Assembly (NCBI GenBank): GCA_021813585.1
Contig: JAKAJV010000092.1
Span: forward strand, 1 to 51,292
DNA: 51,292 nt
Direction of reading: 5' to 3'
Source of the DNA: Bacteroidota bacterium
Lineage (GTDB): Bacteria > Bacteroidota > Ignavibacteria > Ignavibacteriales > Ignavibacteriaceae
The position numbers and the translations under genes were made by a program. Shown here piece after piece: positions 1 to 51,292 of this stretch. A model generated the notes under the pieces. That model was given only the letters and a program-made list of their open reading frames with translations, was not told the origin of the DNA and ran no database searches. How positions within the stretch are numbered: the first letter of the stretch is position 1; each line of letters starts with the position of its first letter.

Positions 1-1
1 T

Positions 2-3000
2 TATTGTATATGGGTTTTTATCCTATTTATTCCACTGCTGCAAGCGCAGCAGAAAGTAAAGGCGTTAAAAACATTATTTCCGCCTGCTTCCAACTTACAG
101 GCAGCTCAAAACAATTTGTTAAACACAAGCATGCTGTCCGGCATCGGGAACAATCTGCAAAGCTTTTTAACAAAGGCAGGAGTTCATCGAAGCGCTGCCG
201 TGGTATCAACAAAATATTCAAATCGAAATCTTTCCGCCCCATTATTAATCAATAACAAAATCAAAGCGCCGGCGCGAGCTAACACAAGCGCATATCAAAT
301 TGATAGAGTAGTCTGGAATTATGACAACGGAATGCCACGTCTAATTGAACTGAAAAAACCGATGCCGGAGAATGGAAATAAAATTACCGGCATACAGAAT
401 AAAATTAATACTGCAAAGAATTTTTTAGCCGAAAATAAATTTTTACTTAAGAGCGATGACCCCGCCGGCGAGTTTGCAATTAAAGAAACAAATGAAGACG
501 AAATGGGATACACCCACATAAAATTCAAGCAGATGTATAAAGGTATTGAAGTCTGGGCGAAGGAGATAATAGTCCATATGGACGGCAGCGGCAATATAAT
601 TTTCCTAAACGGTATATTTGAAAAGACCCCATCTGAAATAACCGGTATAGATGAAACTGTATCCGGCGAAAAATCTATTGAGATTGCTCTAAGCGATATA
701 AGAAGCCGTATCGGCGTAGAAAATCTTCCGGGCATGATAAAACAAATACTAGAATACAACGGACCGGCGGCGAAGAAAATTATCTGGCACGATAGAAATA
801 ACAAGCCTTATCTTGCCTGGGCTGTAGAAGTAAGGCCGAAACTATCCCATGATATGTTTTATTTTATCGACGCATTCAGCGGCAAGATATTGGATTCTTA
901 CAACTCGATTTGTTACGACGGGCCGGCAACCGGCAATAGCAACGATTTAAACGGCAAGAACAGAACTTTCGGAACTTACCAGGTGGGAAGCCAGTACTAT
1001 ATGATCGACGCCTCGCAGCCGATGTTTAATTCAACCCAGTCGAAAATGCCCGACGAGCCGGTAGGCGCAATAGTAAACCTTGATCTGAAAAACCAGGACT
1101 TAAAATCCAATTCAACTATTTACTATGTTACTTCAACAAACAACCAGTGGAACGATGCCGCATCGGTCTCATCGCATTTTAATGCGACATTAACGTACAA
1201 CTACTTCCATAACGTCCACAACAGGAATTCAATTGACGACAAGGGAATGACGATATACTCCATAGTACACGTAACAGACGGCGGCAAACCGATGGAGAAT
1301 GCTTTCTGGTCGGGAAAGCTTATGTGCTATGGCGACGGCAAGACATACTTTAAGCCGCTCGCAGGCGGACTGGATGTTGCTGCTCATGAAATGACGCACG
1401 GAGTTACGCAGTATACTGCGAACCTTGAATACAAAGATCAGTCAGGCGCTTTGAACGAATCTTTTTCAGATGTGTTCGGCGCGTTGGTTGATACTTTAAA
1501 TTGGAAAATAGGAGAAGATATAATTAAGGACTTCACTGCATTTCCGTCCGGCGCGCTGCGGGATATGGAAGACCCGCACAACGGCGGGAAGCCCAACAGC
1601 AACAGCTGGCAGCCTGCCAAGATGAGCGAGTTTGTTCACATAACCGAAGATGAAGGCGGTGTTCATATAAACAGCGGCATACCTAACAACGCTTTCTTCC
1701 GGGTTGCCTCGGGCATAGGAAGACAGAAGGCCGGGCAAATTTGGTACCGTGCTTTAACCGTTTACCTTACCCGCCTCTCTCAGTTTATCGATGCAAGGAT
1801 AGCAACGGAAAAAGCAGCAACCGACCTCTTCGGCGTATCAAGCGCCGAGCTGCAGACAGTAAAGAGCGCCTGGGATGCAGTTGAGGTCTTTGAAGGCAAT
1901 AGCACACCTGCACCGCCGCCTTCGCAACTGACGGGCGCTGAATGGATACTTGCTGCAAATACTGCCTCAACCGATCCATACTCCATTTATATTGCCAAAA
2001 CAGTTATTAATTCTTCGTCGGATTACTTTGCACTGACCAAGACTCCAGTCTTGAACCGGCCCGCTGTTTCAGATACTTCGGGCTTAATTATTTTTGTAGA
2101 TAAAGATAACCGTTTAAGAGCTCTGTATGCCGATCCGCAAAATCCGCAGGAAACTATTCTAGATACAAACAGCATTTGGTGGAGCGTAGCTATTGGCCCC
2201 GGGCTTAACGCTTTGGCTTTAACTTCAAAATACGTAGATACGACTATCTATTATATTGACTTCATTAATAACACAACTAAAACTATTAAGATAGCCACGA
2301 AGGCCTACGACGCAAACGATACTAAGACTGCTCTTTATGCAGACGCGCTTTCGTTCGACCCTACCGGAAATTATTTATTATTCGATGCATATAATGAAGT
2401 TAAAAATGCTACCGGCGGAAAAATAACTTACTGGAACATAAATATGATGGATGTCCAAACCGAAAATATGGAGAGTGTCTTTCCGCCTCTTTCTGCCGGT
2501 GTAAGCGTAGGTAACCCGTCGTTTGCAAAGACATCACCAATCCATTTTACATTCGATTACTGGGATACGCAAAAAAATCAAATTGATGTTATGGCTGCCG
2601 ATTTTAATACTGGCAATGTAGGAACTGTTGCATCTGCGGGAACTGTCCTCGGCTATCCAACTTATTCCGCAGACGACAGAACAATTGCATACCACACAGA
2701 GACAACCGTAGGATTATTTGAAAAGCACGACGCAATAATGCAGATGCCGCTTAAAGACAACATGATTGAAGGTACTGGCGCAAAAAAACAATATATAATC
2801 GATGCAACTTTCCCCTACTGGTTTGTTATCGGCTCAAGAGTTACAAATGTAGAGGAAGAAAGGAAGTTTGTTCCGGGTTCTTATTCGCTTTCACAAAACT
2901 ACCCTAATCCTTTTAATCCTATAACAACTATTCAATATGCTATTCCGACCTCACCCCCAACCCCTCTCCTTAGTAAGGAGAGGGGAGTAAGAGGTGAGGT

Positions 3001-3181
3001 TGTTACAATTAAAGTTTATAACTTATTGGGCAAGAATATTGAAACACTTGTAAGTGAGGAAAAGCCTGCGGGAAATTATACCGTAAGGTTCGACGGAAGC
3101 AATTATCCTAGCGGGATATATTTCTACAGAATTCAGGCTGGTAATTTTTCTGCAGTAAGAAAAATGGTTTTAATAAAATAA
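2..3181 (+). CDS. Secreted M4 (thermolysin-like) metallopeptidase with T9SS sorting domain, 5' end outside window
   Basis: A zinc endopeptidase that would act outside the cell. The frame is open from base 2 and its first residues (VFILFIPLLQAQ) look like a signal-peptide core, so the true start lies just left of the window; the TTG at 116 is not the start. In order it shows an FTP/PepSY-type propeptide (to about base 930), the M4 catalytic domain with HEMTH (His codons 1385 and 1397, Glu 1388), the third zinc ligand in NESFSD (Glu 1457) and the GGVHINSG motif carrying the active-site His (1664). A beta-propeller-like segment of about 300 residues follows, then a C-terminal sorting domain with NYPNPFNP. 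The sorting domain carries a 17-codon in-frame insertion made from a palindromic repeat (2949-2999). Family and secretion route are clear; substrate is unknown. Confidence 0.93.
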   Translation, partial: YCIWVFILFIPLLQAQQKVKALKTLFPPASNLQAAQNNLLNTSMLSGIGNNLQSFLTKAGVHRSAAVVSTKYSNRNLSAPLLINNKIKAPARANTSAYQIDRVVWNYDNGMPRLIELKKPMPENGNKITGIQNKINTAKNFLAENKFLLKSDDPAGEFAIKETNEDEMGYTHIKFKQMYKGIEVWAKEIIVHMDGSGNIIFLNGIFEKTPSEITGIDETVSGEKSIEIALSDIRSRIGVENLPGMIKQILEYNGPAAKKIIWHDRNNKPYLAWAVEVRPKLSHDMFYFIDAFSGKILDSYNSICYDGPATGNSNDLNGKNRTFGTYQVGSQYYMIDASQPMFNSTQSKMPDEPVGAIVNLDLKNQDLKSNSTIYYVTSTNNQWNDAASVSSHFNATLTYNYFHNVHNRNSIDDKGMTIYSIVHVTDGGKPMENAFWSGKLMCYGDGKTYFKPLAGGLDVAAHEMTHGVTQYTANLEYKDQSGALNESFSDVFGALVDTLNWKIGEDIIKDFTAFPSGALRDMEDPHNGGKPNSNSWQPAKMSEFVHITEDEGGVHINSGIPNNAFFRVASGIGRQKAGQIWYRALTVYLTRLSQFIDARIATEKAATDLFGVSSAELQTVKSAWDAVEVFEGNSTPAPPPSQLTGAEWILAANTASTDPYSIYIAKTVINSSSDYFALTKTPVLNRPAVSDTSGLIIFVDKDNRLRALYADPQNPQETILDTNSIWWSVAIGPGLNALALTSKYVDTTIYYIDFINNTTKTIKIATKAYDANDTKTALYADALSFDPTGNYLLFDAYNEVKNATGGKITYWNINMMDVQTENMESVFPPLSAGVSVGNPSFAKTSPIHFTFDYWDTQKNQIDVMAADFNTGNVGTVASAGTVLGYPTYSADDRTIAYHTETTVGLFEKHDAIMQMPLKDNMIEGTGAKKQYIIDATFPYWFVIGSRVTNVEEERKFVPGSYSLSQNYPNPFNPITTIQYAIPTSPPTPLLSKERGVRGEVVTIKVYNLLGKNIETLVSEEKPAGNYTVRFDGSNYPSGIYFYRIQAGNFSAVRKMVLIK
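2949..2999. repeat. 51-bp palindromic repeat inserted in frame in the M4 sorting domain
   Basis: An inverted repeat (CCTCAC...GTGAGG outside, CCCCTCTCCTTA / TAAGGAGAGGGG inside) exactly 17 codons long. It encodes TSPPTPLLSKERGVRGEV-like sequence between the QYAIP strand and the VTIKVYN strand of the T9SS domain. Other sorting domains in this window have only two to four residues there, so the reading frame has absorbed an interspersed palindrome. Confidence 0.8.
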
Positions 3182-3193
3182 GCCCATCCCCTA

Positions 3194-3214
3194 CCCCTTC
3201 CCAAAGGGAAGGGG
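3194..3214. repeat. Short C-rich/G-rich hairpin downstream of the M4 gene
   Basis: A 9-bp perfect stem (CCCCTTCCC / GGGAAGGGG) with a 3-nt loop, 12 bases after the M4 stop. It resembles the palindrome inside the M4 gene in composition. It could act as a weak terminator, but no clean T-run follows. Confidence 0.5.
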
Positions 3215-3327
3215 GTTCATTCATCTTTTCTCCCCTTGGGAGAGAGGACGGAAAAAGGATAATAAGTTAAAAACCATGCGACAAATGTCGTAACTGTAAA
3301 TAATTATTTAAACAATGGAGGAATAAA

Positions 3328-3570
3328 ATGGCGGAAAGTGAAAATTTGTCGGGCAACCTTAGCGAAGACAAAGGCAGTAAGAAACGAAATGCAGTCCAGA
3401 GAAGTGACTGCGGCGTAGGCGGCGGGATATACGGATTAGCATTCCTTGGTGCGGCAATATATTTTATTTCCCACGCAACGTCATTCTGGATGGGAGTGCT
3501 GGGCTTTCTTAAAGCGATAGTCTGGCCTGCAATATTAATCTATAAGCTGCTTGAGTTTCTAAAATTGTAG
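3328..3570 (+). CDS. Small hypothetical membrane protein (80 aa)
   Basis: Not recognised as a named family. The first 30 or so residues are charged and polar (Ser, Glu, Lys rich); the rest forms two hydrophobic segments (about 33-49 and 53-75), so it is probably a small inner-membrane protein with a cytoplasmic N-terminus. The start is well supported by GGAGGAATAAA directly upstream. It stands alone and runs convergently into the RecD2 gene, whose stop is 8 bases away. No function can be given. Confidence 0.75.
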   Translation: MAESENLSGNLSEDKGSKKRNAVQRSDCGVGGGIYGLAFLGAAIYFISHATSFWMGVLGFLKAIVWPAILIYKLLEFLKL

Positions 3571-3577
3571 AATAGCT

Positions 3578-5668
3578 TTATCTGAATAACGAAGTATGTC
3601 TTTCTATTACCCGGTTATTGTTTACTGCAACGGCTAGGGCATTTTTAGTGCCGATAATGATCATCATTTTTTGTGCTCTTGTAACTGCCGTATATAAAAG
3701 ATTCCGCTGCAGCATAACATAATGAGCTGTTGTAAGCGGCAGAATTACGCAGGGGTATTCGCTGCCCTGGCTCTTATGTACTGTTACGGTATAAGCAAAT
3801 GTAATTTCATCCAGATCATTTATATCATAATTGATTACCCTGTTGTCTATAGATACCTGTAGTGTATTCTTCTCGGGATTGTTGCCTATAATTAAACCGA
3901 TGTCGCCGTTAAAAATTTCTTTCTCATAGTTGTTTCTCAACTGCATAACCTTATCGCCCGCTCTATAAATAGAATTGCCTCTTTTAAGAACCACGTTCCC
4001 GCTATTAAGTCCCTGCTGAAGTAATATGTTTAAATTATCGGTACCGAGCTCGCCTTTGTGCATTGGAGTAATAACCTGGATATCGGATACCGGATCGAAA
4101 TGATAAGCTTGAGGCAGCCTTACTCTGCAAAGATCAAGTATAAGCTCAGAAATTTTTTGCTCATCGCTTTCTTCAATAAAAAACAGATCGCCGTCTTTTT
4201 TGTTATCCAATGCGGGGAATTCTCCTCTGTTTATCTCATGTGCAGCAACAATTATTTTGCTGTGGCTGCTCTGCCTAAATATTTTATTCAACTTTATTAC
4301 CGGAACAATATCCGCCCTTATTAGATCAGCAAGAATGTTTCCCGGACCAACGGATGGAAGCTGGTTAGAGTCTCCTACAAGAACCAGAGTTGTTTCATCG
4401 CTTACAGCATTTAATAAATGATCCATCAGCAGAGTGTCGACCATTGACATTTCATCAATAACCAGCAAATTTGTTTGAAGAGGATTACCTGCATTGAAAT
4501 TGAATATATCCATTGTGGGATTATATTCCAGCAGCCGGTGGATTGTTTTAGCTTCCCTGCCGATTACCTCAGTCATACGCTTAGCCGCTCTGCCGGTAGG
4601 TGCAGCAAGCAAAATCTTTTTTCCCATTTTTTCATAAAGATGAATTATCCCCTTGAGAGTTTCGGTTTTGCCTGTACCCGGTCCGCCGGTTAGTATAAGT
4701 ATCTTATGTTCAACGGAACCTCTTACCGCTTCTAGCTGTTCAGTTGTAAAGTGCCCGGGCTTTAACCTTAAAAACTTTACGTCGGATTCTTTTAATGGAT
4801 TGAAGTAGGCGGTAAGATTTTTTATCCTTTCTTCGATATTCCTTTCCGCATGATAGAGTGTTGACAAATAAACATTTTTATTCTTTATAACCACCTGATC
4901 TTCCTCTTCAAGAGCCAAAAGCACAGGGTCGGAAACCGTAAGTTCGTGGTTCAAAATTTCCGTACACTTTTTAATAAGTTCCGGTTCGGGCAGATATACA
5001 TTACCGTTCCTGGTGGCTTCGTTAAGCACGTAAATGATTCCCGCTTTTATTCTGCCGGGGTGCGATTCCCCGAAACCGAGGCTCATCCCTATTTTGTCTG
5101 CGGTCTTAAATCCGATTCCCCATACATCGTAAGTAAGTCTGTAGGGATTATTTTTAACAATAGCGACTGATTCTTCGCCGTATGTATTATAAATCCTCAT
5201 TGAAAATGCTGTGGACAGACCAAGCGCCTGCAAAGCGATAACTACTTTCCTAACTTTTTTATGTTCGTTCCAGCTGGTTTTAATTTGTTCTACTCTCTTC
5301 TTCCCCATTCCCTTTATTTCATAAAGCCTGTCAATTTGAGTATCCAGAACATCCATAGTCTTTGCCCCGAATTTTCTTACAATAATGAACGCAGTTGCTT
5401 CTCTTATGCCTTTAATTATTCCTGAACTTAAGAACCTTGTTATATCTTCTTCGGTTGCCGGGGGAATAATCTTAAATGAATCAATTTTAAATTGAGAGCC
5501 GAACCTCGGATGGTTAACCCACTCGCCGGTAAATTCAACATTCTCGCCTTTGTTTAGTTTAGGTAAAAATCCTGTTGCGGTTATGCCCTGTTCCAGCTTA
5601 ACTACAGCGTACCCGTTATCTTCGTTGTAAAAAATATAAGAGTCGATTATACCGTTTAATATTTCCAT
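3578..5668 (-). CDS. recD2: RecD2-type ATP-dependent DNA helicase (SF1B, 5'-3')
   Basis: A stand-alone RecD-like helicase acting in DNA repair/recombination in organisms where it need not be part of RecBCD. At 696 residues it is close to the usual RecD2 length. Seen: an N-terminal OB-like and helix-hairpin-helix region (IKGMGKKRV), Walker A GGPGTGKT at about residues 325-333, Walker B VIDEMSM, a motif III-like LVGDSNQLPSVGPG, and the C-terminal UvrD_C_2 motif VTVHKSQGSEYP. The gene is complete, monocistronic and convergent with the small membrane protein gene. No RecB or RecC homologue is in the window. Confidence in family is very high. Confidence 0.96.
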   Translation of the reverse strand: MEILNGIIDSYIFYNEDNGYAVVKLEQGITATGFLPKLNKGENVEFTGEWVNHPRFGSQFKIDSFKIIPPATEEDITRFLSSGIIKGIREATAFIIVRKFGAKTMDVLDTQIDRLYEIKGMGKKRVEQIKTSWNEHKKVRKVVIALQALGLSTAFSMRIYNTYGEESVAIVKNNPYRLTYDVWGIGFKTADKIGMSLGFGESHPGRIKAGIIYVLNEATRNGNVYLPEPELIKKCTEILNHELTVSDPVLLALEEEDQVVIKNKNVYLSTLYHAERNIEERIKNLTAYFNPLKESDVKFLRLKPGHFTTEQLEAVRGSVEHKILILTGGPGTGKTETLKGIIHLYEKMGKKILLAAPTGRAAKRMTEVIGREAKTIHRLLEYNPTMDIFNFNAGNPLQTNLLVIDEMSMVDTLLMDHLLNAVSDETTLVLVGDSNQLPSVGPGNILADLIRADIVPVIKLNKIFRQSSHSKIIVAAHEINRGEFPALDNKKDGDLFFIEESDEQKISELILDLCRVRLPQAYHFDPVSDIQVITPMHKGELGTDNLNILLQQGLNSGNVVLKRGNSIYRAGDKVMQLRNNYEKEIFNGDIGLIIGNNPEKNTLQVSIDNRVINYDINDLDEITFAYTVTVHKSQGSEYPCVILPLTTAHYVMLQRNLLYTAVTRAQKMMIIIGTKNALAVAVNNNRVIERHTSLFR

Positions 5669-6125
5669 ATAAATAAATTTTAATCCATCAAAAAAACTAT
5701 TTTATTTTGGAGTAATCCACAATTATAAAAAGCGGATTTTTTCGTTCCATCCTCACGTAAAAATGCCTCGTGAATTGTCAGATAGCACCGGTTTAATCAC
5801 CTGCGTGTGTAGATTATCACTTTAAGCATAACATAATATTGAAAGTGTTGACAATTCAAAAATAGAAAAGTAAATTATAAATAGATCAAAAAGAAAAGAG
5901 CATAAAATAAATTATGTTATCCTCAATAATCATTCCGCAGCGTTGAATTAAATTTTTCGAAAGGAGGTAAACTTTTAAAAAGTATTAATTAACCACATCT
6001 ATCTAATATGATAATTATAAAAGGAGGTGGAATAAACCAAATTTAAAATAAATCATATATTTATTAACCGGCGAATAGAGTAAGATATTACTTTATTCCT
6101 TTAATTATCATTATTTGGAGGAGCT
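5669..6125. other. Intergenic region between divergent recD2 and the BCAM0308-family gene
   Basis: No open frame with a plausible start was found in this 457-base AT-rich stretch. It holds the promoter candidate at 5848-5876 and two strong Shine-Dalgarno-like sequences (AAAGGAGGT at 5960-5968, AAAAGGAGGTGG at 6019-6030) that are not followed by a start codon at usable distance. A third, GGAGGAGCT, serves the ATG at 6126. Confidence 0.6.
5848..5876 (+). promoter_or_regulatory. Candidate sigma-70-like promoter
   Basis: TTGACA at 5848-5853, a 17-base spacer, then TAAATT at 5871-5876, in an AT-rich stretch 250 bases before the BCAM0308-family gene. The -35 is perfect, the -10 is four of six. Seen by eye only. 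Confidence 0.35.
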
Positions 6126-6611
6126 ATGAGATTACAAGGTTCTCAAAAAAGGAATGACAGACTAATCAAAGAAAAGCGGAAAGATACTTATCGAACATAC
6201 ACAGCAGCGCCGGAGCCTTCTCTATGTAAAAATTGCGGTGCGGTATATATGAACGGACATTGGACTTGGAATGAAGTTAAAGACGGAACCTATAAAACCC
6301 TATGCCCGGCTTGTAAGCGTATGGAAGATAAATACCCCGCTGGTTATATAGAAATTAAAGGAGAATTTTACAATGAACATACGAATGAAATTTCTAATCT
6401 TATAAGGAACACCGAGAAGCTTGAAAAAAACGAACGACCTTTAGAGAGAATCATGTCGATGAAAATAGAAAGAGGCCGTGCAATTGTTACAACTACCGGG
6501 ATACACATTGCGCGGCGTATTGGAGAGGCTCTCAACAGATCCTACCAGGGACTCTTTTCATTTCAGTACGGAGACGGCGATAAGAGCATTAGAGTACAGT
6601 GGGAACGATGA
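6126..6611 (+). CDS. BCAM0308-family zinc-ribbon protein
   Basis: A 161-residue soluble protein resembling the uncharacterised BCAM0308 family. Residues 34-37 (CKNC) and 60-63 (CPAC) form a four-cysteine zinc-ribbon-like pair, with the GHWTW segment between them. The C-terminal half contains a basic/aliphatic region (MKIERGRAIVTTTGIHIARRIG) of ferredoxin-like or KH-like flavour, which hints at nucleic-acid or ribosome contact but does not prove it. The start has a strong GGAGGAGCT ribosome binding site. It is a single-gene unit closed by a good terminator at 6635. Molecular function is unknown. Confidence 0.75.
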   Translation: MRLQGSQKRNDRLIKEKRKDTYRTYTAAPEPSLCKNCGAVYMNGHWTWNEVKDGTYKTLCPACKRMEDKYPAGYIEIKGEFYNEHTNEISNLIRNTEKLEKNERPLERIMSMKIERGRAIVTTTGIHIARRIGEALNRSYQGLFSFQYGDGDKSIRVQWER

Positions 6612-6634
6612 GAGATAGCTTCTTTATATTTTAA

Positions 6635-6660
6635 GGGAGGCCTGATTGACCTCCCTTTTT
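6635..6660 (+). terminator. Rho-independent terminator
   Basis: GGGAGG (6635-6640), a 9-base loop, CCTCCC (6650-6655) and a run of T from 6656, 24 bases after the BCAM0308-family stop. Confidence 0.85.
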
Positions 6661-6787
6661 TATTTTTAAAATGTTGCTTAAAAATTAAAATTCAATTACT
6701 TTTTACATAGCATTAAAAATAATAATAACAGACCGGCAGAGATAAGTACTAATTAAACAATCCATTCAACAAAAGCTTCAATTAAGA

Positions 6788-9700
6788 ATGAAGATAGCTT
6801 TCTCTATTTTTAAGCGGATTAAAAATTTTTTCAGTTATTATTTTTTAATTACATTCATTTTATTCCGTGCTTATGTTCCCGCAGAAGGAATTACCGGCCA
6901 GCCAGCTATGCTGCAGAATAATTCACTCCACTCAACCCGAACGAGCGTTACATGTTTTTTAGCTAAAGATTTTCCAACTGTTGATGCACCTGTAATTGAT
7001 CCGGGCGAGCTGAAGGAAGCTCTCGCCGGGTTCAGCGTAAAATATTTAACAAGCGTTGATGAAATAAATCAAAATCTCGATGTAAAAAATTTTAGAGCAT
7101 TGGTTCTGCCTTACGGCAGCGCCTTCCCGATAGATGCATGGCAGAGTATTTACAAGTTTATAGCTTCCGGCGGAAATCTTATTATGCTCGGTGGTTATCC
7201 TTTCCATCAGCCTGTAATTTGGAAAGCGGAAAATAATAATAACGGCAAATGGATTTTGGGAACGCCGCAGCCGACCTTTGCACACGAATTATTAATCGGT
7301 CCAGCAGATATGATTGATCTTAAATCTTCTCCCTTTTATTATAAAGATGCGAAAGTGGCTCCTGTAAATAAATCTGATTTTGATGTAAAAGATTTTCCGA
7401 TGCCCACAAAAGTATATGAGCTTACCGTAAGGTTTACTACAAAAAAAGATTTTCCGGATGAAGACGGAACCTCCGGTCCGAGAGAGGCTGTATTAAGACC
7501 ATTAATCCACATTGTAAACGAAGACGGATTGCCGGTTGCTTGCCCGCTGCTCGAAATAGACAGGCTGCAGGGAAGCGATGCCGGCGGAAGATGGATACTT
7601 GAACCGAGCGATGCGAAGTTAAGTCCGGCAATAATAAAAGCGTGCGTCGAAAGAGTATTGGAAGGCGCTTCAAACTTAACCGCCGTACCTGAACATGCAT
7701 CGGTTAACGACGGAGAAATTCCGGTGCTTAGAATAAATCAATTGTGCCCCGCTGCGGGAAAAGAAATGAAGCCGGATAAAATTGAAGTTACTGTAGCAGA
7801 TGCCAAAGACAATCAGGTATTCACCGGTACGGTTTCACTTAACGGGTATAATGAATTTCAAACCGGCGAAATTCAAATTAAAACAAAGAAAGCATTGCCG
7901 CCCGGATTTTATAAAGCGGCAGTAAAAAATTTAACTTCATCTTTGCATCCTAATACAGTTACTACCGGATTTTGGATTAAGGATGTTAGGCTGCTGGATT
8001 CGGGACCAAAGCTATCGGTTTCACAAGATTGGATATTAAGGGATGGAAAAGTCTTCCCGATAGTAGGTACTACTTACATGGCGTCTGATGTTGATAGAAA
8101 ATTTTTATTCGAACCGAATCCTTATTTGTGGGATAAAGATTTTGCATTGATGGAAAAGCAGGGAGTTAATTTTATCCGCACAGGCATCTGGACTGCATGG
8201 AAGAGAATAATGCTCGATCAGGGTGCGGCGGACGAAGGCGTTATGCACGCGCTAGACGCATTTGTTCAGACTGCAGCAAGGCACAACATAATTGTCTGCT
8301 TTAATTTGTTTGCATTCACTCCTCCGCTCAACGGCGGAAGTAATCCTTATCTCGATCCGAGGGCGCTCGACTGGCAGAAGGCTTTTGTTACGCTTATTGC
8401 TTCAAGGTATAAAGACTCAGGATGGATAAACTACGATCTGATAAACGAGCCTTCATATTCGCCAACTGACATGCTCTGGAATAATCTGCCGATTCATGAT
8501 CCTTATGAGGAAGCTGCCTGGAATGATTGGGTTGAAAAAAATCCCAAAGAAGATAAAGACAAAATTCTAGACGAATGGCGCGACGGAACAGAAAGCATAA
8601 ATTCTACTCCCAACGGCAGCGATCTTTCTTATGCACGCGTGCGTGGAAACCGTTTGCCGAGGAAAGGGCTGGACTTTGAGCGCTTCACTCAGGATGTTGT
8701 TGCTAACTGGGCTGATACTCTTAACAAGGTTATCAAATCATCTGCAAGTAATACTCTCGTTACTCTCGGTCAGGATGAAGGCGGCACTACTACACGTCCT
8801 TCGCAGCAGTATTTTTATACTGCCGTAGATTATACTTCGATGCACACCTGGTGGAACAATGACGACCTGCTTTGGGACGGCGCATTTACAAAGGTGCCGG
8901 AAAAGCCCAGCTTAATTTCTGAAACGGGAATTATGAGACTGGAAAATATCGACGGCGAGCCGTGGATTACTCCAGCCGATGCTTATAACCTGCTCGAAAG
9001 AAAATTTGCTTACGCATTTGCAGGGCGCAGCGCGGGCGTTCTGGAATGGGCGTGGAATATAAATCCCTACATGCCGATAGATAACGAAGCGGTAATCGGT
9101 TTCTTTAGACCGGACGGCACTGCGAAAATGGAAATAAAAGTCCTGAAGGAATTTTCATCGTTCTTCAAAAAGGTGCAGCCCTACCTAGGCGATTATGAAA
9201 AGAGCGATGTAATACTTGTAATCCCGCATTCATTAATTTTTTCAAATGAACCTAACAGCTCAGCAGGCACTCAAAGGATAATACATATACTTGCCGATAA
9301 TTTCGGTATTGTACCGGTATTGTTATCGGAATACAAATTAACGAAAGAGCGGCTGGCAGGTGCAAAGCTGGTTATCGTTCCCGATCCCGGAATACTTTAC
9401 GATTCGGCTTCATCAGTACTTTACGATGCATCTTTGCACGGAACAAAGATTCTTATTACAGGCGCGGTTTGGGGAAATGAGTACGGACAGGCTACCGCAC
9501 AGTTAAAAAAACTTGGACTGGGATACCCAGCAAAGCCGGTTAGCCAGTATGAGTATACAAACTGGAGCTTAACGAAAAATCACAGCGGAGATTATGTTAC
9601 ATTCGATCATGGACAGAGTAATTATTTGATGAAGAGTGAATCGCCGCCGTTGCTTTCTCTTAAAGGAAATATTTTACACGAGCCTCTGCCGCTTGAACTG

Positions 9701-9976
9701 GCAAGAGAGAAAGGACCGATAACCGCACTGCTTAAAAGTGTTCTGGAATATTCAGGCGTTGAGACTAATTATTCGGAAGTACCGGTTTGCTTAAGTGTTT
9801 TGAAGAGTAAAGAATCTGTGCTGATAATTTGTGTGAATGAATCGTCAAGCAAGCTTACGAGAGAAGTAATCATTGGTAAGTACAAATATGAAATTCCCGT
9901 TGAAGCCGGGCGTGCTGTTTTGGCGCTTGTAAATAGAGCAGATGGAAAAGTTATTGAGACGACTGAAACGAATTAA
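6788..9976 (+). CDS. Large secreted clan GH-A glycoside hydrolase (GH5/GH42-like)
   Basis: A 1062-residue secreted carbohydrate hydrolase. A hydrophobic signal segment covers about residues 16-33. An N-terminal region of about 400 residues looks like a GATase-like plus beta-sandwich arrangement. The central TIM barrel has the clan GH-A acid/base in LINEPSY (Glu554) and the nucleophile in LISETG (Glu712). A trimerisation/GATase-like domain (around 815-935) and a short beta domain follow. There is no T9SS sorting signal, unlike most large secreted proteins here, so export may end in the periplasm. No clear Shine-Dalgarno precedes the ATG. It lies upstream of three alpha-mannosidases, so a mannan or glycan-core substrate is plausible but inferred; the exact GH family is not certain. 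Confidence 0.82.
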   Translation: MKIAFSIFKRIKNFFSYYFLITFILFRAYVPAEGITGQPAMLQNNSLHSTRTSVTCFLAKDFPTVDAPVIDPGELKEALAGFSVKYLTSVDEINQNLDVKNFRALVLPYGSAFPIDAWQSIYKFIASGGNLIMLGGYPFHQPVIWKAENNNNGKWILGTPQPTFAHELLIGPADMIDLKSSPFYYKDAKVAPVNKSDFDVKDFPMPTKVYELTVRFTTKKDFPDEDGTSGPREAVLRPLIHIVNEDGLPVACPLLEIDRLQGSDAGGRWILEPSDAKLSPAIIKACVERVLEGASNLTAVPEHASVNDGEIPVLRINQLCPAAGKEMKPDKIEVTVADAKDNQVFTGTVSLNGYNEFQTGEIQIKTKKALPPGFYKAAVKNLTSSLHPNTVTTGFWIKDVRLLDSGPKLSVSQDWILRDGKVFPIVGTTYMASDVDRKFLFEPNPYLWDKDFALMEKQGVNFIRTGIWTAWKRIMLDQGAADEGVMHALDAFVQTAARHNIIVCFNLFAFTPPLNGGSNPYLDPRALDWQKAFVTLIASRYKDSGWINYDLINEPSYSPTDMLWNNLPIHDPYEEAAWNDWVEKNPKEDKDKILDEWRDGTESINSTPNGSDLSYARVRGNRLPRKGLDFERFTQDVVANWADTLNKVIKSSASNTLVTLGQDEGGTTTRPSQQYFYTAVDYTSMHTWWNNDDLLWDGAFTKVPEKPSLISETGIMRLENIDGEPWITPADAYNLLERKFAYAFAGRSAGVLEWAWNINPYMPIDNEAVIGFFRPDGTAKMEIKVLKEFSSFFKKVQPYLGDYEKSDVILVIPHSLIFSNEPNSSAGTQRIIHILADNFGIVPVLLSEYKLTKERLAGAKLVIVPDPGILYDSASSVLYDASLHGTKILITGAVWGNEYGQATAQLKKLGLGYPAKPVSQYEYTNWSLTKNHSGDYVTFDHGQSNYLMKSESPPLLSLKGNILHEPLPLELAREKGPITALLKSVLEYSGVETNYSEVPVCLSVLKSKESVLIICVNESSSKLTREVIIGKYKYEIPVEAGRAVLALVNRADGKVIETTETN

Positions 9977-10118
9977 AAAAATTACTTAAACCATTTCATC
10001 TTGATAGATTTGTTTATTATTTGTAGGTTTCTGTTACATAGCGAAAGGACAAGTACAGATCATTTTTATACTTTGCACAATTGGGTAACTTTTAATAAAT
10101 GTACTTTGAGATAATTAA

Positions 10119-10267
10119 TAACTCATGTTACGCAAAATTATAAAGCTTGAGTGTCATACCCGCGAAAGCGGGTATCCAAGATGCGAAAATATGATAAAAA
10201 ATGGATCCCCACTTTCATGGGAATGACAATGCGGACATCAAAATGTATTCCTGCGTAACATGAGTTA
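10119..10267. mobile_element. MITE-like element, copy 1 (149 bp)
   Basis: Bounded by perfect 16-bp terminal inverted repeats, TAACTCATGTTACGCA (10119-10134) and its complement (10252-10267). Inside are two short hairpins (ACCCGCGAAAGCGGGT type and CCCAYGAAAGTGGG type). It has no coding capacity. A nearly identical inverted copy starts at 51171, 41 kb away. No clear target-site duplication was seen beyond the AT-rich flanks. Confidence 0.85.
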
Positions 10268-10272
10268 ATAAA

Positions 10273-10491
10273 ATCGGGAATGTAGAAATCATTGCCGTTG
10301 AAAATAATATTCGAGAAATCGATAAACTAAGAAAGAAGTACGGTGAAGGAAGATGGCGGAAATTAAAAGGTATTGCTTTAGTACGCTTAAAAAATGGTTT
10401 AATTGTTCATGCCGAGTTACACTGGTATGAAGCTCAAGGCTTTGGTAAAAAAGATATAAAAATAAAGATTATGAAGCGTCCTTGGAGTTAA
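10273..10491 (+). pseudogene. Remnant of a small conserved protein (ELHWYEA family), start lost
   Basis: An open frame of 72 codons reading ...GRWRKLKGIALVRL...AELHWYEAQGFGKKDIKIK, which matches a common small bacterial protein usually followed by a second small gene. Here the frame starts right after the MITE terminal repeat with no ATG, GTG or TTG, and a TGA lies just upstream in frame. I read it as a 5'-truncated, dead gene; the MITE is the likely cause. Confidence 0.6.
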
Positions 10492-10655
10492 GAAAAATTT
10501 ATAAAAGAATTTTTGAAAAATCGCCTGAGCAATACGGTTTAATAAGAGTGCTTGATGAATCTGGAGAAGATTATCTTTTCCCTGAGGATTTTTTTGTACC
10601 GGTAGCTGTTCCAAAAGAAGCTGAACAATTATTCAGTTCAATGAAAAAGGGATAG
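10449..10655 (+). pseudogene. Remnant of the partner gene (YEASLELRKIY...GEDYLFP), start lost
   Basis: A second frame of 68 codons overlaps the end of the first remnant: DYEASLELRKIYKR...LIRVLDESGEDYLFP...FFVPVAVP, closing at TAG 10653. This resembles the second gene of the same two-gene module, but its N-terminus and start codon are missing and it is spliced directly onto the first remnant, as if a short deletion removed the junction. Likely non-functional. The module is often suspected to be toxin-antitoxin-like; that is inference. Confidence 0.55.
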
Positions 10656-10706
10656 TTTATTCCAAGCTACTTAAGAATGTAGATGGAGCCTGCCTGCCGG
10701 TAGAGC

Positions 10707-10835
10707 GTGTTGCAGAATCGTATTTCCTCTGTGTTGCTTTGTGTATACTCGGTGGAACTCTGTGTAATTTCTAAAAATTAGGTACACAGAGTAACTCAGA
10801 GGAAGCACAGTGTTTCACTGAGTGGTTGTGCAACA
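10707..10835. repeat. Imperfect inverted repeat built from CTCTGTGT-type words
   Basis: A left arm rich in CTCTGTGTTGC/ACTCTGTGTA words is answered by a right arm TACACAGAGTAACTCAGAGGAAGC about 15 bases later, and GTTGCA/TGCAAC closes the ends. It is a recognisable style of interspersed non-coding repeat. No coding potential. Confidence 0.5.
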
Positions 10836-10989
10836 GACTCGGTAGTTAGGTTAAAGCCATACTTTTCTTTTTTCCCTTTTTCGTTGAATAAATTCAACGG
10901 CAATAGTTTTTTTAGTACTATTAGATAAATAAACATACAATGTATAAATTTCAATTAAATTCTAGAATAAAATTCTTTAAGAGATTCAC

Positions 10990-12417
10990 GTGACAACAAG
11001 AAGAGATTTTTTAAAAACCGGCGGGCTGGCAATTGCAGGCTTATCATTAAGCGGAGTTAGGGCTCCGGGCTTTATCATGCAGGATGAATACAAAAGTAAA
11101 AGACCGCTTCCCGGTGAAAGAAAATTTACAAGCACGGCAATTGAGGAAAAGATCGCCGGAATAAAAAAAGATCTTAAGGATAAGAAGCTCGCTTGGATTT
11201 TTGAAAACTGTTTTCCGAATACGCTGGATACAACGGTTAATTTTCAAATGATAGACGGGAAGCCCGATACGTTTGTAATTACCGGCGATATAAATGCAAT
11301 GTGGCTTAGGGATTCAAGTGCGCAGGTGTTTCCTTATCTTCCGTTTGCTAACTCGGATGATAAACTTAAGGCGTTACTCGCGGGCGTTATTAATAGACAG
11401 AACAAATGTATTCTAATCGATCCTTATGCGAACGCTTTTAATTACGGTCCTACAGGCAGCGAATGGGACAAAGACCTTACTGAGATGAAGCCGGAACTGC
11501 ACGAAAGGAAGTGGGAAGTCGACTCGCTCTGTTATCCTATCAGACTTGCATACGGCTACTGGAAAACAACCGGTGATACCTCATGCTTTGACGACAACTG
11601 GCTTAAAGCCATGAAGCTGGTACATCAGACTTTTGTACAGCAGCAGAGAAAGCACGGTCATGGTCCATATAAATTCCAGCGAGTAACAGCATGGCAAAGC
11701 GATACGGTAGCAGGCGGAGGTTACGGCAATCCCATTAAGCCTGTCGGAATGATATGCTCAATTTTTCGACCTTCTGATGACGCGACTATATTTCCTTTTC
11801 TAGTTCCGTCAAATTACTTTGCGGCTCATTCTTTAACGCAGCTCTCCGAAATGGCGAGCGAAATAAAACATGATAGAGAATTCGCAGAACGATGCACGGC
11901 TTTAGCTGGTGAAGTGGATACAGCACTTAAGAATTATGCGCTGTCTAACCATTTAGACTTCGGTGAAATGATACCTTATGAAGTCGACGGCTTCGGCAAT
12001 CAGTTATTTATGGATGATACAAATGTGCCTAGTTTACTTTCGCTGCCATACCTCGGCTGCATATCGAATGAAGACAAGCTTTATCAGAATACAAGGAGAT
12101 TTATATTCAGCGATTCTGATCCTTATTTCTTTAAAGGAAAAGCCGGCGAGGGTATCGGAAGCCCGCATACACCGAGGGAAAATATCTGGCAGATGAGCAT
12201 AATAATAAGGGCACTAACCAGCGATAACGATGACGAGATTAGAGCGTGCATAAAAACCTTAATCGATACAACTGCCGATACCGGTTTTATGCACGAGTCG
12301 TTTAACAAAAACGATCCTTCCAGGTTTACAAGGAAATGGTTTGCGTGGGCTAATACTTTGTTCGGCGAGCTGATATTAAAAATCCATAATGAAAAACCAA
12401 ATTTATTGAAAGCATAA
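10990..12417 (+). CDS. GH125 exo-alpha-1,6-mannosidase, Tat signal
   Basis: Metal-independent exo-acting alpha-1,6-mannosidase family. The GTG start gives a twin-arginine leader (TTRRDFLKTGGLAIAGLSLSG), so export of a folded enzyme to the periplasm is expected. Family motifs seen in order: MWLRDSSAQVFPYL, KWEVDSLCYPIRLAYGYW, FRPSDDATIFPFLVPSNYF and GSPHTPRENIWQMSIIIRA; length (475) is typical. It is the first gene of a tight pair: the GH92 ATG starts 4 bases after its stop, so the two are almost surely co-transcribed. Together with GH92 and GH47 it forms an alpha-mannan or high-mannose N-glycan trimming set. Confidence 0.94.
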   Translation: MTTRRDFLKTGGLAIAGLSLSGVRAPGFIMQDEYKSKRPLPGERKFTSTAIEEKIAGIKKDLKDKKLAWIFENCFPNTLDTTVNFQMIDGKPDTFVITGDINAMWLRDSSAQVFPYLPFANSDDKLKALLAGVINRQNKCILIDPYANAFNYGPTGSEWDKDLTEMKPELHERKWEVDSLCYPIRLAYGYWKTTGDTSCFDDNWLKAMKLVHQTFVQQQRKHGHGPYKFQRVTAWQSDTVAGGGYGNPIKPVGMICSIFRPSDDATIFPFLVPSNYFAAHSLTQLSEMASEIKHDREFAERCTALAGEVDTALKNYALSNHLDFGEMIPYEVDGFGNQLFMDDTNVPSLLSLPYLGCISNEDKLYQNTRRFIFSDSDPYFFKGKAGEGIGSPHTPRENIWQMSIIIRALTSDNDDEIRACIKTLIDTTADTGFMHESFNKNDPSRFTRKWFAWANTLFGELILKIHNEKPNLLKA

Positions 12418-12420
12418 AAG

Positions 12421-14715
12421 ATGAAACTTTTATCCGGTAAAAAATCCTTGCAAAAAAAATTTCAATTGATAATTTTTCTTGCTGTGTTAATCTCTGCTTC
12501 AAGCTTCAATTTTTCGCAGGAGAAAAATCTTAATCCCAACAAGTATGTAGCCCCGTTCATCGGAACGGCGGCACACGGACATACATTCCCCGGCGCCACG
12601 GTACCCTTCGGGATGGTTCAGCTTAGCCCGGATAACGGTACTTCGGGCTGGGACTGGTGCTCAGGCTATAATTATTCAGACAGCGTAATCATCGGGTTCA
12701 GTCACACGCACTTAAGCGGAACAGGCATCGGCGACCTGTGCGATATTCTTTTTATGCCTGCCGTGCTCTCAATTAACTCCGATGCGGACAGCACAAAGCT
12801 GATCGATCTTCATTCTAGCTTTTCTCATAAAAATGAATCGGCTGCACCGGGATACTACTTTGTCTTTCTTGATACTTATAAAATCAAAGCGGAGTTAACG
12901 GCAACAATGAGAGCGGGATTTCAAAAATATACTTTTCCGAAGACAGGCGATGCAGTTATAGTTCTGAACCTTGGGCACAGCTTGAATTGGGATAAGACAA
13001 CAGAAGCCTACATCAAAATAATTAGCGACAGAAAAATCGTTGGCTATAGAATGTCAACCGGGTGGGCAAAGGATCAGAGGGTTTATTTTGCAGCCGAATT
13101 CTCGCAGCCGTTTACTTCGTATTTTTTAAGCCTCAATAATAAATTGAACAGCCGGGAACATGAAGCAAAAGGAAAGATGCTCGAAGGGATTTTCAAATTT
13201 AACACTGAAAAGAATGATGAGGTGCTGGTAAAAGTTGGAATATCTTCTTCAAATATAAAAGGCGCAGAAGACGATCTGAGCAAAGAAATTGCCGGATGGA
13301 ATTTCAATCAAATAAAAAATGAAGCTGCTAAAGCCTGGCAAAAGGAACTAAGCAGAATACAAATTACAACGAGCTCAAATTCACTTAAGAAAATTTTTTA
13401 TACGGCGCTCTATCATGCATTGATTACACCCAACCTCTTCAGCGATGTTGACGGAAACTTTAAAGGCGCGGATGGAAAAGTTCATCGCGCAAAGGGGTAT
13501 AACCAATACACCGTTTTTTCTTTATGGGATACGTTCCGCGCAGAGCATCCGTTGTTTACGATTATTGAAAGAGACAGGGTAAATGATTTTATTAGATCGA
13601 TGCTGGCGCATTACGAGGAGACCGGGCTGCTGCCGGTGTGGGAGCTGGAAGGCAACGAGACAAATACTATGATCGGATACCATGCGATACCTGTAATTGC
13701 GGATGCAATCTTAAAAGGCTTTCACGGATTCGACATAAGGGAAGCCTACAAAGCGATGAAAGCCAGTGCAATGCAGGATAAGTTCGGAATTAATTATTAT
13801 AAGAAGCTTGGCTATGTACCGGCAGATAAAGAAGGAGAATCCGTTTCAAAAACTCTAGAGTACGCATACGACGACTGGTGCATCGCCCAGATTGCAAAGT
13901 ATCTAAACAAGAAAGACGACTATAAATATTTTATGAATCGCGCCGGTAATTATAAAAATCTATTTGATAAAAGCACAGAGTTTATGAGAGGCAAAAACAG
14001 CGACGGCAAGTGGGTGGAGGACTTTAATCCCCGGTATGTCAATCATCGTCAGAATGAATATACCGAGGGAGATGCATGGCAGTGGAGCTGGTTTGCACCG
14101 CAGGACGTAAATGGTTTAATCAACTTAATGGGCGGAAGAGAAAATTTCACAAACAGGCTCGATTCACTTTTTACTCAAACGCCTTTGCTTGAAGGCAACC
14201 ACGTCTCGCCGGATATTTCGGGTATGGTTGGGCAGTACGCACAGGGCAACGAGCCGAGCCACCATATTGCTTATCTTTATGATTATGCCGGCAAGCCGTG
14301 GAAGACCCAGGAAACTGTAAGGAAAATTTGCGAGACGCTTTACACCGACTCAACGAACGGGCTTTGCGGCAATGATGACTGCGGGCAAATGTCGGCATGG
14401 TATATTTTCAGCGTGATGGGATTTTATCCGGTAAATCCGGCAGACGGGATTTACGTTATCGGCAGCCCGATGCTGGACAAAGTATCCATCGGCGTGGGAC
14501 ACGGAAGGCAATTTACTATAATCGCAAATAACGTCTCTAAGGAGAACAAATATATCCAGTCAGTAGAGTTAAACGGTAAGCCGCTTAATAAAACGTACAT
14601 CACTCAGAAAGAAATAATGAGCGGCGGAAGGCTTGTCTTCAACATGGGCAGCACTCCCAACAAGGAGTGGGGCGCGCAGGAAAACGATGTGCCTCCTTCT
14701 ATGAGCAGTCATTAA
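12421..14715 (+). CDS. GH92 calcium-dependent alpha-mannosidase
   Basis: Exo-alpha-mannosidase family (often alpha-1,2, inverting, calcium-dependent). An N-terminal hydrophobic signal (LIIFLAVLISASS) leads into the typical N-domain opening YVAPFIGTAAHGHTFPGAT and FGMVQLSPDNG. The (alpha/alpha)6 domain shows VFSLWDTFRAEHP, GNEPSHHIAYLYDY and GNDDCGQMSAWYIFS, the motifs that carry the family's acid/base and calcium residues. At 764 residues it is full length. It has no T9SS signal. It sits 4 bases behind the GH125 gene and ahead of the GH47 gene. Confidence 0.95.
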   Translation: MKLLSGKKSLQKKFQLIIFLAVLISASSFNFSQEKNLNPNKYVAPFIGTAAHGHTFPGATVPFGMVQLSPDNGTSGWDWCSGYNYSDSVIIGFSHTHLSGTGIGDLCDILFMPAVLSINSDADSTKLIDLHSSFSHKNESAAPGYYFVFLDTYKIKAELTATMRAGFQKYTFPKTGDAVIVLNLGHSLNWDKTTEAYIKIISDRKIVGYRMSTGWAKDQRVYFAAEFSQPFTSYFLSLNNKLNSREHEAKGKMLEGIFKFNTEKNDEVLVKVGISSSNIKGAEDDLSKEIAGWNFNQIKNEAAKAWQKELSRIQITTSSNSLKKIFYTALYHALITPNLFSDVDGNFKGADGKVHRAKGYNQYTVFSLWDTFRAEHPLFTIIERDRVNDFIRSMLAHYEETGLLPVWELEGNETNTMIGYHAIPVIADAILKGFHGFDIREAYKAMKASAMQDKFGINYYKKLGYVPADKEGESVSKTLEYAYDDWCIAQIAKYLNKKDDYKYFMNRAGNYKNLFDKSTEFMRGKNSDGKWVEDFNPRYVNHRQNEYTEGDAWQWSWFAPQDVNGLINLMGGRENFTNRLDSLFTQTPLLEGNHVSPDISGMVGQYAQGNEPSHHIAYLYDYAGKPWKTQETVRKICETLYTDSTNGLCGNDDCGQMSAWYIFSVMGFYPVNPADGIYVIGSPMLDKVSIGVGHGRQFTIIANNVSKENKYIQSVELNGKPLNKTYITQKEIMSGGRLVFNMGSTPNKEWGAQENDVPPSMSSH

Positions 14716-14740
14716 TTCAGTTATAAGAATGAACTATGAC

Positions 14741-14790
14741 TTTTCTTTGCGTCATTGCGTCTTTGCGGTAAAAGATTTTTCAACGCAAAG
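14741..14790. repeat. Low-complexity TTTGCGT-word repeat
   Basis: CTTTGCGTCATTGCGTCTTTGCGG, then CAACGCAAAG in inverse, between GH92 and GH47. Repeats of this wording are scattered in many genomes; here it probably ends the GH92 unit or is neutral. Confidence 0.45.
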
Positions 14791-14838
14791 TTATAAATTA
14801 TAATTGATCCATCATTTCATAAACAAAATAGAAGCGTT

Positions 14839-16242
14839 ATGAAAACACATCACTGCAATTTTAAGATTTTAATGGTCGTCCTTTCGTCGTTTGTCTTTCT
14901 AAGTTTTTCAACAATAACAAAAGCATCGACTTCAGGCAAAGGTGATTCACAAATAAATAAAGAGGAATTGGAAAAGCAGGTGAAAGAAGAATTCATCCAT
15001 GCATGGGACGGATATAAGAAATACGCTTGGGGGCATGATGAGCTTTTGCCGCTTAGTAAAAGCTATAAAGACTGGTACGGCGTTTCCCTCTACATGACTC
15101 CCATCGATGCCTTCGATACAATGAAGCTGATGAAGCTCGATAAGCAGGCGAACGAAGCGAAGGCGCTTATACTCGACAGCCTCTCATTCAACAAAAATAT
15201 TTCGGTGCAGACTTTTGAAATTACAATTAGACTGCTCGGCGGGCTGCTTTCATCTTACGGACTTGACCACGATAAAAAATTCCTTGCGCTTGCCGAAGAC
15301 CTTGGACATAGGCTGCTTCCGGCTTTCAATTCCAAGACGGGAATGCCTTACAGGTTTGTTAATCTTGTTACCGGGAAGACCGATGGCAATGTAAGCAACC
15401 CCGCAGAGATCGGAACGCTTATGATTGAGTTTGGAACTCTAAGCAAGCTTACAGGCAACCCTGTTTTTTATAGCAAGACGAAGAATGCAATTGTGCAATT
15501 ATACAACCGGCGTTCCAAGATCGGTCTTGTCGGTTCTGAAATAAATGTTGAAACCGGAGAGTGGGTAAATACAACTAGTCATATTAGAGGCGGAATAGAT
15601 TCTTACTATGAATATCTGCTTAAGAGCTGGCTGCTGTTCGGCGATAAGGATTTTAAAAACATGTGGGATAACAGCATTAAAGCCGTAAATAAATATTTAG
15701 CCGATTCGGTCTCTACCGGGTTCTGGTATGCGCAGGCTGATATGCACACGGATAAGATCAAATCAACTCACTATGGTGCGCTCGATGCTTTCTTTCCCGC
15801 TGTGCTGGCGTTAGGCGGCGATTTGAAACGAGCCGAAGCCCTCGAAGCTTCATGCTATAAAATGTGGAACCTGCAGGGCATTGAGCCTGAAACAATCGAT
15901 TTTACTACGATGAAAATTCTATCGCCCCAGTATCCGTTGCGTCCCGAGATTATTGAATCAGCTTATTATCTATATCATTATACCCGGGATGAAAAATATC
16001 TTGAGATGGGTAAAACATTTTTAGATGATATAGTCAAGTACTGCAGAGCAGAAGACGGCTTTGCAGAACTAAAGAGCGTTATTACTAAGGAAAAAGACGA
16101 CGACATGGAAAGCTTCTTTCTGGCGGAAACATTAAAGTATCTTTATCTTTTATTCGCCCCGCCTGATACTTTGAATTTTGAAAGCGTTATCTTTAACACC
16201 GAAGCGCACCCGATGCAGAGAGCGTGGGGGAGACTTAAATAG
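14839..16242 (+). CDS. GH47 alpha-1,2-mannosidase (bacterial class I mannosidase)
   Basis: An inverting, calcium-dependent alpha-1,2-mannosidase family best known from eukaryotic N-glycan trimming and less common in bacteria. After a signal peptide (ILMVVLSSFVFLSFS) come the family landmarks: WGHDELLPLS, TPIDAFDTMKLM, FEITIRLLGGLLSSY, DLGHRLLPAFNSKTGMPYR, EIGTLMIEFGTLSKLTG, GGIDSYYEYLLKSW, PLRPEIIESAYYLY, SFFLAETLKYLYLLF and the calcium-site FNTEAHP near the C-terminus. Length (467) fits the catalytic core. It is 123 bases behind GH92 and on the same strand, so the three mannosidases probably act in one pathway. Confidence 0.95.
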   Translation: MKTHHCNFKILMVVLSSFVFLSFSTITKASTSGKGDSQINKEELEKQVKEEFIHAWDGYKKYAWGHDELLPLSKSYKDWYGVSLYMTPIDAFDTMKLMKLDKQANEAKALILDSLSFNKNISVQTFEITIRLLGGLLSSYGLDHDKKFLALAEDLGHRLLPAFNSKTGMPYRFVNLVTGKTDGNVSNPAEIGTLMIEFGTLSKLTGNPVFYSKTKNAIVQLYNRRSKIGLVGSEINVETGEWVNTTSHIRGGIDSYYEYLLKSWLLFGDKDFKNMWDNSIKAVNKYLADSVSTGFWYAQADMHTDKIKSTHYGALDAFFPAVLALGGDLKRAEALEASCYKMWNLQGIEPETIDFTTMKILSPQYPLRPEIIESAYYLYHYTRDEKYLEMGKTFLDDIVKYCRAEDGFAELKSVITKEKDDDMESFFLAETLKYLYLLFAPPDTLNFESVIFNTEAHPMQRAWGRLK

Positions 16243-16335
16243 GCAGTAGGCAATAGGCAGCGGGAACTTTGTCGTTAAGTTTCGTTTAAAATGGAAATTA
16301 ATCAGAGATCAAAGGTCGGAGATCGGTGTCGGAAG
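16241..16335. repeat. Word-like direct repeats (GGCAGTAGGCAATAGGCAG; GATCAAAGGTCGGAGATCGG)
   Basis: Two low-complexity stretches of short, slightly varied direct repeats directly after the GH47 stop. No coding role seen. Confidence 0.45.
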
Positions 16336-16421
16336 TCAGCGCCATAGACTGTTCAGCTTTCGGCAAGGAGGTCGGCGTTTTGTCCGGCATTAAGTTTAAA
16401 AATTAAAAGGAGAAAAAAATC

Positions 16422-17186
16422 ATGAAACAATGGTATGAAGCGCTATTTGAAAATTACAGTCACAAATATGAAAATGAAATCTACACACGCGGCACCTTAG
16501 GCGAATGTAATTTTATAGAGCAAGAAATAAATTACAACAAGGATGCAAGAATATTGGACATCGGCTGCGGGACGGGACGCCACTCAACTGAGAATGCAAA
16601 GCGGGGCTATCATAATATAACCGGGATCGACCTATCGGAATCTATGTTAAGACGGGCGAAAGAAATTACCGCCATAGAAAAGCTGAACATTAATTTCTTG
16701 GTCCGGGATGCAAGAGAATTATCATTCAATGATGAGTTTGATCTTGCTATAATGCTTTGTGAAGGTGGGTTCTCTCTTATGGAAACTGACGAAATGAATT
16801 TTCAGATACTTAAGAATGCTGACGCGGCATTGCGTAAAGACGGCAAGTTAATTTTCACAACCTTAAACGGATTGTTCCCCTTGTTCCATTCTGTTAAGGA
16901 TTTTATGGCGAATAATACCGAAAGCGGAAATGCCGTCTGTGAACCGCTCTCTTTCGATCTTATGACATTCCGCGACTATAACAAAACATCTTTCGTAGAT
17001 GATTCGGGTAATACCATAGAACTCGATTGCAACGAAAGATTTTATGTGCCTTCTGAAATTACATGGATGTTAAAGTCACTTCACTTTGCGGAGATAGAAA
17101 TATTCGGAGCGAAGCTTGGCGCTTTCAGTCGAAACGATAGATTAACCACCGAAGACTTTGAAATGCTAGTTGCTGCTAAGAAATAA
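16422..17186 (+). CDS. Class I SAM-dependent methyltransferase
   Basis: A 254-residue soluble methyltransferase. Motif I is ILDIGCGTGRHS (residues 44-55), followed by the acidic motif II GIDLSESML and motif III around FDLAIMLCEGGFSLM. The N-terminal WYEALFENYSHKYENE and the C-terminal beta region match small-molecule methyltransferases of the UbiE/Tam type; substrate cannot be told. A good AAAAGGAG site precedes the ATG. It heads a plus-strand run of small enzymes leading toward the ECF sigma factor gene, though 163 bases separate it from the next gene. Confidence 0.88.
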   Translation: MKQWYEALFENYSHKYENEIYTRGTLGECNFIEQEINYNKDARILDIGCGTGRHSTENAKRGYHNITGIDLSESMLRRAKEITAIEKLNINFLVRDARELSFNDEFDLAIMLCEGGFSLMETDEMNFQILKNADAALRKDGKLIFTTLNGLFPLFHSVKDFMANNTESGNAVCEPLSFDLMTFRDYNKTSFVDDSGNTIELDCNERFYVPSEITWMLKSLHFAEIEIFGAKLGAFSRNDRLTTEDFEMLVAAKK

Positions 17187-17349
17187 AATTTCAATAAAAA
17201 GTTTTTTTATCCCGGTCACATAAACTAATTGCGAACATTATAAACTTTGTAAAAAAAGTTTTTAACTGCTTGTCCAATTTATTCATGCCCATTTGTTATT
17301 GAGGTGTAATTCGAACTTTTTATAATATTAAAAACTTAAGGAGCTAAAA

Positions 17350-17811
17350 ATGGAAGCAAGGATAAATAAATTAGGGCATGAGAAGGATGTACTAAATGCA
17401 CTGTACGGATTTTCAGCTTATCTAAATAAATCCGCGTTAGAGAAGAAGTTGCTGAACTTAATTGAATACCGAGTATCGCAAATTAACGGCTGTGCTTATT
17501 GCCTGGATATGCATTCGAAAGATTTGAGAGCCGGAGGAGAGACCGAGCAGCGTCTTTATACAATGGATGCATGGCGTGATGCGCCGTTCTATACCGACCG
17601 CGAGCGCGCAGCTTTAGCCTGGGCGGAAGCCGTTACAAAATGCGATGTTCCGGATGAGGTCTTTGATGAAATAAAGAAGCAATTTTCTGAAAAAGAAATA
17701 ATCGACCTGACAATTGCTTCTATAGCAATAAACTCATGGAACCGGCTTAATATTTCCTTCAAGACGGTTGCAGGTGATTATCAGCCCGGACAATATGCTA
17801 ACATAAATTAA
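17350..17811 (+). CDS. Carboxymuconolactone decarboxylase-like (AhpD-like) protein
   Basis: A 153-residue alpha-helical CMD/AhpD-family protein. The redox/active-site motif C48-A-Y-C51-x3-H55 is intact and followed by DLRAGGETEQRLYTMDAWRD, a typical family continuation. Such proteins are peroxidase-type thiol enzymes or decarboxylase relatives; here an alkylhydroperoxidase-like redox role is the safer guess. AAGGAGCTAAAA precedes the ATG. Its neighbours (YCII protein, a second CMD protein, AHSA1 protein, ECF42 sigma factor) are of the types often controlled by or found with ECF sigma factors. Confidence 0.9.
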   Translation: MEARINKLGHEKDVLNALYGFSAYLNKSALEKKLLNLIEYRVSQINGCAYCLDMHSKDLRAGGETEQRLYTMDAWRDAPFYTDRERAALAWAEAVTKCDVPDEVFDEIKKQFSEKEIIDLTIASIAINSWNRLNISFKTVAGDYQPGQYANIN

Positions 17812-17866
17812 CATTAGCTGTTTGATAAAGTGATAATTCATTCTTAAAAAATACTAGGTGATAGAT

Positions 17867-18208
17867 ATGAAAGAGTTCTTATTAATTTTCAGAAGCAATA
17901 TCAAATCAATGCCGGAACTTTCGCCTGAGCAAATGCAGGCTAATACGAAAAGATGGATGGATTGGATAGGCGGAATAGCTGCACAAAATAAATTATCCAA
18001 TAGAGGGAATAGACTTTCAAATACCGGAAGGGTATTGAAATCCGATAATACAATTACGGACGGTCCTTATGCGGAGATAAAAGAATCCATCGGCGGATTT
18101 ATTGTAATTAAAGTTGGATCTTACGACGAAGCGGTTGAAACAGCCAGAGGGTGTCCGATCTTAAGTTATGGCGGAAATGTTGAAGTAAGAGAAATTAGTG
18201 CGTTGTAA
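17867..18208 (+). CDS. YCII-related (DGPF-domain) protein
   Basis: A small ferredoxin-like-fold protein of the YCII/DGPF family. The ATG at 17867 is preferred over the in-frame GTG at 17858 because AGGTG at 17856-17860 makes a proper ribosome binding site for it. Seen: KEFLLIFR at the N-terminus, the MDWIGGIAAQNKL segment, the ITDGPYAEIKESIGGF signature (DGP[F/Y]) and the C-terminal GGNVEVREI. YCII/DGPF proteins are the classic genomic partners of ECF42 sigma factors, and one such sigma gene lies 3 kb downstream. Biochemical role is not established. Confidence 0.92.
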   Translation: MKEFLLIFRSNIKSMPELSPEQMQANTKRWMDWIGGIAAQNKLSNRGNRLSNTGRVLKSDNTITDGPYAEIKESIGGFIVIKVGSYDEAVETARGCPILSYGGNVEVREISAL

Positions 18209-18258
18209 AATCAGGATGTAGCATGCCCGCTGTACTCCGAAGACTTTCGGGGGAAGGC

Positions 18259-18298
18259 GGGGATGCTCGATGCTCGATGCTTGATACTTGATACTGGA
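18259..18298. repeat. Word-like direct repeat (GATGCTCGATGCTCGATGCTTGATAC)
   Basis: Five near-identical 7-9 base words in tandem between the YCII gene and the MITE copy. No coding role seen. Confidence 0.5.
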
Positions 18299-18328
18299 TT
18301 TAACAGATGACAAATTGGATTTATAATT

Positions 18329-18414
18329 AAGGGCACTTCTAAAAACTATTTTTTTAATAAATAGAACACGGATTAAACGGATTTTCACCGATCATTTTTG
18401 TAGTTTTTAGAAGT
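18329..18414. mobile_element. MITE-like element family 2, copy A
   Basis: Left end AAGGGCACTTCTAAAAACT, right end AGTTTTTAGAAGT in inverse, with an AT-rich core containing ACGGATTAAACGGATTTTC. The core and ends match the element at 20304-20414 in opposite orientation. It lies 30 bases upstream of the second CMD gene, so it may supply or disturb that gene's leader. Confidence 0.7.
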
Positions 18415-18444
18415 AATCATAATTTAATACTGGATAAGCTGCTT

Positions 18445-19017
18445 ATGGAATCTTTTCTTCCACCCATTGAAAATCCTAAAGGACTCATGCTGAAACTGGC
18501 GTATTTTTTTGTTCGAAAGCAGTTCGGCAAAGTGTTTTCACCGCTTGCTATTCATTCGGCAAGGCTGCCTTCTTCATTCGGACTTTTCTATACAAAAGTT
18601 GCAAGACTAGATAAGAAGCTTTTGCTGCCTGAAGAAACCGCAATGTTAATCCGTCAACGGGTTGCAGGAATAAATATCTGTTTGTTCTGCATGGATGCCA
18701 ACTGGTTTGCAGTTATTTCAAAATCAATGAATGTTGCTAAATTCGATGCAATGGATGAATACAGCACTAGCTCGCTTTTTAATGATGCGGAACGCGCAAC
18801 ACTGGATTATATATCAGAACTTACCGTTGAGAAAAAAGTGAATCCGGAAACCTTTAATCGCTTAAAGCCGTATTATTCCGAGCGCGAGATTTGTGAAATC
18901 GTTTGGCTTGCTGCCAGCGAACATTTATATAACTTAACCAACATCGGTTTGAATATTCATTCCGATATGCTTTGCGATATAAGCAAAAGAAAGAGAGCAA
19001 GCGCCCGATGGAACTAA
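18445..19017 (+). CDS. Carboxymuconolactone decarboxylase-like protein, divergent
   Basis: A 190-residue helical protein of the CMD/AhpD superfamily: ARLDKKLLLPEETAMLIRQRVAGINICLFCMD is the family helix pair with C79-L-F-C82, and NDAERATLDYISELT is the second conserved helix. The histidine expected four residues after the second cysteine is Asn86, so the proton-relay of AhpD-like peroxidases is probably altered. Its last 10 bases overlap the AHSA1 gene, which implies translational coupling. Leader is largely a MITE copy. Function uncertain. Confidence 0.83.
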   Translation: MESFLPPIENPKGLMLKLAYFFVRKQFGKVFSPLAIHSARLPSSFGLFYTKVARLDKKLLLPEETAMLIRQRVAGINICLFCMDANWFAVISKSMNVAKFDAMDEYSTSSLFNDAERATLDYISELTVEKKVNPETFNRLKPYYSEREICEIVWLAASEHLYNLTNIGLNIHSDMLCDISKRKRASARWN

Positions 19018-19490
19018 TTCAACTAACAAAGCCTCCGGCTGCCAAAGCAGAAATGCTAATCCGGAAACCTGTAAGCCAGGTTTTTGAAGCATTTATTAAT
19101 CCGGAAATTACAACCAAATTCTGGTTTACGAAAAGCAGTGGAAAATTGGCAGTCGGGAAGAAAATTACATGGACATGGGAAATGTATAATGCCTCCTCCG
19201 AAATAAATGTTAAAGAGATCGAAGAGAACAAAAGGATTCTTATCGAGTGGATTTATAACGGCGCGCTTACTCAGGTAGAATGGATATTCACTCCTTACGG
19301 TAATGATGCAGCTTACGTAAGCATTACCAACTCAGGCTTCGGCGGCAGCGGCGATAAGACTGTAGAAGATGCGCTCGGTTCCAAAGGCGGATTTACCTGG
19401 GTGCTGGCTGGATTAAAAGCTTACCTCGAACACGGAATAAAGTTAAATCTAATTGAAGATGCGTTTCCAAAAGGGTTGAGAGAACATTGA
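19008..19490 (+). CDS. AHSA1/SRPBCC-domain protein
   Basis: A single-domain START-like (SRPBCC, Aha1 C-terminal) protein of 160 residues. The ATG at 19008 is chosen because MELIQLTKPP... begins the family pattern directly; an in-frame ATG at 18972 would add only a lysine-rich stretch inside the preceding gene. Seen: IRKPVSQVFEAFINPEITTKFWF, the WTWEMYNA strand and GFTWVLAGLKAYLEHG at the C-terminus, a typical SRPBCC end. Such proteins bind hydrophobic ligands and are frequent neighbours of YCII proteins and ECF sigma factors. Confidence 0.9.
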   Translation: MELIQLTKPPAAKAEMLIRKPVSQVFEAFINPEITTKFWFTKSSGKLAVGKKITWTWEMYNASSEINVKEIEENKRILIEWIYNGALTQVEWIFTPYGNDAAYVSITNSGFGGSGDKTVEDALGSKGGFTWVLAGLKAYLEHGIKLNLIEDAFPKGLREH

Positions 19491-19540
19491 ACATTTCAAT
19501 TATCATTATTCAATAATAAATTTTCAATAAAACTTTATTA

Positions 19541-19843
19541 TCAATATTGCTCTAAAGGAATCTGCTCAAGAAACCACCACCAGGATGATTGTAAAGGAAG
19601 GTGCTGTCTTAGTTTTACAAATTCAGTTTTACCGCCGCACTCAGTAATAACTATCTCTTTCATCAACATAAGTTTTTCATCGGCAATTAATATGCGGGCA
19701 GATTGCAGGGTTGTTAACTTATGCTTGTTTTCTTCAAGGACATCCCGATTAGTAAGCATGTTCAACACTTCAAATCGACCAAGTCCTCTCGGATCTTCAA
19801 CATCGGTTTCATACGCTTTAATTAAGGCATCAAAGTTATTCAT
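19541..19843 (-). CDS. Hypothetical protein (100 aa), second gene of a small pair
   Basis: Not recognised. A soluble acidic protein with helices in the first half (FDALIKAYETDVEDPRGLG) and an unusual WWWF run near the C-terminus. Its ATG overlaps by ATGA the stop that closes the interrupted upstream frame, so the two were evidently built as a translationally coupled pair. Size and arrangement suggest a toxin-antitoxin or immunity pair; no motif supports a specific one. Confidence 0.6.
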   Translation of the reverse strand: MNNFDALIKAYETDVEDPRGLGRFEVLNMLTNRDVLEENKHKLTTLQSARILIADEKLMLMKEIVITECGGKTEFVKLRQHLPLQSSWWWFLEQIPLEQY

Positions 19844-19932
19844 TTTATCAACTCACTTAATTTTCCTATTAATTTATAACCTTTTTCTGAATTAAAGTAC
19901 TTTTCGGGTACGTCCGGTGGAAAAACAGTATC
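19840..19932 (-). pseudogene. In-frame continuation beyond the amber stop
   Basis: Thirty codons (DTVFPPDVPEKYFNSEKGYK... then KLSELIK) directly following TAG with no further stop until TGA at 19840-19842. The composition is protein-like, and the ATGA overlap with the next start is typical of genes in one operon. Confidence 0.55.
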
Positions 19933-20217
19933 CTAAAGACCGTTTTCATCAAAAAATAAAGCCCACTCTTTATATAAGACAAAATATATGTCTTTAGAAG
20001 GTAAATACTCATAGACAATAGAATTTGGAGATTTTAGAATTTCTAGTCCTCTTTGAATTAAATCCATTTCGTTTGAACTTTGAGGTAGATGCCCGCGCTG
20101 CTTCCTTCTTTGTAAGTGTCTTACTATACTATATGTGCCTCCTTTCCACTTACATTCAAGGGCTTTATAATAAGCCTTCTGAAAACGATCTATTTTTTCA
20201 ACGGCGCTCATAAGCAT
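19933..20217 (-). CDS. Hypothetical protein (94 aa), probably truncated by an in-frame amber stop
   Basis: Not recognised. N-terminal helical, basic segment (ALECKWKGGTYSIVRHLQRR) and a C-terminal beta-like segment (DIYFVLYKEWALFFDENG) that breaks off at TAG 19935-19933. The same frame continues for 30 codons and ends in TGA at 19840-19842, overlapping the ATG of the next gene. The natural product was therefore probably about 125 residues, and this is either a nonsense-mutated pseudogene or a readthrough gene. No known family is claimed. Confidence 0.5.
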   Translation of the reverse strand: MLMSAVEKIDRFQKAYYKALECKWKGGTYSIVRHLQRRKQRGHLPQSSNEMDLIQRGLEILKSPNSIVYEYLPSKDIYFVLYKEWALFFDENGL

Positions 20218-20303
20218 CTTTATTATTTAATATTAAAATAAATTAGGTTTGCTCTAAAAACAAGTAACAATAGAATTAAGATTACGAATTATTTGAGACA
20301 GTA

Positions 20304-20414
20304 ATTTAAGGGCACTTCTAAAAACTTCAAAAATGAACTGTGGAAATCCGTATAATCCGCGTTTATCAGTGTTGTATTTTATAAAAGGAATAGTTTTTAG
20401 AAGTACCCTTAAAT
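20304..20414. mobile_element. MITE-like element family 2, copy B (111 bp)
   Basis: 23-bp terminal inverted repeats with a single mismatch (20304-20326 and 20392-20414, ATTTAAGGG[C/T]ACTTCTAAAAACT). The core holds GATAAACGCGGATTATACGGATTTCC when read on the minus strand, matching copy A at 18329. It sits 12 bases past the DUF2442 stop and before the next minus-strand pair, where its hairpin could serve as a terminator. Confidence 0.8.
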
Positions 20415-20426
20415 CATTTATTATAA

Positions 20427-20705
20427 TTACCGGGTTGTATTAAATTGTACGGGTTGATCAATCGGCACTCCTATATCATATAAGCTGTATGGTGCAATAT
20501 CGGTACCGTTAGGCCAAACTATAGTTCCAAGTTCCTTATCAACTTTAAACTGGATAAAAATACTTTTATTTTTCAATAATCGGAAAACTTCACCTTCTAA
20601 TTTCCCGTCCAAATCAACATCTTTAATTTTACCGTTACTAAATGTAACCCTTATTTTATAATCCTCAAGATATACTGCCTCTATTACTTTAATTAAATAA
20701 TACAT
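20427..20705 (-). CDS. DUF2442 protein
   Basis: A 92-residue protein of the DUF2442 family: KVIEAVYLEDYKIRVTFSNGKIKDVDL and IVWPNGTDIAPYSLYD are the two conserved blocks. The start is two bases after the stop of the DUF4160 gene, so the pair is one transcript. DUF4160-DUF2442 pairs are common and have been proposed as toxin-antitoxin modules; that role is inferred from arrangement, not shown here. It is followed by a MITE copy. Confidence 0.9.
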   Translation of the reverse strand: MYYLIKVIEAVYLEDYKIRVTFSNGKIKDVDLDGKLEGEVFRLLKNKSIFIQFKVDKELGTIVWPNGTDIAPYSLYDIGVPIDQPVQFNTTR

Positions 20706-20707
20706 CG

Positions 20708-20989
20708 CTACTCCAATGGCTTAATTTTATTTAAAGGCAATTCATTTTTAATATTATCCCAGTTCATTATTAGTTCATCAATGTGTACATTAGCCCATTC
20801 AATTACGTGTGAATTGGCTCGTTTAGGTAATTCGCCTTCCAAAATTTCTAATTCAGGAATAGAATAAACACATTCATACTCATTATACCTTGCATGAAAA
20901 TGTGGCTTATGATGCTTGGTCTGATATTCCCAATACATCGTTATTACTATTCCAAGGAATCTACTAATCTCAGGCATATCTTTTATCAT
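20708..20989 (-). CDS. DUF4160 protein
   Basis: A 93-residue protein of the DUF4160 family, recognised by MPEISRFLGIVITMYW, the HHKPHFHARYNEYEC block and the VIEWANVHIDELIMNWD helix. The ATG at 20989 adds four residues ahead of the usual MPEISRF start (ATG 20977); either could be used. First gene of the DUF4160-DUF2442 pair, transcribed divergently from the ECF42 sigma gene with 177 bases between. Confidence 0.9.
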   Translation of the reverse strand: MIKDMPEISRFLGIVITMYWEYQTKHHKPHFHARYNEYECVYSIPELEILEGELPKRANSHVIEWANVHIDELIMNWDNIKNELPLNKIKPLE

Positions 20990-21166
20990 AAATTTAATTA
21001 ATGTTTTTAGTTTCTACAATACCGTTTTATAATATCAAAAAATATAATTCTCAATTTTTATTCTAAAACTTTAACAGCATTCCTTGCTTAAAACAATTAA
21101 CACTTGATACCGAACATACAAAATTTTAAGTAAGTTTTCTTAATTTTAAATATAACTTTTCCAATT

Positions 21167-22399
21167 ATGACTAATAATGAACTAATCCCCCATCTATTTA
21201 GGACCGAATACCGAAAGATTGTTTCCGTACTGTCGCGGCATTTCGGGTTCGATCAAATTGAAATTGCCGAGGATATTGCCAGTGATACTTTTCTAACTGC
21301 ATCGGAAACGTGGGGACTGAACGGCGTTCCGCCAAATCCTGCTGCATGGCTTTACGCAGTTGCAAAGAATAAAGCGAAGAACCATCTGCATCGCAGTTCA
21401 ACATACGAAGAAAAGATTATCCCGGAATTACAAATTGCAGTTTCCGAAATTCAAGATGATGAAATTGATCTTTCCCCGCAGAACATAATTGACAGTCAGC
21501 TTCAGATGATGTTCGCAGTTTGTCATCCGTCAATTTCACAGGAAGCACAGATAGGTTTGTCGCTCCGCATCCTCTGCGGATTCGGAATAGAAGAAATTGC
21601 AGACGCTTTTTTAACGAACAAAGAAACGATCAATAAGAGATTATTTAGAGCGAAAGAAAAACTAAGGCAGGAAAAAATTAAAATTGAAATTCCGGGTCTG
21701 GCTGAAATTGAAAACCGTTTGGATGTTGTGCTTAGAACAATTTATCTTCTGTTCAATGAAGGCTACTATTCGGTTAGTCAAAACCAAACGCTTCGCAAAG
21801 ACCTTTGTCTTGAGGCAATGCGCTTGTGCTACATGCTTGTTGAAAATAAAATTACCAACAAGCCGCAGGTAAATGCTTTGCTGTCGCTTATGTGCTTTCA
21901 TGCTTCAAGGTTTAATACCCGTATTGATAACAACGGCGAGCTAATACTTTACGAAGATCAGGACGAAAATCTATGGGACTCGGATTTGATTAGCAAGGGA
22001 GAATATTTTTTAAATTGCTCGGCAAGCGGGAATGATGTTTCAAAGTATCATCTGGAAGCAGCAATAGCTTACTGGCACACTCAAAAAGAAGATACAAAAG
22101 AAAAATGGGAAAATATTTTGCAGCTTTATAATAAATTATTAATTATTGAATATTCACCCATCGCGGCTCTTAACCGGACATACGCCCTGGCAAAAGCCAA
22201 CGGCAAACAAGAAGCTGTTATTAAAGCGGAGAAATTAAATTTAACGCAAAACCATTTTTACTTTACGTTGCTCGGGGAACTATATACGGGTATCGATAAA
22301 GAAAAAGCTAAAATGAATTTCCATAAAGCGCTTTCCCTCGCAAAAACTCAGACAGACAGAAACGCTATTCAAAAGAAGTTGGACATACTCAACGATTGA
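21167..22399 (+). CDS. ECF42-type RNA polymerase sigma factor with DUF6596/TPR-like extension
   Basis: A 410-residue sigma factor much longer than a minimal ECF. Region 2 lies in about residues 8-75 (IAEDIASDTFLTASETWGLNGVPPNPAAWLYAVAKNKAKNHLHR), region 4 in about 115-170 (GFGIEEIADAFLTNKETINKRLFRAKEKLR). The C-terminal 240 residues form the helical DUF6596/TPR-like extension (LRTIYLLFNEGYYS, NPQVNALLSLMCFHASR-like, SPIAALNRTYALAKA, HFYFTLLGELY) that marks ECF42. No anti-sigma gene is adjacent; in this group the extension is thought to control activity. The YCII/DGPF protein at 17867 is the expected partner type. Confidence 0.93.
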   Translation: MTNNELIPHLFRTEYRKIVSVLSRHFGFDQIEIAEDIASDTFLTASETWGLNGVPPNPAAWLYAVAKNKAKNHLHRSSTYEEKIIPELQIAVSEIQDDEIDLSPQNIIDSQLQMMFAVCHPSISQEAQIGLSLRILCGFGIEEIADAFLTNKETINKRLFRAKEKLRQEKIKIEIPGLAEIENRLDVVLRTIYLLFNEGYYSVSQNQTLRKDLCLEAMRLCYMLVENKITNKPQVNALLSLMCFHASRFNTRIDNNGELILYEDQDENLWDSDLISKGEYFLNCSASGNDVSKYHLEAAIAYWHTQKEDTKEKWENILQLYNKLLIIEYSPIAALNRTYALAKANGKQEAVIKAEKLNLTQNHFYFTLLGELYTGIDKEKAKMNFHKALSLAKTQTDRNAIQKKLDILND

Positions 22400-22435
22400 A
22401 TTAAATTATTCCATAAATAATGGATAGACGACAAA

Positions 22436-22978
22436 ATGAAAAGACTGGTAAGCATAGAAGAGTACAATGATATTTTCTCCGAGTACAGGGATACACCTAT
22501 CGGGTTATTGCTGGAATACCACAACCTAAACCGTCCGCCGGAAACATATTCCAGCGCAAAGCTTTTGATAGGTATGTGCATGGATAACCGCAAGCACCTG
22601 TACATACCGGACAACTTCGCATACATTATCAGGGCGGGCGGCGCAAATTTAAGATACAGCGAGTTCAAGGTATCTTACGCTATCGCAGTGGGAAATGTAA
22701 ATTACATCGCACTTATCGGACACAACGACTGCGGAATGGTTAATCTGATTGCACGCAAAGAGCAATTTATAAACGGACTGGTTAATAAAGCGGGATGGGA
22801 CAGGAACTGGGCGGAAGAGCACTTTATGCACTTCGCCCCAATGTTCGAGATAGGAAATGAAGTTGATTTTGTAGTAAGTGAAGCGAAAAGGCTCAGGTTA
22901 AGATATCCCAAGATAACTGTGGCCCCCTTGATTTATAAAGTAGACGACAGCCGGCTTTATTTAATAAACGAAAGATAA
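22436..22978 (+). CDS. Beta-carbonic anhydrase-like protein
   Basis: A 180-residue beta-class carbonic anhydrase relative: zinc ligand and dyad C48-M-D50-N-R52, the RAGGAN turn (residues 66-71), and H96-N-D-C99-G-M carrying the remaining zinc ligands. All three zinc ligands and the Asp/Arg dyad are present, so reversible CO2 hydration is plausible. The ATG lies 37 bases after the sigma factor stop on the same strand, so co-transcription is possible. Later residues (VDFVVSEAKRLRLRYP) fit the family's C-terminal half. Confidence 0.88.
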   Translation: MKRLVSIEEYNDIFSEYRDTPIGLLLEYHNLNRPPETYSSAKLLIGMCMDNRKHLYIPDNFAYIIRAGGANLRYSEFKVSYAIAVGNVNYIALIGHNDCGMVNLIARKEQFINGLVNKAGWDRNWAEEHFMHFAPMFEIGNEVDFVVSEAKRLRLRYPKITVAPLIYKVDDSRLYLINER

Positions 22979-23071
22979 AATGCCGTACCGCTTTAACTTT
23001 CGCCGCGGTATCAGACTCTATTTTTTTATTCCGGATACTGCGCAAAAGTTTTTAAAATTTAAATGATCTTT

Positions 23072-24733
23072 TTAAGGTATATAAGATTTATTTACATCCC
23101 CGGTTGCCAATCCTTTAATATTCTGAGTTATACTTGAATTGGAAATAGTGATTGCAGCCGGAGTAGAGAATACCCAATCCGGCTTAACGAAAGATTGAAT
23201 TAGATTCACAAATCGTTTGGCGATCAATAAAGCGTCAGTACTGTTTACCACGTTGTTATTGTTTACGTCCGCGGCTTTAATCTGTAGGGCATCCAGGGAG
23301 GCAAGATTGACAAAATACTTGGCTGCAAGCAAAGCATCGGTTGAATTCGCACCGCCCCAGTCATCGCTTTTTGCTGCGGTTAATGTATAAGTACCAGCTA
23401 CGACGTTTACAAACGAATAACGTCCGTCTATGCCTGTTACAGTTCTTAAGGTATCGCCGGGTGCGCTTAATGTAAGCGTAACACCGGCCAGTGGGCTTTC
23501 GGCGCTGTTATCATATGTAACTCTGCCGCATATTTCGAAATTGGATGTAGACGGCGATAGAGTTACTGTGCCTCCATCCGGTATTATATTAATTTTTGCA
23601 TAGGTGTTTGCACCGTCTGTAATAGTAGCAACTTCCGAAACACTACTTCCTTGAGAGACGCTGACATTCCCCCAGCCCGATGGAACCGTTACATTCACAG
23701 TTAAAGGATAGTTATAGATCGAATCGTCCAGCCCGTCCTCCGGATTGAATTGAATTTGCGAAGGACCCGAGGATATTAAATTATACGAAAAATTCTCCCG
23801 CTCCTTAATGTACCTGGTAACATTGCCCAGGGTTGCTACCCATATTGAACCGTCATCTGATCTTTGCTTAATCCACTGGCAAAGCTGGGTCAGCCATTCG
23901 GTGGAAACTGGGTAATAATAAGCATTCGCCGCTCCCGATGCTATATCGGAAAATGGAAGAACTTCGTGAGCTAGGAATACCGTCCATTTACCGCCGGGTA
24001 TAAGTTGATTCTGAAGAATGTTAACGTACGAATTAAATTCATCCTGGTCGTCGCTTAAATTTGTGCGGGGCTGATCGAAGCGGATATCTGAAGAACCGAG
24101 CGAATACCAATCCATCCCGTAAATGTTCGGTGAATTGGTATAGCTTCCGCAAGAACGCCCTGCCTGAAAGTATCTTTGGGCTACCATTCTTACGCTGTCG
24201 TTATAAGTACAAAACGGATAAGCTGCGGTAATGCACTTTTGGCCGGGAATTTTTTCTTCAATTTTCTTTTTCGACTGGTATAATTCATATGCTATAGTGC
24301 CGGGTGTATTTTCATCACCCACCGGCATCTGGGACAGATCATTATGAGTAACCGTATGAGCGCCTATCTCGTTGCCTTCTGCTGCAAGTTCCTGAAAATG
24401 CGGCCAGGTGTCATATCTATAAATTATCGGCGGATTATCTGTAACAACCGAAGTAATCACGTAGTAAGTTGCATTAAAACCGAAGCTGTTCATTATGGGC
24501 CTTACATACTGGTACTGGGATATAAGGCCGTCATCAAATGTAAAAGAGAAAGCAGCTTTTTTACCGTTTGCCCAGGTATTAACCGAAACATCGCCGATTG
24601 TGTTTACCTTCTTTAAACCTGAACTTTCCAGGTTATTCACCAGCTTACCGCCGGCAGGCTGCGGCAACATTCGGGACGATGGAATAATTACTATTAAAAT
24701 TAAACTTATAACAAAATAGTACCTAAGCTTCAT
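23072..24733 (-). CDS. Secreted polysaccharide deacetylase with dockerin-like C-terminus
   Basis: An exported CE4-type deacetylase. Signal peptide (YYFVISLILIVIIPS), then a NodB homology domain at about residues 55-330 with AFSFTFDDGL (catalytic Asp, metal Asp) and EIGAHTVTHNDLS (metal His pair). A beta-sandwich follows, then a carboxypeptidase-regulatory-like domain (ICGRVTYDN...DGRYSFVNV). The end has two dockerin-like halves (GGANSTDALLAAKYFV and DVNNNNVVNSTDALLIAKRFV) and GDVNKSYIP. There is no T9SS YPNPFNP motif. Substrate could be chitin, acetyl-xylan or peptidoglycan-like glycan. AAGGAG lies 9-14 bases before the ATG. Confidence 0.9.
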   Translation of the reverse strand: MKLRYYFVISLILIVIIPSSRMLPQPAGGKLVNNLESSGLKKVNTIGDVSVNTWANGKKAAFSFTFDDGLISQYQYVRPIMNSFGFNATYYVITSVVTDNPPIIYRYDTWPHFQELAAEGNEIGAHTVTHNDLSQMPVGDENTPGTIAYELYQSKKKIEEKIPGQKCITAAYPFCTYNDSVRMVAQRYFQAGRSCGSYTNSPNIYGMDWYSLGSSDIRFDQPRTNLSDDQDEFNSYVNILQNQLIPGGKWTVFLAHEVLPFSDIASGAANAYYYPVSTEWLTQLCQWIKQRSDDGSIWVATLGNVTRYIKERENFSYNLISSGPSQIQFNPEDGLDDSIYNYPLTVNVTVPSGWGNVSVSQGSSVSEVATITDGANTYAKINIIPDGGTVTLSPSTSNFEICGRVTYDNSAESPLAGVTLTLSAPGDTLRTVTGIDGRYSFVNVVAGTYTLTAAKSDDWGGANSTDALLAAKYFVNLASLDALQIKAADVNNNNVVNSTDALLIAKRFVNLIQSFVKPDWVFSTPAAITISNSSITQNIKGLATGDVNKSYIP

Positions 24734-25401
24734 AAATTAATGACTCCTTGGAAATTGAAGATACCGGGGGCTCTCCATCGGAACATTTTTTTTAATACCC
24801 TCTTCGTTTATATAATTATAAAACCAGGCATTAGCAGATAAAATAACCGGCAGTGCTTGCACTAATCTGAGATAGCGAATATTAATTTGATACAAGCAAG
24901 AGTGAATATGGTTTACTAATAATTTGTTTCCTGCCGAAAATTGAACTTTCAAAGCCTGCCCTTATTTTATGTACCCATATAATCGCAAATACCAGGCCAA
25001 TTGTTAAAACTAAAGGTGGTAAAATCCGGCAGGTATATTCATCTCATTGTTGAATTTCAATAATTTTTTTAGTTAGTTAACAAAGGCGTTGAGCGTTATT
25101 CCTAACTGTAAAACGGGTCGGAATCTCTTCATCTTAAAAGTTACGGAAGAAACGGCGCAGCGTTAATATTTTTATTCGCTTCAATCTGATTTTCAAATTA
25201 TTCATTTACGGTTAAAAGAACTCTAATCTGCCCCGATGTTCTTGTTCAATTTATCTAAGCATTCGCAAGCGGATTATTAACGAGGAAACTTTATTTTATG
25301 CATTGATGGTACGCTTCCATTTTCAAATTGAATTATGCAGAGGATCGTTAAAAATTAATCGTCTATCGGCATAAAATTAAAATTACGCGGAAGAGAAAAA
25401 C
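24734..25401. other. Intergenic region between divergent deacetylase and HypC-like genes
   Basis: About 670 AT-rich bases. No credible gene: the longest frame (minus, 24737-24952) has no ribosome binding site and no family look. No repeat, RNA or hairpin stood out. It must contain the promoters of both flanking genes. Confidence 0.5.
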
Positions 25402-25632
25402 ATGTATACAACCGAAGCATTTAAAGTCGAATCTGTTGAGGAAAGCGGAACGATTCCGAGGATGGGAGAAATAAATTACTGCGGCCACAGAAGAACCGTC
25501 TGCCTTGGGCTGCTGGAAAATATTAATGCCGGAGATTATGTAATTGTGCATAAGGGATTTGCTTTATGCAAGCTTGATGTTGATTCGGCCAGAAAAACCC
25601 TTGATGAAATTACCGATTTAATCAGACAATAA
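25402..25632 (+). CDS. HypC-like hydrogenase chaperone homologue lacking Cys2
   Basis: A 76-residue HypC/HybG-fold protein. GDYVIVHKGFAL (44-55), the KLD and the TLDEI tail fit HypC well, and the N-terminus aligns without gaps: M-Y-T-T-E-A-F-K-V against canonical M-C-L-A-x-P-G-K-V. The invariant Cys2, which in HypC carries the Fe(CN)2CO intermediate, is Tyr2, and the usual Pro6 is Ala6. Cysteines exist at 27, 34 and 56 but not at the active place. The start is backed by GGAAGAG; no upstream alternative start would supply an MC. It is followed 18 bases later by a HypD homologue with matching losses, so a non-canonical role is likely. Confidence 0.82.
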   Translation: MYTTEAFKVESVEESGTIPRMGEINYCGHRRTVCLGLLENINAGDYVIVHKGFALCKLDVDSARKTLDEITDLIRQ

Positions 25633-25650
25633 ATTAAACGTCGTTTTGTT

Positions 25651-26739
25651 ATGCGCAGCATCGATAAGCTAAAAGATATAGCTCTGGCCGGAAGGCTTGC
25701 AAAAAATATTTTAAATTTTTCTTCGAAGGAAATAAAAATATTTGCAGCGGGAGAAGGCCTGGCGTATTCAATTATTAAAAACAAGCTGGGAGAAATGTTA
25801 AATCCGTCGGTGTCTTTTTTATTCGGACCCGGATGCCCTGCCTGCGTAACATCCGTAGAAGCAATTGATAAAGCCATATGCATTGCATCTATGAAAGACA
25901 TCATATTTATATTGCAGGAAGAATATCTCAACATACCCGGATCGAAGCAAAGCCTAAGCGGATTAAGAGAGAAGAGCAATTCAATAAGAATTATCGAGTC
26001 GCCCTTGGAAGCGGTAACTATTGCTGGCCGGGAGCCTGATAAAAGAATAGTTTTTTTAGCGGCAGGATTTGAGGATGCGGCTGCAGAAAATTTATACGCT
26101 CTATCGCTGGCAAAAAAGAAAGATTTAAAAAATTTTTTCATGTTAAACTCTCACTTAAAATTCGGTGCATTCCTAACCGGAATTCTGCCCCAGAATAATT
26201 ATTTAGTTAACGGCATCCTCCTTTCAGGCAGAATATTTTCAGTAACGGGATATAATGAATATAAAGACCTGCCGGGCAGATTAAAAATCCCAGTCGTTAT
26301 TACCGGATGTGAGCCTCTGGATATATTACAAAGTGTTTATTTAATTGCAAAGCAGATAAAGGAAGGCAGGTGCGAGACGGAGAACCAATTTACCAGGGGC
26401 GCGCCCGCGGGCGGTAATAAAGCTGCCTTGAACCTTATTTCGGACTATTTTGAAGCCGCTAATAAAAATTGGAGAAGCTTCGGCAATATAGAAAACGGGG
26501 GCTACAAGTTTAAAAAAGAATTCTATCGCTACGACGCTGAAAAGAATTTTCCGATTAAATATACTATGCCGGAAGAATCGGTTTTTTGCGAGGCGAAAAA
26601 AGTATTAAAAGGACAGATAGTTCCTTACAAGTGTTCTGCATATTCAAAGTTGTGTTCCCCGCCTCATGCGTTGGGCGCGCCGATGGCTGCAAAAGACGGC
26701 ATTTGCAGTCTTTTTTTCAAATTAAAAAGAAATAATTAA
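25651..26739 (+). CDS. HypD-like protein lacking the CGTH active-site motif
   Basis: A full-length (362 aa) homologue of HypD, the scaffold that with HypC builds Fe(CN)2CO for NiFe-hydrogenases. Conserved: GPGCPACV (Cys62, Cys65), SPLEAVTIA and VFLAAGFEDAA (for SPLDAL and VFFAVGFETTA), VVITGCEPLDILQ, ENQF and the C-terminal cysteines 313, 328, 335 and 352. Lost: the CGTH motif reads A33-G-E-G36, the second Cys of CxCG is Ala315, and the GxCMVS cysteine is Pro344. So one catalytic cysteine is absent while the cluster region is partly kept. No HypE, HypF or hydrogenase subunit is in the window. Confidence 0.86.
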   Translation: MRSIDKLKDIALAGRLAKNILNFSSKEIKIFAAGEGLAYSIIKNKLGEMLNPSVSFLFGPGCPACVTSVEAIDKAICIASMKDIIFILQEEYLNIPGSKQSLSGLREKSNSIRIIESPLEAVTIAGREPDKRIVFLAAGFEDAAAENLYALSLAKKKDLKNFFMLNSHLKFGAFLTGILPQNNYLVNGILLSGRIFSVTGYNEYKDLPGRLKIPVVITGCEPLDILQSVYLIAKQIKEGRCETENQFTRGAPAGGNKAALNLISDYFEAANKNWRSFGNIENGGYKFKKEFYRYDAEKNFPIKYTMPEESVFCEAKKVLKGQIVPYKCSAYSKLCSPPHALGAPMAAKDGICSLFFKLKRNN

Positions 26740-26928
26740 GTTAGACCGGCTCCTTGTTCAAAAAAATACATTGACTGTAAATTTTCTTTTTGTTAAAATG
26801 AACCCGGCATTCTGAGAAATTAAAGAGGGATACTTAAAGCTGTTTTCCTACATCATTATTTATTAGTTTTTTTTGACTTTGCTATTTGTGTTTTAGGGTT
26901 CGGAATTTATAATTAATATAAGGAACAA

Positions 26929-28773
26929 ATGATGGAAAAGCATTTAAGTTTTTCGAGTTATATAAAATCCATTAATGCCAACCCGCTTCCGATATGGATA
27001 ATACGATTCGACGATATAAGTTTCTATTCGATTAATTCTTCGGCCGAAAAAGAATTTTTATACAGCGAAGATGAATTGCTTGGGAAGTCCGTTATGGAAA
27101 TCTGTCCCTACTTCAATAAAAATGAACTCCATACTATTACTCACTCGAAGTCGGGCGGCAGAATTGTTACTATCATCAGAAGAAAAGACGGGAAAGAGCA
27201 GACTGCCGAATTAAATGTTTCCAGTTTTTTTGAAGATGGAGAATATTTCTTCTACATTATAATTACACCGCTTTCCCTATTGCATGCCAGTCCGGATAAG
27301 CTGGTGCTCACCTCCTTCTATTACCAGCAGTCGGTTATGGTAAACTTTGTACCGGTTATTATTGCCGATAAGAATTCCCAAAAAATTTTGCAGGTAAACG
27401 AAGGCGCGCTCCGTTTGTACGGATATAGCAGAGAAGATTTTTTGAACCTCTGCTTTTACCACCTATACCCTTCTACCGATATAGAAATCGCTGACAAGAT
27501 TTTCAAGGTTGTAAAAGAAGATAGATATAACAGGTTCGAGGCCCGCCATATAGGCGGCGGGAATAAAATTATAGAAGTCGAATTATATATTCAGCCGGTT
27601 AAGAGCTATAACAGCCACCTGCTTATGATTGTTATAATCGACATCTCCGAAAAGAAACTTGCGCTTAAGCTTCTTGAGGAAAGCTTAAACAACTATAAAC
27701 TTATTGCCGGTAATTCTACGGACTTGATTTTAAGGCATAAAATAAGCGGACAAATTACTTACGCCTCGCCAGCATCGTTAAGACTGCTGGGATATAAACC
27801 GGGCGAGCTTACTCTGGAAGACGTTTACAATTTTATTCATCCCGTAGATGCCGGACGCATAAAGAACGGGATAGCAAACATGAAAGAATCGGTTCACTAT
27901 AAGGCAAGGTACCGGATATTAAATTCTAAAGGAAAATATATTTGGTTTGAAAGCACCGCTAAGTTGCTGCCCGATTATTCAAATACCGAAGGTGAAAAGG
28001 AGATTATTTCCGTCTCTAGAGACATTACCGATAGAGTGGAAATTGAGAACCAGCTTATCGACGCAAATAAAAAAGCCGATGAGATAAGCAGGCTTAAGGA
28101 TATCATACTTACCAATATGAGCCACGAAATGCGCACTCCTTTGCAAAGCATTCTAGGATATACCGAGATCATCAAAGAAAAGATTAAAGACGTTGAACTC
28201 CTTGCTGAACTCGATATAGTTTACCAGGACGGCAGAAGGTTGCTGAGAATGATCAACCTTTTCCTCAATCTTGTTTACCTGGAAGCCAAGAACTTCATAC
28301 CCCATTTTGAAGCCTATAATATTTCAGACATCGTTAAAAATGTTGCCGAATCTTTTATCTGCGCCGCGGAACAGAGGCAGCTCTATCTAAAAATAAATCT
28401 TGATGACGAGCCGGTAGTTGTGTATACAGATAAAGTTTTGCTGAGGGATGTCCTTGATAACATAATAGATAATGCGGTAAAGTTTACAAAGGAAGGCGGC
28501 GTTGATATAATTACCTTTAAGGAAAAGAAAGCTGACCTGGTTATGGCGGTTGTGCAAATAAAAGATACCGGCATCGGCATTCAAAAGGATAAGGAGCGCT
28601 TGTTGTTCCAGGAATTCCGGCAGATAAGCGAGGGTCTCGACAGGAAATTCGACGGAATTGGAATGGGCCTGACTATTTCGAAAAAGATTATAGAGAGATT
28701 AAACGGACAAATGTTTATCAAGAGCGGGCCGGACGGAACAACAGTTAGTATATATTTCCCGATAAAAGAATAA
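26929..28773 (+). CDS. Soluble sensor histidine kinase with three PAS domains
   Basis: A 614-residue cytoplasmic hybrid-free kinase: PAS domains at about 10-110, 130-235 and 245-375 (the last with a PAC segment, RYRILNSKGKYIWFES), HisKA with H-box NMSHEMRTPLQSILGY (phospho-acceptor His399), and HATPase_c with N-box DNIIDNAVKFT, G1 DTGIGI and G2 GIGMGLTISKK. No membrane segment, no receiver domain and no response regulator gene nearby, so it is an orphan kinase. The start may be ATG 26929 or, at a better distance from AAGGAA, ATG 26932. It follows the HypC/HypD-like pair by 189 bases on the same strand. Confidence 0.94.
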   Translation: MMEKHLSFSSYIKSINANPLPIWIIRFDDISFYSINSSAEKEFLYSEDELLGKSVMEICPYFNKNELHTITHSKSGGRIVTIIRRKDGKEQTAELNVSSFFEDGEYFFYIIITPLSLLHASPDKLVLTSFYYQQSVMVNFVPVIIADKNSQKILQVNEGALRLYGYSREDFLNLCFYHLYPSTDIEIADKIFKVVKEDRYNRFEARHIGGGNKIIEVELYIQPVKSYNSHLLMIVIIDISEKKLALKLLEESLNNYKLIAGNSTDLILRHKISGQITYASPASLRLLGYKPGELTLEDVYNFIHPVDAGRIKNGIANMKESVHYKARYRILNSKGKYIWFESTAKLLPDYSNTEGEKEIISVSRDITDRVEIENQLIDANKKADEISRLKDIILTNMSHEMRTPLQSILGYTEIIKEKIKDVELLAELDIVYQDGRRLLRMINLFLNLVYLEAKNFIPHFEAYNISDIVKNVAESFICAAEQRQLYLKINLDDEPVVVYTDKVLLRDVLDNIIDNAVKFTKEGGVDIITFKEKKADLVMAVVQIKDTGIGIQKDKERLLFQEFRQISEGLDRKFDGIGMGLTISKKIIERLNGQMFIKSGPDGTTVSIYFPIKE

Positions 28774-28820
28774 TTTCACATTGAAACTCGAGCTGCATTC
28801 ATCAAAAAAATTTCAGCAGT

Positions 28821-28970
28821 CTATTTGATCAGTGTAAATTCGGCGCTTAAGCCGCCTATAAATACTTTAAATTTACCCGGCTCTATTATTCTCTTATTCT
28901 GCCTGCCGATGAACGAAAGTTCGAAATTACCAGGATAAAAATGTAAACAGTATTCTTCATAATAATTGCC
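28821..28970 (-). pseudogene. C-terminal remnant of a GH3 glycosidase (Fn3-like tail)
   Basis: A 49-codon frame without start, ending at TAG 28823-28821, reads ...FELSFIGRQNKRIIEPGKFK then VFIGGLSAEFTLIK. The pattern (LSFI.R..KR..EPG.F.V..GG.S) is that of the fibronectin-III-like end of GH3 beta-glucosidases. A TAA precedes it in frame and nothing earlier of the gene is seen, so it is a decayed fragment downstream of the propeller gene. Identification rests on about 35 residues. Confidence 0.5.
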
Positions 28971-29099
28971 TTATTAAATTTGCCGGTGCACCGGCCAGTA
29001 TATGCCCACTCTCTTTTATATGGGAAATAGAAATATGCTACTATAACGACATTAATCGCCTGAGCATTTTTGCTTAAGAATCCTCACAGCCAAATGTCG

Positions 29100-31343
29100 T
29101 TATTTCAGCAGCAGCATCTTCTTTGTTGATACATAATTCTTCCCGGAAGAACTAAGCGATCTCAATTGATAAAAATATATTCCGCTTGAAAGATTGCTTG
29201 CATTGAAGTTTACATCATACTTCCCTTTGCTTTCGTATTGATTGACAAGTGTTTTTACTTCCCGCCCAAGCTCATCGTAAATCTTTAATGTTACCAATCC
29301 ATCGTTTGGAATTTGATATTTGATTGTTGTTGTTGGATTGAAGGGGTTGGGGTAGTTTTGGTCTAGTGAAAATGAATTAACAATTTTACTAAAATTATTT
29401 TTTTTTATTTCAGTAATAATTACACCACCTTCACGAAAAACTGAAACACCGCTTTCGTTATGCCCTATCCACTTATTGCCGTATGAATCTATTGCAACCA
29501 CATTTTGAGAATTAAATGCTATCCCGGAATTCAATATGTTATAAACAGCCCAACTATTTTTTCTATCATATTTAACCAATCCGCCTGCACATGTGCTTAG
29601 CCACAGGTTATCATCTTTATCAACTGCAATATCAAAAATTGTATTACTTGTAAGAGACGAATTATAGATGTTGTATGTAGCCCAGTTAATTCCATCAAAT
29701 TTTGTTAAGCCACCACCATATTCTATACCTGCTACTCCGGGATGCCATGTAGCAAGCCATAAGACACCTTCAGAGTCGAAAGCGATTCTTCCAACATTAT
29801 CAAAAGGTAAACCCGAATTGCCTGTATTATAAATGTACCAGTTATTACCATCAAATTTTGCCAGACCCCCTATATTAATTGCCGGGTTGCCATTATTATC
29901 ATAGTAAACATTAAATCCTAATCCGCACCAAAGATTTCCCTCTTTATCAAATTCAATATCGTAAATAACATTACTTGTTAAAGGTGTGTTTTCCATGTTA
30001 TATATAGCCCAATTTTTTCCATCAAATTTTACTAATCCACGTGAAGAACCTATCCATAAATTATCGTCTGGATCTACTCTTAGGCAGGAAACTAGTTCTT
30101 TTGAAAATGGAGAATTTGTCGAATCATAATGAAACCAGTTTTGTCCATCATATTTTGTCAGCCATGGTTCACCCCTGTATCCAATCCATAAATTTTCTTT
30201 TTCATCAGATTCAATAGCCTTAACTGCTATATTTCCATAAAATGTACCTACTAATCCTGAATTGCTGGTATCATATAGTGTCCAGCTATTTCGATCATAT
30301 TTTATTAAACTTGAAGTTCCAAACCAAACATATCCTTTGCCGTCCAAAGCAATTGATGAAATGTAGTTAGAAGGGAATATTGAATTACTTAAATTGTATT
30401 TTTCCCAATTCATTCCATCATACTTAATAAGTCCTTTGTCCCTTGTTCCAATCCAAATTACATTCTGTAAATCTATCGTTATTTTGTATATAACATCTTC
30501 AGGTAATCCAGAATTGTTTTCATTATAAATCATCCAATTAGAGCCGTCATATTTTACTAATCCCTCATAAGTTGCGAGCCATAGATTGCCCTTAGAATCA
30601 AACTTCATATCATATATTGTGTTACAAGGTATTGCAGAGTTACTTGTATCAAAAACAGTTTTATTTATTCCATCGTATTTAATTAATCCATTGCCATTAG
30701 TCCCAATCCACAGAACATTATTTTTATCAATTGCTAACGAATATATTTCATTATTAAGTCCGGCAAAACCTTCAATTAAAGTATCACCGGTTAATCTTCC
30801 CAAACCCCAGCTTGCAGCTATCCACGCAGTATCTGTTTTGTCAAATAAAATATCATTAATTGCAAAGTAGGCGCTATAAGGATTACCGGTTTCTTTATTT
30901 TTCCATGCCCTACCATCATATTTTGAAATATACATAAGAGAGCCTATCCACAAATTACCAGCAGGATCAACTTCAATTTCAGTATTCCATTGATCGCTTG
31001 GTAAGCCGGAATTTGCTGTATTGAAAACCTGGCATCTTTTACCATCAAATCTGCCTACTCCGCTGTATTGTGTTCCTATCCATAAATATCCTGAAGAGTC
31101 TATAGCAAGTGTTCGAATATGATTGTCGGGAAGATTTGCATTGGCTCTGTTGTAAAAAGTAAGAATGTCATTTTGTTTGTCTAATTTTACTAATCCTCCA
31201 TTGGTACCTATCCACAATATATTACCAGCATCTGCAATTGCAAATGCTTCATTTCCAAACGTTAGGTTTAGCCATTCATTATTTTGGGCGTAAGATTGAC
31301 CCATTATTTGAAGGATTGTAAATAAACAAATAATTTTTCCCAT
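29100..31343 (-). CDS. Secreted two-component-type beta-propeller protein with T9SS sorting domain
   Basis: A 747-residue extracellular protein. Signal peptide at the N-terminus (IICLFTILQIMGQSYAQ), then about fourteen Reg_prop-like repeats of the form DSSGYLWIGT...GLVKYDG...W..YN..NS, forming one or two beta-propellers, then a sorting domain (SLDQNYPNPFNPTTTIKYQIP ... STKKMLLLK). Free-standing propellers of this kind serve in adhesion or sensing; no enzyme motif is present. A GGAGGAAAAC site precedes the ATG, itself only 20 bases after a terminator-like hairpin. The group II intron lies just upstream. Confidence 0.9.
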   Translation of the reverse strand: MGKIICLFTILQIMGQSYAQNNEWLNLTFGNEAFAIADAGNILWIGTNGGLVKLDKQNDILTFYNRANANLPDNHIRTLAIDSSGYLWIGTQYSGVGRFDGKRCQVFNTANSGLPSDQWNTEIEVDPAGNLWIGSLMYISKYDGRAWKNKETGNPYSAYFAINDILFDKTDTAWIAASWGLGRLTGDTLIEGFAGLNNEIYSLAIDKNNVLWIGTNGNGLIKYDGINKTVFDTSNSAIPCNTIYDMKFDSKGNLWLATYEGLVKYDGSNWMIYNENNSGLPEDVIYKITIDLQNVIWIGTRDKGLIKYDGMNWEKYNLSNSIFPSNYISSIALDGKGYVWFGTSSLIKYDRNSWTLYDTSNSGLVGTFYGNIAVKAIESDEKENLWIGYRGEPWLTKYDGQNWFHYDSTNSPFSKELVSCLRVDPDDNLWIGSSRGLVKFDGKNWAIYNMENTPLTSNVIYDIEFDKEGNLWCGLGFNVYYDNNGNPAINIGGLAKFDGNNWYIYNTGNSGLPFDNVGRIAFDSEGVLWLATWHPGVAGIEYGGGLTKFDGINWATYNIYNSSLTSNTIFDIAVDKDDNLWLSTCAGGLVKYDRKNSWAVYNILNSGIAFNSQNVVAIDSYGNKWIGHNESGVSVFREGGVIITEIKKNNFSKIVNSFSLDQNYPNPFNPTTTIKYQIPNDGLVTLKIYDELGREVKTLVNQYESKGKYDVNFNASNLSSGIYFYQLRSLSSSGKNYVSTKKMLLLK

Positions 31344-31362
31344 GTTTTCCTCCGATAAAAAG

Positions 31363-31394
31363 CCTTACCTTTAACTCGAAAGGTAAGGTTTTTT
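31363..31394. terminator. Bidirectional terminator-like hairpin
   Basis: A perfect 10-bp stem, CCTTACCTTT / AAAGGTAAGG, with a 6-nt loop, followed by T6 on the plus strand and CTTTTT on the minus strand. It lies between the intron's 3' end and the ribosome binding site of the propeller gene, so minus-strand transcripts through the intron would stop or be attenuated here. Confidence 0.7.
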
Positions 31395-31464
31395 AATAAA
31401 CATTTGTAGAGTAGGACAAGGGCGCAGTACCCGATTACAGGTCTGTTTCCCTTGAACCCTCATC

Positions 31465-31496
31465 AAACCGTACATGAGGTTTTCCCTCATACGGCT
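31465..31496 (-). ncRNA. Group II intron domain V
   Basis: Minus-strand sequence GCCGTATGAGG-GAAAA-CCTCATGTACGGTTT: an outer stem with CCGTA/TACGG, a bulge, an inner stem GAGG/CCTC capped by GAAAA. This is the usual catalytic domain V layout and lies just past the maturase stop. Confidence 0.8.
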
Positions 31497-31520
31497 TTCC
31501 TAAATAATTTATACTTTCTG

Positions 31521-32834
31521 CTATAGCCATTGAACTCTATAGTCATAAAACAGTCCATACCTCTCATATATTTCTCCATTGGTTATTCTTTTCCAGCCAT
31601 AACCTTTTCTTCCTCTGTGCCTCTGCAATAACCTTCTTATTCGCTTCATTACATAGTCACAGATTTTATTAAGCACTTTTGAGGCATTTCCAAGTCTATA
31701 GTAGCTTGTCCACCCAATAAGAAACTTGTTTAGGTTCCTTATCTGGTCTTGTACTTTCAGCGGTATCTTATGGCTGACAAGTTTCCTTATCTGCTCTCTG
31801 CACCGCTTTTGACTCTTGGGGCTTGGACTCACCAGTATTAGTCTTTTCTTTGTCTTCTTGTTCTGTACTCGGTGAAACTGGAATCCTAAGAACTCTACCT
31901 TCTTATCTTCCTTTAGATTAAGTCGTCTGCTTTTCTCCTTGTTTAGCTTCAATCCTAATCTATCCACATAGCTTTCAAGTATTCCTATTCCCTTTTCCAG
32001 ATTCTTTTGTGCAAGTATTACCATATCATCTGCATATCGCACTATATGTATCGAGCCTTTACTGATGCTCTTTATCCCCCCTCTCTCAAATGCTTTATCC
32101 ACCGGATGCAAATATATGTTTGCCAACAGCGGGCTTATTACCCCGCCCTGTGGTGTGCCTCTTTTGCTCTGATAATGCTGATTATCCTCCACGTATCCGC
32201 AGCTTAACCACTGCTTTATTACATGAAGTATTCTTCCATCCGAAATCCTTCTTGCCAGCAGCCGCATTAGCTTCCAATGCTCTACTGTGTCAAAGTATTT
32301 CTCCAAGTCAACATCATAGATTTCCTCACACCCCCAGTTCAGGTATTTGTATATTTCCCTTATAGCATCATGCGCACTCCTGTTCGGTCCGAATCCATAA
32401 CTCGATTCCGAGAAGTCTGCCTCGAATACCGGTTCAAGTACCATCAAGAATGTCATCTGTACTATACGATCTCGAATGGTCGGTATACCTAACGGCCTTT
32501 TCTTTCCATTCGCCTTCGGTATATACACCCGCTTTACCGGCCTTGGTTTGTACTGGCCTTCTTTCAGTTCTTCCTGTAGTTCTGCTAAGTACTCGATTAT
32601 TCCCTTCTCATTTATATTTGAAAAGGTTATTCCGTCTACTCCACACGTTCCACCATTGGCTCTGACTCTGCGATAAGCTTCTTCCAATATGTCTGAACGA
32701 TATGTTTTATCGTACAGACTGTAGAACCTGAACTTCGGGTCAGCTTTAGCTTTCTCGTACAGCTTCCTCCGAAACTCCTGAATCTTTTCTTCTCCGGCCA
32801 ACCGGAACTGTCTTATGTTTGTTAGCTCTTGCAA
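31521..32834 (-). CDS. ltrA: Group II intron reverse transcriptase/maturase
   Basis: Intron-encoded protein of 437 residues. RT domain with KRPLGIPTIRDRIVQM, the SYGFGPNRSAHDAI block, GTPQGGVISPLLANIYL and the catalytic HIVRYADDMVIL (YADD). It ends with the maturase domain X (RNLNKFLIGWTSYYRLGNAS). No HNH endonuclease follows, so it would rely on an endonuclease-independent insertion route. The start is TTG at 32834, with CGGAG seven to eight bases upstream. The frame is intact, so the intron may still be mobile. Confidence 0.97.
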   Translation of the reverse strand: MQELTNIRQFRLAGEEKIQEFRRKLYEKAKADPKFRFYSLYDKTYRSDILEEAYRRVRANGGTCGVDGITFSNINEKGIIEYLAELQEELKEGQYKPRPVKRVYIPKANGKKRPLGIPTIRDRIVQMTFLMVLEPVFEADFSESSYGFGPNRSAHDAIREIYKYLNWGCEEIYDVDLEKYFDTVEHWKLMRLLARRISDGRILHVIKQWLSCGYVEDNQHYQSKRGTPQGGVISPLLANIYLHPVDKAFERGGIKSISKGSIHIVRYADDMVILAQKNLEKGIGILESYVDRLGLKLNKEKSRRLNLKEDKKVEFLGFQFHRVQNKKTKKRLILVSPSPKSQKRCREQIRKLVSHKIPLKVQDQIRNLNKFLIGWTSYYRLGNASKVLNKICDYVMKRIRRLLQRHRGRKGYGWKRITNGEIYERYGLFYDYRVQWL

Positions 32835-33303
32835 TACACACTCCGTTATTTCTTTGAAAGCTATTTCCCGATATTCATCGGGATGAGCCTTCGGCTCAAT
32901 TTAGCAGAGACCCTTTCCTAAGGTAATGTTTTGCTGCATTACCTTCTCGTCCCTTCCACTGCCGGGACACCGGTACTACGGTCTCATCCGCCACCTTTCC
33001 TACTTGCCCGTCCTTTGGCGGACTCAATCTCACTTCGTTTCCTTATAGAGATTGCCTTTCTCTGCAGAAGGAAATTCTTCTGCGTAGGGGAAGGCTTCCC
33101 AAGTTCCTGGATATTCTTTCCGACCATGTCGTCACTAACACCCCGGAGATGTCACTAAACCCAGCTCTAATCGTTCCCGCCAAGGCGGGATTTAGTGATG
33201 CTGACTTCGCTCATAAAATAACGTCTCGTCCATCTCTTCTCTTGATTTTTACGAGGCTACCTTTGTGTTCATTCTCATTACAACCTGGTCTTTTGCGTCG
33301 CAC

Positions 33304-33490
33304 CCTTTCTTCCCGATTTAATCGGGAGTGATTACTTTGTCAAGCCGCTTAGACAGTATTCGTTTCCAATTACTATCCGGCTTCTCGCTACGTGGCTTTA
33401 GAGTTTTACCATCCCGACCTTGTCGGGAGGACTTGCCCCGAACGCCTTCGGGGCTCACCCAATTAGAATTCTCCAAGCTTTCCTTGGCGC
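33304..33490. repeat. Hairpin-rich spacer between the BNR-propeller gene and the intron
   Basis: 187 bases with three palindromes: GCCCCGAACGCCTTCGGGGC (33435-33454), TCCCGACCTTGTCGGGA (33412-33428) and TCCCGATTTAATCGGGA (33311-33327). No gene. The last hairpin abuts the intron and could be part of its target. Confidence 0.6.
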
Positions 33491-34741
33491 TCATTTCATT
33501 AAAATCATCTTTCTAACTGTCCGTTTATTACCGACTTGAATGGAATAGAAATAAATTCCGCTCACAAGACTGGTTCCGTTAAATTCCACTTGATGTTTCC
33601 CAGCTGATATATCATTATTCACAAGCGTCGTTACCTCCCTTCCTAAAATATCGTAAACCTTTAATATTACATGGCTGAAAGCTGATAGCTGATAGCTGAT
33701 AGCTGTAGTTGGATTGAAAGGGTTCGGATAATTTTGGAACAGTATAAATTTATCTGCAACGCTGCTCTTCATTTTTTCCTCAACGCCCGTAACTATCTCC
33801 GAAAGCGGCCTGCTCCAAATTTCGCCGTTCAAAGAGCCGGCAAATAATTTTGAGCCGTTAATGGCTAGGCAGTAAATATAGCCGTCGGTTAATCCGGTAT
33901 CCACCGGAGACCATACCGCACCGTTGTTAACGGATACGAATACGCCCTGCCCCGAAGTTCCCACCAGTAAATTAGGATGAAGGATTACCAGTGCGCGGAT
34001 GTAGGTGTTGGTAAGTCCCGAGTCCAGCAAGGTCCAGAAAAAGCCGTTGTTGGACGAAACGTAAACGCCCTCGTCGTTGCCGAAGAAAATGTTGGGACCG
34101 TCGGTAGCAATAGTGTAAATGAACAGTTTATTAATTCCGTTGTTGCTTTTAGTCCAGCTGGCGCCGAAATCGTCAGAAAGATAAATTCCGTCTCCCCAGG
34201 TGCCTGCAAAAAGCCTGTTGCCTTTAATGCCGAGCGAACGGACATTTAAATCGGTCAGCCCGTTTATATTCTGTGTCCAGGTCTTCCCGTAATCGGTGGA
34301 AGCATAAACGCCGCCGCCCCAGGTGCCCGCGAATATAGTTGAGTCTAGAGTTACGAGAGAATAAATATAAGGATTAGTTAAGGTAGCGCCGGAGTTGTTC
34401 CAGGTCTTCCCGTTATCGCTTGAGATGAAGATGCCGCTGCCGTATGTTCCTACGTAAAGATTATTCTTGTAAGCCATTATTGTATTGATATCGGAGGCAG
34501 TCAGCCCGGAATCGATATATACCCAGCTGCCCCCGTTATCCTGCGAAAGATAAAGATTGCCCCCTAGAGTACCTGCGTAAATATTTGAACCGCTTGACTC
34601 CAATGAAATTACTCTGCCTGGCAGTGCGCCGTGCCCGCCGGGAGGATTCGGCAAAATGGTCTTTGTCCATTGAGCCGTCAACAAGTTTGAAGATAATACA
34701 ACCAAGCAGATTATGGCGAATGGTAAAATAGTTCTTTTCAT
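33491..34741 (-). CDS. Secreted BNR/sialidase-like propeller protein with T9SS sorting domain
   Basis: A 416-residue exported protein. After the signal peptide (ILPFAIICLVVLSSNLLTAQ) there are six or seven repeats with ISSDNGKTW / ASTDYGKTW / LSDDFGASW Asp-box (BNR) motifs, as in sialidases and photosynthesis-assembly YCF48-type propellers. The catalytic Arg triad and Glu/Tyr of a sialidase cannot be recognised, so an enzymatic role is not claimed. The C-terminus is a T9SS domain (NYPNPFNPTTAISYQLS). It is the last gene of the minus-strand utilisation locus, 65 bases after GH9. Confidence 0.88.
   Translation of the reverse strand: MKRTILPFAIICLVVLSSNLLTAQWTKTILPNPPGGHGALPGRVISLESSGSNIYAGTLGGNLYLSQDNGGSWVYIDSGLTASDINTIMAYKNNLYVGTYGSGIFISSDNGKTWNNSGATLTNPYIYSLVTLDSTIFAGTWGGGVYASTDYGKTWTQNINGLTDLNVRSLGIKGNRLFAGTWGDGIYLSDDFGASWTKSNNGINKLFIYTIATDGPNIFFGNDEGVYVSSNNGFFWTLLDSGLTNTYIRALVILHPNLLVGTSGQGVFVSVNNGAVWSPVDTGLTDGYIYCLAINGSKLFAGSLNGEIWSRPLSEIVTGVEEKMKSSVADKFILFQNYPNPFNPTTAISYQLSAFSHVILKVYDILGREVTTLVNNDISAGKHQVEFNGTSLVSGIYFYSIQVGNKRTVRKMILMK
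33673..33707. repeat. CTGATAG direct-repeat tract in the BNR-propeller gene
   Basis: Three tandem AGCTGATAGCTGAT-type words inside the T9SS domain, reading in frame as AISYQLSAFSH on the minus strand. The same tract, nearly base for base, is in the GH9 gene at 34989. Confidence 0.7.
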
Positions 34742-34806
34742 TTTAGTAACCTAGCTTCTTTAATATGTTATTAATTTCCATCGTTATTTACAATAGTCCC
34801 AATGCA

Positions 34807-36795
34807 TTACTTAATTAGTATCATCATGCGTGTTTGAGAAAAAGACCCTGCAGTTAACCTGTATAAATATATTCCGCTGGGCAAAGATGAGCCATTAAAC
34901 TCAACTTTATATTTTCCTGCAGGCTTCTCTTCATTAACAAGCGTAGAAACTTCTCGCCCCAAAATATCATACGCTTTCAAAGTTACATGGCTGAAAGCTG
35001 ATAGCTGATAGCTGATAGCTGTTTCCGGATTGAACGGATTGGGATAGTTCTGGTAGAGATTGAAATCTTCCGGTGCATTATAATCAGGCTTCTCCACATT
35101 TGTTGCCGGTGAGCCGTTAAAGAATCCCGCTAGCAAAACCAGAGGCGCGTTCCAGTTAATTGCTATCTCGTTGGAAGCATAGCTGTTCTGGTCGTCAAGA
35201 TAGCAAAGCGCAGGCGGAGTGCTGCTGTTAAAAGCGCTCTTAAGCGCCGGGTCATCAAGGTACTGGTCAGGCCCTCCGGCCAGCAAGCCCGGTACCGGCT
35301 CTATAATCCCGTCCGATGCCGAGGGCCTGTGGTGCGGATGCATCGGAGAGCGGCTTCCGGTACCTGTAACATATGAAATGTTATTTCCGTTTACTCCCAA
35401 TATGTAGTTCAGTTGTTCCAGCGCAGCATTATAATAATAAATATTTTTATTCTGAACGTAGCCCATAATTAATATTATTGCCCGGTTAAGAACTTCAGAG
35501 TTACTGCCCCAATAAAACTCTCCGGGCTTTAAGACCAAATTTAAGCTGTTACTGTTGCTCATCAGAAGGTAGTAAGAGCAAAGATTATCCAGAGAAATTT
35601 TCAAATTGTTCTTTACAAAATTATCTGCGCTGCTCTGGCTGCAAAACAAGTAAGTAAGCTGCGCCATGCTGTTAACGTTCTGCCAGCCCATTTCGTAGCT
35701 GAACAGGCCGTTATCGCTGTAGTGCGAAACGAAATAATTATTATAATTTGAGCCGCCGGTAGTTGCAAACAATTCGGCGGCGGCCCAAAGCCTTTCATCG
35801 CCGTCGCCGGCATCCCCGTATTCGCCCGTGCTTGTCCCAGCCGGATTATGAAACCCTCCCGGCGGTACAATCGACGGATTCTGTTCCAGGAATGTCCACG
35901 CGCTTTTTGCAGCCGATAAACATCTATCAGAAAATTTTTGATCGAATGAGGAATAAATTCTTGCGGCTCTGGCCATAACAGCGGCAAAGTCGGCAGTTGC
36001 AGTGGAAGAGATTTGATATATATATCTTTTATCCGTATCCTGGCTGGGCATTTCGAACGGCTCAAAAGTCTGCCGCGTAACTTTAAAATAAACTCCGCCT
36101 GAGGCATCCTGCATTTTAAGCAGCCAGTTCAGCTCGTACCTGGCTTCGTCAAGAATATCGGGAACCGAGTTCCCGCTTTCAGGAATATTTAGATCGTCGA
36201 ACCGGAATTTACCGGGAAAATATTCGTAAGCCATAAGTAACGTTCCTACAGTTATGCCTGCATTCACTACGTACTTACCGTAGTCGCCCGCATCGTGCCA
36301 GCCGCCGGTAGTCTCAAGAGTTCCGCTCATTCCCGTAGACGAATGGAAATAACCATCGTTCAAATGGCAGCCTCCCCTGGCATACAACCCGGCGTATTGC
36401 GGAAGGAGAGCCATGCCGCATCTTTGAAAATAAAATCCCTTAAGCGATTCATAAGTTACATCCTTGTATACCGAATCCGAAATTGAAAAATTATAAGAGC
36501 TGTCCCCTCTGCCGGTCTTTATAAAATACACACCCGGCCTGGAGAATGCCGAAAAATCTCCCTTATAAATTGAGAGTCCCGTATTCGGGTCATCTGAAGT
36601 TAAAAAGACGAGGCTGCCGGTATAAAAAATTTTCCCGCTGCTTTTTTCAATAACATAAAAGCTGTCTGCCTGCTGCGTGGCGTACACATATTTTACCAAG
36701 CCGGGTATATACCCGGCCTGATTTACAAAGACGTTTCCCGGATTAGAAAAGGTTAACGGCAAAAGTATTATTGCCGTTAATAATCCAAACTTCAT
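34807..36795 (-). CDS. GH9 endoglucanase with T9SS sorting domain
   Basis: A 662-residue secreted cellulase-type enzyme. Signal peptide, then the Ig-like CelD_N domain (VNQAGYIPGLVKYV...GVYFIKTG, about 20-105), then the (alpha/alpha)6 GH9 barrel. The catalytic Asp pair is in GGWHDAGDYGKY (Asp168, Asp171), MHPHHRPSASDGI carries the conserved His and Arg, and SNEIAINWNAPLVLLAGFF holds the catalytic Glu. The end is a T9SS domain. The ATG overlaps the PorV/PorQ-like stop by one base (TAATG), so the two are tightly coupled. Endo-beta-1,4-glucanase activity is expected; mixed-linkage or xyloglucan cannot be told apart. Confidence 0.94.
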   Translation of the reverse strand: MKFGLLTAIILLPLTFSNPGNVFVNQAGYIPGLVKYVYATQQADSFYVIEKSSGKIFYTGSLVFLTSDDPNTGLSIYKGDFSAFSRPGVYFIKTGRGDSSYNFSISDSVYKDVTYESLKGFYFQRCGMALLPQYAGLYARGGCHLNDGYFHSSTGMSGTLETTGGWHDAGDYGKYVVNAGITVGTLLMAYEYFPGKFRFDDLNIPESGNSVPDILDEARYELNWLLKMQDASGGVYFKVTRQTFEPFEMPSQDTDKRYIYQISSTATADFAAVMARAARIYSSFDQKFSDRCLSAAKSAWTFLEQNPSIVPPGGFHNPAGTSTGEYGDAGDGDERLWAAAELFATTGGSNYNNYFVSHYSDNGLFSYEMGWQNVNSMAQLTYLFCSQSSADNFVKNNLKISLDNLCSYYLLMSNSNSLNLVLKPGEFYWGSNSEVLNRAIILIMGYVQNKNIYYYNAALEQLNYILGVNGNNISYVTGTGSRSPMHPHHRPSASDGIIEPVPGLLAGGPDQYLDDPALKSAFNSSTPPALCYLDDQNSYASNEIAINWNAPLVLLAGFFNGSPATNVEKPDYNAPEDFNLYQNYPNPFNPETAISYQLSAFSHVTLKAYDILGREVSTLVNEEKPAGKYKVEFNGSSLPSGIYLYRLTAGSFSQTRMMILIK
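34989..35022. repeat. CTGATAG direct-repeat tract in the GH9 gene
   Basis: Same tract as at 33673, in the same position of the sorting domain, in frame (AISYQLSAFSH). Confidence 0.7.
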
Positions 36796-37829
36796 TAGAA
36801 AGAAATTCCCAAAGTGAATTTTTGAATATTATTTAATCTTCCGAAATTCTGATAAGCGTAATCTAATTTTACTGCAATATTGCCGAGCAGTATCTGCTTT
36901 AGCCCGAAGCCGAGCGCAAAGGATTCTTCGGAATCCTGAAGGAACAAAGATTTATATCCTCCGCGTATCGCAATTATATTGTGAAAGACGTACTCACCGC
37001 CTATATTCACGCTTTCGTAGTTGTCGCTGGGATGAAGAGCATCTACGGCAATGGTTAATTTATTGTTGTCGGTGGAAATGGGACTGTACGCAAGACCCAC
37101 TCTGAAATTCAGCGGAAGCGACCAATAATCGGTACTCAGGTTTGCAGGTATTTTACCGTTGTTGCCGGTAGTCGTCAAGTCGGGATCGTAAGTAACAAGC
37201 GTGGTGTTGCCCTGCATCTGCATTTTGGTCCCGAAGTTTGAGATCGACATGCCGAGCATTATTCCGTCGAACGGCGTTCTGTACTGAACTCCGAGATCCA
37301 TTGCAAAGCCTACTGCGCTGGCTTCCCAAATTGATTGATAGATAATTTTCGGATTAAACCCGATCGCAAAATTATCGGTCAGATTCATAGCATAACCCAG
37401 GCTGAATGCTATATCCGATGCGGTAAATATCTGCCCGGTTCCGTTGGGAGCGTCTACCGTTGTTACTTTCATATCGCCGTAAGATGAAGATAAAAAGCTG
37501 AAGCCTACAGTACCCATTCCGCCTAGGTTGTATGAGGCCGCAATGTAATTGTAAGCTACGTCCGCCAGCCAGTCGGTATGATCGAACATAACTCCTACTC
37601 CGTCAATCTTGGCAAGGCCGGCAGGGTTCCAGAAGAACGCACTCTGGTCATCGGATACTGCTACAAATGCGCTTCCCATAGCCGTAGCCTTTGCACCCTC
37701 ACTTATGGAAAGAAATGATGCGGCCGTTGTACCTCTTTTCGAAACATTAGCAACGAAACTGCTTTGGCAAAAGGCCATGGAAGAAACTAAGACTAATGCC
37801 GATAAAAAAATAAATATTCTGATTTTCAT
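36795..37829 (-). CDS. PorV/PorQ-family outer-membrane protein
   Basis: A 344-residue FadL-like beta-barrel of the PorV/PorQ family, which in T9SS organisms carries or shuttles secreted substrates at the outer membrane. Signal peptide (IFIFLSALVLVSSMAFCQ), then the family opening SFLSISEGAKATAMGSAFVAVSDDQSAFFWNPAGLA, and alternating barrel strands to the terminal LGISF (aromatic C-terminus typical of Bam substrates). It sits between the large T9SS protein and GH9, so it may be dedicated to this locus rather than the global PorV. Confidence 0.88.
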   Translation of the reverse strand: MKIRIFIFLSALVLVSSMAFCQSSFVANVSKRGTTAASFLSISEGAKATAMGSAFVAVSDDQSAFFWNPAGLAKIDGVGVMFDHTDWLADVAYNYIAASYNLGGMGTVGFSFLSSSYGDMKVTTVDAPNGTGQIFTASDIAFSLGYAMNLTDNFAIGFNPKIIYQSIWEASAVGFAMDLGVQYRTPFDGIMLGMSISNFGTKMQMQGNTTLVTYDPDLTTTGNNGKIPANLSTDYWSLPLNFRVGLAYSPISTDNNKLTIAVDALHPSDNYESVNIGGEYVFHNIIAIRGGYKSLFLQDSEESFALGFGLKQILLGNIAVKLDYAYQNFGRLNNIQKFTLGISF

Positions 37830-37841
37830 CTTTTGTCTCCG

Positions 37842-40800
37842 CTATTTAATTACGGCAAATTTGCCAATGTATTCGCCAATGCCCGGCGCATCCACGTGGA
37901 AGAGATATATCCCGTAAGCTACATCCATCCCGTCCTCCGAAATTAAATTCCACGATATCGAGCCGCCGTTATTCAAATTCGAATCGTCCTTGTAAAGAGT
38001 CTTTACAAGCGCGCCGGCTATTGTATAAATTTTAATAGTACACTTTGCAGGCAGATTTATAAAGTCTATCTTCCTGTCTCCTCGCCCGGTGGGATACAGC
38101 GACCTCGGCTCCCACGATGCGGTCGATATGTACGGGTTAGGAACAACCGAAATATTGGAGAGACTCTTTCCCGCCAGAGAATTATCTACAGAGGACGACT
38201 TTGTAGTAAAGCTGAAATAGTCTCCGCTATAGAACGGCTTCTTTGTATAGATGCGGAATATATCGCCTGCCTGGGGGAAGATTGGAGACAGCGCGGGGTT
38301 GAACGGCGGCTGGTAATGTATCCTCCAGGAATACTTAACCTGGCTGCCTATCGGCTGAATTAAAATAATATCGTCGCCTAAAGTTAAGGACTTGGATTTA
38401 TCCGCATCAATTATCTCCGACTTAACCGTATCGCCGGTGTTCATATCGGTAATAATGTAGTTAACCGGAATTTTATTGTACGGAGTTGTTGCAACCGTAT
38501 GATCGTAAAATTCCATCTGGTAATCTGCAGGCCACCTAACATCAAGGCTAGGCGATGTGTTATCCGGAATTACTCCCAGGTTAAGATTGCTCTTGCCTAC
38601 ATACCAGCCGGTTAACGTATCGTTTACAGAAACAGTAGTATCGTTGTTAAACGAGAATACTATACCGTCGAATGGAAGACTGTAAACATTGTTTCCAAAA
38701 GTGGCGGCGTCTACGGCATTCTGCACAGTGTCCGATGTGCCTTTATAATTTCTAACTATGCTATAATATTGAGTTCTGTAATTCGGGAAGGTGCCCTGTG
38801 AATTAAATAATATTTTATACTGGGCGCCGTCGTTTATTACCTCGGGGTTTAGCACCTGCGTATTAATATAACCGGTGCCTATTCCGCCTGCAACCCTGTT
38901 CAGGTTCCCTACAATCTGCGGCGGCACGTAACCTGCCACAGGTGCGTTGGGAACGGCTACCGCGCAGTTCTGATCGACAAAGGTTATATTGCCCGCAACA
39001 TCCTGCCTTATAATCTTTGAGCACTCGGTAGGCTGTAGCCCCGTTGTGCCGAATGCGGTATCGCCCATTGTATAAGAGCAGACTGCGTAATAATAAGTCT
39101 TGCCGTTCTCCACAGTAGTATCTACAAACGAATGCTGAAGCCCTGTGTTGCTGCCGCGCCAGAATCTTGCGCCGTTTATTCCTACCGGATCGGGGCCTGC
39201 AATAGAATCAACCAGATCGAACTGGGCCATCGGCTTCCAGTAAGTAGGCTCGCCCTGGGAATCGGTAATCAGCTTATCGTCTTCAAACTGCGGCTCTTCA
39301 CTTCTGTAAATAGTGTAGCCCTCAAAAGTTTTCTTATAGCCCTGCCTCGCATCGTTATGCTCAAAGCCGAGGAATGAATCCCTGGAATATTCGGCTATGT
39401 CGTTCCAGTACAAAAATACTTTTTGATTGCCTGCTACCGCATGAACAGTCGGCTTGTAAGGAGGCTTTGAAAAATTATAATTGGCGTTATAAATCTGCTG
39501 GACGGTTTCCTTGTGGAACAACAACTGGTTAAGGTCGTTTCCCATCAGCAAAGCCATCGAAAATCTTTCTCTTAGGCCTTTACCTAAAATGAAAGGACCG
39601 GAAGCAAACACAAGCGATATATTTGAATTCTGTACCAGGGTATCTCTGAATGCATTATTCATTGCATTCCACATTACATCGTCGTTCTTGCCCCAAAGCC
39701 CTGTAGGCCCGTGTGAATTATCAAGAACTTTAACTGTCATTGATGTCAATCCTATCTGATCAGATTCGTCCTTGTCGGTCTCATCAAAATGAGGCTCGCC
39801 GTGGGAAGGAACGCCGTCTCCCTCACCCTGGTCAGGGCCGGTATACCCTGGATCTGTCGGACCAATACCGTCTCTTCCAACATCATCGTTCAACGGCTCG
39901 CCGGGGTCCCATTTGCCGTTCCCGTTCAAATCCGAATACGGAACCCAGTTGTGGTTGTTGTCTATGTTGTCATCTCTTCTTTCGTCTATCATTCCGTCCT
40001 GGTCGTTGTCAATTCCGTCGTATGCATTACCAGGACTTTCCAGATATGCAAAGCCAAGATAGCCGGTCTTCCAGTTGCCCGGATTTCCTATTCCGCCCGG
40101 CGCCCAGCAGTAAGCAATATCGAGCAGAGTATTGTAATAAGCGCTGTTCGGCGGCTCGGAAGAATTTGCGCCGCCTACCCCGGGATCGGCGTAAAACCCG
40201 AAAGCCGTGCTGTCGTAAGTATGGTCTGAAAGATTTACGATATCATAATGCCAGAAGATACAGTCCTCGGCAAGAACATGCGACCACTGGAAGCCGCGGA
40301 CTTCAACTCTTAAGCCCAGCCCTCCTCTGTTTGAGTCGCTGGCAATAGGATAATAATTGTAAGGGGCGCGGGTGTATTTTTTATCCTGTGAATCATCCAT
40401 AACAAAGAAAGTTTCAAAGTCTGCGTTGGATACTCCCTTGCCGAAGTAGCCGTACCATTTACCGTTCCAGGAGGGGTCCAGGTCCAAAGCAGCGGGCCAT
40501 TCTGTTGGGAATGTAGTCGTATCGATGTTTACTGCAGGGCTAGTGCTTCTGGGGTTCTGGTATCCGGGTACAGGCTCCAAGCCCCAATGCACTCCGGTTA
40601 CCGGGTCCTGGCTGTCATATTCCCTGTACCTTGTAATAAGAGGATTCACTCTGTATCCGGTGGGAGTAGTAACTTTGGCAGCGATAAGAACCGCAGTGCC
40701 GTCAAGGTTGTTGTGCCCGGTTCCGGCAGGCCATTCAACCGAAGGCGCAAACTGCCAGTAGCCTACTTCTCCGTAACTGTAGAACAGGGTATTTATTCTG

Positions 40801-40961
40801 TTGCCCACCATGGTGCCTTCCCTTTCATACTGGGAATTTCCGTACGGCTCTTTGCGGTAAAGCGCAATCCTCGGATCGGTTTGCCCGATATCAATCTGAG
40901 CAAATGACACGCTGCACAGAACACTTAAGAATAATAGAGTATCAAAAAGCTTGAATTTCAT
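37842..40961 (-). CDS. Large secreted protein with FlgD-like/T9SS C-terminal domain
   Basis: A 1039-residue exported protein (signal FDTLLFLSVLCSVSFAQ). No enzyme family is recognised. Around residues 310-395 is an Asp/Asn-rich calcium-binding stretch (DGIDNDQDGMIDERRDDN..., DLNGNGKWDPGEPLNDD), and Fn3/Ig-like modules follow. The end (VPNPYISTASWEP...TIKIYTIAGALVKTLYKDD...IYLFHVDA) is a FlgD-like variant of the sorting domain. It lies between the TonB receptor (24 bases) and the PorV/PorQ gene (12 bases). By position it may take the surface-glycan-binding role that SusD has elsewhere; this is inference. Confidence 0.85.
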   Translation of the reverse strand: MKFKLFDTLLFLSVLCSVSFAQIDIGQTDPRIALYRKEPYGNSQYEREGTMVGNRINTLFYSYGEVGYWQFAPSVEWPAGTGHNNLDGTAVLIAAKVTTPTGYRVNPLITRYREYDSQDPVTGVHWGLEPVPGYQNPRSTSPAVNIDTTTFPTEWPAALDLDPSWNGKWYGYFGKGVSNADFETFFVMDDSQDKKYTRAPYNYYPIASDSNRGGLGLRVEVRGFQWSHVLAEDCIFWHYDIVNLSDHTYDSTAFGFYADPGVGGANSSEPPNSAYYNTLLDIAYCWAPGGIGNPGNWKTGYLGFAYLESPGNAYDGIDNDQDGMIDERRDDNIDNNHNWVPYSDLNGNGKWDPGEPLNDDVGRDGIGPTDPGYTGPDQGEGDGVPSHGEPHFDETDKDESDQIGLTSMTVKVLDNSHGPTGLWGKNDDVMWNAMNNAFRDTLVQNSNISLVFASGPFILGKGLRERFSMALLMGNDLNQLLFHKETVQQIYNANYNFSKPPYKPTVHAVAGNQKVFLYWNDIAEYSRDSFLGFEHNDARQGYKKTFEGYTIYRSEEPQFEDDKLITDSQGEPTYWKPMAQFDLVDSIAGPDPVGINGARFWRGSNTGLQHSFVDTTVENGKTYYYAVCSYTMGDTAFGTTGLQPTECSKIIRQDVAGNITFVDQNCAVAVPNAPVAGYVPPQIVGNLNRVAGGIGTGYINTQVLNPEVINDGAQYKILFNSQGTFPNYRTQYYSIVRNYKGTSDTVQNAVDAATFGNNVYSLPFDGIVFSFNNDTTVSVNDTLTGWYVGKSNLNLGVIPDNTSPSLDVRWPADYQMEFYDHTVATTPYNKIPVNYIITDMNTGDTVKSEIIDADKSKSLTLGDDIILIQPIGSQVKYSWRIHYQPPFNPALSPIFPQAGDIFRIYTKKPFYSGDYFSFTTKSSSVDNSLAGKSLSNISVVPNPYISTASWEPRSLYPTGRGDRKIDFINLPAKCTIKIYTIAGALVKTLYKDDSNLNNGGSISWNLISEDGMDVAYGIYLFHVDAPGIGEYIGKFAVIK

Positions 40962-40985
40962 TATGCATTCTCCAAATCGATTTAG

Positions 40986-43706
40986 TTAAAATCCCACGCT
41001 TAAACCAAGGCGAACCTGTCTCGGCGCCGAGTAGCTGGTTGGATCGTTTATGTACTGCTGAAGAGTATTAAGACCGATAATTGTTCCGGCCGTATTTATG
41101 TCCTGATTCAGCAGGTCGTTTGCTCTGCCGGTAGCCGAGTTAACATTCACTTCGTTCTTTATATCCAGAAGGTTGTAGATCAAAGCGAACAAGTTCAATT
41201 CTATTCCTTTAATTTTAAATGTCTTCTGCGCCCTCAGATCCACGTTGTAAGTAGGCGGCTTTAGGCCGTTGTTCTCAAAGCGCAGGCCTTGAGATATCCT
41301 TACGTCTTCCGTGTACGGGAACCCTGAGCCATAGTTGAAGATCATCCCCATATTCCAGTCGTTTGCCTGCCCTATGTTGGCGGAAATATTCAGCGTCGAT
41401 CTTTGATCCCAGTTTAGCGGAACAAATGTCTTGTTTGTTTGAATAGGAGGATTGGTCTGGTTATTATAATATACCGACATCGGGTCCGATGCGTCGCCTT
41501 CGGCAAGCTGGTAGGTATAATCCAGCTTTATGCTGAAGAAATCGGAAAATCTTTTATCCAGGGTTACTATAAATCCTCTTACGTTTGCATAATCTCTATT
41601 TATGTAACGGGCATACTTATTACCGTGGTAGGTATTTATAATTTCCATTCCAAGCAGGTTCCTTATGTCCTGATAGTAAACAGTAAAGTCTAGCGAAAGG
41701 TCGGATGCAAGCGCTTGCTGCAGGCCGAGCTCATATTTTACCGTTCTCTCCGGCTCTAGATCGGGATTGCCCATAACTGTAGATAATGAACCGTTGGGCA
41801 TTATTATCTCATCGGAATTTACGTATAGATTCGAGAAGCTGGGTATCTGGAAAAAATGCCCGTACGAAAAATGTATTATCCCTTTGTCCGTTATAGGGAA
41901 CGATATTCCGAGGCGGGGGCTTAGCTGGGTCTTGGCGCCTGCTTCTTTTAATTTACCCGCGTTGAGAAAGTTCATGTCCCTTTCGGGGTTGCTAAGATCT
42001 ACAAGATATTGAGAGTTGGATCTAAAATAATCGAAGCGCAGGCCGAAGTTGATAATCATTATATCGTATTCGGCCTTATCCTGTATATAAGCCGAAAACG
42101 TTGTAGGATATTTTGTATAAGCCTGGTTGCCCGGCGAGCCTAGCTGCGGGTAAAGAGGAGTATAAACCGAATCGATTATCGAGCCTGTATTCGGGCTGAT
42201 CAAATTATAGTCGTGGTTGTACAGCTTGTACCAATCTGCTTCTATGCCTACACCTATTTTATGTTCCCTGGTAACCTGGGCGTTCAACTGCCACTGCAGA
42301 ATGCTTTCAATTGTCTGCCTCTCATAGCGGCTTGACTGCTGGCCGCCGTACTCGAACGTGTACCCGGAAATGGGAACTCCCTGAGCGGGGTCCACATATC
42401 TCGGATCGTTTGGATCGCCGTAAACGTACCCGCGGTAATTGTACCTGTTAACCGAAAACTTTAACGACTGGTAGACGCTTTGCGAGACAATATTTGAAAT
42501 CTGAAAGCTGTGGACCCAGTCCATCGAGTAATTATTCATTATGCCGTCGGGGTTCCATGCCCACTGCTGGCTGAAATATTTATTCCAGTCCTTATTCCAG
42601 AATATGCTGTAGGAGAATTTTATATTAGGAATAAGATAGGTTAATTTGCCGTTGAAGGTATATCTCTCGGTCGGGTTCATCGGAACGTAAGAGCTGTCGC
42701 CGGAGTTCATAATAATCGGGTTGCCGCTGGCATCTTTAGGACCGTTCAAAGGATTATCCGATACCCTGAAAATTCTTCTTCCGTACAGATAGCCGGGGTC
42801 GTTAAAATATCTGCCGGTGGTAAAAAATGTTAGATGCGGGGAAATCATCGAAGGCCCGCTTAAGCTGAACTCGTAATCCTTGGTTCTTAGATTTGTAATC
42901 TTACCTACGTTTGGAAATAGGCTTGTACGAGAAGTATAATAGTCTCCGGTGTACAATGAAAGCATTCCGTGAAAATCCTGCGAGCCGTCCTGGGTAACTA
43001 TATTTACAACGCCGGACATTGCTCTGCCGTATTCCGCATTAAACGTTCCGCTAATAACTTCCATTTCTCTAATAGACGAATTTTCAATTTGGATTGGAAG
43101 CGATCCGTTGAAGGCATCGGTAACAGGCACGCCGTCTACAAGGTAGGAAACTTCATCGGAGCGGCCGCCTCTAAAATGGCCGCCTACAACGCCCGCCTGC
43201 AGGTTAATTATTTGTCCCACGCTTTCAACCGGCATCATTTTAATTTCGTTTGCCGAAACCGTAACCGAGGTAGAAGTTAAATCTTTTTGCACTAGCGGCC
43301 TCTGGGCAGTAATAACAACTTCCTTTGCATTAATGGCGGTTATATTAAGCTTTACATCCAGCCTAAATGTTAAATCAATTTTTATCGGAACCTTTTTAAC
43401 CACAACTTTCTCGTATCCTATCGAGCTAATAACTACCGTATAATCTCCGGGAGGAATATTGTTGATATAATAATAACCGTCCACGTCTGTAGCCGCGCCC
43501 ATATAAGTGCCTTCAATAACCACATTGGCGCCTACAACCGGCTCGCCCGATTTAGCATCGGTTACTCTGCCGGAAAGCTTTCCGGTTGTACCCGCAAATA
43601 CGGCCAGCGGCATAAAGCTTAGAAGGAAGATTATTAATATAAATCCCCGCACCTTCTCAATAAGATATTTAAAGATAAGTTCATTCAAGTTGTTATACTT
43701 ACACAT
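40986..43706 (-). CDS. TonB-dependent receptor with carboxypeptidase-regulatory N-domain
   Basis: A 906-residue outer-membrane transporter. N-terminal signal and CarboxypepD_reg-like domain (GKLSGRVTDAKSGEPVVGANVVIEGTYMGAATD, about 40-125), then the plug (VSYLVDGVPVTDAFNGSLP, IEVISGTFNAEYGRAMSGVVNIVTQDG), then the 22-strand barrel ending LGLSVGF. No SusD-type lipoprotein gene accompanies it, so it is Oar/other-type rather than a SusC of a SusCD pair. It probably imports oligosaccharides released by GH9 or GH2. Its leader follows a terminator hairpin (43766), so expression may be separated from the upstream CBM9-like gene. Confidence 0.93.
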   Translation of the reverse strand: MCKYNNLNELIFKYLIEKVRGFILIIFLLSFMPLAVFAGTTGKLSGRVTDAKSGEPVVGANVVIEGTYMGAATDVDGYYYINNIPPGDYTVVISSIGYEKVVVKKVPIKIDLTFRLDVKLNITAINAKEVVITAQRPLVQKDLTSTSVTVSANEIKMMPVESVGQIINLQAGVVGGHFRGGRSDEVSYLVDGVPVTDAFNGSLPIQIENSSIREMEVISGTFNAEYGRAMSGVVNIVTQDGSQDFHGMLSLYTGDYYTSRTSLFPNVGKITNLRTKDYEFSLSGPSMISPHLTFFTTGRYFNDPGYLYGRRIFRVSDNPLNGPKDASGNPIIMNSGDSSYVPMNPTERYTFNGKLTYLIPNIKFSYSIFWNKDWNKYFSQQWAWNPDGIMNNYSMDWVHSFQISNIVSQSVYQSLKFSVNRYNYRGYVYGDPNDPRYVDPAQGVPISGYTFEYGGQQSSRYERQTIESILQWQLNAQVTREHKIGVGIEADWYKLYNHDYNLISPNTGSIIDSVYTPLYPQLGSPGNQAYTKYPTTFSAYIQDKAEYDIMIINFGLRFDYFRSNSQYLVDLSNPERDMNFLNAGKLKEAGAKTQLSPRLGISFPITDKGIIHFSYGHFFQIPSFSNLYVNSDEIIMPNGSLSTVMGNPDLEPERTVKYELGLQQALASDLSLDFTVYYQDIRNLLGMEIINTYHGNKYARYINRDYANVRGFIVTLDKRFSDFFSIKLDYTYQLAEGDASDPMSVYYNNQTNPPIQTNKTFVPLNWDQRSTLNISANIGQANDWNMGMIFNYGSGFPYTEDVRISQGLRFENNGLKPPTYNVDLRAQKTFKIKGIELNLFALIYNLLDIKNEVNVNSATGRANDLLNQDINTAGTIIGLNTLQQYINDPTSYSAPRQVRLGLSVGF

Positions 43707-43765
43707 GGTCTTTTTCCCAATTAGTAATAGAAATAATTAATCGAGATAAATCGATATTTAAAAGC

Positions 43766-43789
43766 GCAGCCCTGTATTGCCAGGGCTGC
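43766..43789 (-). terminator. Candidate terminator after the CBM9-like gene
   Basis: An 8-bp stem GCAGCCCT / AGGGCTGC with an 8-nt loop, followed on the minus strand by GCTTTT. It lies 13 bases past the CBM9-like stop and 60 bases before the TonB receptor start. Confidence 0.6.
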
Positions 43790-43802
43790 ACCGCAAAGAA
43801 TA

Positions 43803-46355
43803 TTATTTAAGCAGTATCATCTTTTTAACGCTCTGGAAGCTTCCCGACTGAATGCGGTAGAAATAAACACCGCTGGAAAGTCTCGATGCGTCGAAATTAA
43901 TTGTATAGCTGCCGGCAGCCTGGTACTGATTTACCAAGGTAGCTACTTCGCGCCCGAGTATATCATATACCTTTAAGGCAACCTTGCCCGGCTTCATAAT
44001 AGAATATTGAATGCTGGTAGCCGGGTTAAACGGATTAGGATAGTTCTGATCTAGCCTGTAGCTGTTAACCGTCTGGTTGCGGTCTGTAACGCCGGTAGTT
44101 ACTTCCCATTTATTGCCAACCCAGGTATAAGTCCAAACGGCAACATTAGACCACGAATTGCCGTTTGCAGCCGAAGAATAATCCAGCTGCCCGTCTCTTT
44201 GTGTAGCGCCCGGACTAACGTTGTTAATTTCGAAATCAATAGGAATCCTCATTCCTTCCTGGGGGACGAATAAATTATCTGAGCGGGTAGCGCCGTTATC
44301 GGCTTTTGTTGCCAAGTCCGTCCACGGTATTCTTGCCTCTACATTGTAGCCGGCAAGAGGATCCGGGAACCTAGCGGGATTCCATGCATAATTAGATCCG
44401 TATAGCTCAAGCGAATCAACACCCATGTTGTCTATTCTTATGTGCTTCTGAGAAAATCTTAAATGATAATCCGGCTGGGCGCCGCTTTGCAAGCCGGTAT
44501 GTGAAGCGCCGTGCCAGTTGTACAAGCCGATAAATAAATCGGGGCAGGTGTTCAAGTAAGAATTTCCTATGGCATCCAGGTTAGGATCGTAATAAACGTT
44601 GTTTGTATTTACATGGAATGCAACGTACAGATAACTTGCATCCATAGCCATGTAAGCATCTGCAGAGCAAACGGTATCGTTTGGAATGTTAGTGTTCTGA
44701 ACAACAGTTCCGCTGTGGTCGCTAGGATACATTCTGAAAGGAGCTATTCCCGCCCATTCGCTCAGGTCTGCATCTGCAGCAAAGTTTGAAGGCGCTCCCC
44801 AGTGAATTGTGGTTACGCCCTGGGCCATGTTGGTTATTGCAGTAGGTGTACTGCCGGGTGTACCTAATATTCCGGCATCGCTGCGGCATACAACAGCATA
44901 ATAATAGGAAACATTCTGGTTGCCGCCGGGCGCCAATAATTTATGTACTGCCAGATCGGTGCCGTGCATAATACCTGTTGCAGCTATTTCAACTCCGGGT
45001 GCGGTTATATCGGTTATCGGGTTGAATGAATAATAAACATTATAAGTTTCGTTTTGCTGACCCGAAACATCGGTCCAAATAATAGTGTTGGTATTATTGT
45101 TATTCGTTATAACCGATACGCCTGTAGGAGCCGGCGGAGGGATAATATTTATTTTCGGGTTGCCCGTCCATATATGTCCGAACAAAGCCACCTTGCCAGT
45201 AATGCCGAGTGCACTGTCGTTCTGAGTCATAATTCCGAATGTATTTACATTGGAAGGATCGAAGCCGGTTGTGCCGTCCTGCGGAACCATATCGCGCAGG
45301 GCGAATGCATAATCGTGCCAGAGAGTATCCTTTGCGGCGTTAAAGACTATACCAACTTTACCCACTCCGTTTTCAAACTGGGCTCTCAACGAATCGCCTA
45401 CAGCATCCGTCTTCATGGAAAACTTTAAGCTGTCTGTTGCCCAACCTCCGGATAAATTTGCAGGCGTAACGAAACTGAATCCGAAACCGCACCAGCCGTT
45501 TCCGTATTGATCTCCCATAGTCCACTTCAATGCGTTTGAGTTGGGAACAGGGCCCGCGCCTTGCGCAACTTCTATTGAAGCATTTCCCCAGCTCCACGGA
45601 GTACCTAGTTGGGCCGGGATGGCAATACCGTTAAACACTATAAACGGAATAGCCTTGTTGCCGGAGCGTACAAAACCATCCAGCTTTACTTCCAGTGAAT
45701 CGGCGGGAAGATTATCCGGGGCAGTATAGCCGGAAGTTATAAAACCGATATTCCAGCCAACGAGCTTATCCAGGTTAAGCTTATGGTCGTTATAAGTAAA
45801 TCCGCCCCATGAAAAAGGAGCTTCGACAAAGCCGCTGTCTGCCGGTATAACGGTTCCGTTCTGCGAATTGATTTCGTGCAGCGGCACGTTAAGCTGGTAC
45901 CAGTCGTGAACCGTATCTAGTACAGTGCCGTTCTCGTAAATATATTGTTCCAGCGGATCGCCCGGTGCATCCTGGTCTACCAGGTGAATTCTGAAAACCA
46001 TGTACTGAGGATATTTGGGCCCCTTAACAACTTTAATCCATATCCTTAAAGTGTCGCTAGAGCTCCAATCCATCGTCTGACCTGAAGGAAGCCTGTACAG
46101 TAATTGAGAGTAGCTTCCCCAGGGATGAAATGCGCCGATGGCAGTCTTTACATCCAAAGAAGCAGCGCCTTCCACTTTGTCAGAAGAATCTTCCTTGACT
46201 GTCAGGTAGCTCGGTGCCGACTCTACGTTGCCTGTCCAAACATAATTTGAATCGGCAGGGACATTATCAAAACTTTCAACCGTGGACTGCTGAGCAAGCG
46301 ATGAGATGCACCACGATAGAAAGAAAGCAATGATAGGTAAAATAACTTTTTTCAT
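43803..46355 (-). CDS. Secreted CBM9/CBM11-like protein with T9SS sorting domain
   Basis: An 850-residue exported protein with no catalytic motif. Signal peptide, then two CBM11-like beta-sandwich modules (about 25-240 and 245-395; VEGAASLDVKTA, LRIWIKV), an Fn3-like segment (APTGVSVITNN...YNVYYSFNP), and a CBM9/DOMON-like module around 520-745 (SADAYMAMDASYLYVAFHVNTNNV, ARIPWTDLATK). The end is a standard sorting domain (NYPNPFNPATSIQYSI). Such proteins bind sugars at the cell surface. It follows the symporter gene by 64 bases and ends in a terminator. Confidence 0.88.
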   Translation of the reverse strand: MKKVILPIIAFFLSWCISSLAQQSTVESFDNVPADSNYVWTGNVESAPSYLTVKEDSSDKVEGAASLDVKTAIGAFHPWGSYSQLLYRLPSGQTMDWSSSDTLRIWIKVVKGPKYPQYMVFRIHLVDQDAPGDPLEQYIYENGTVLDTVHDWYQLNVPLHEINSQNGTVIPADSGFVEAPFSWGGFTYNDHKLNLDKLVGWNIGFITSGYTAPDNLPADSLEVKLDGFVRSGNKAIPFIVFNGIAIPAQLGTPWSWGNASIEVAQGAGPVPNSNALKWTMGDQYGNGWCGFGFSFVTPANLSGGWATDSLKFSMKTDAVGDSLRAQFENGVGKVGIVFNAAKDTLWHDYAFALRDMVPQDGTTGFDPSNVNTFGIMTQNDSALGITGKVALFGHIWTGNPKINIIPPPAPTGVSVITNNNNTNTIIWTDVSGQQNETYNVYYSFNPITDITAPGVEIAATGIMHGTDLAVHKLLAPGGNQNVSYYYAVVCRSDAGILGTPGSTPTAITNMAQGVTTIHWGAPSNFAADADLSEWAGIAPFRMYPSDHSGTVVQNTNIPNDTVCSADAYMAMDASYLYVAFHVNTNNVYYDPNLDAIGNSYLNTCPDLFIGLYNWHGASHTGLQSGAQPDYHLRFSQKHIRIDNMGVDSLELYGSNYAWNPARFPDPLAGYNVEARIPWTDLATKADNGATRSDNLFVPQEGMRIPIDFEINNVSPGATQRDGQLDYSSAANGNSWSNVAVWTYTWVGNKWEVTTGVTDRNQTVNSYRLDQNYPNPFNPATSIQYSIMKPGKVALKVYDILGREVATLVNQYQAAGSYTINFDASRLSSGVYFYRIQSGSFQSVKKMILLK

Positions 46356-46419
46356 AGGTTATCTTCCTTATTAGTGATTGTATGTTAGTTAATTATTTGA
46401 ACATTGATTAAGAAAACCA

Positions 46420-48048
46420 TTAGAACCATAAGCTCCAAAGCCCGATTATTACTAAAAGGATAAAGGCCGACATCATGATGTTTACGCGCAGCGAGCCTTT
46501 GGTGGAGCTGCTGGAAAAATTAACAGCTAGTTCCGAAAAGCTGTTCGGAGCTAAATATTGCACAGATGATATTCTCGACTTCTTCTTGCCTTCCGGCAAA
46601 TAGCTTAATGCAAGTATTATTACCGTACAGAATAAAAACAGGAAAATAGAAAAATGTAAAAAGTTAACGCTTACTATTGGTGAAAATAAACCCATGCTCT
46701 GCAGGTTAGTCCCGAAAACCAGCTCCAGTGTAAGACGCAGGAAGCCGATCCCCTCGCCGATTATTAATGTAGTGATAGCTGCCTTTGCATTTACCTTCTT
46801 CAACAAAAAGCCCCACAAAAAAACAGCCGTTATGGGCGGACTTATATAGCCCTGCAGGCTTTGTAAATAAAGATAAACCTGAGAACTGATCAGCTTGACA
46901 AGAGGAACGCAAATTATTGCGAGGATAACTATAACCGTTGTAGATAACCTTCCGACAAGAACCAGCTCCCTCTCGGATGCATCCGGGTTGTTCACTTTAT
47001 AAAAATCATTCGTAAACAAAACCGACACCGTGTTGAATATACTTGATAACGACGACATAATAGCCGCCAGCAGGCCTGCTAATACAATTCCCTTTATTCC
47101 GACCGGCAGAATATTACTTGAAAGAAGCGCGGGGTAGGCCTCATCCCCCTTAACATTCGGAAACAATCCCGCAGCAATTAATCCCGGCAGAACTAAAATA
47201 AAAATCGGCAGAACCTTTAGGAGCGCCGCAAATAACGATCCTCTTCTCGCATCGTTAATCGATTTTGCGGATAAGATTTTCTGGATGAAATATTCATCCG
47301 TTATCCAGTACCAGAAAGCCAGAATAGGTGCGCCGAATATTACGCCCGTCCACGGGTAATCGGGGTCCTTAATCGATTTAAACATATTGAAGAAATCGGC
47401 AGGCAGTTTAGATTCTAATCCCGAGAATCCGCCTACGGCTTTTAAACCGAATATTGTAAGCAGCAGCGCGCCGACTATAAGAACAACCGCCTGGAAAACA
47501 TGCGTCTTCATTACAGCAGTTGCACCGCCGAGCACGGAATACAAACCGGTAAATAAAATTATCATTATGGCGGATGTATAAATATTTAGCCCGAACATCT
47601 GGTAAAACAAAATTCCGCCCGCAAAAAGTGTAACCGATATTTTTGTGAAGATGTAAATTACGATTGAAATAATTGCGAAGGGTTTTCTCAGCGACGGATC
47701 GAAGCGCTTCTCTAAAAACTCCGGAGTAGTAACTACGCCGGCCTTTATATAAATAGGCGCTATTATCCAGCCCAGAAGGATAAGGATAAAAATAGCCATA
47801 AGCTCGAACTGGCCGACTGCCAGGCCCCTGGCGGCACCTGCGCCTGCAAGACCGATAAAATGTTCGCTGGAAATGTTGGTTGCAAAGATTGAAAAGCCAA
47901 CAGTTAACCAACCCATTTTTTTACCGGCAAGAAAATAATCCGTATAGCTTAGTTCTTTCTTGCCCGAGTAATAAAGACCAAGGCTTAAGACTATAATTAG
48001 GTAAACTAAAAGAATAAGGCTATCTAAAAAAGTAAAATCAACTTGCAA
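46420..48048 (-). CDS. Sodium:solute symporter (SSS family, SGLT-like)
   Basis: A 542-residue inner-membrane transporter of the solute-sodium symporter family, with about 13-14 hydrophobic segments. The N-terminal pattern (LIVLSLGLYYSGKKELSYTDYFLAGKKMGWLTVGFSIFATNISSEHFIGLAGAGAARG) and the FWYWITDEYFIQKILSAK block are those of SGLT-type sugar transporters. It would take up a monosaccharide or disaccharide delivered by the TonB receptor and periplasmic hydrolases. A 42-bp dyad about 116 bases upstream is shared with the GH2 gene. Confidence 0.95.
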   Translation of the reverse strand: MQVDFTFLDSLILLVYLIIVLSLGLYYSGKKELSYTDYFLAGKKMGWLTVGFSIFATNISSEHFIGLAGAGAARGLAVGQFELMAIFILILLGWIIAPIYIKAGVVTTPEFLEKRFDPSLRKPFAIISIVIYIFTKISVTLFAGGILFYQMFGLNIYTSAIMIILFTGLYSVLGGATAVMKTHVFQAVVLIVGALLLTIFGLKAVGGFSGLESKLPADFFNMFKSIKDPDYPWTGVIFGAPILAFWYWITDEYFIQKILSAKSINDARRGSLFAALLKVLPIFILVLPGLIAAGLFPNVKGDEAYPALLSSNILPVGIKGIVLAGLLAAIMSSLSSIFNTVSVLFTNDFYKVNNPDASERELVLVGRLSTTVIVILAIICVPLVKLISSQVYLYLQSLQGYISPPITAVFLWGFLLKKVNAKAAITTLIIGEGIGFLRLTLELVFGTNLQSMGLFSPIVSVNFLHFSIFLFLFCTVIILALSYLPEGKKKSRISSVQYLAPNSFSELAVNFSSSSTKGSLRVNIMMSAFILLVIIGLWSLWF

Positions 48049-48162
48049 ATAATTTTCCGTATTTTTTTTTGTTAAATCTCACAAATAATGCCAATTCTAA
48101 TTTTGTATGCGGGAGTAAGAATCAAATGAAAAATGAAATGGTAAAAATCTGCATGCAGTCTT

Positions 48163-48204
48163 TCTTATTAAATTGATAAAACATGATTTATTATTCTAAT
48201 AAAA
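48163..48204 (-). promoter_or_regulatory. Candidate operator, site 1 (symporter unit)
   Basis: Left arm TTATTAAATTGATAAA (48165-48180), 6-base spacer ACATGA, right arm TTTATTATTCTAATAA (48187-48202); the arms are 13/16 inverted repeats of each other. Both arms occur unchanged, with a different spacer, upstream of GH2 (51095-51136). The near end is about 116 bases from the symporter start. Confidence 0.65.
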
Positions 48205-48280
48205 TATTACTTGAGAAAAATTTAACGCAGTCTGCAAGCTGCCGAATTATTCTTTTACATCCGCAGCATAAATTTCCCAA

Positions 48281-48318
48281 GCAGCATTAAAGGTTCGCAG
48301 ATTAACCTTAAATGCTGC
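48281..48318. repeat. Strong hairpin in the symporter-GH2 gap
   Basis: GCAGCATTAAAGGTT (48281-48295) and AACCTTAAATGCTGC (48304-48318), 14 of 15 bp paired, 8-nt loop. No clear T-run; could be a terminator of the GH2 transcript or a neutral repeat. Confidence 0.5.
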
Positions 48319-48331
48319 CTAAAGATTTTAT

Positions 48332-48468
48332 AACGCTAGTGTACTGCCACTAACGCTTCTTTACATCGGACTTGGCTGTCACGAACCATTTCGTAACAGA
48401 AACAGCGTCAGTCACGGTTTGGACCGTGACTGCCCTGTAGAGTTATTTCTGTGGCAGTACGCTAGTTA
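48332..48468. mobile_element. MITE-like element family 3 (about 137 bp)
   Basis: Ends TAACGCTAGTGTACTGCCAC and its near-inverse GTGGCAGTACGCTAGTTA (two-base indel). Inside are two further hairpins: CTGTCACGAA / TTCGTAACAG and CAGTCACGG / CCGTGACTG. It starts 23 bases past the GH2 stop. Only one copy in the window, so mobility is inferred from structure. Confidence 0.55.
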
Positions 48469-48490
48469 CCTGTTTAATTCCCTATAGTTA

Positions 48491-50833
48491 TTATTTAAGC
48501 AGAAGTAATTTCTTAGTAGATACAAAGCTTCCACCGCCTGCAGTTTGCGCCCTTAATTGATAAAAATAAACTCCGCTTGCAAGAGGCGACGCATCGAAGC
48601 TTATTAAATATTTGCCTGCAGCTTTTTGTTCGTTCACCAGAGTCTTCACTTCCCTGCCCAGTTCATCGTAAACCTTTAATGTTACATAGCCGGGTGAGGA
48701 CAGCTGGTAGCTTATGGCTGTAGTTGGGTTAAACGGATTCGGATAGTTTTGGAACAACTCAAAATTTTCCGGTGAAGCTTTGCCGGCAGGGCTTTCATTT
48801 ACGCCGGTTATTGTACCGCCGTTATCAAAATACGGTTTGTAAGTGCTGATTAGGAACGGCCCGACCTTCTTAATAGTCTTCCTATCCATCGTGTAAATGC
48901 CCATTGTCTGCAGACCGGTCTGGGCAGTGTACCAATCGAATGCGCACCACCAGGTTACACCCATTAAAGGCCCGGCGGCGTTTACGGTGCCGTTCGATTT
49001 TAACGCAGCTTCTTCTGCAAACGCTTTAAATGTAAGATAGAATACCTGCGCCTGCTGCAGCTCGGTGCTTCCAGTTTGAGTTGACCAGTAGCCGAACTCC
49101 GTATCGAGTATCGGCTTGTTGGGATGATCGAGGTTGGCATTAATTATAAATTGCTTTGTCCCGTCATAGTAAGTACCGCCGTGGAAAATGCCGAAGTACA
49201 TGGTCCACCCCATCAGATCGCAATTGTCCTGGGAAACATCTTGCGGCCCCGGTCTGTCTGCCGCTGCCGATTCGGTTACAAGCCTGCCGTCGTTGTAGTT
49301 CGCCTTAATATCATCATTAATTGTTTTTATGTATGCAGCCCTGTTGGGAACATCGAGGCATTCGTTGCAAGTACTCCAGAATAAAATAGAAGGCCTGTTG
49401 TAATCTCTGAATACCATTTCCCTGAACATCTGCTGGTGCACATGCCTGTCGTTATTTTGAATTGCCCATGCCTGCGGATCATCAAACCACCAGACGGGGA
49501 TCTCTTCAAGTATTGCAAAGCCCAGCCTGTCGGCTATTAAATAAGTGTAAGGATCGTTCGGGTAATGAGCAGTTCTAATCATGTTCGCGTTTAAACCTTT
49601 AATAATCACAAGGTCCGAATATATTACGCTGTCTGGCATTGCTCTGCCGTATAGCGGGTGATCTTCATGCCGCGCAACGCCGGTAAAGAAAACAGGCTTG
49701 CCGTTAAGCAGAACTTTGGTACTGTCCGTTACTACCGTGCGGATTCCAAATTGCGTATAGTATTCGTCTATTACCTTGCCGCTGTCTTCCAAAGTTATTT
49801 TCATTACGTAAAGATTAGGATACTTAGGAGACCACAGCAAAGGGTTATTTACTTTTAACTGCGTCTGCCAGACCGCAGCAGAATCGTTGCCAATCGATAA
49901 GGTGCCCTGTATGCTTCCCGAAACCTGCGCTGGCAGCCCGACCAAATCGGAAGCCTTATCCGATTGAATGTTGGTTGAATCGACATGAGCATTATAAATA
50001 TCTATGTGGACATCGGCATTTGCAGGCAACCCGCTTTTATTAAGCAGAACTACGGTTGTCTTTAAATTTCCCGCCGTATCTAGCGGAACTATATTTGCGC
50101 GGACTATCGAAACCGGGTTTGATACTTCAAGATACACATCGTGAATAATACCGGTGTAGTTATACCAGTCGCAGTTATAGTAAGGCACAATATCCAATCT
50201 AGTGCCCCACGGCGGATTATCGACTCTTACCGCAATTGTATTTGTACTATCGAAATTAAGATACTTTGTAACATCAAAAGCAAAAGAAGTATATCCGCCT
50301 TCGTGGTAACCAATGTAATAGCCGTTAATCCAGATGTCCGCAGTGTAGTTAACCGCGTAGAACATCAGCTTGAAAAATTTTCCTTTTAAGCTATCGGGCA
50401 GGTTAAATGTACGGCGGTACCACACCCCATCCTGGTAGTATTCCGGAGCTACGGGATAAGTATGCATCTGGTTTTCAACCGACGGTATATACTTTGTTTG
50501 CCAGCCGCTGTCGTCATACTCCGGCTTAAAACGGTTCTGGGCTTCGGCAATAAGATTTGCATAGCCGGCAGAGTCCCTTGCTGCAAGGGAAATATCATGG
50601 TCGGCTGTAAACCTTTGCTTCTTCCAAGTGCCGTCTAAATTTATGATCTGCCTGTCCTGCTTTTCGAATGTCGGCACCGGCATTCCGTTCTGGTAAGGTA
50701 CGCTTACACCGTTAATGTTTTTTAATGTGAAAGTTGTTTTTAGTGTAGCTGTCTGCGGGAATAATAAAGCATTGATAGAGAGGAAGAAAATAAAAGAAAT
50801 TAAGAGATCTTTAATGCCGTAGCCTTTGACCAT
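48491..50833 (-). CDS. GH2 beta-glycosidase with T9SS sorting domain
   Basis: A 780-residue secreted GH2 enzyme (beta-galactosidase, beta-glucuronidase or beta-mannosidase type). Signal peptide, sugar-binding domain (WYRRTFNLPDSLKGKFFKLMF, DIWINGYYIGYHEGGYTSFAFD), Ig-like domain, then the TIM barrel with NMIRTAHYPNDP. The acid/base is Glu491 in STCNECLD and the nucleophile Glu579 in LDTEFGYW. A T9SS domain (NYPNPFNPTTAISYQLS) ends it. Substrate is not readable, but the locus (GH9, TonB receptor, symporter) suggests beta-glucan or galacto/xyloglucan side chains. Its 263-base leader carries a hairpin, and its dyad is shared with the symporter. Confidence 0.93.
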   Translation of the reverse strand: MVKGYGIKDLLISFIFFLSINALLFPQTATLKTTFTLKNINGVSVPYQNGMPVPTFEKQDRQIINLDGTWKKQRFTADHDISLAARDSAGYANLIAEAQNRFKPEYDDSGWQTKYIPSVENQMHTYPVAPEYYQDGVWYRRTFNLPDSLKGKFFKLMFYAVNYTADIWINGYYIGYHEGGYTSFAFDVTKYLNFDSTNTIAVRVDNPPWGTRLDIVPYYNCDWYNYTGIIHDVYLEVSNPVSIVRANIVPLDTAGNLKTTVVLLNKSGLPANADVHIDIYNAHVDSTNIQSDKASDLVGLPAQVSGSIQGTLSIGNDSAAVWQTQLKVNNPLLWSPKYPNLYVMKITLEDSGKVIDEYYTQFGIRTVVTDSTKVLLNGKPVFFTGVARHEDHPLYGRAMPDSVIYSDLVIIKGLNANMIRTAHYPNDPYTYLIADRLGFAILEEIPVWWFDDPQAWAIQNNDRHVHQQMFREMVFRDYNRPSILFWSTCNECLDVPNRAAYIKTINDDIKANYNDGRLVTESAAADRPGPQDVSQDNCDLMGWTMYFGIFHGGTYYDGTKQFIINANLDHPNKPILDTEFGYWSTQTGSTELQQAQVFYLTFKAFAEEAALKSNGTVNAAGPLMGVTWWCAFDWYTAQTGLQTMGIYTMDRKTIKKVGPFLISTYKPYFDNGGTITGVNESPAGKASPENFELFQNYPNPFNPTTAISYQLSSPGYVTLKVYDELGREVKTLVNEQKAAGKYLISFDASPLASGVYFYQLRAQTAGGGSFVSTKKLLLLK

Positions 50834-50930
50834 ATTTTAAACTCCGGTAAATTGTATTAGCTCTTTGTTGAAATATTTTATTGATTACCTTAAATCCGCT
50901 TTAAAGAAAATTTTAAAACCTTAAATAACA

Positions 50931-50961
50931 GGAAAGCCTTCTCTTTGGAAGAAGGCTTTCC
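50931..50961. terminator. Strong hairpin in the GH2 leader
   Basis: GGAAAGCCTTCT / AAGAAGGCTTTCC with a short loop, between the operator and the GH2 start. The T-rich run lies before it on the minus strand rather than after it, so it may be an upstream gene's terminator, an attenuator or an mRNA stabiliser. Confidence 0.5.
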
Positions 50962-51094
50962 GCAACAACAAAAAAAGGAGTAAGTCTACTTCCGCTTACT
51001 AATATTAAAAAGCATAAATAATGCCATAGTTATTATACGGCAGCAGATGTTGAATTATGCTAAAACATTGATGCGCACTTTAATCGGCATCTTA

Positions 51095-51136
51095 TCTTAT
51101 TAAATTGATAAAAGCCGCTTTATTATTCTAATAAAA
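51095..51136 (-). promoter_or_regulatory. Candidate operator, site 2 (GH2 unit)
   Basis: Same two arms as site 1 (51097-51112 and 51119-51134) with spacer AGCCGC instead of ACATGA. The near end is about 263 bases from the GH2 start. Confidence 0.65.
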
Positions 51137-51170
51137 AATTTTGCGGAAGCCACACATATTTAACTTACCT

Positions 51171-51292
51171 TAACTCATGTTACGCAGGAATACATTTTGA
51201 TGTCCGCATTGTCATTCCCACGAAAGTGGGAATCCATTTTTTATCATATTTTCGCATCTTGGATACCCGCTTTCGCGGGTATGACACTCAAG
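51171..51292. mobile_element. MITE-like element family 1, copy 2 (truncated by window end)
   Basis: Begins with TAACTCATGTTACGCA and runs to the window edge. Over 122 bases it equals the reverse complement of the copy at 10119-10267 except for two changes, both in the CCCACGAAAGTGGG hairpin region. Confidence 0.9.

Follow-up and report, generated by a model that had tools for sequence, protein, structure and literature searches.

What can a HypC-HypD pair do when the cysteines that would hold its iron are absent from both proteins? In E. coli numbering, the position proposed for the Fe(CN)2CO group lies between C41 of HypD and C2 of HypC (PMC9900092, PMC12130793). The window analyzed here, a whole stretch of 51,292 nucleotides, carries such a pair in the hypC-hypD order on the + strand, with both frames open and a gap of 18 bases between them:

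25402-25632, + strand: HypC-like protein, 76 aa, with cysteines C27, C34, and C56
25651-26739, + strand: HypD-like protein, 362 aa, with a full-length HypD fold

The original prediction had read the two genes as full-length homologues of HypC and HypD, and both the profile matches and the open frames confirmed it. The HypC-like protein scored 53.5 bits against Pfam HupF_HypC (PF01455; cut-off 28.5) and 45.8 bits against NCBIfam hypC_hupF (TIGR00074), slightly below the cut-off of 48. The HypD-like protein scored over both of its cut-offs, with 306 bits against Pfam HypD (PF01924; cut-off 25), covering residues 15-357, and 286.2 bits against NCBIfam hypD (TIGR00075; cut-off 192.8). The five best Foldseek matches to its structural model (pLDDT 92.6, pTM 0.90) were chains of T. 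kodakarensis HypD, with TM scores of 0.90-0.91 by query length (0.91 for 3vys_B). T. kodakarensis HypD was also the sole solved HypD sequence that matched, in an alignment spanning residues 41-357. The HypD-like protein is thus a member of the HypD family, as curated cut-offs and whole-length fold agree, and the predicted model shows that it would still fold as HypD. In a read-through HypC-HypD fusion model (pTM 0.79), the HypC part was strand-rich and of low confidence, with a pLDDT of mostly 54-76. A 201-codon open frame lies antisense to hypC-hypD (25536-26141, - strand) and is probably incidental to the coding frame.

The sites of the two iron-binding cysteines were located at the following codons:

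25405-25407, + strand: HypC Y2, at the site of the Fe-binding Cys2
25750-25752, + strand: HypD G34, at the site of the Fe-binding Cys (E. coli C41, T. kodakarensis C38)

Cys2 was present in 99% of 165 canonical HypC rows, and the HypC-like protein has Tyr at this position, as originally predicted. Its N-terminal MCLxxPG motif is gone, and the core residues G28, G44, H50, and G52 are retained. An alternative Met-Cys start was absent from the upstream in-frame stretch, where stops lie 9 and 11 codons upstream of the ATG. The HypD comparisons were made against 180 canonical sequences, the set left after rows that were short, duplicated, or lacking GPGCP had been removed. All 180 have Cys at the C41 site, at which the HypD-like protein has Gly. 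G34 was assigned to this site by its 28-residue spacing to GPGC, the same spacing being found in 57/57 canonical HypDs read, and a scan pattern that leaves residue 41 free returned CGx[HQ] in 117/117 HypD loci. The predicted exchange of CGTH for AGEG held as far as the loss of the catalytic cysteine is concerned (G34), although the motif was one residue off, with GEGLA lying opposite CGGQT/CGTHT. The matched loss of the Fe-holding cysteines on HypC and HypD was supported: both residues required of a functional Fe(CN)2CO scaffold, HypD C41 and HypC Cys2, are replaced (G34, Y2). With the two holding cysteines absent, as the alignment shows, the HypD of the window would be unable to hold Fe(CN)2CO.

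Changes were also found at other conserved positions of the HypD-like protein, two of which are given here:

25921-25923, + strand: codon of E91, at the site of the conserved Asp (E. coli D98)
26308-26310, + strand: codon of C220, a Cys within the GFEP motif (which reads GCEP), where canonical HypDs have Phe

D98 of E. coli HypD is described as helping HypE to deliver cyanide (PMC12130793). The Fe(CN)2CO scaffold requires this Asp, and E91 is a conservative change at its site. Among the motifs, GFETT reads GFEDA, GH reads GR, and GFEP reads GCEP; the Phe of GFEP occurs in 180/180 canonical HypDs. The Ala in GPGCPA occurs in 0/180 and is found in the HypDs of the window and of one other genome of the order, G071. 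Overall, 80 residues of the HypD-like protein are rare among canonical HypDs, and 21/57 positions conserved at at least 95% differ. At the positions conserved at at least 98%, it keeps 27/44, against 44/44 in L004, L007, and L009 and 42-44 of 44 in four very divergent canonical HypDs. Judged from these residues, the losses beyond the iron site would also suit relaxed constraint. The losses were not significantly concentrated in the cleft loops when each loop was taken as the first five residues that follow a strand (p = 0.24); a post hoc definition, widened and leaving out the GPGC loop, gave p = 0.0013 and was discounted. The CxC and GxCMVS cysteines, which had been reported as partly lost, reflect lineage variation and are not specific to the window protein: 77/180 canonical HypDs have the second CxC cysteine, and 75/180 have the one in GxCMVS.

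We then asked whether the host genome (G000; 4.54 Mb, 142 contigs, 99.95% complete) holds the partners of a classical pathway, searching for HypC, HypD, HypE, HypF, and the NiFe large subunit. Neither a second HypD nor a second HypC was found besides this pair. HypE and HypF gave nothing over cut-off, with best scores of 50.2 bits (cut-off 251.6) and 31 bits (cut-off 466.1), respectively, and the NiFe large subunit had no match at E 0.001. The scaffold requires HypE, HypF, and the large subunit in one genome, and this search found none of them in G000. The check for a canonical hyp set or hydrogenase in the same genome, proposed with the original prediction, thus returned only the pair itself; therefore, classical Fe(CN)2CO assembly by the window pair is very unlikely. 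The original prediction had also named close relatives with Cys2 and CGTH in this gene pair as evidence against it. This applies in part: G005 and G006, which belong to the same genus, carry canonical HypC/HypD, but with HypF and hydrogenase matches, whereas G000 has only this pair. We regard it as scarcely probable that the pair remains a maturation system for some [NiFe]-type enzyme, divergent or unassembled, with partners that were missed through an assembly gap or as distant homologues. The division into contigs would leave room for this, as would the restriction of the search to HypC, HypD, HypE, HypF, and the NiFe large subunit; however, the completeness of the genome, the three independent searches (HypE, HypF, large subunit) with nothing over cut-off, and the loss of both Fe-holding cysteines argue against it.

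The second set of HypD cysteines gave a different picture from the iron site. C69/C72 of E. coli HypD are described as a thiol-disulfide pair (PMC9900092, PMC12130793), which together with the cluster drives thiol-disulfide and ATPase activity (PMC9900092). The [4Fe-4S] ligands are given as C323, C336, C343, and C360 in E. coli and as C323, C338, C345, and C362 in T. kodakarensis (PMC9900092). Their counterparts in the window are:

25834-25845, + strand: C62-P-A-C65, the retained redox disulfide pair (E. coli C69/C72)
26587-26589, + strand: codon of C313, the first [4Fe-4S] ligand (T. kodakarensis C323)
26632-26706, + strand: C328, C335, and C352, the remaining three [4Fe-4S] ligands (T. kodakarensis C338, C345, and C362)

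In the alignment with T. kodakarensis HypD (numbering of PMC9900092), the electron-path cysteines are retained 6/6, so that the pair and the four ligands required of the scaffold are present at the residue level; taken alone, this retention reaches only p = 0.075. The same alignment bore out the claim that GPGCPAC and four C-terminal cysteines were kept. Compared with the HypC-HypD scaffold of E. coli and T. kodakarensis (3vyr/3vys), the window pair is alike in gene order, whole-length homology, fold (TM 0.91), the C69/C72 pair, the four [4Fe-4S] ligands, and a counterpart of HypC H51. It is unlike the scaffold in having no C41 and no HypC Cys2, Glu for D98, GFEDA, and GCEP, and its genome differs from the scaffold hosts in that no HypE, HypF, or NiFe large subunit was found.

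The reading that we prefer, and to which we give about an even chance, is that this HypCD pair was left after the hydrogenase pathway was lost and has been retained in the role of a [4Fe-4S]/dithiol redox module, an activity that we infer. The ancestor of the window genes would be an ordinary Bacteroidota-type HypC-HypD pair. The host lineage would have lost the remaining [NiFe] maturation set and the hydrogenase, which are absent from the genome as searched, and the pair would have stayed under selection and taken a new role. HypD should carry a [4Fe-4S] cluster on C313, C328, C335, and C352, where the ligands are in place, and C62/C65 would act as a redox-active dithiol-disulfide. Electrons would pass from the cluster to C62/C65, forming a putative iron-sulfur-fed thiol-disulfide relay. 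These thiols may act on a partner or small molecule in the iron-free cleft, either reducing it or sensing its redox state, and the HypC-like protein is a candidate adaptor subunit above the cleft. The original prediction had proposed another task, either iron-sulfur/redox or regulatory. Its departure from classical assembly stood, and a redox task is favored over a merely regulatory one because the six electron-path cysteines are kept, although this falls short of a demonstration.

We extended the comparison to the order, in which HypD was found in 30/164 genomes. When the motifs of all 30 were read, 28 had CGGQT or CGSQT with GPGCPVC, and the exceptions were the window and G071. From 16 HypD-bearing genomes tested, HypF was over cut-off in 14 and missing solely in G000 and G071, which are also the only two with altered catalytic cysteines. 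Loss of HypF/hydrogenase thus tracks altered HypD catalytic cysteines (2/2 such genomes versus 0/14 others tested). The NiFe large subunit matched in 13/16, several of these matches being partial and weak, and was absent from G000, G071, and G033 (87% complete). Several genomes of the class (G100, G110, G119, G128, G131, G137, and others) had two HypD matches each; in G131, the second copy (L054) belongs to the CGGHT/GSCMVS type.

The G071 HypD (L018/L191; L191 at 6128-7219, - strand) has CGDQT and GPGCPAG and is 63% identical to canonical HypDs; six positions conserved at at least 95% are lost, namely C72 and five others. Neither HypF nor the NiFe large subunit was found in G071, no hyp genes lie beside its HypD, and no HypC was present within the 15 kb read. 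The neighbors encode an arginine deiminase and an HMA-domain metal P-type ATPase. The two orphans are alike in the missing HypF and NiFe large subunit, in their altered catalytic motifs, and in the Ala of GPGCPA. In contrast, the G071 HypD keeps C41 and has lost C72, whereas the window HypD has lost the C41-site Cys and keeps C65. Five of the six positions lost in G071 are also lost in the window HypD (p = 0.022), a pattern that would fit a common origin as well as a relaxation of constraint at sites that had become free.

These shared losses bear on a rather unlikely alternative, in which the pair has been eroding slowly since the pathway was lost and does nothing important, still folding since damage to folding proteins is costly. 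The lack of the pathway in G000 (HypE, HypF, NiFe large subunit, and other HypC/HypD not found) agrees with such erosion, and the G071 orphan could represent a less advanced state, as if the same sites had been freed first. We compared the window HypD with a neutral simulation, in which three present-day canonical genes (not the true ancestor) were randomly mutated to 41% identity in 400 runs each. In these runs, 0/400 frames stayed open for each of the three genes (mean 13.5-13.9 stops), whereas the window HypD has no stop and no internal indel relative to canonical L004 or L009. The mean BLOSUM62 of its replacements against L004, L007, and L009 was -0.05 to -0.15, compared with -0.67 to -0.70 (sd 0.11-0.12) in the neutral runs, and the replacements are conservative at about 38% identity to relatives of the order. 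The HypD-like gene is not decaying neutrally, and the simulation rules out that it decayed freely along most of its branch, recent relaxation aside. Further points against erosion are the retention of HypC and HypD side by side and a codon use that matches other genes (index values of 0.82 and 0.78 for the pair versus 0.71-0.82 across the 27 genes of the window, at the high end). The description of both frames as intact, adjacent, and constrained was supported by the simulation and by the absence of internal indels.

It is quite improbable that HypD C220 and HypC C27/C56 replace C41/C2 as a relocated metal site, with which the pair would go on building or carrying a metal group for a client that is not a [NiFe] hydrogenase. 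C220 stands at the otherwise invariant GFEP Phe, and C27 and C56 occur in 0/167 canonical HypCs. In the model, C220 comes after strand 215-218, at a strand end as in other cleft motifs, and the retained HypC H50 is the counterpart of H51, described as a neighbor of C2 (PMC9002611). However, with 80 rare residues in the HypD-like protein, a few new cysteines are possible by chance, and HypE and HypF, the cyanide makers, were not found. The same thiols enter a wider and improbable proposal, namely that the HypCD electron core is a portable machine, recruited here as a [4Fe-4S]-dependent thiol-disulfide enzyme in which the re-sited C220 and C27/C56 would hold a new substrate or metal group.

If this portable-machine proposal is true, HypCD would have a function outside [NiFe] hydrogenases. 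The iron scaffold, redox relay, and ATPase activity of E. coli HypCD are hard to separate by mutation, because hydrogenase activity disappears with the loss of any one of them. In the window pair, the iron holders have gone in the course of evolution and the relay has stayed; therefore, the pair would offer a direct test of the relay by itself. For annotation, a HypD match by itself does not equal hydrogenase maturation.

A Y2/AGEG clade of its own, a check proposed with the original prediction, gained no second member, and a Y2/G34 clade was not supported, as scans of class, phylum, order, plasmids, phages, and contigs gave no close relative. Among the matches listed, identity was at most 41% in the class sample (391 genomes), apart from the window, and at most 40% in the phylum sample (395 genomes, overlapping the class sample). 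In the order (164 genomes), only the HypDs of G071 and the window scored below 483 bits, two contig-edge fragments excepted. Plasmid matches (122 records) were all below 60% identity, and two phage records had HypD relatives, at 31.5% and 29.7% identity. The former, MT836795.1 (5121-6158, - strand), is an unannotated 8.7-kb Bacteriophage sp. record from human faecal samples and may be bacterial DNA. Peptide-pattern scans of genome and viral contigs found no relative; they need eight exact residues and, by estimate, miss relatives below about 70% identity. A literature search of titles and abstracts gave no HypCD pair without its iron cysteines.

In the broad tree (115 rows), the end branch of the window HypD was 3.56, against a median of 0.35, and the protein fell in a starred 18-row set, all from its order except one from its class. 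A Bacteroidota-type HypD origin of the window protein is likely. The broad quick tree joined the window and G071 HypDs with an SH-aLRT of 91, unstarred, whereas a careful tree of the order (42 rows) did not join them and left the placement of the window open, its bootstrap not having settled. The two HypDs have three rare residues in common, no more than the window protein has with four canonical rows. A common origin of the two orphans was thus left unproven, as the trees disagree and the shared rare residues show no excess.

A horizontal origin of the pair was rejected, codon use and GC being native. The gene neighborhood gave no functional clue, and a tie to the downstream PAS histidine kinase (26929-28773) was also rejected: orthologues with 50-61% identity occur in G001, G007, G010, and G012, where HypD had no match and the window neighbors were not found around them. 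Upstream of the pair, at 22436-22978 on the + strand, lies a gene for a small carbonic-anhydrase-like protein, with 24.3 bits against Pfam Pro_CA, marginally below the cut-off of 25.7.
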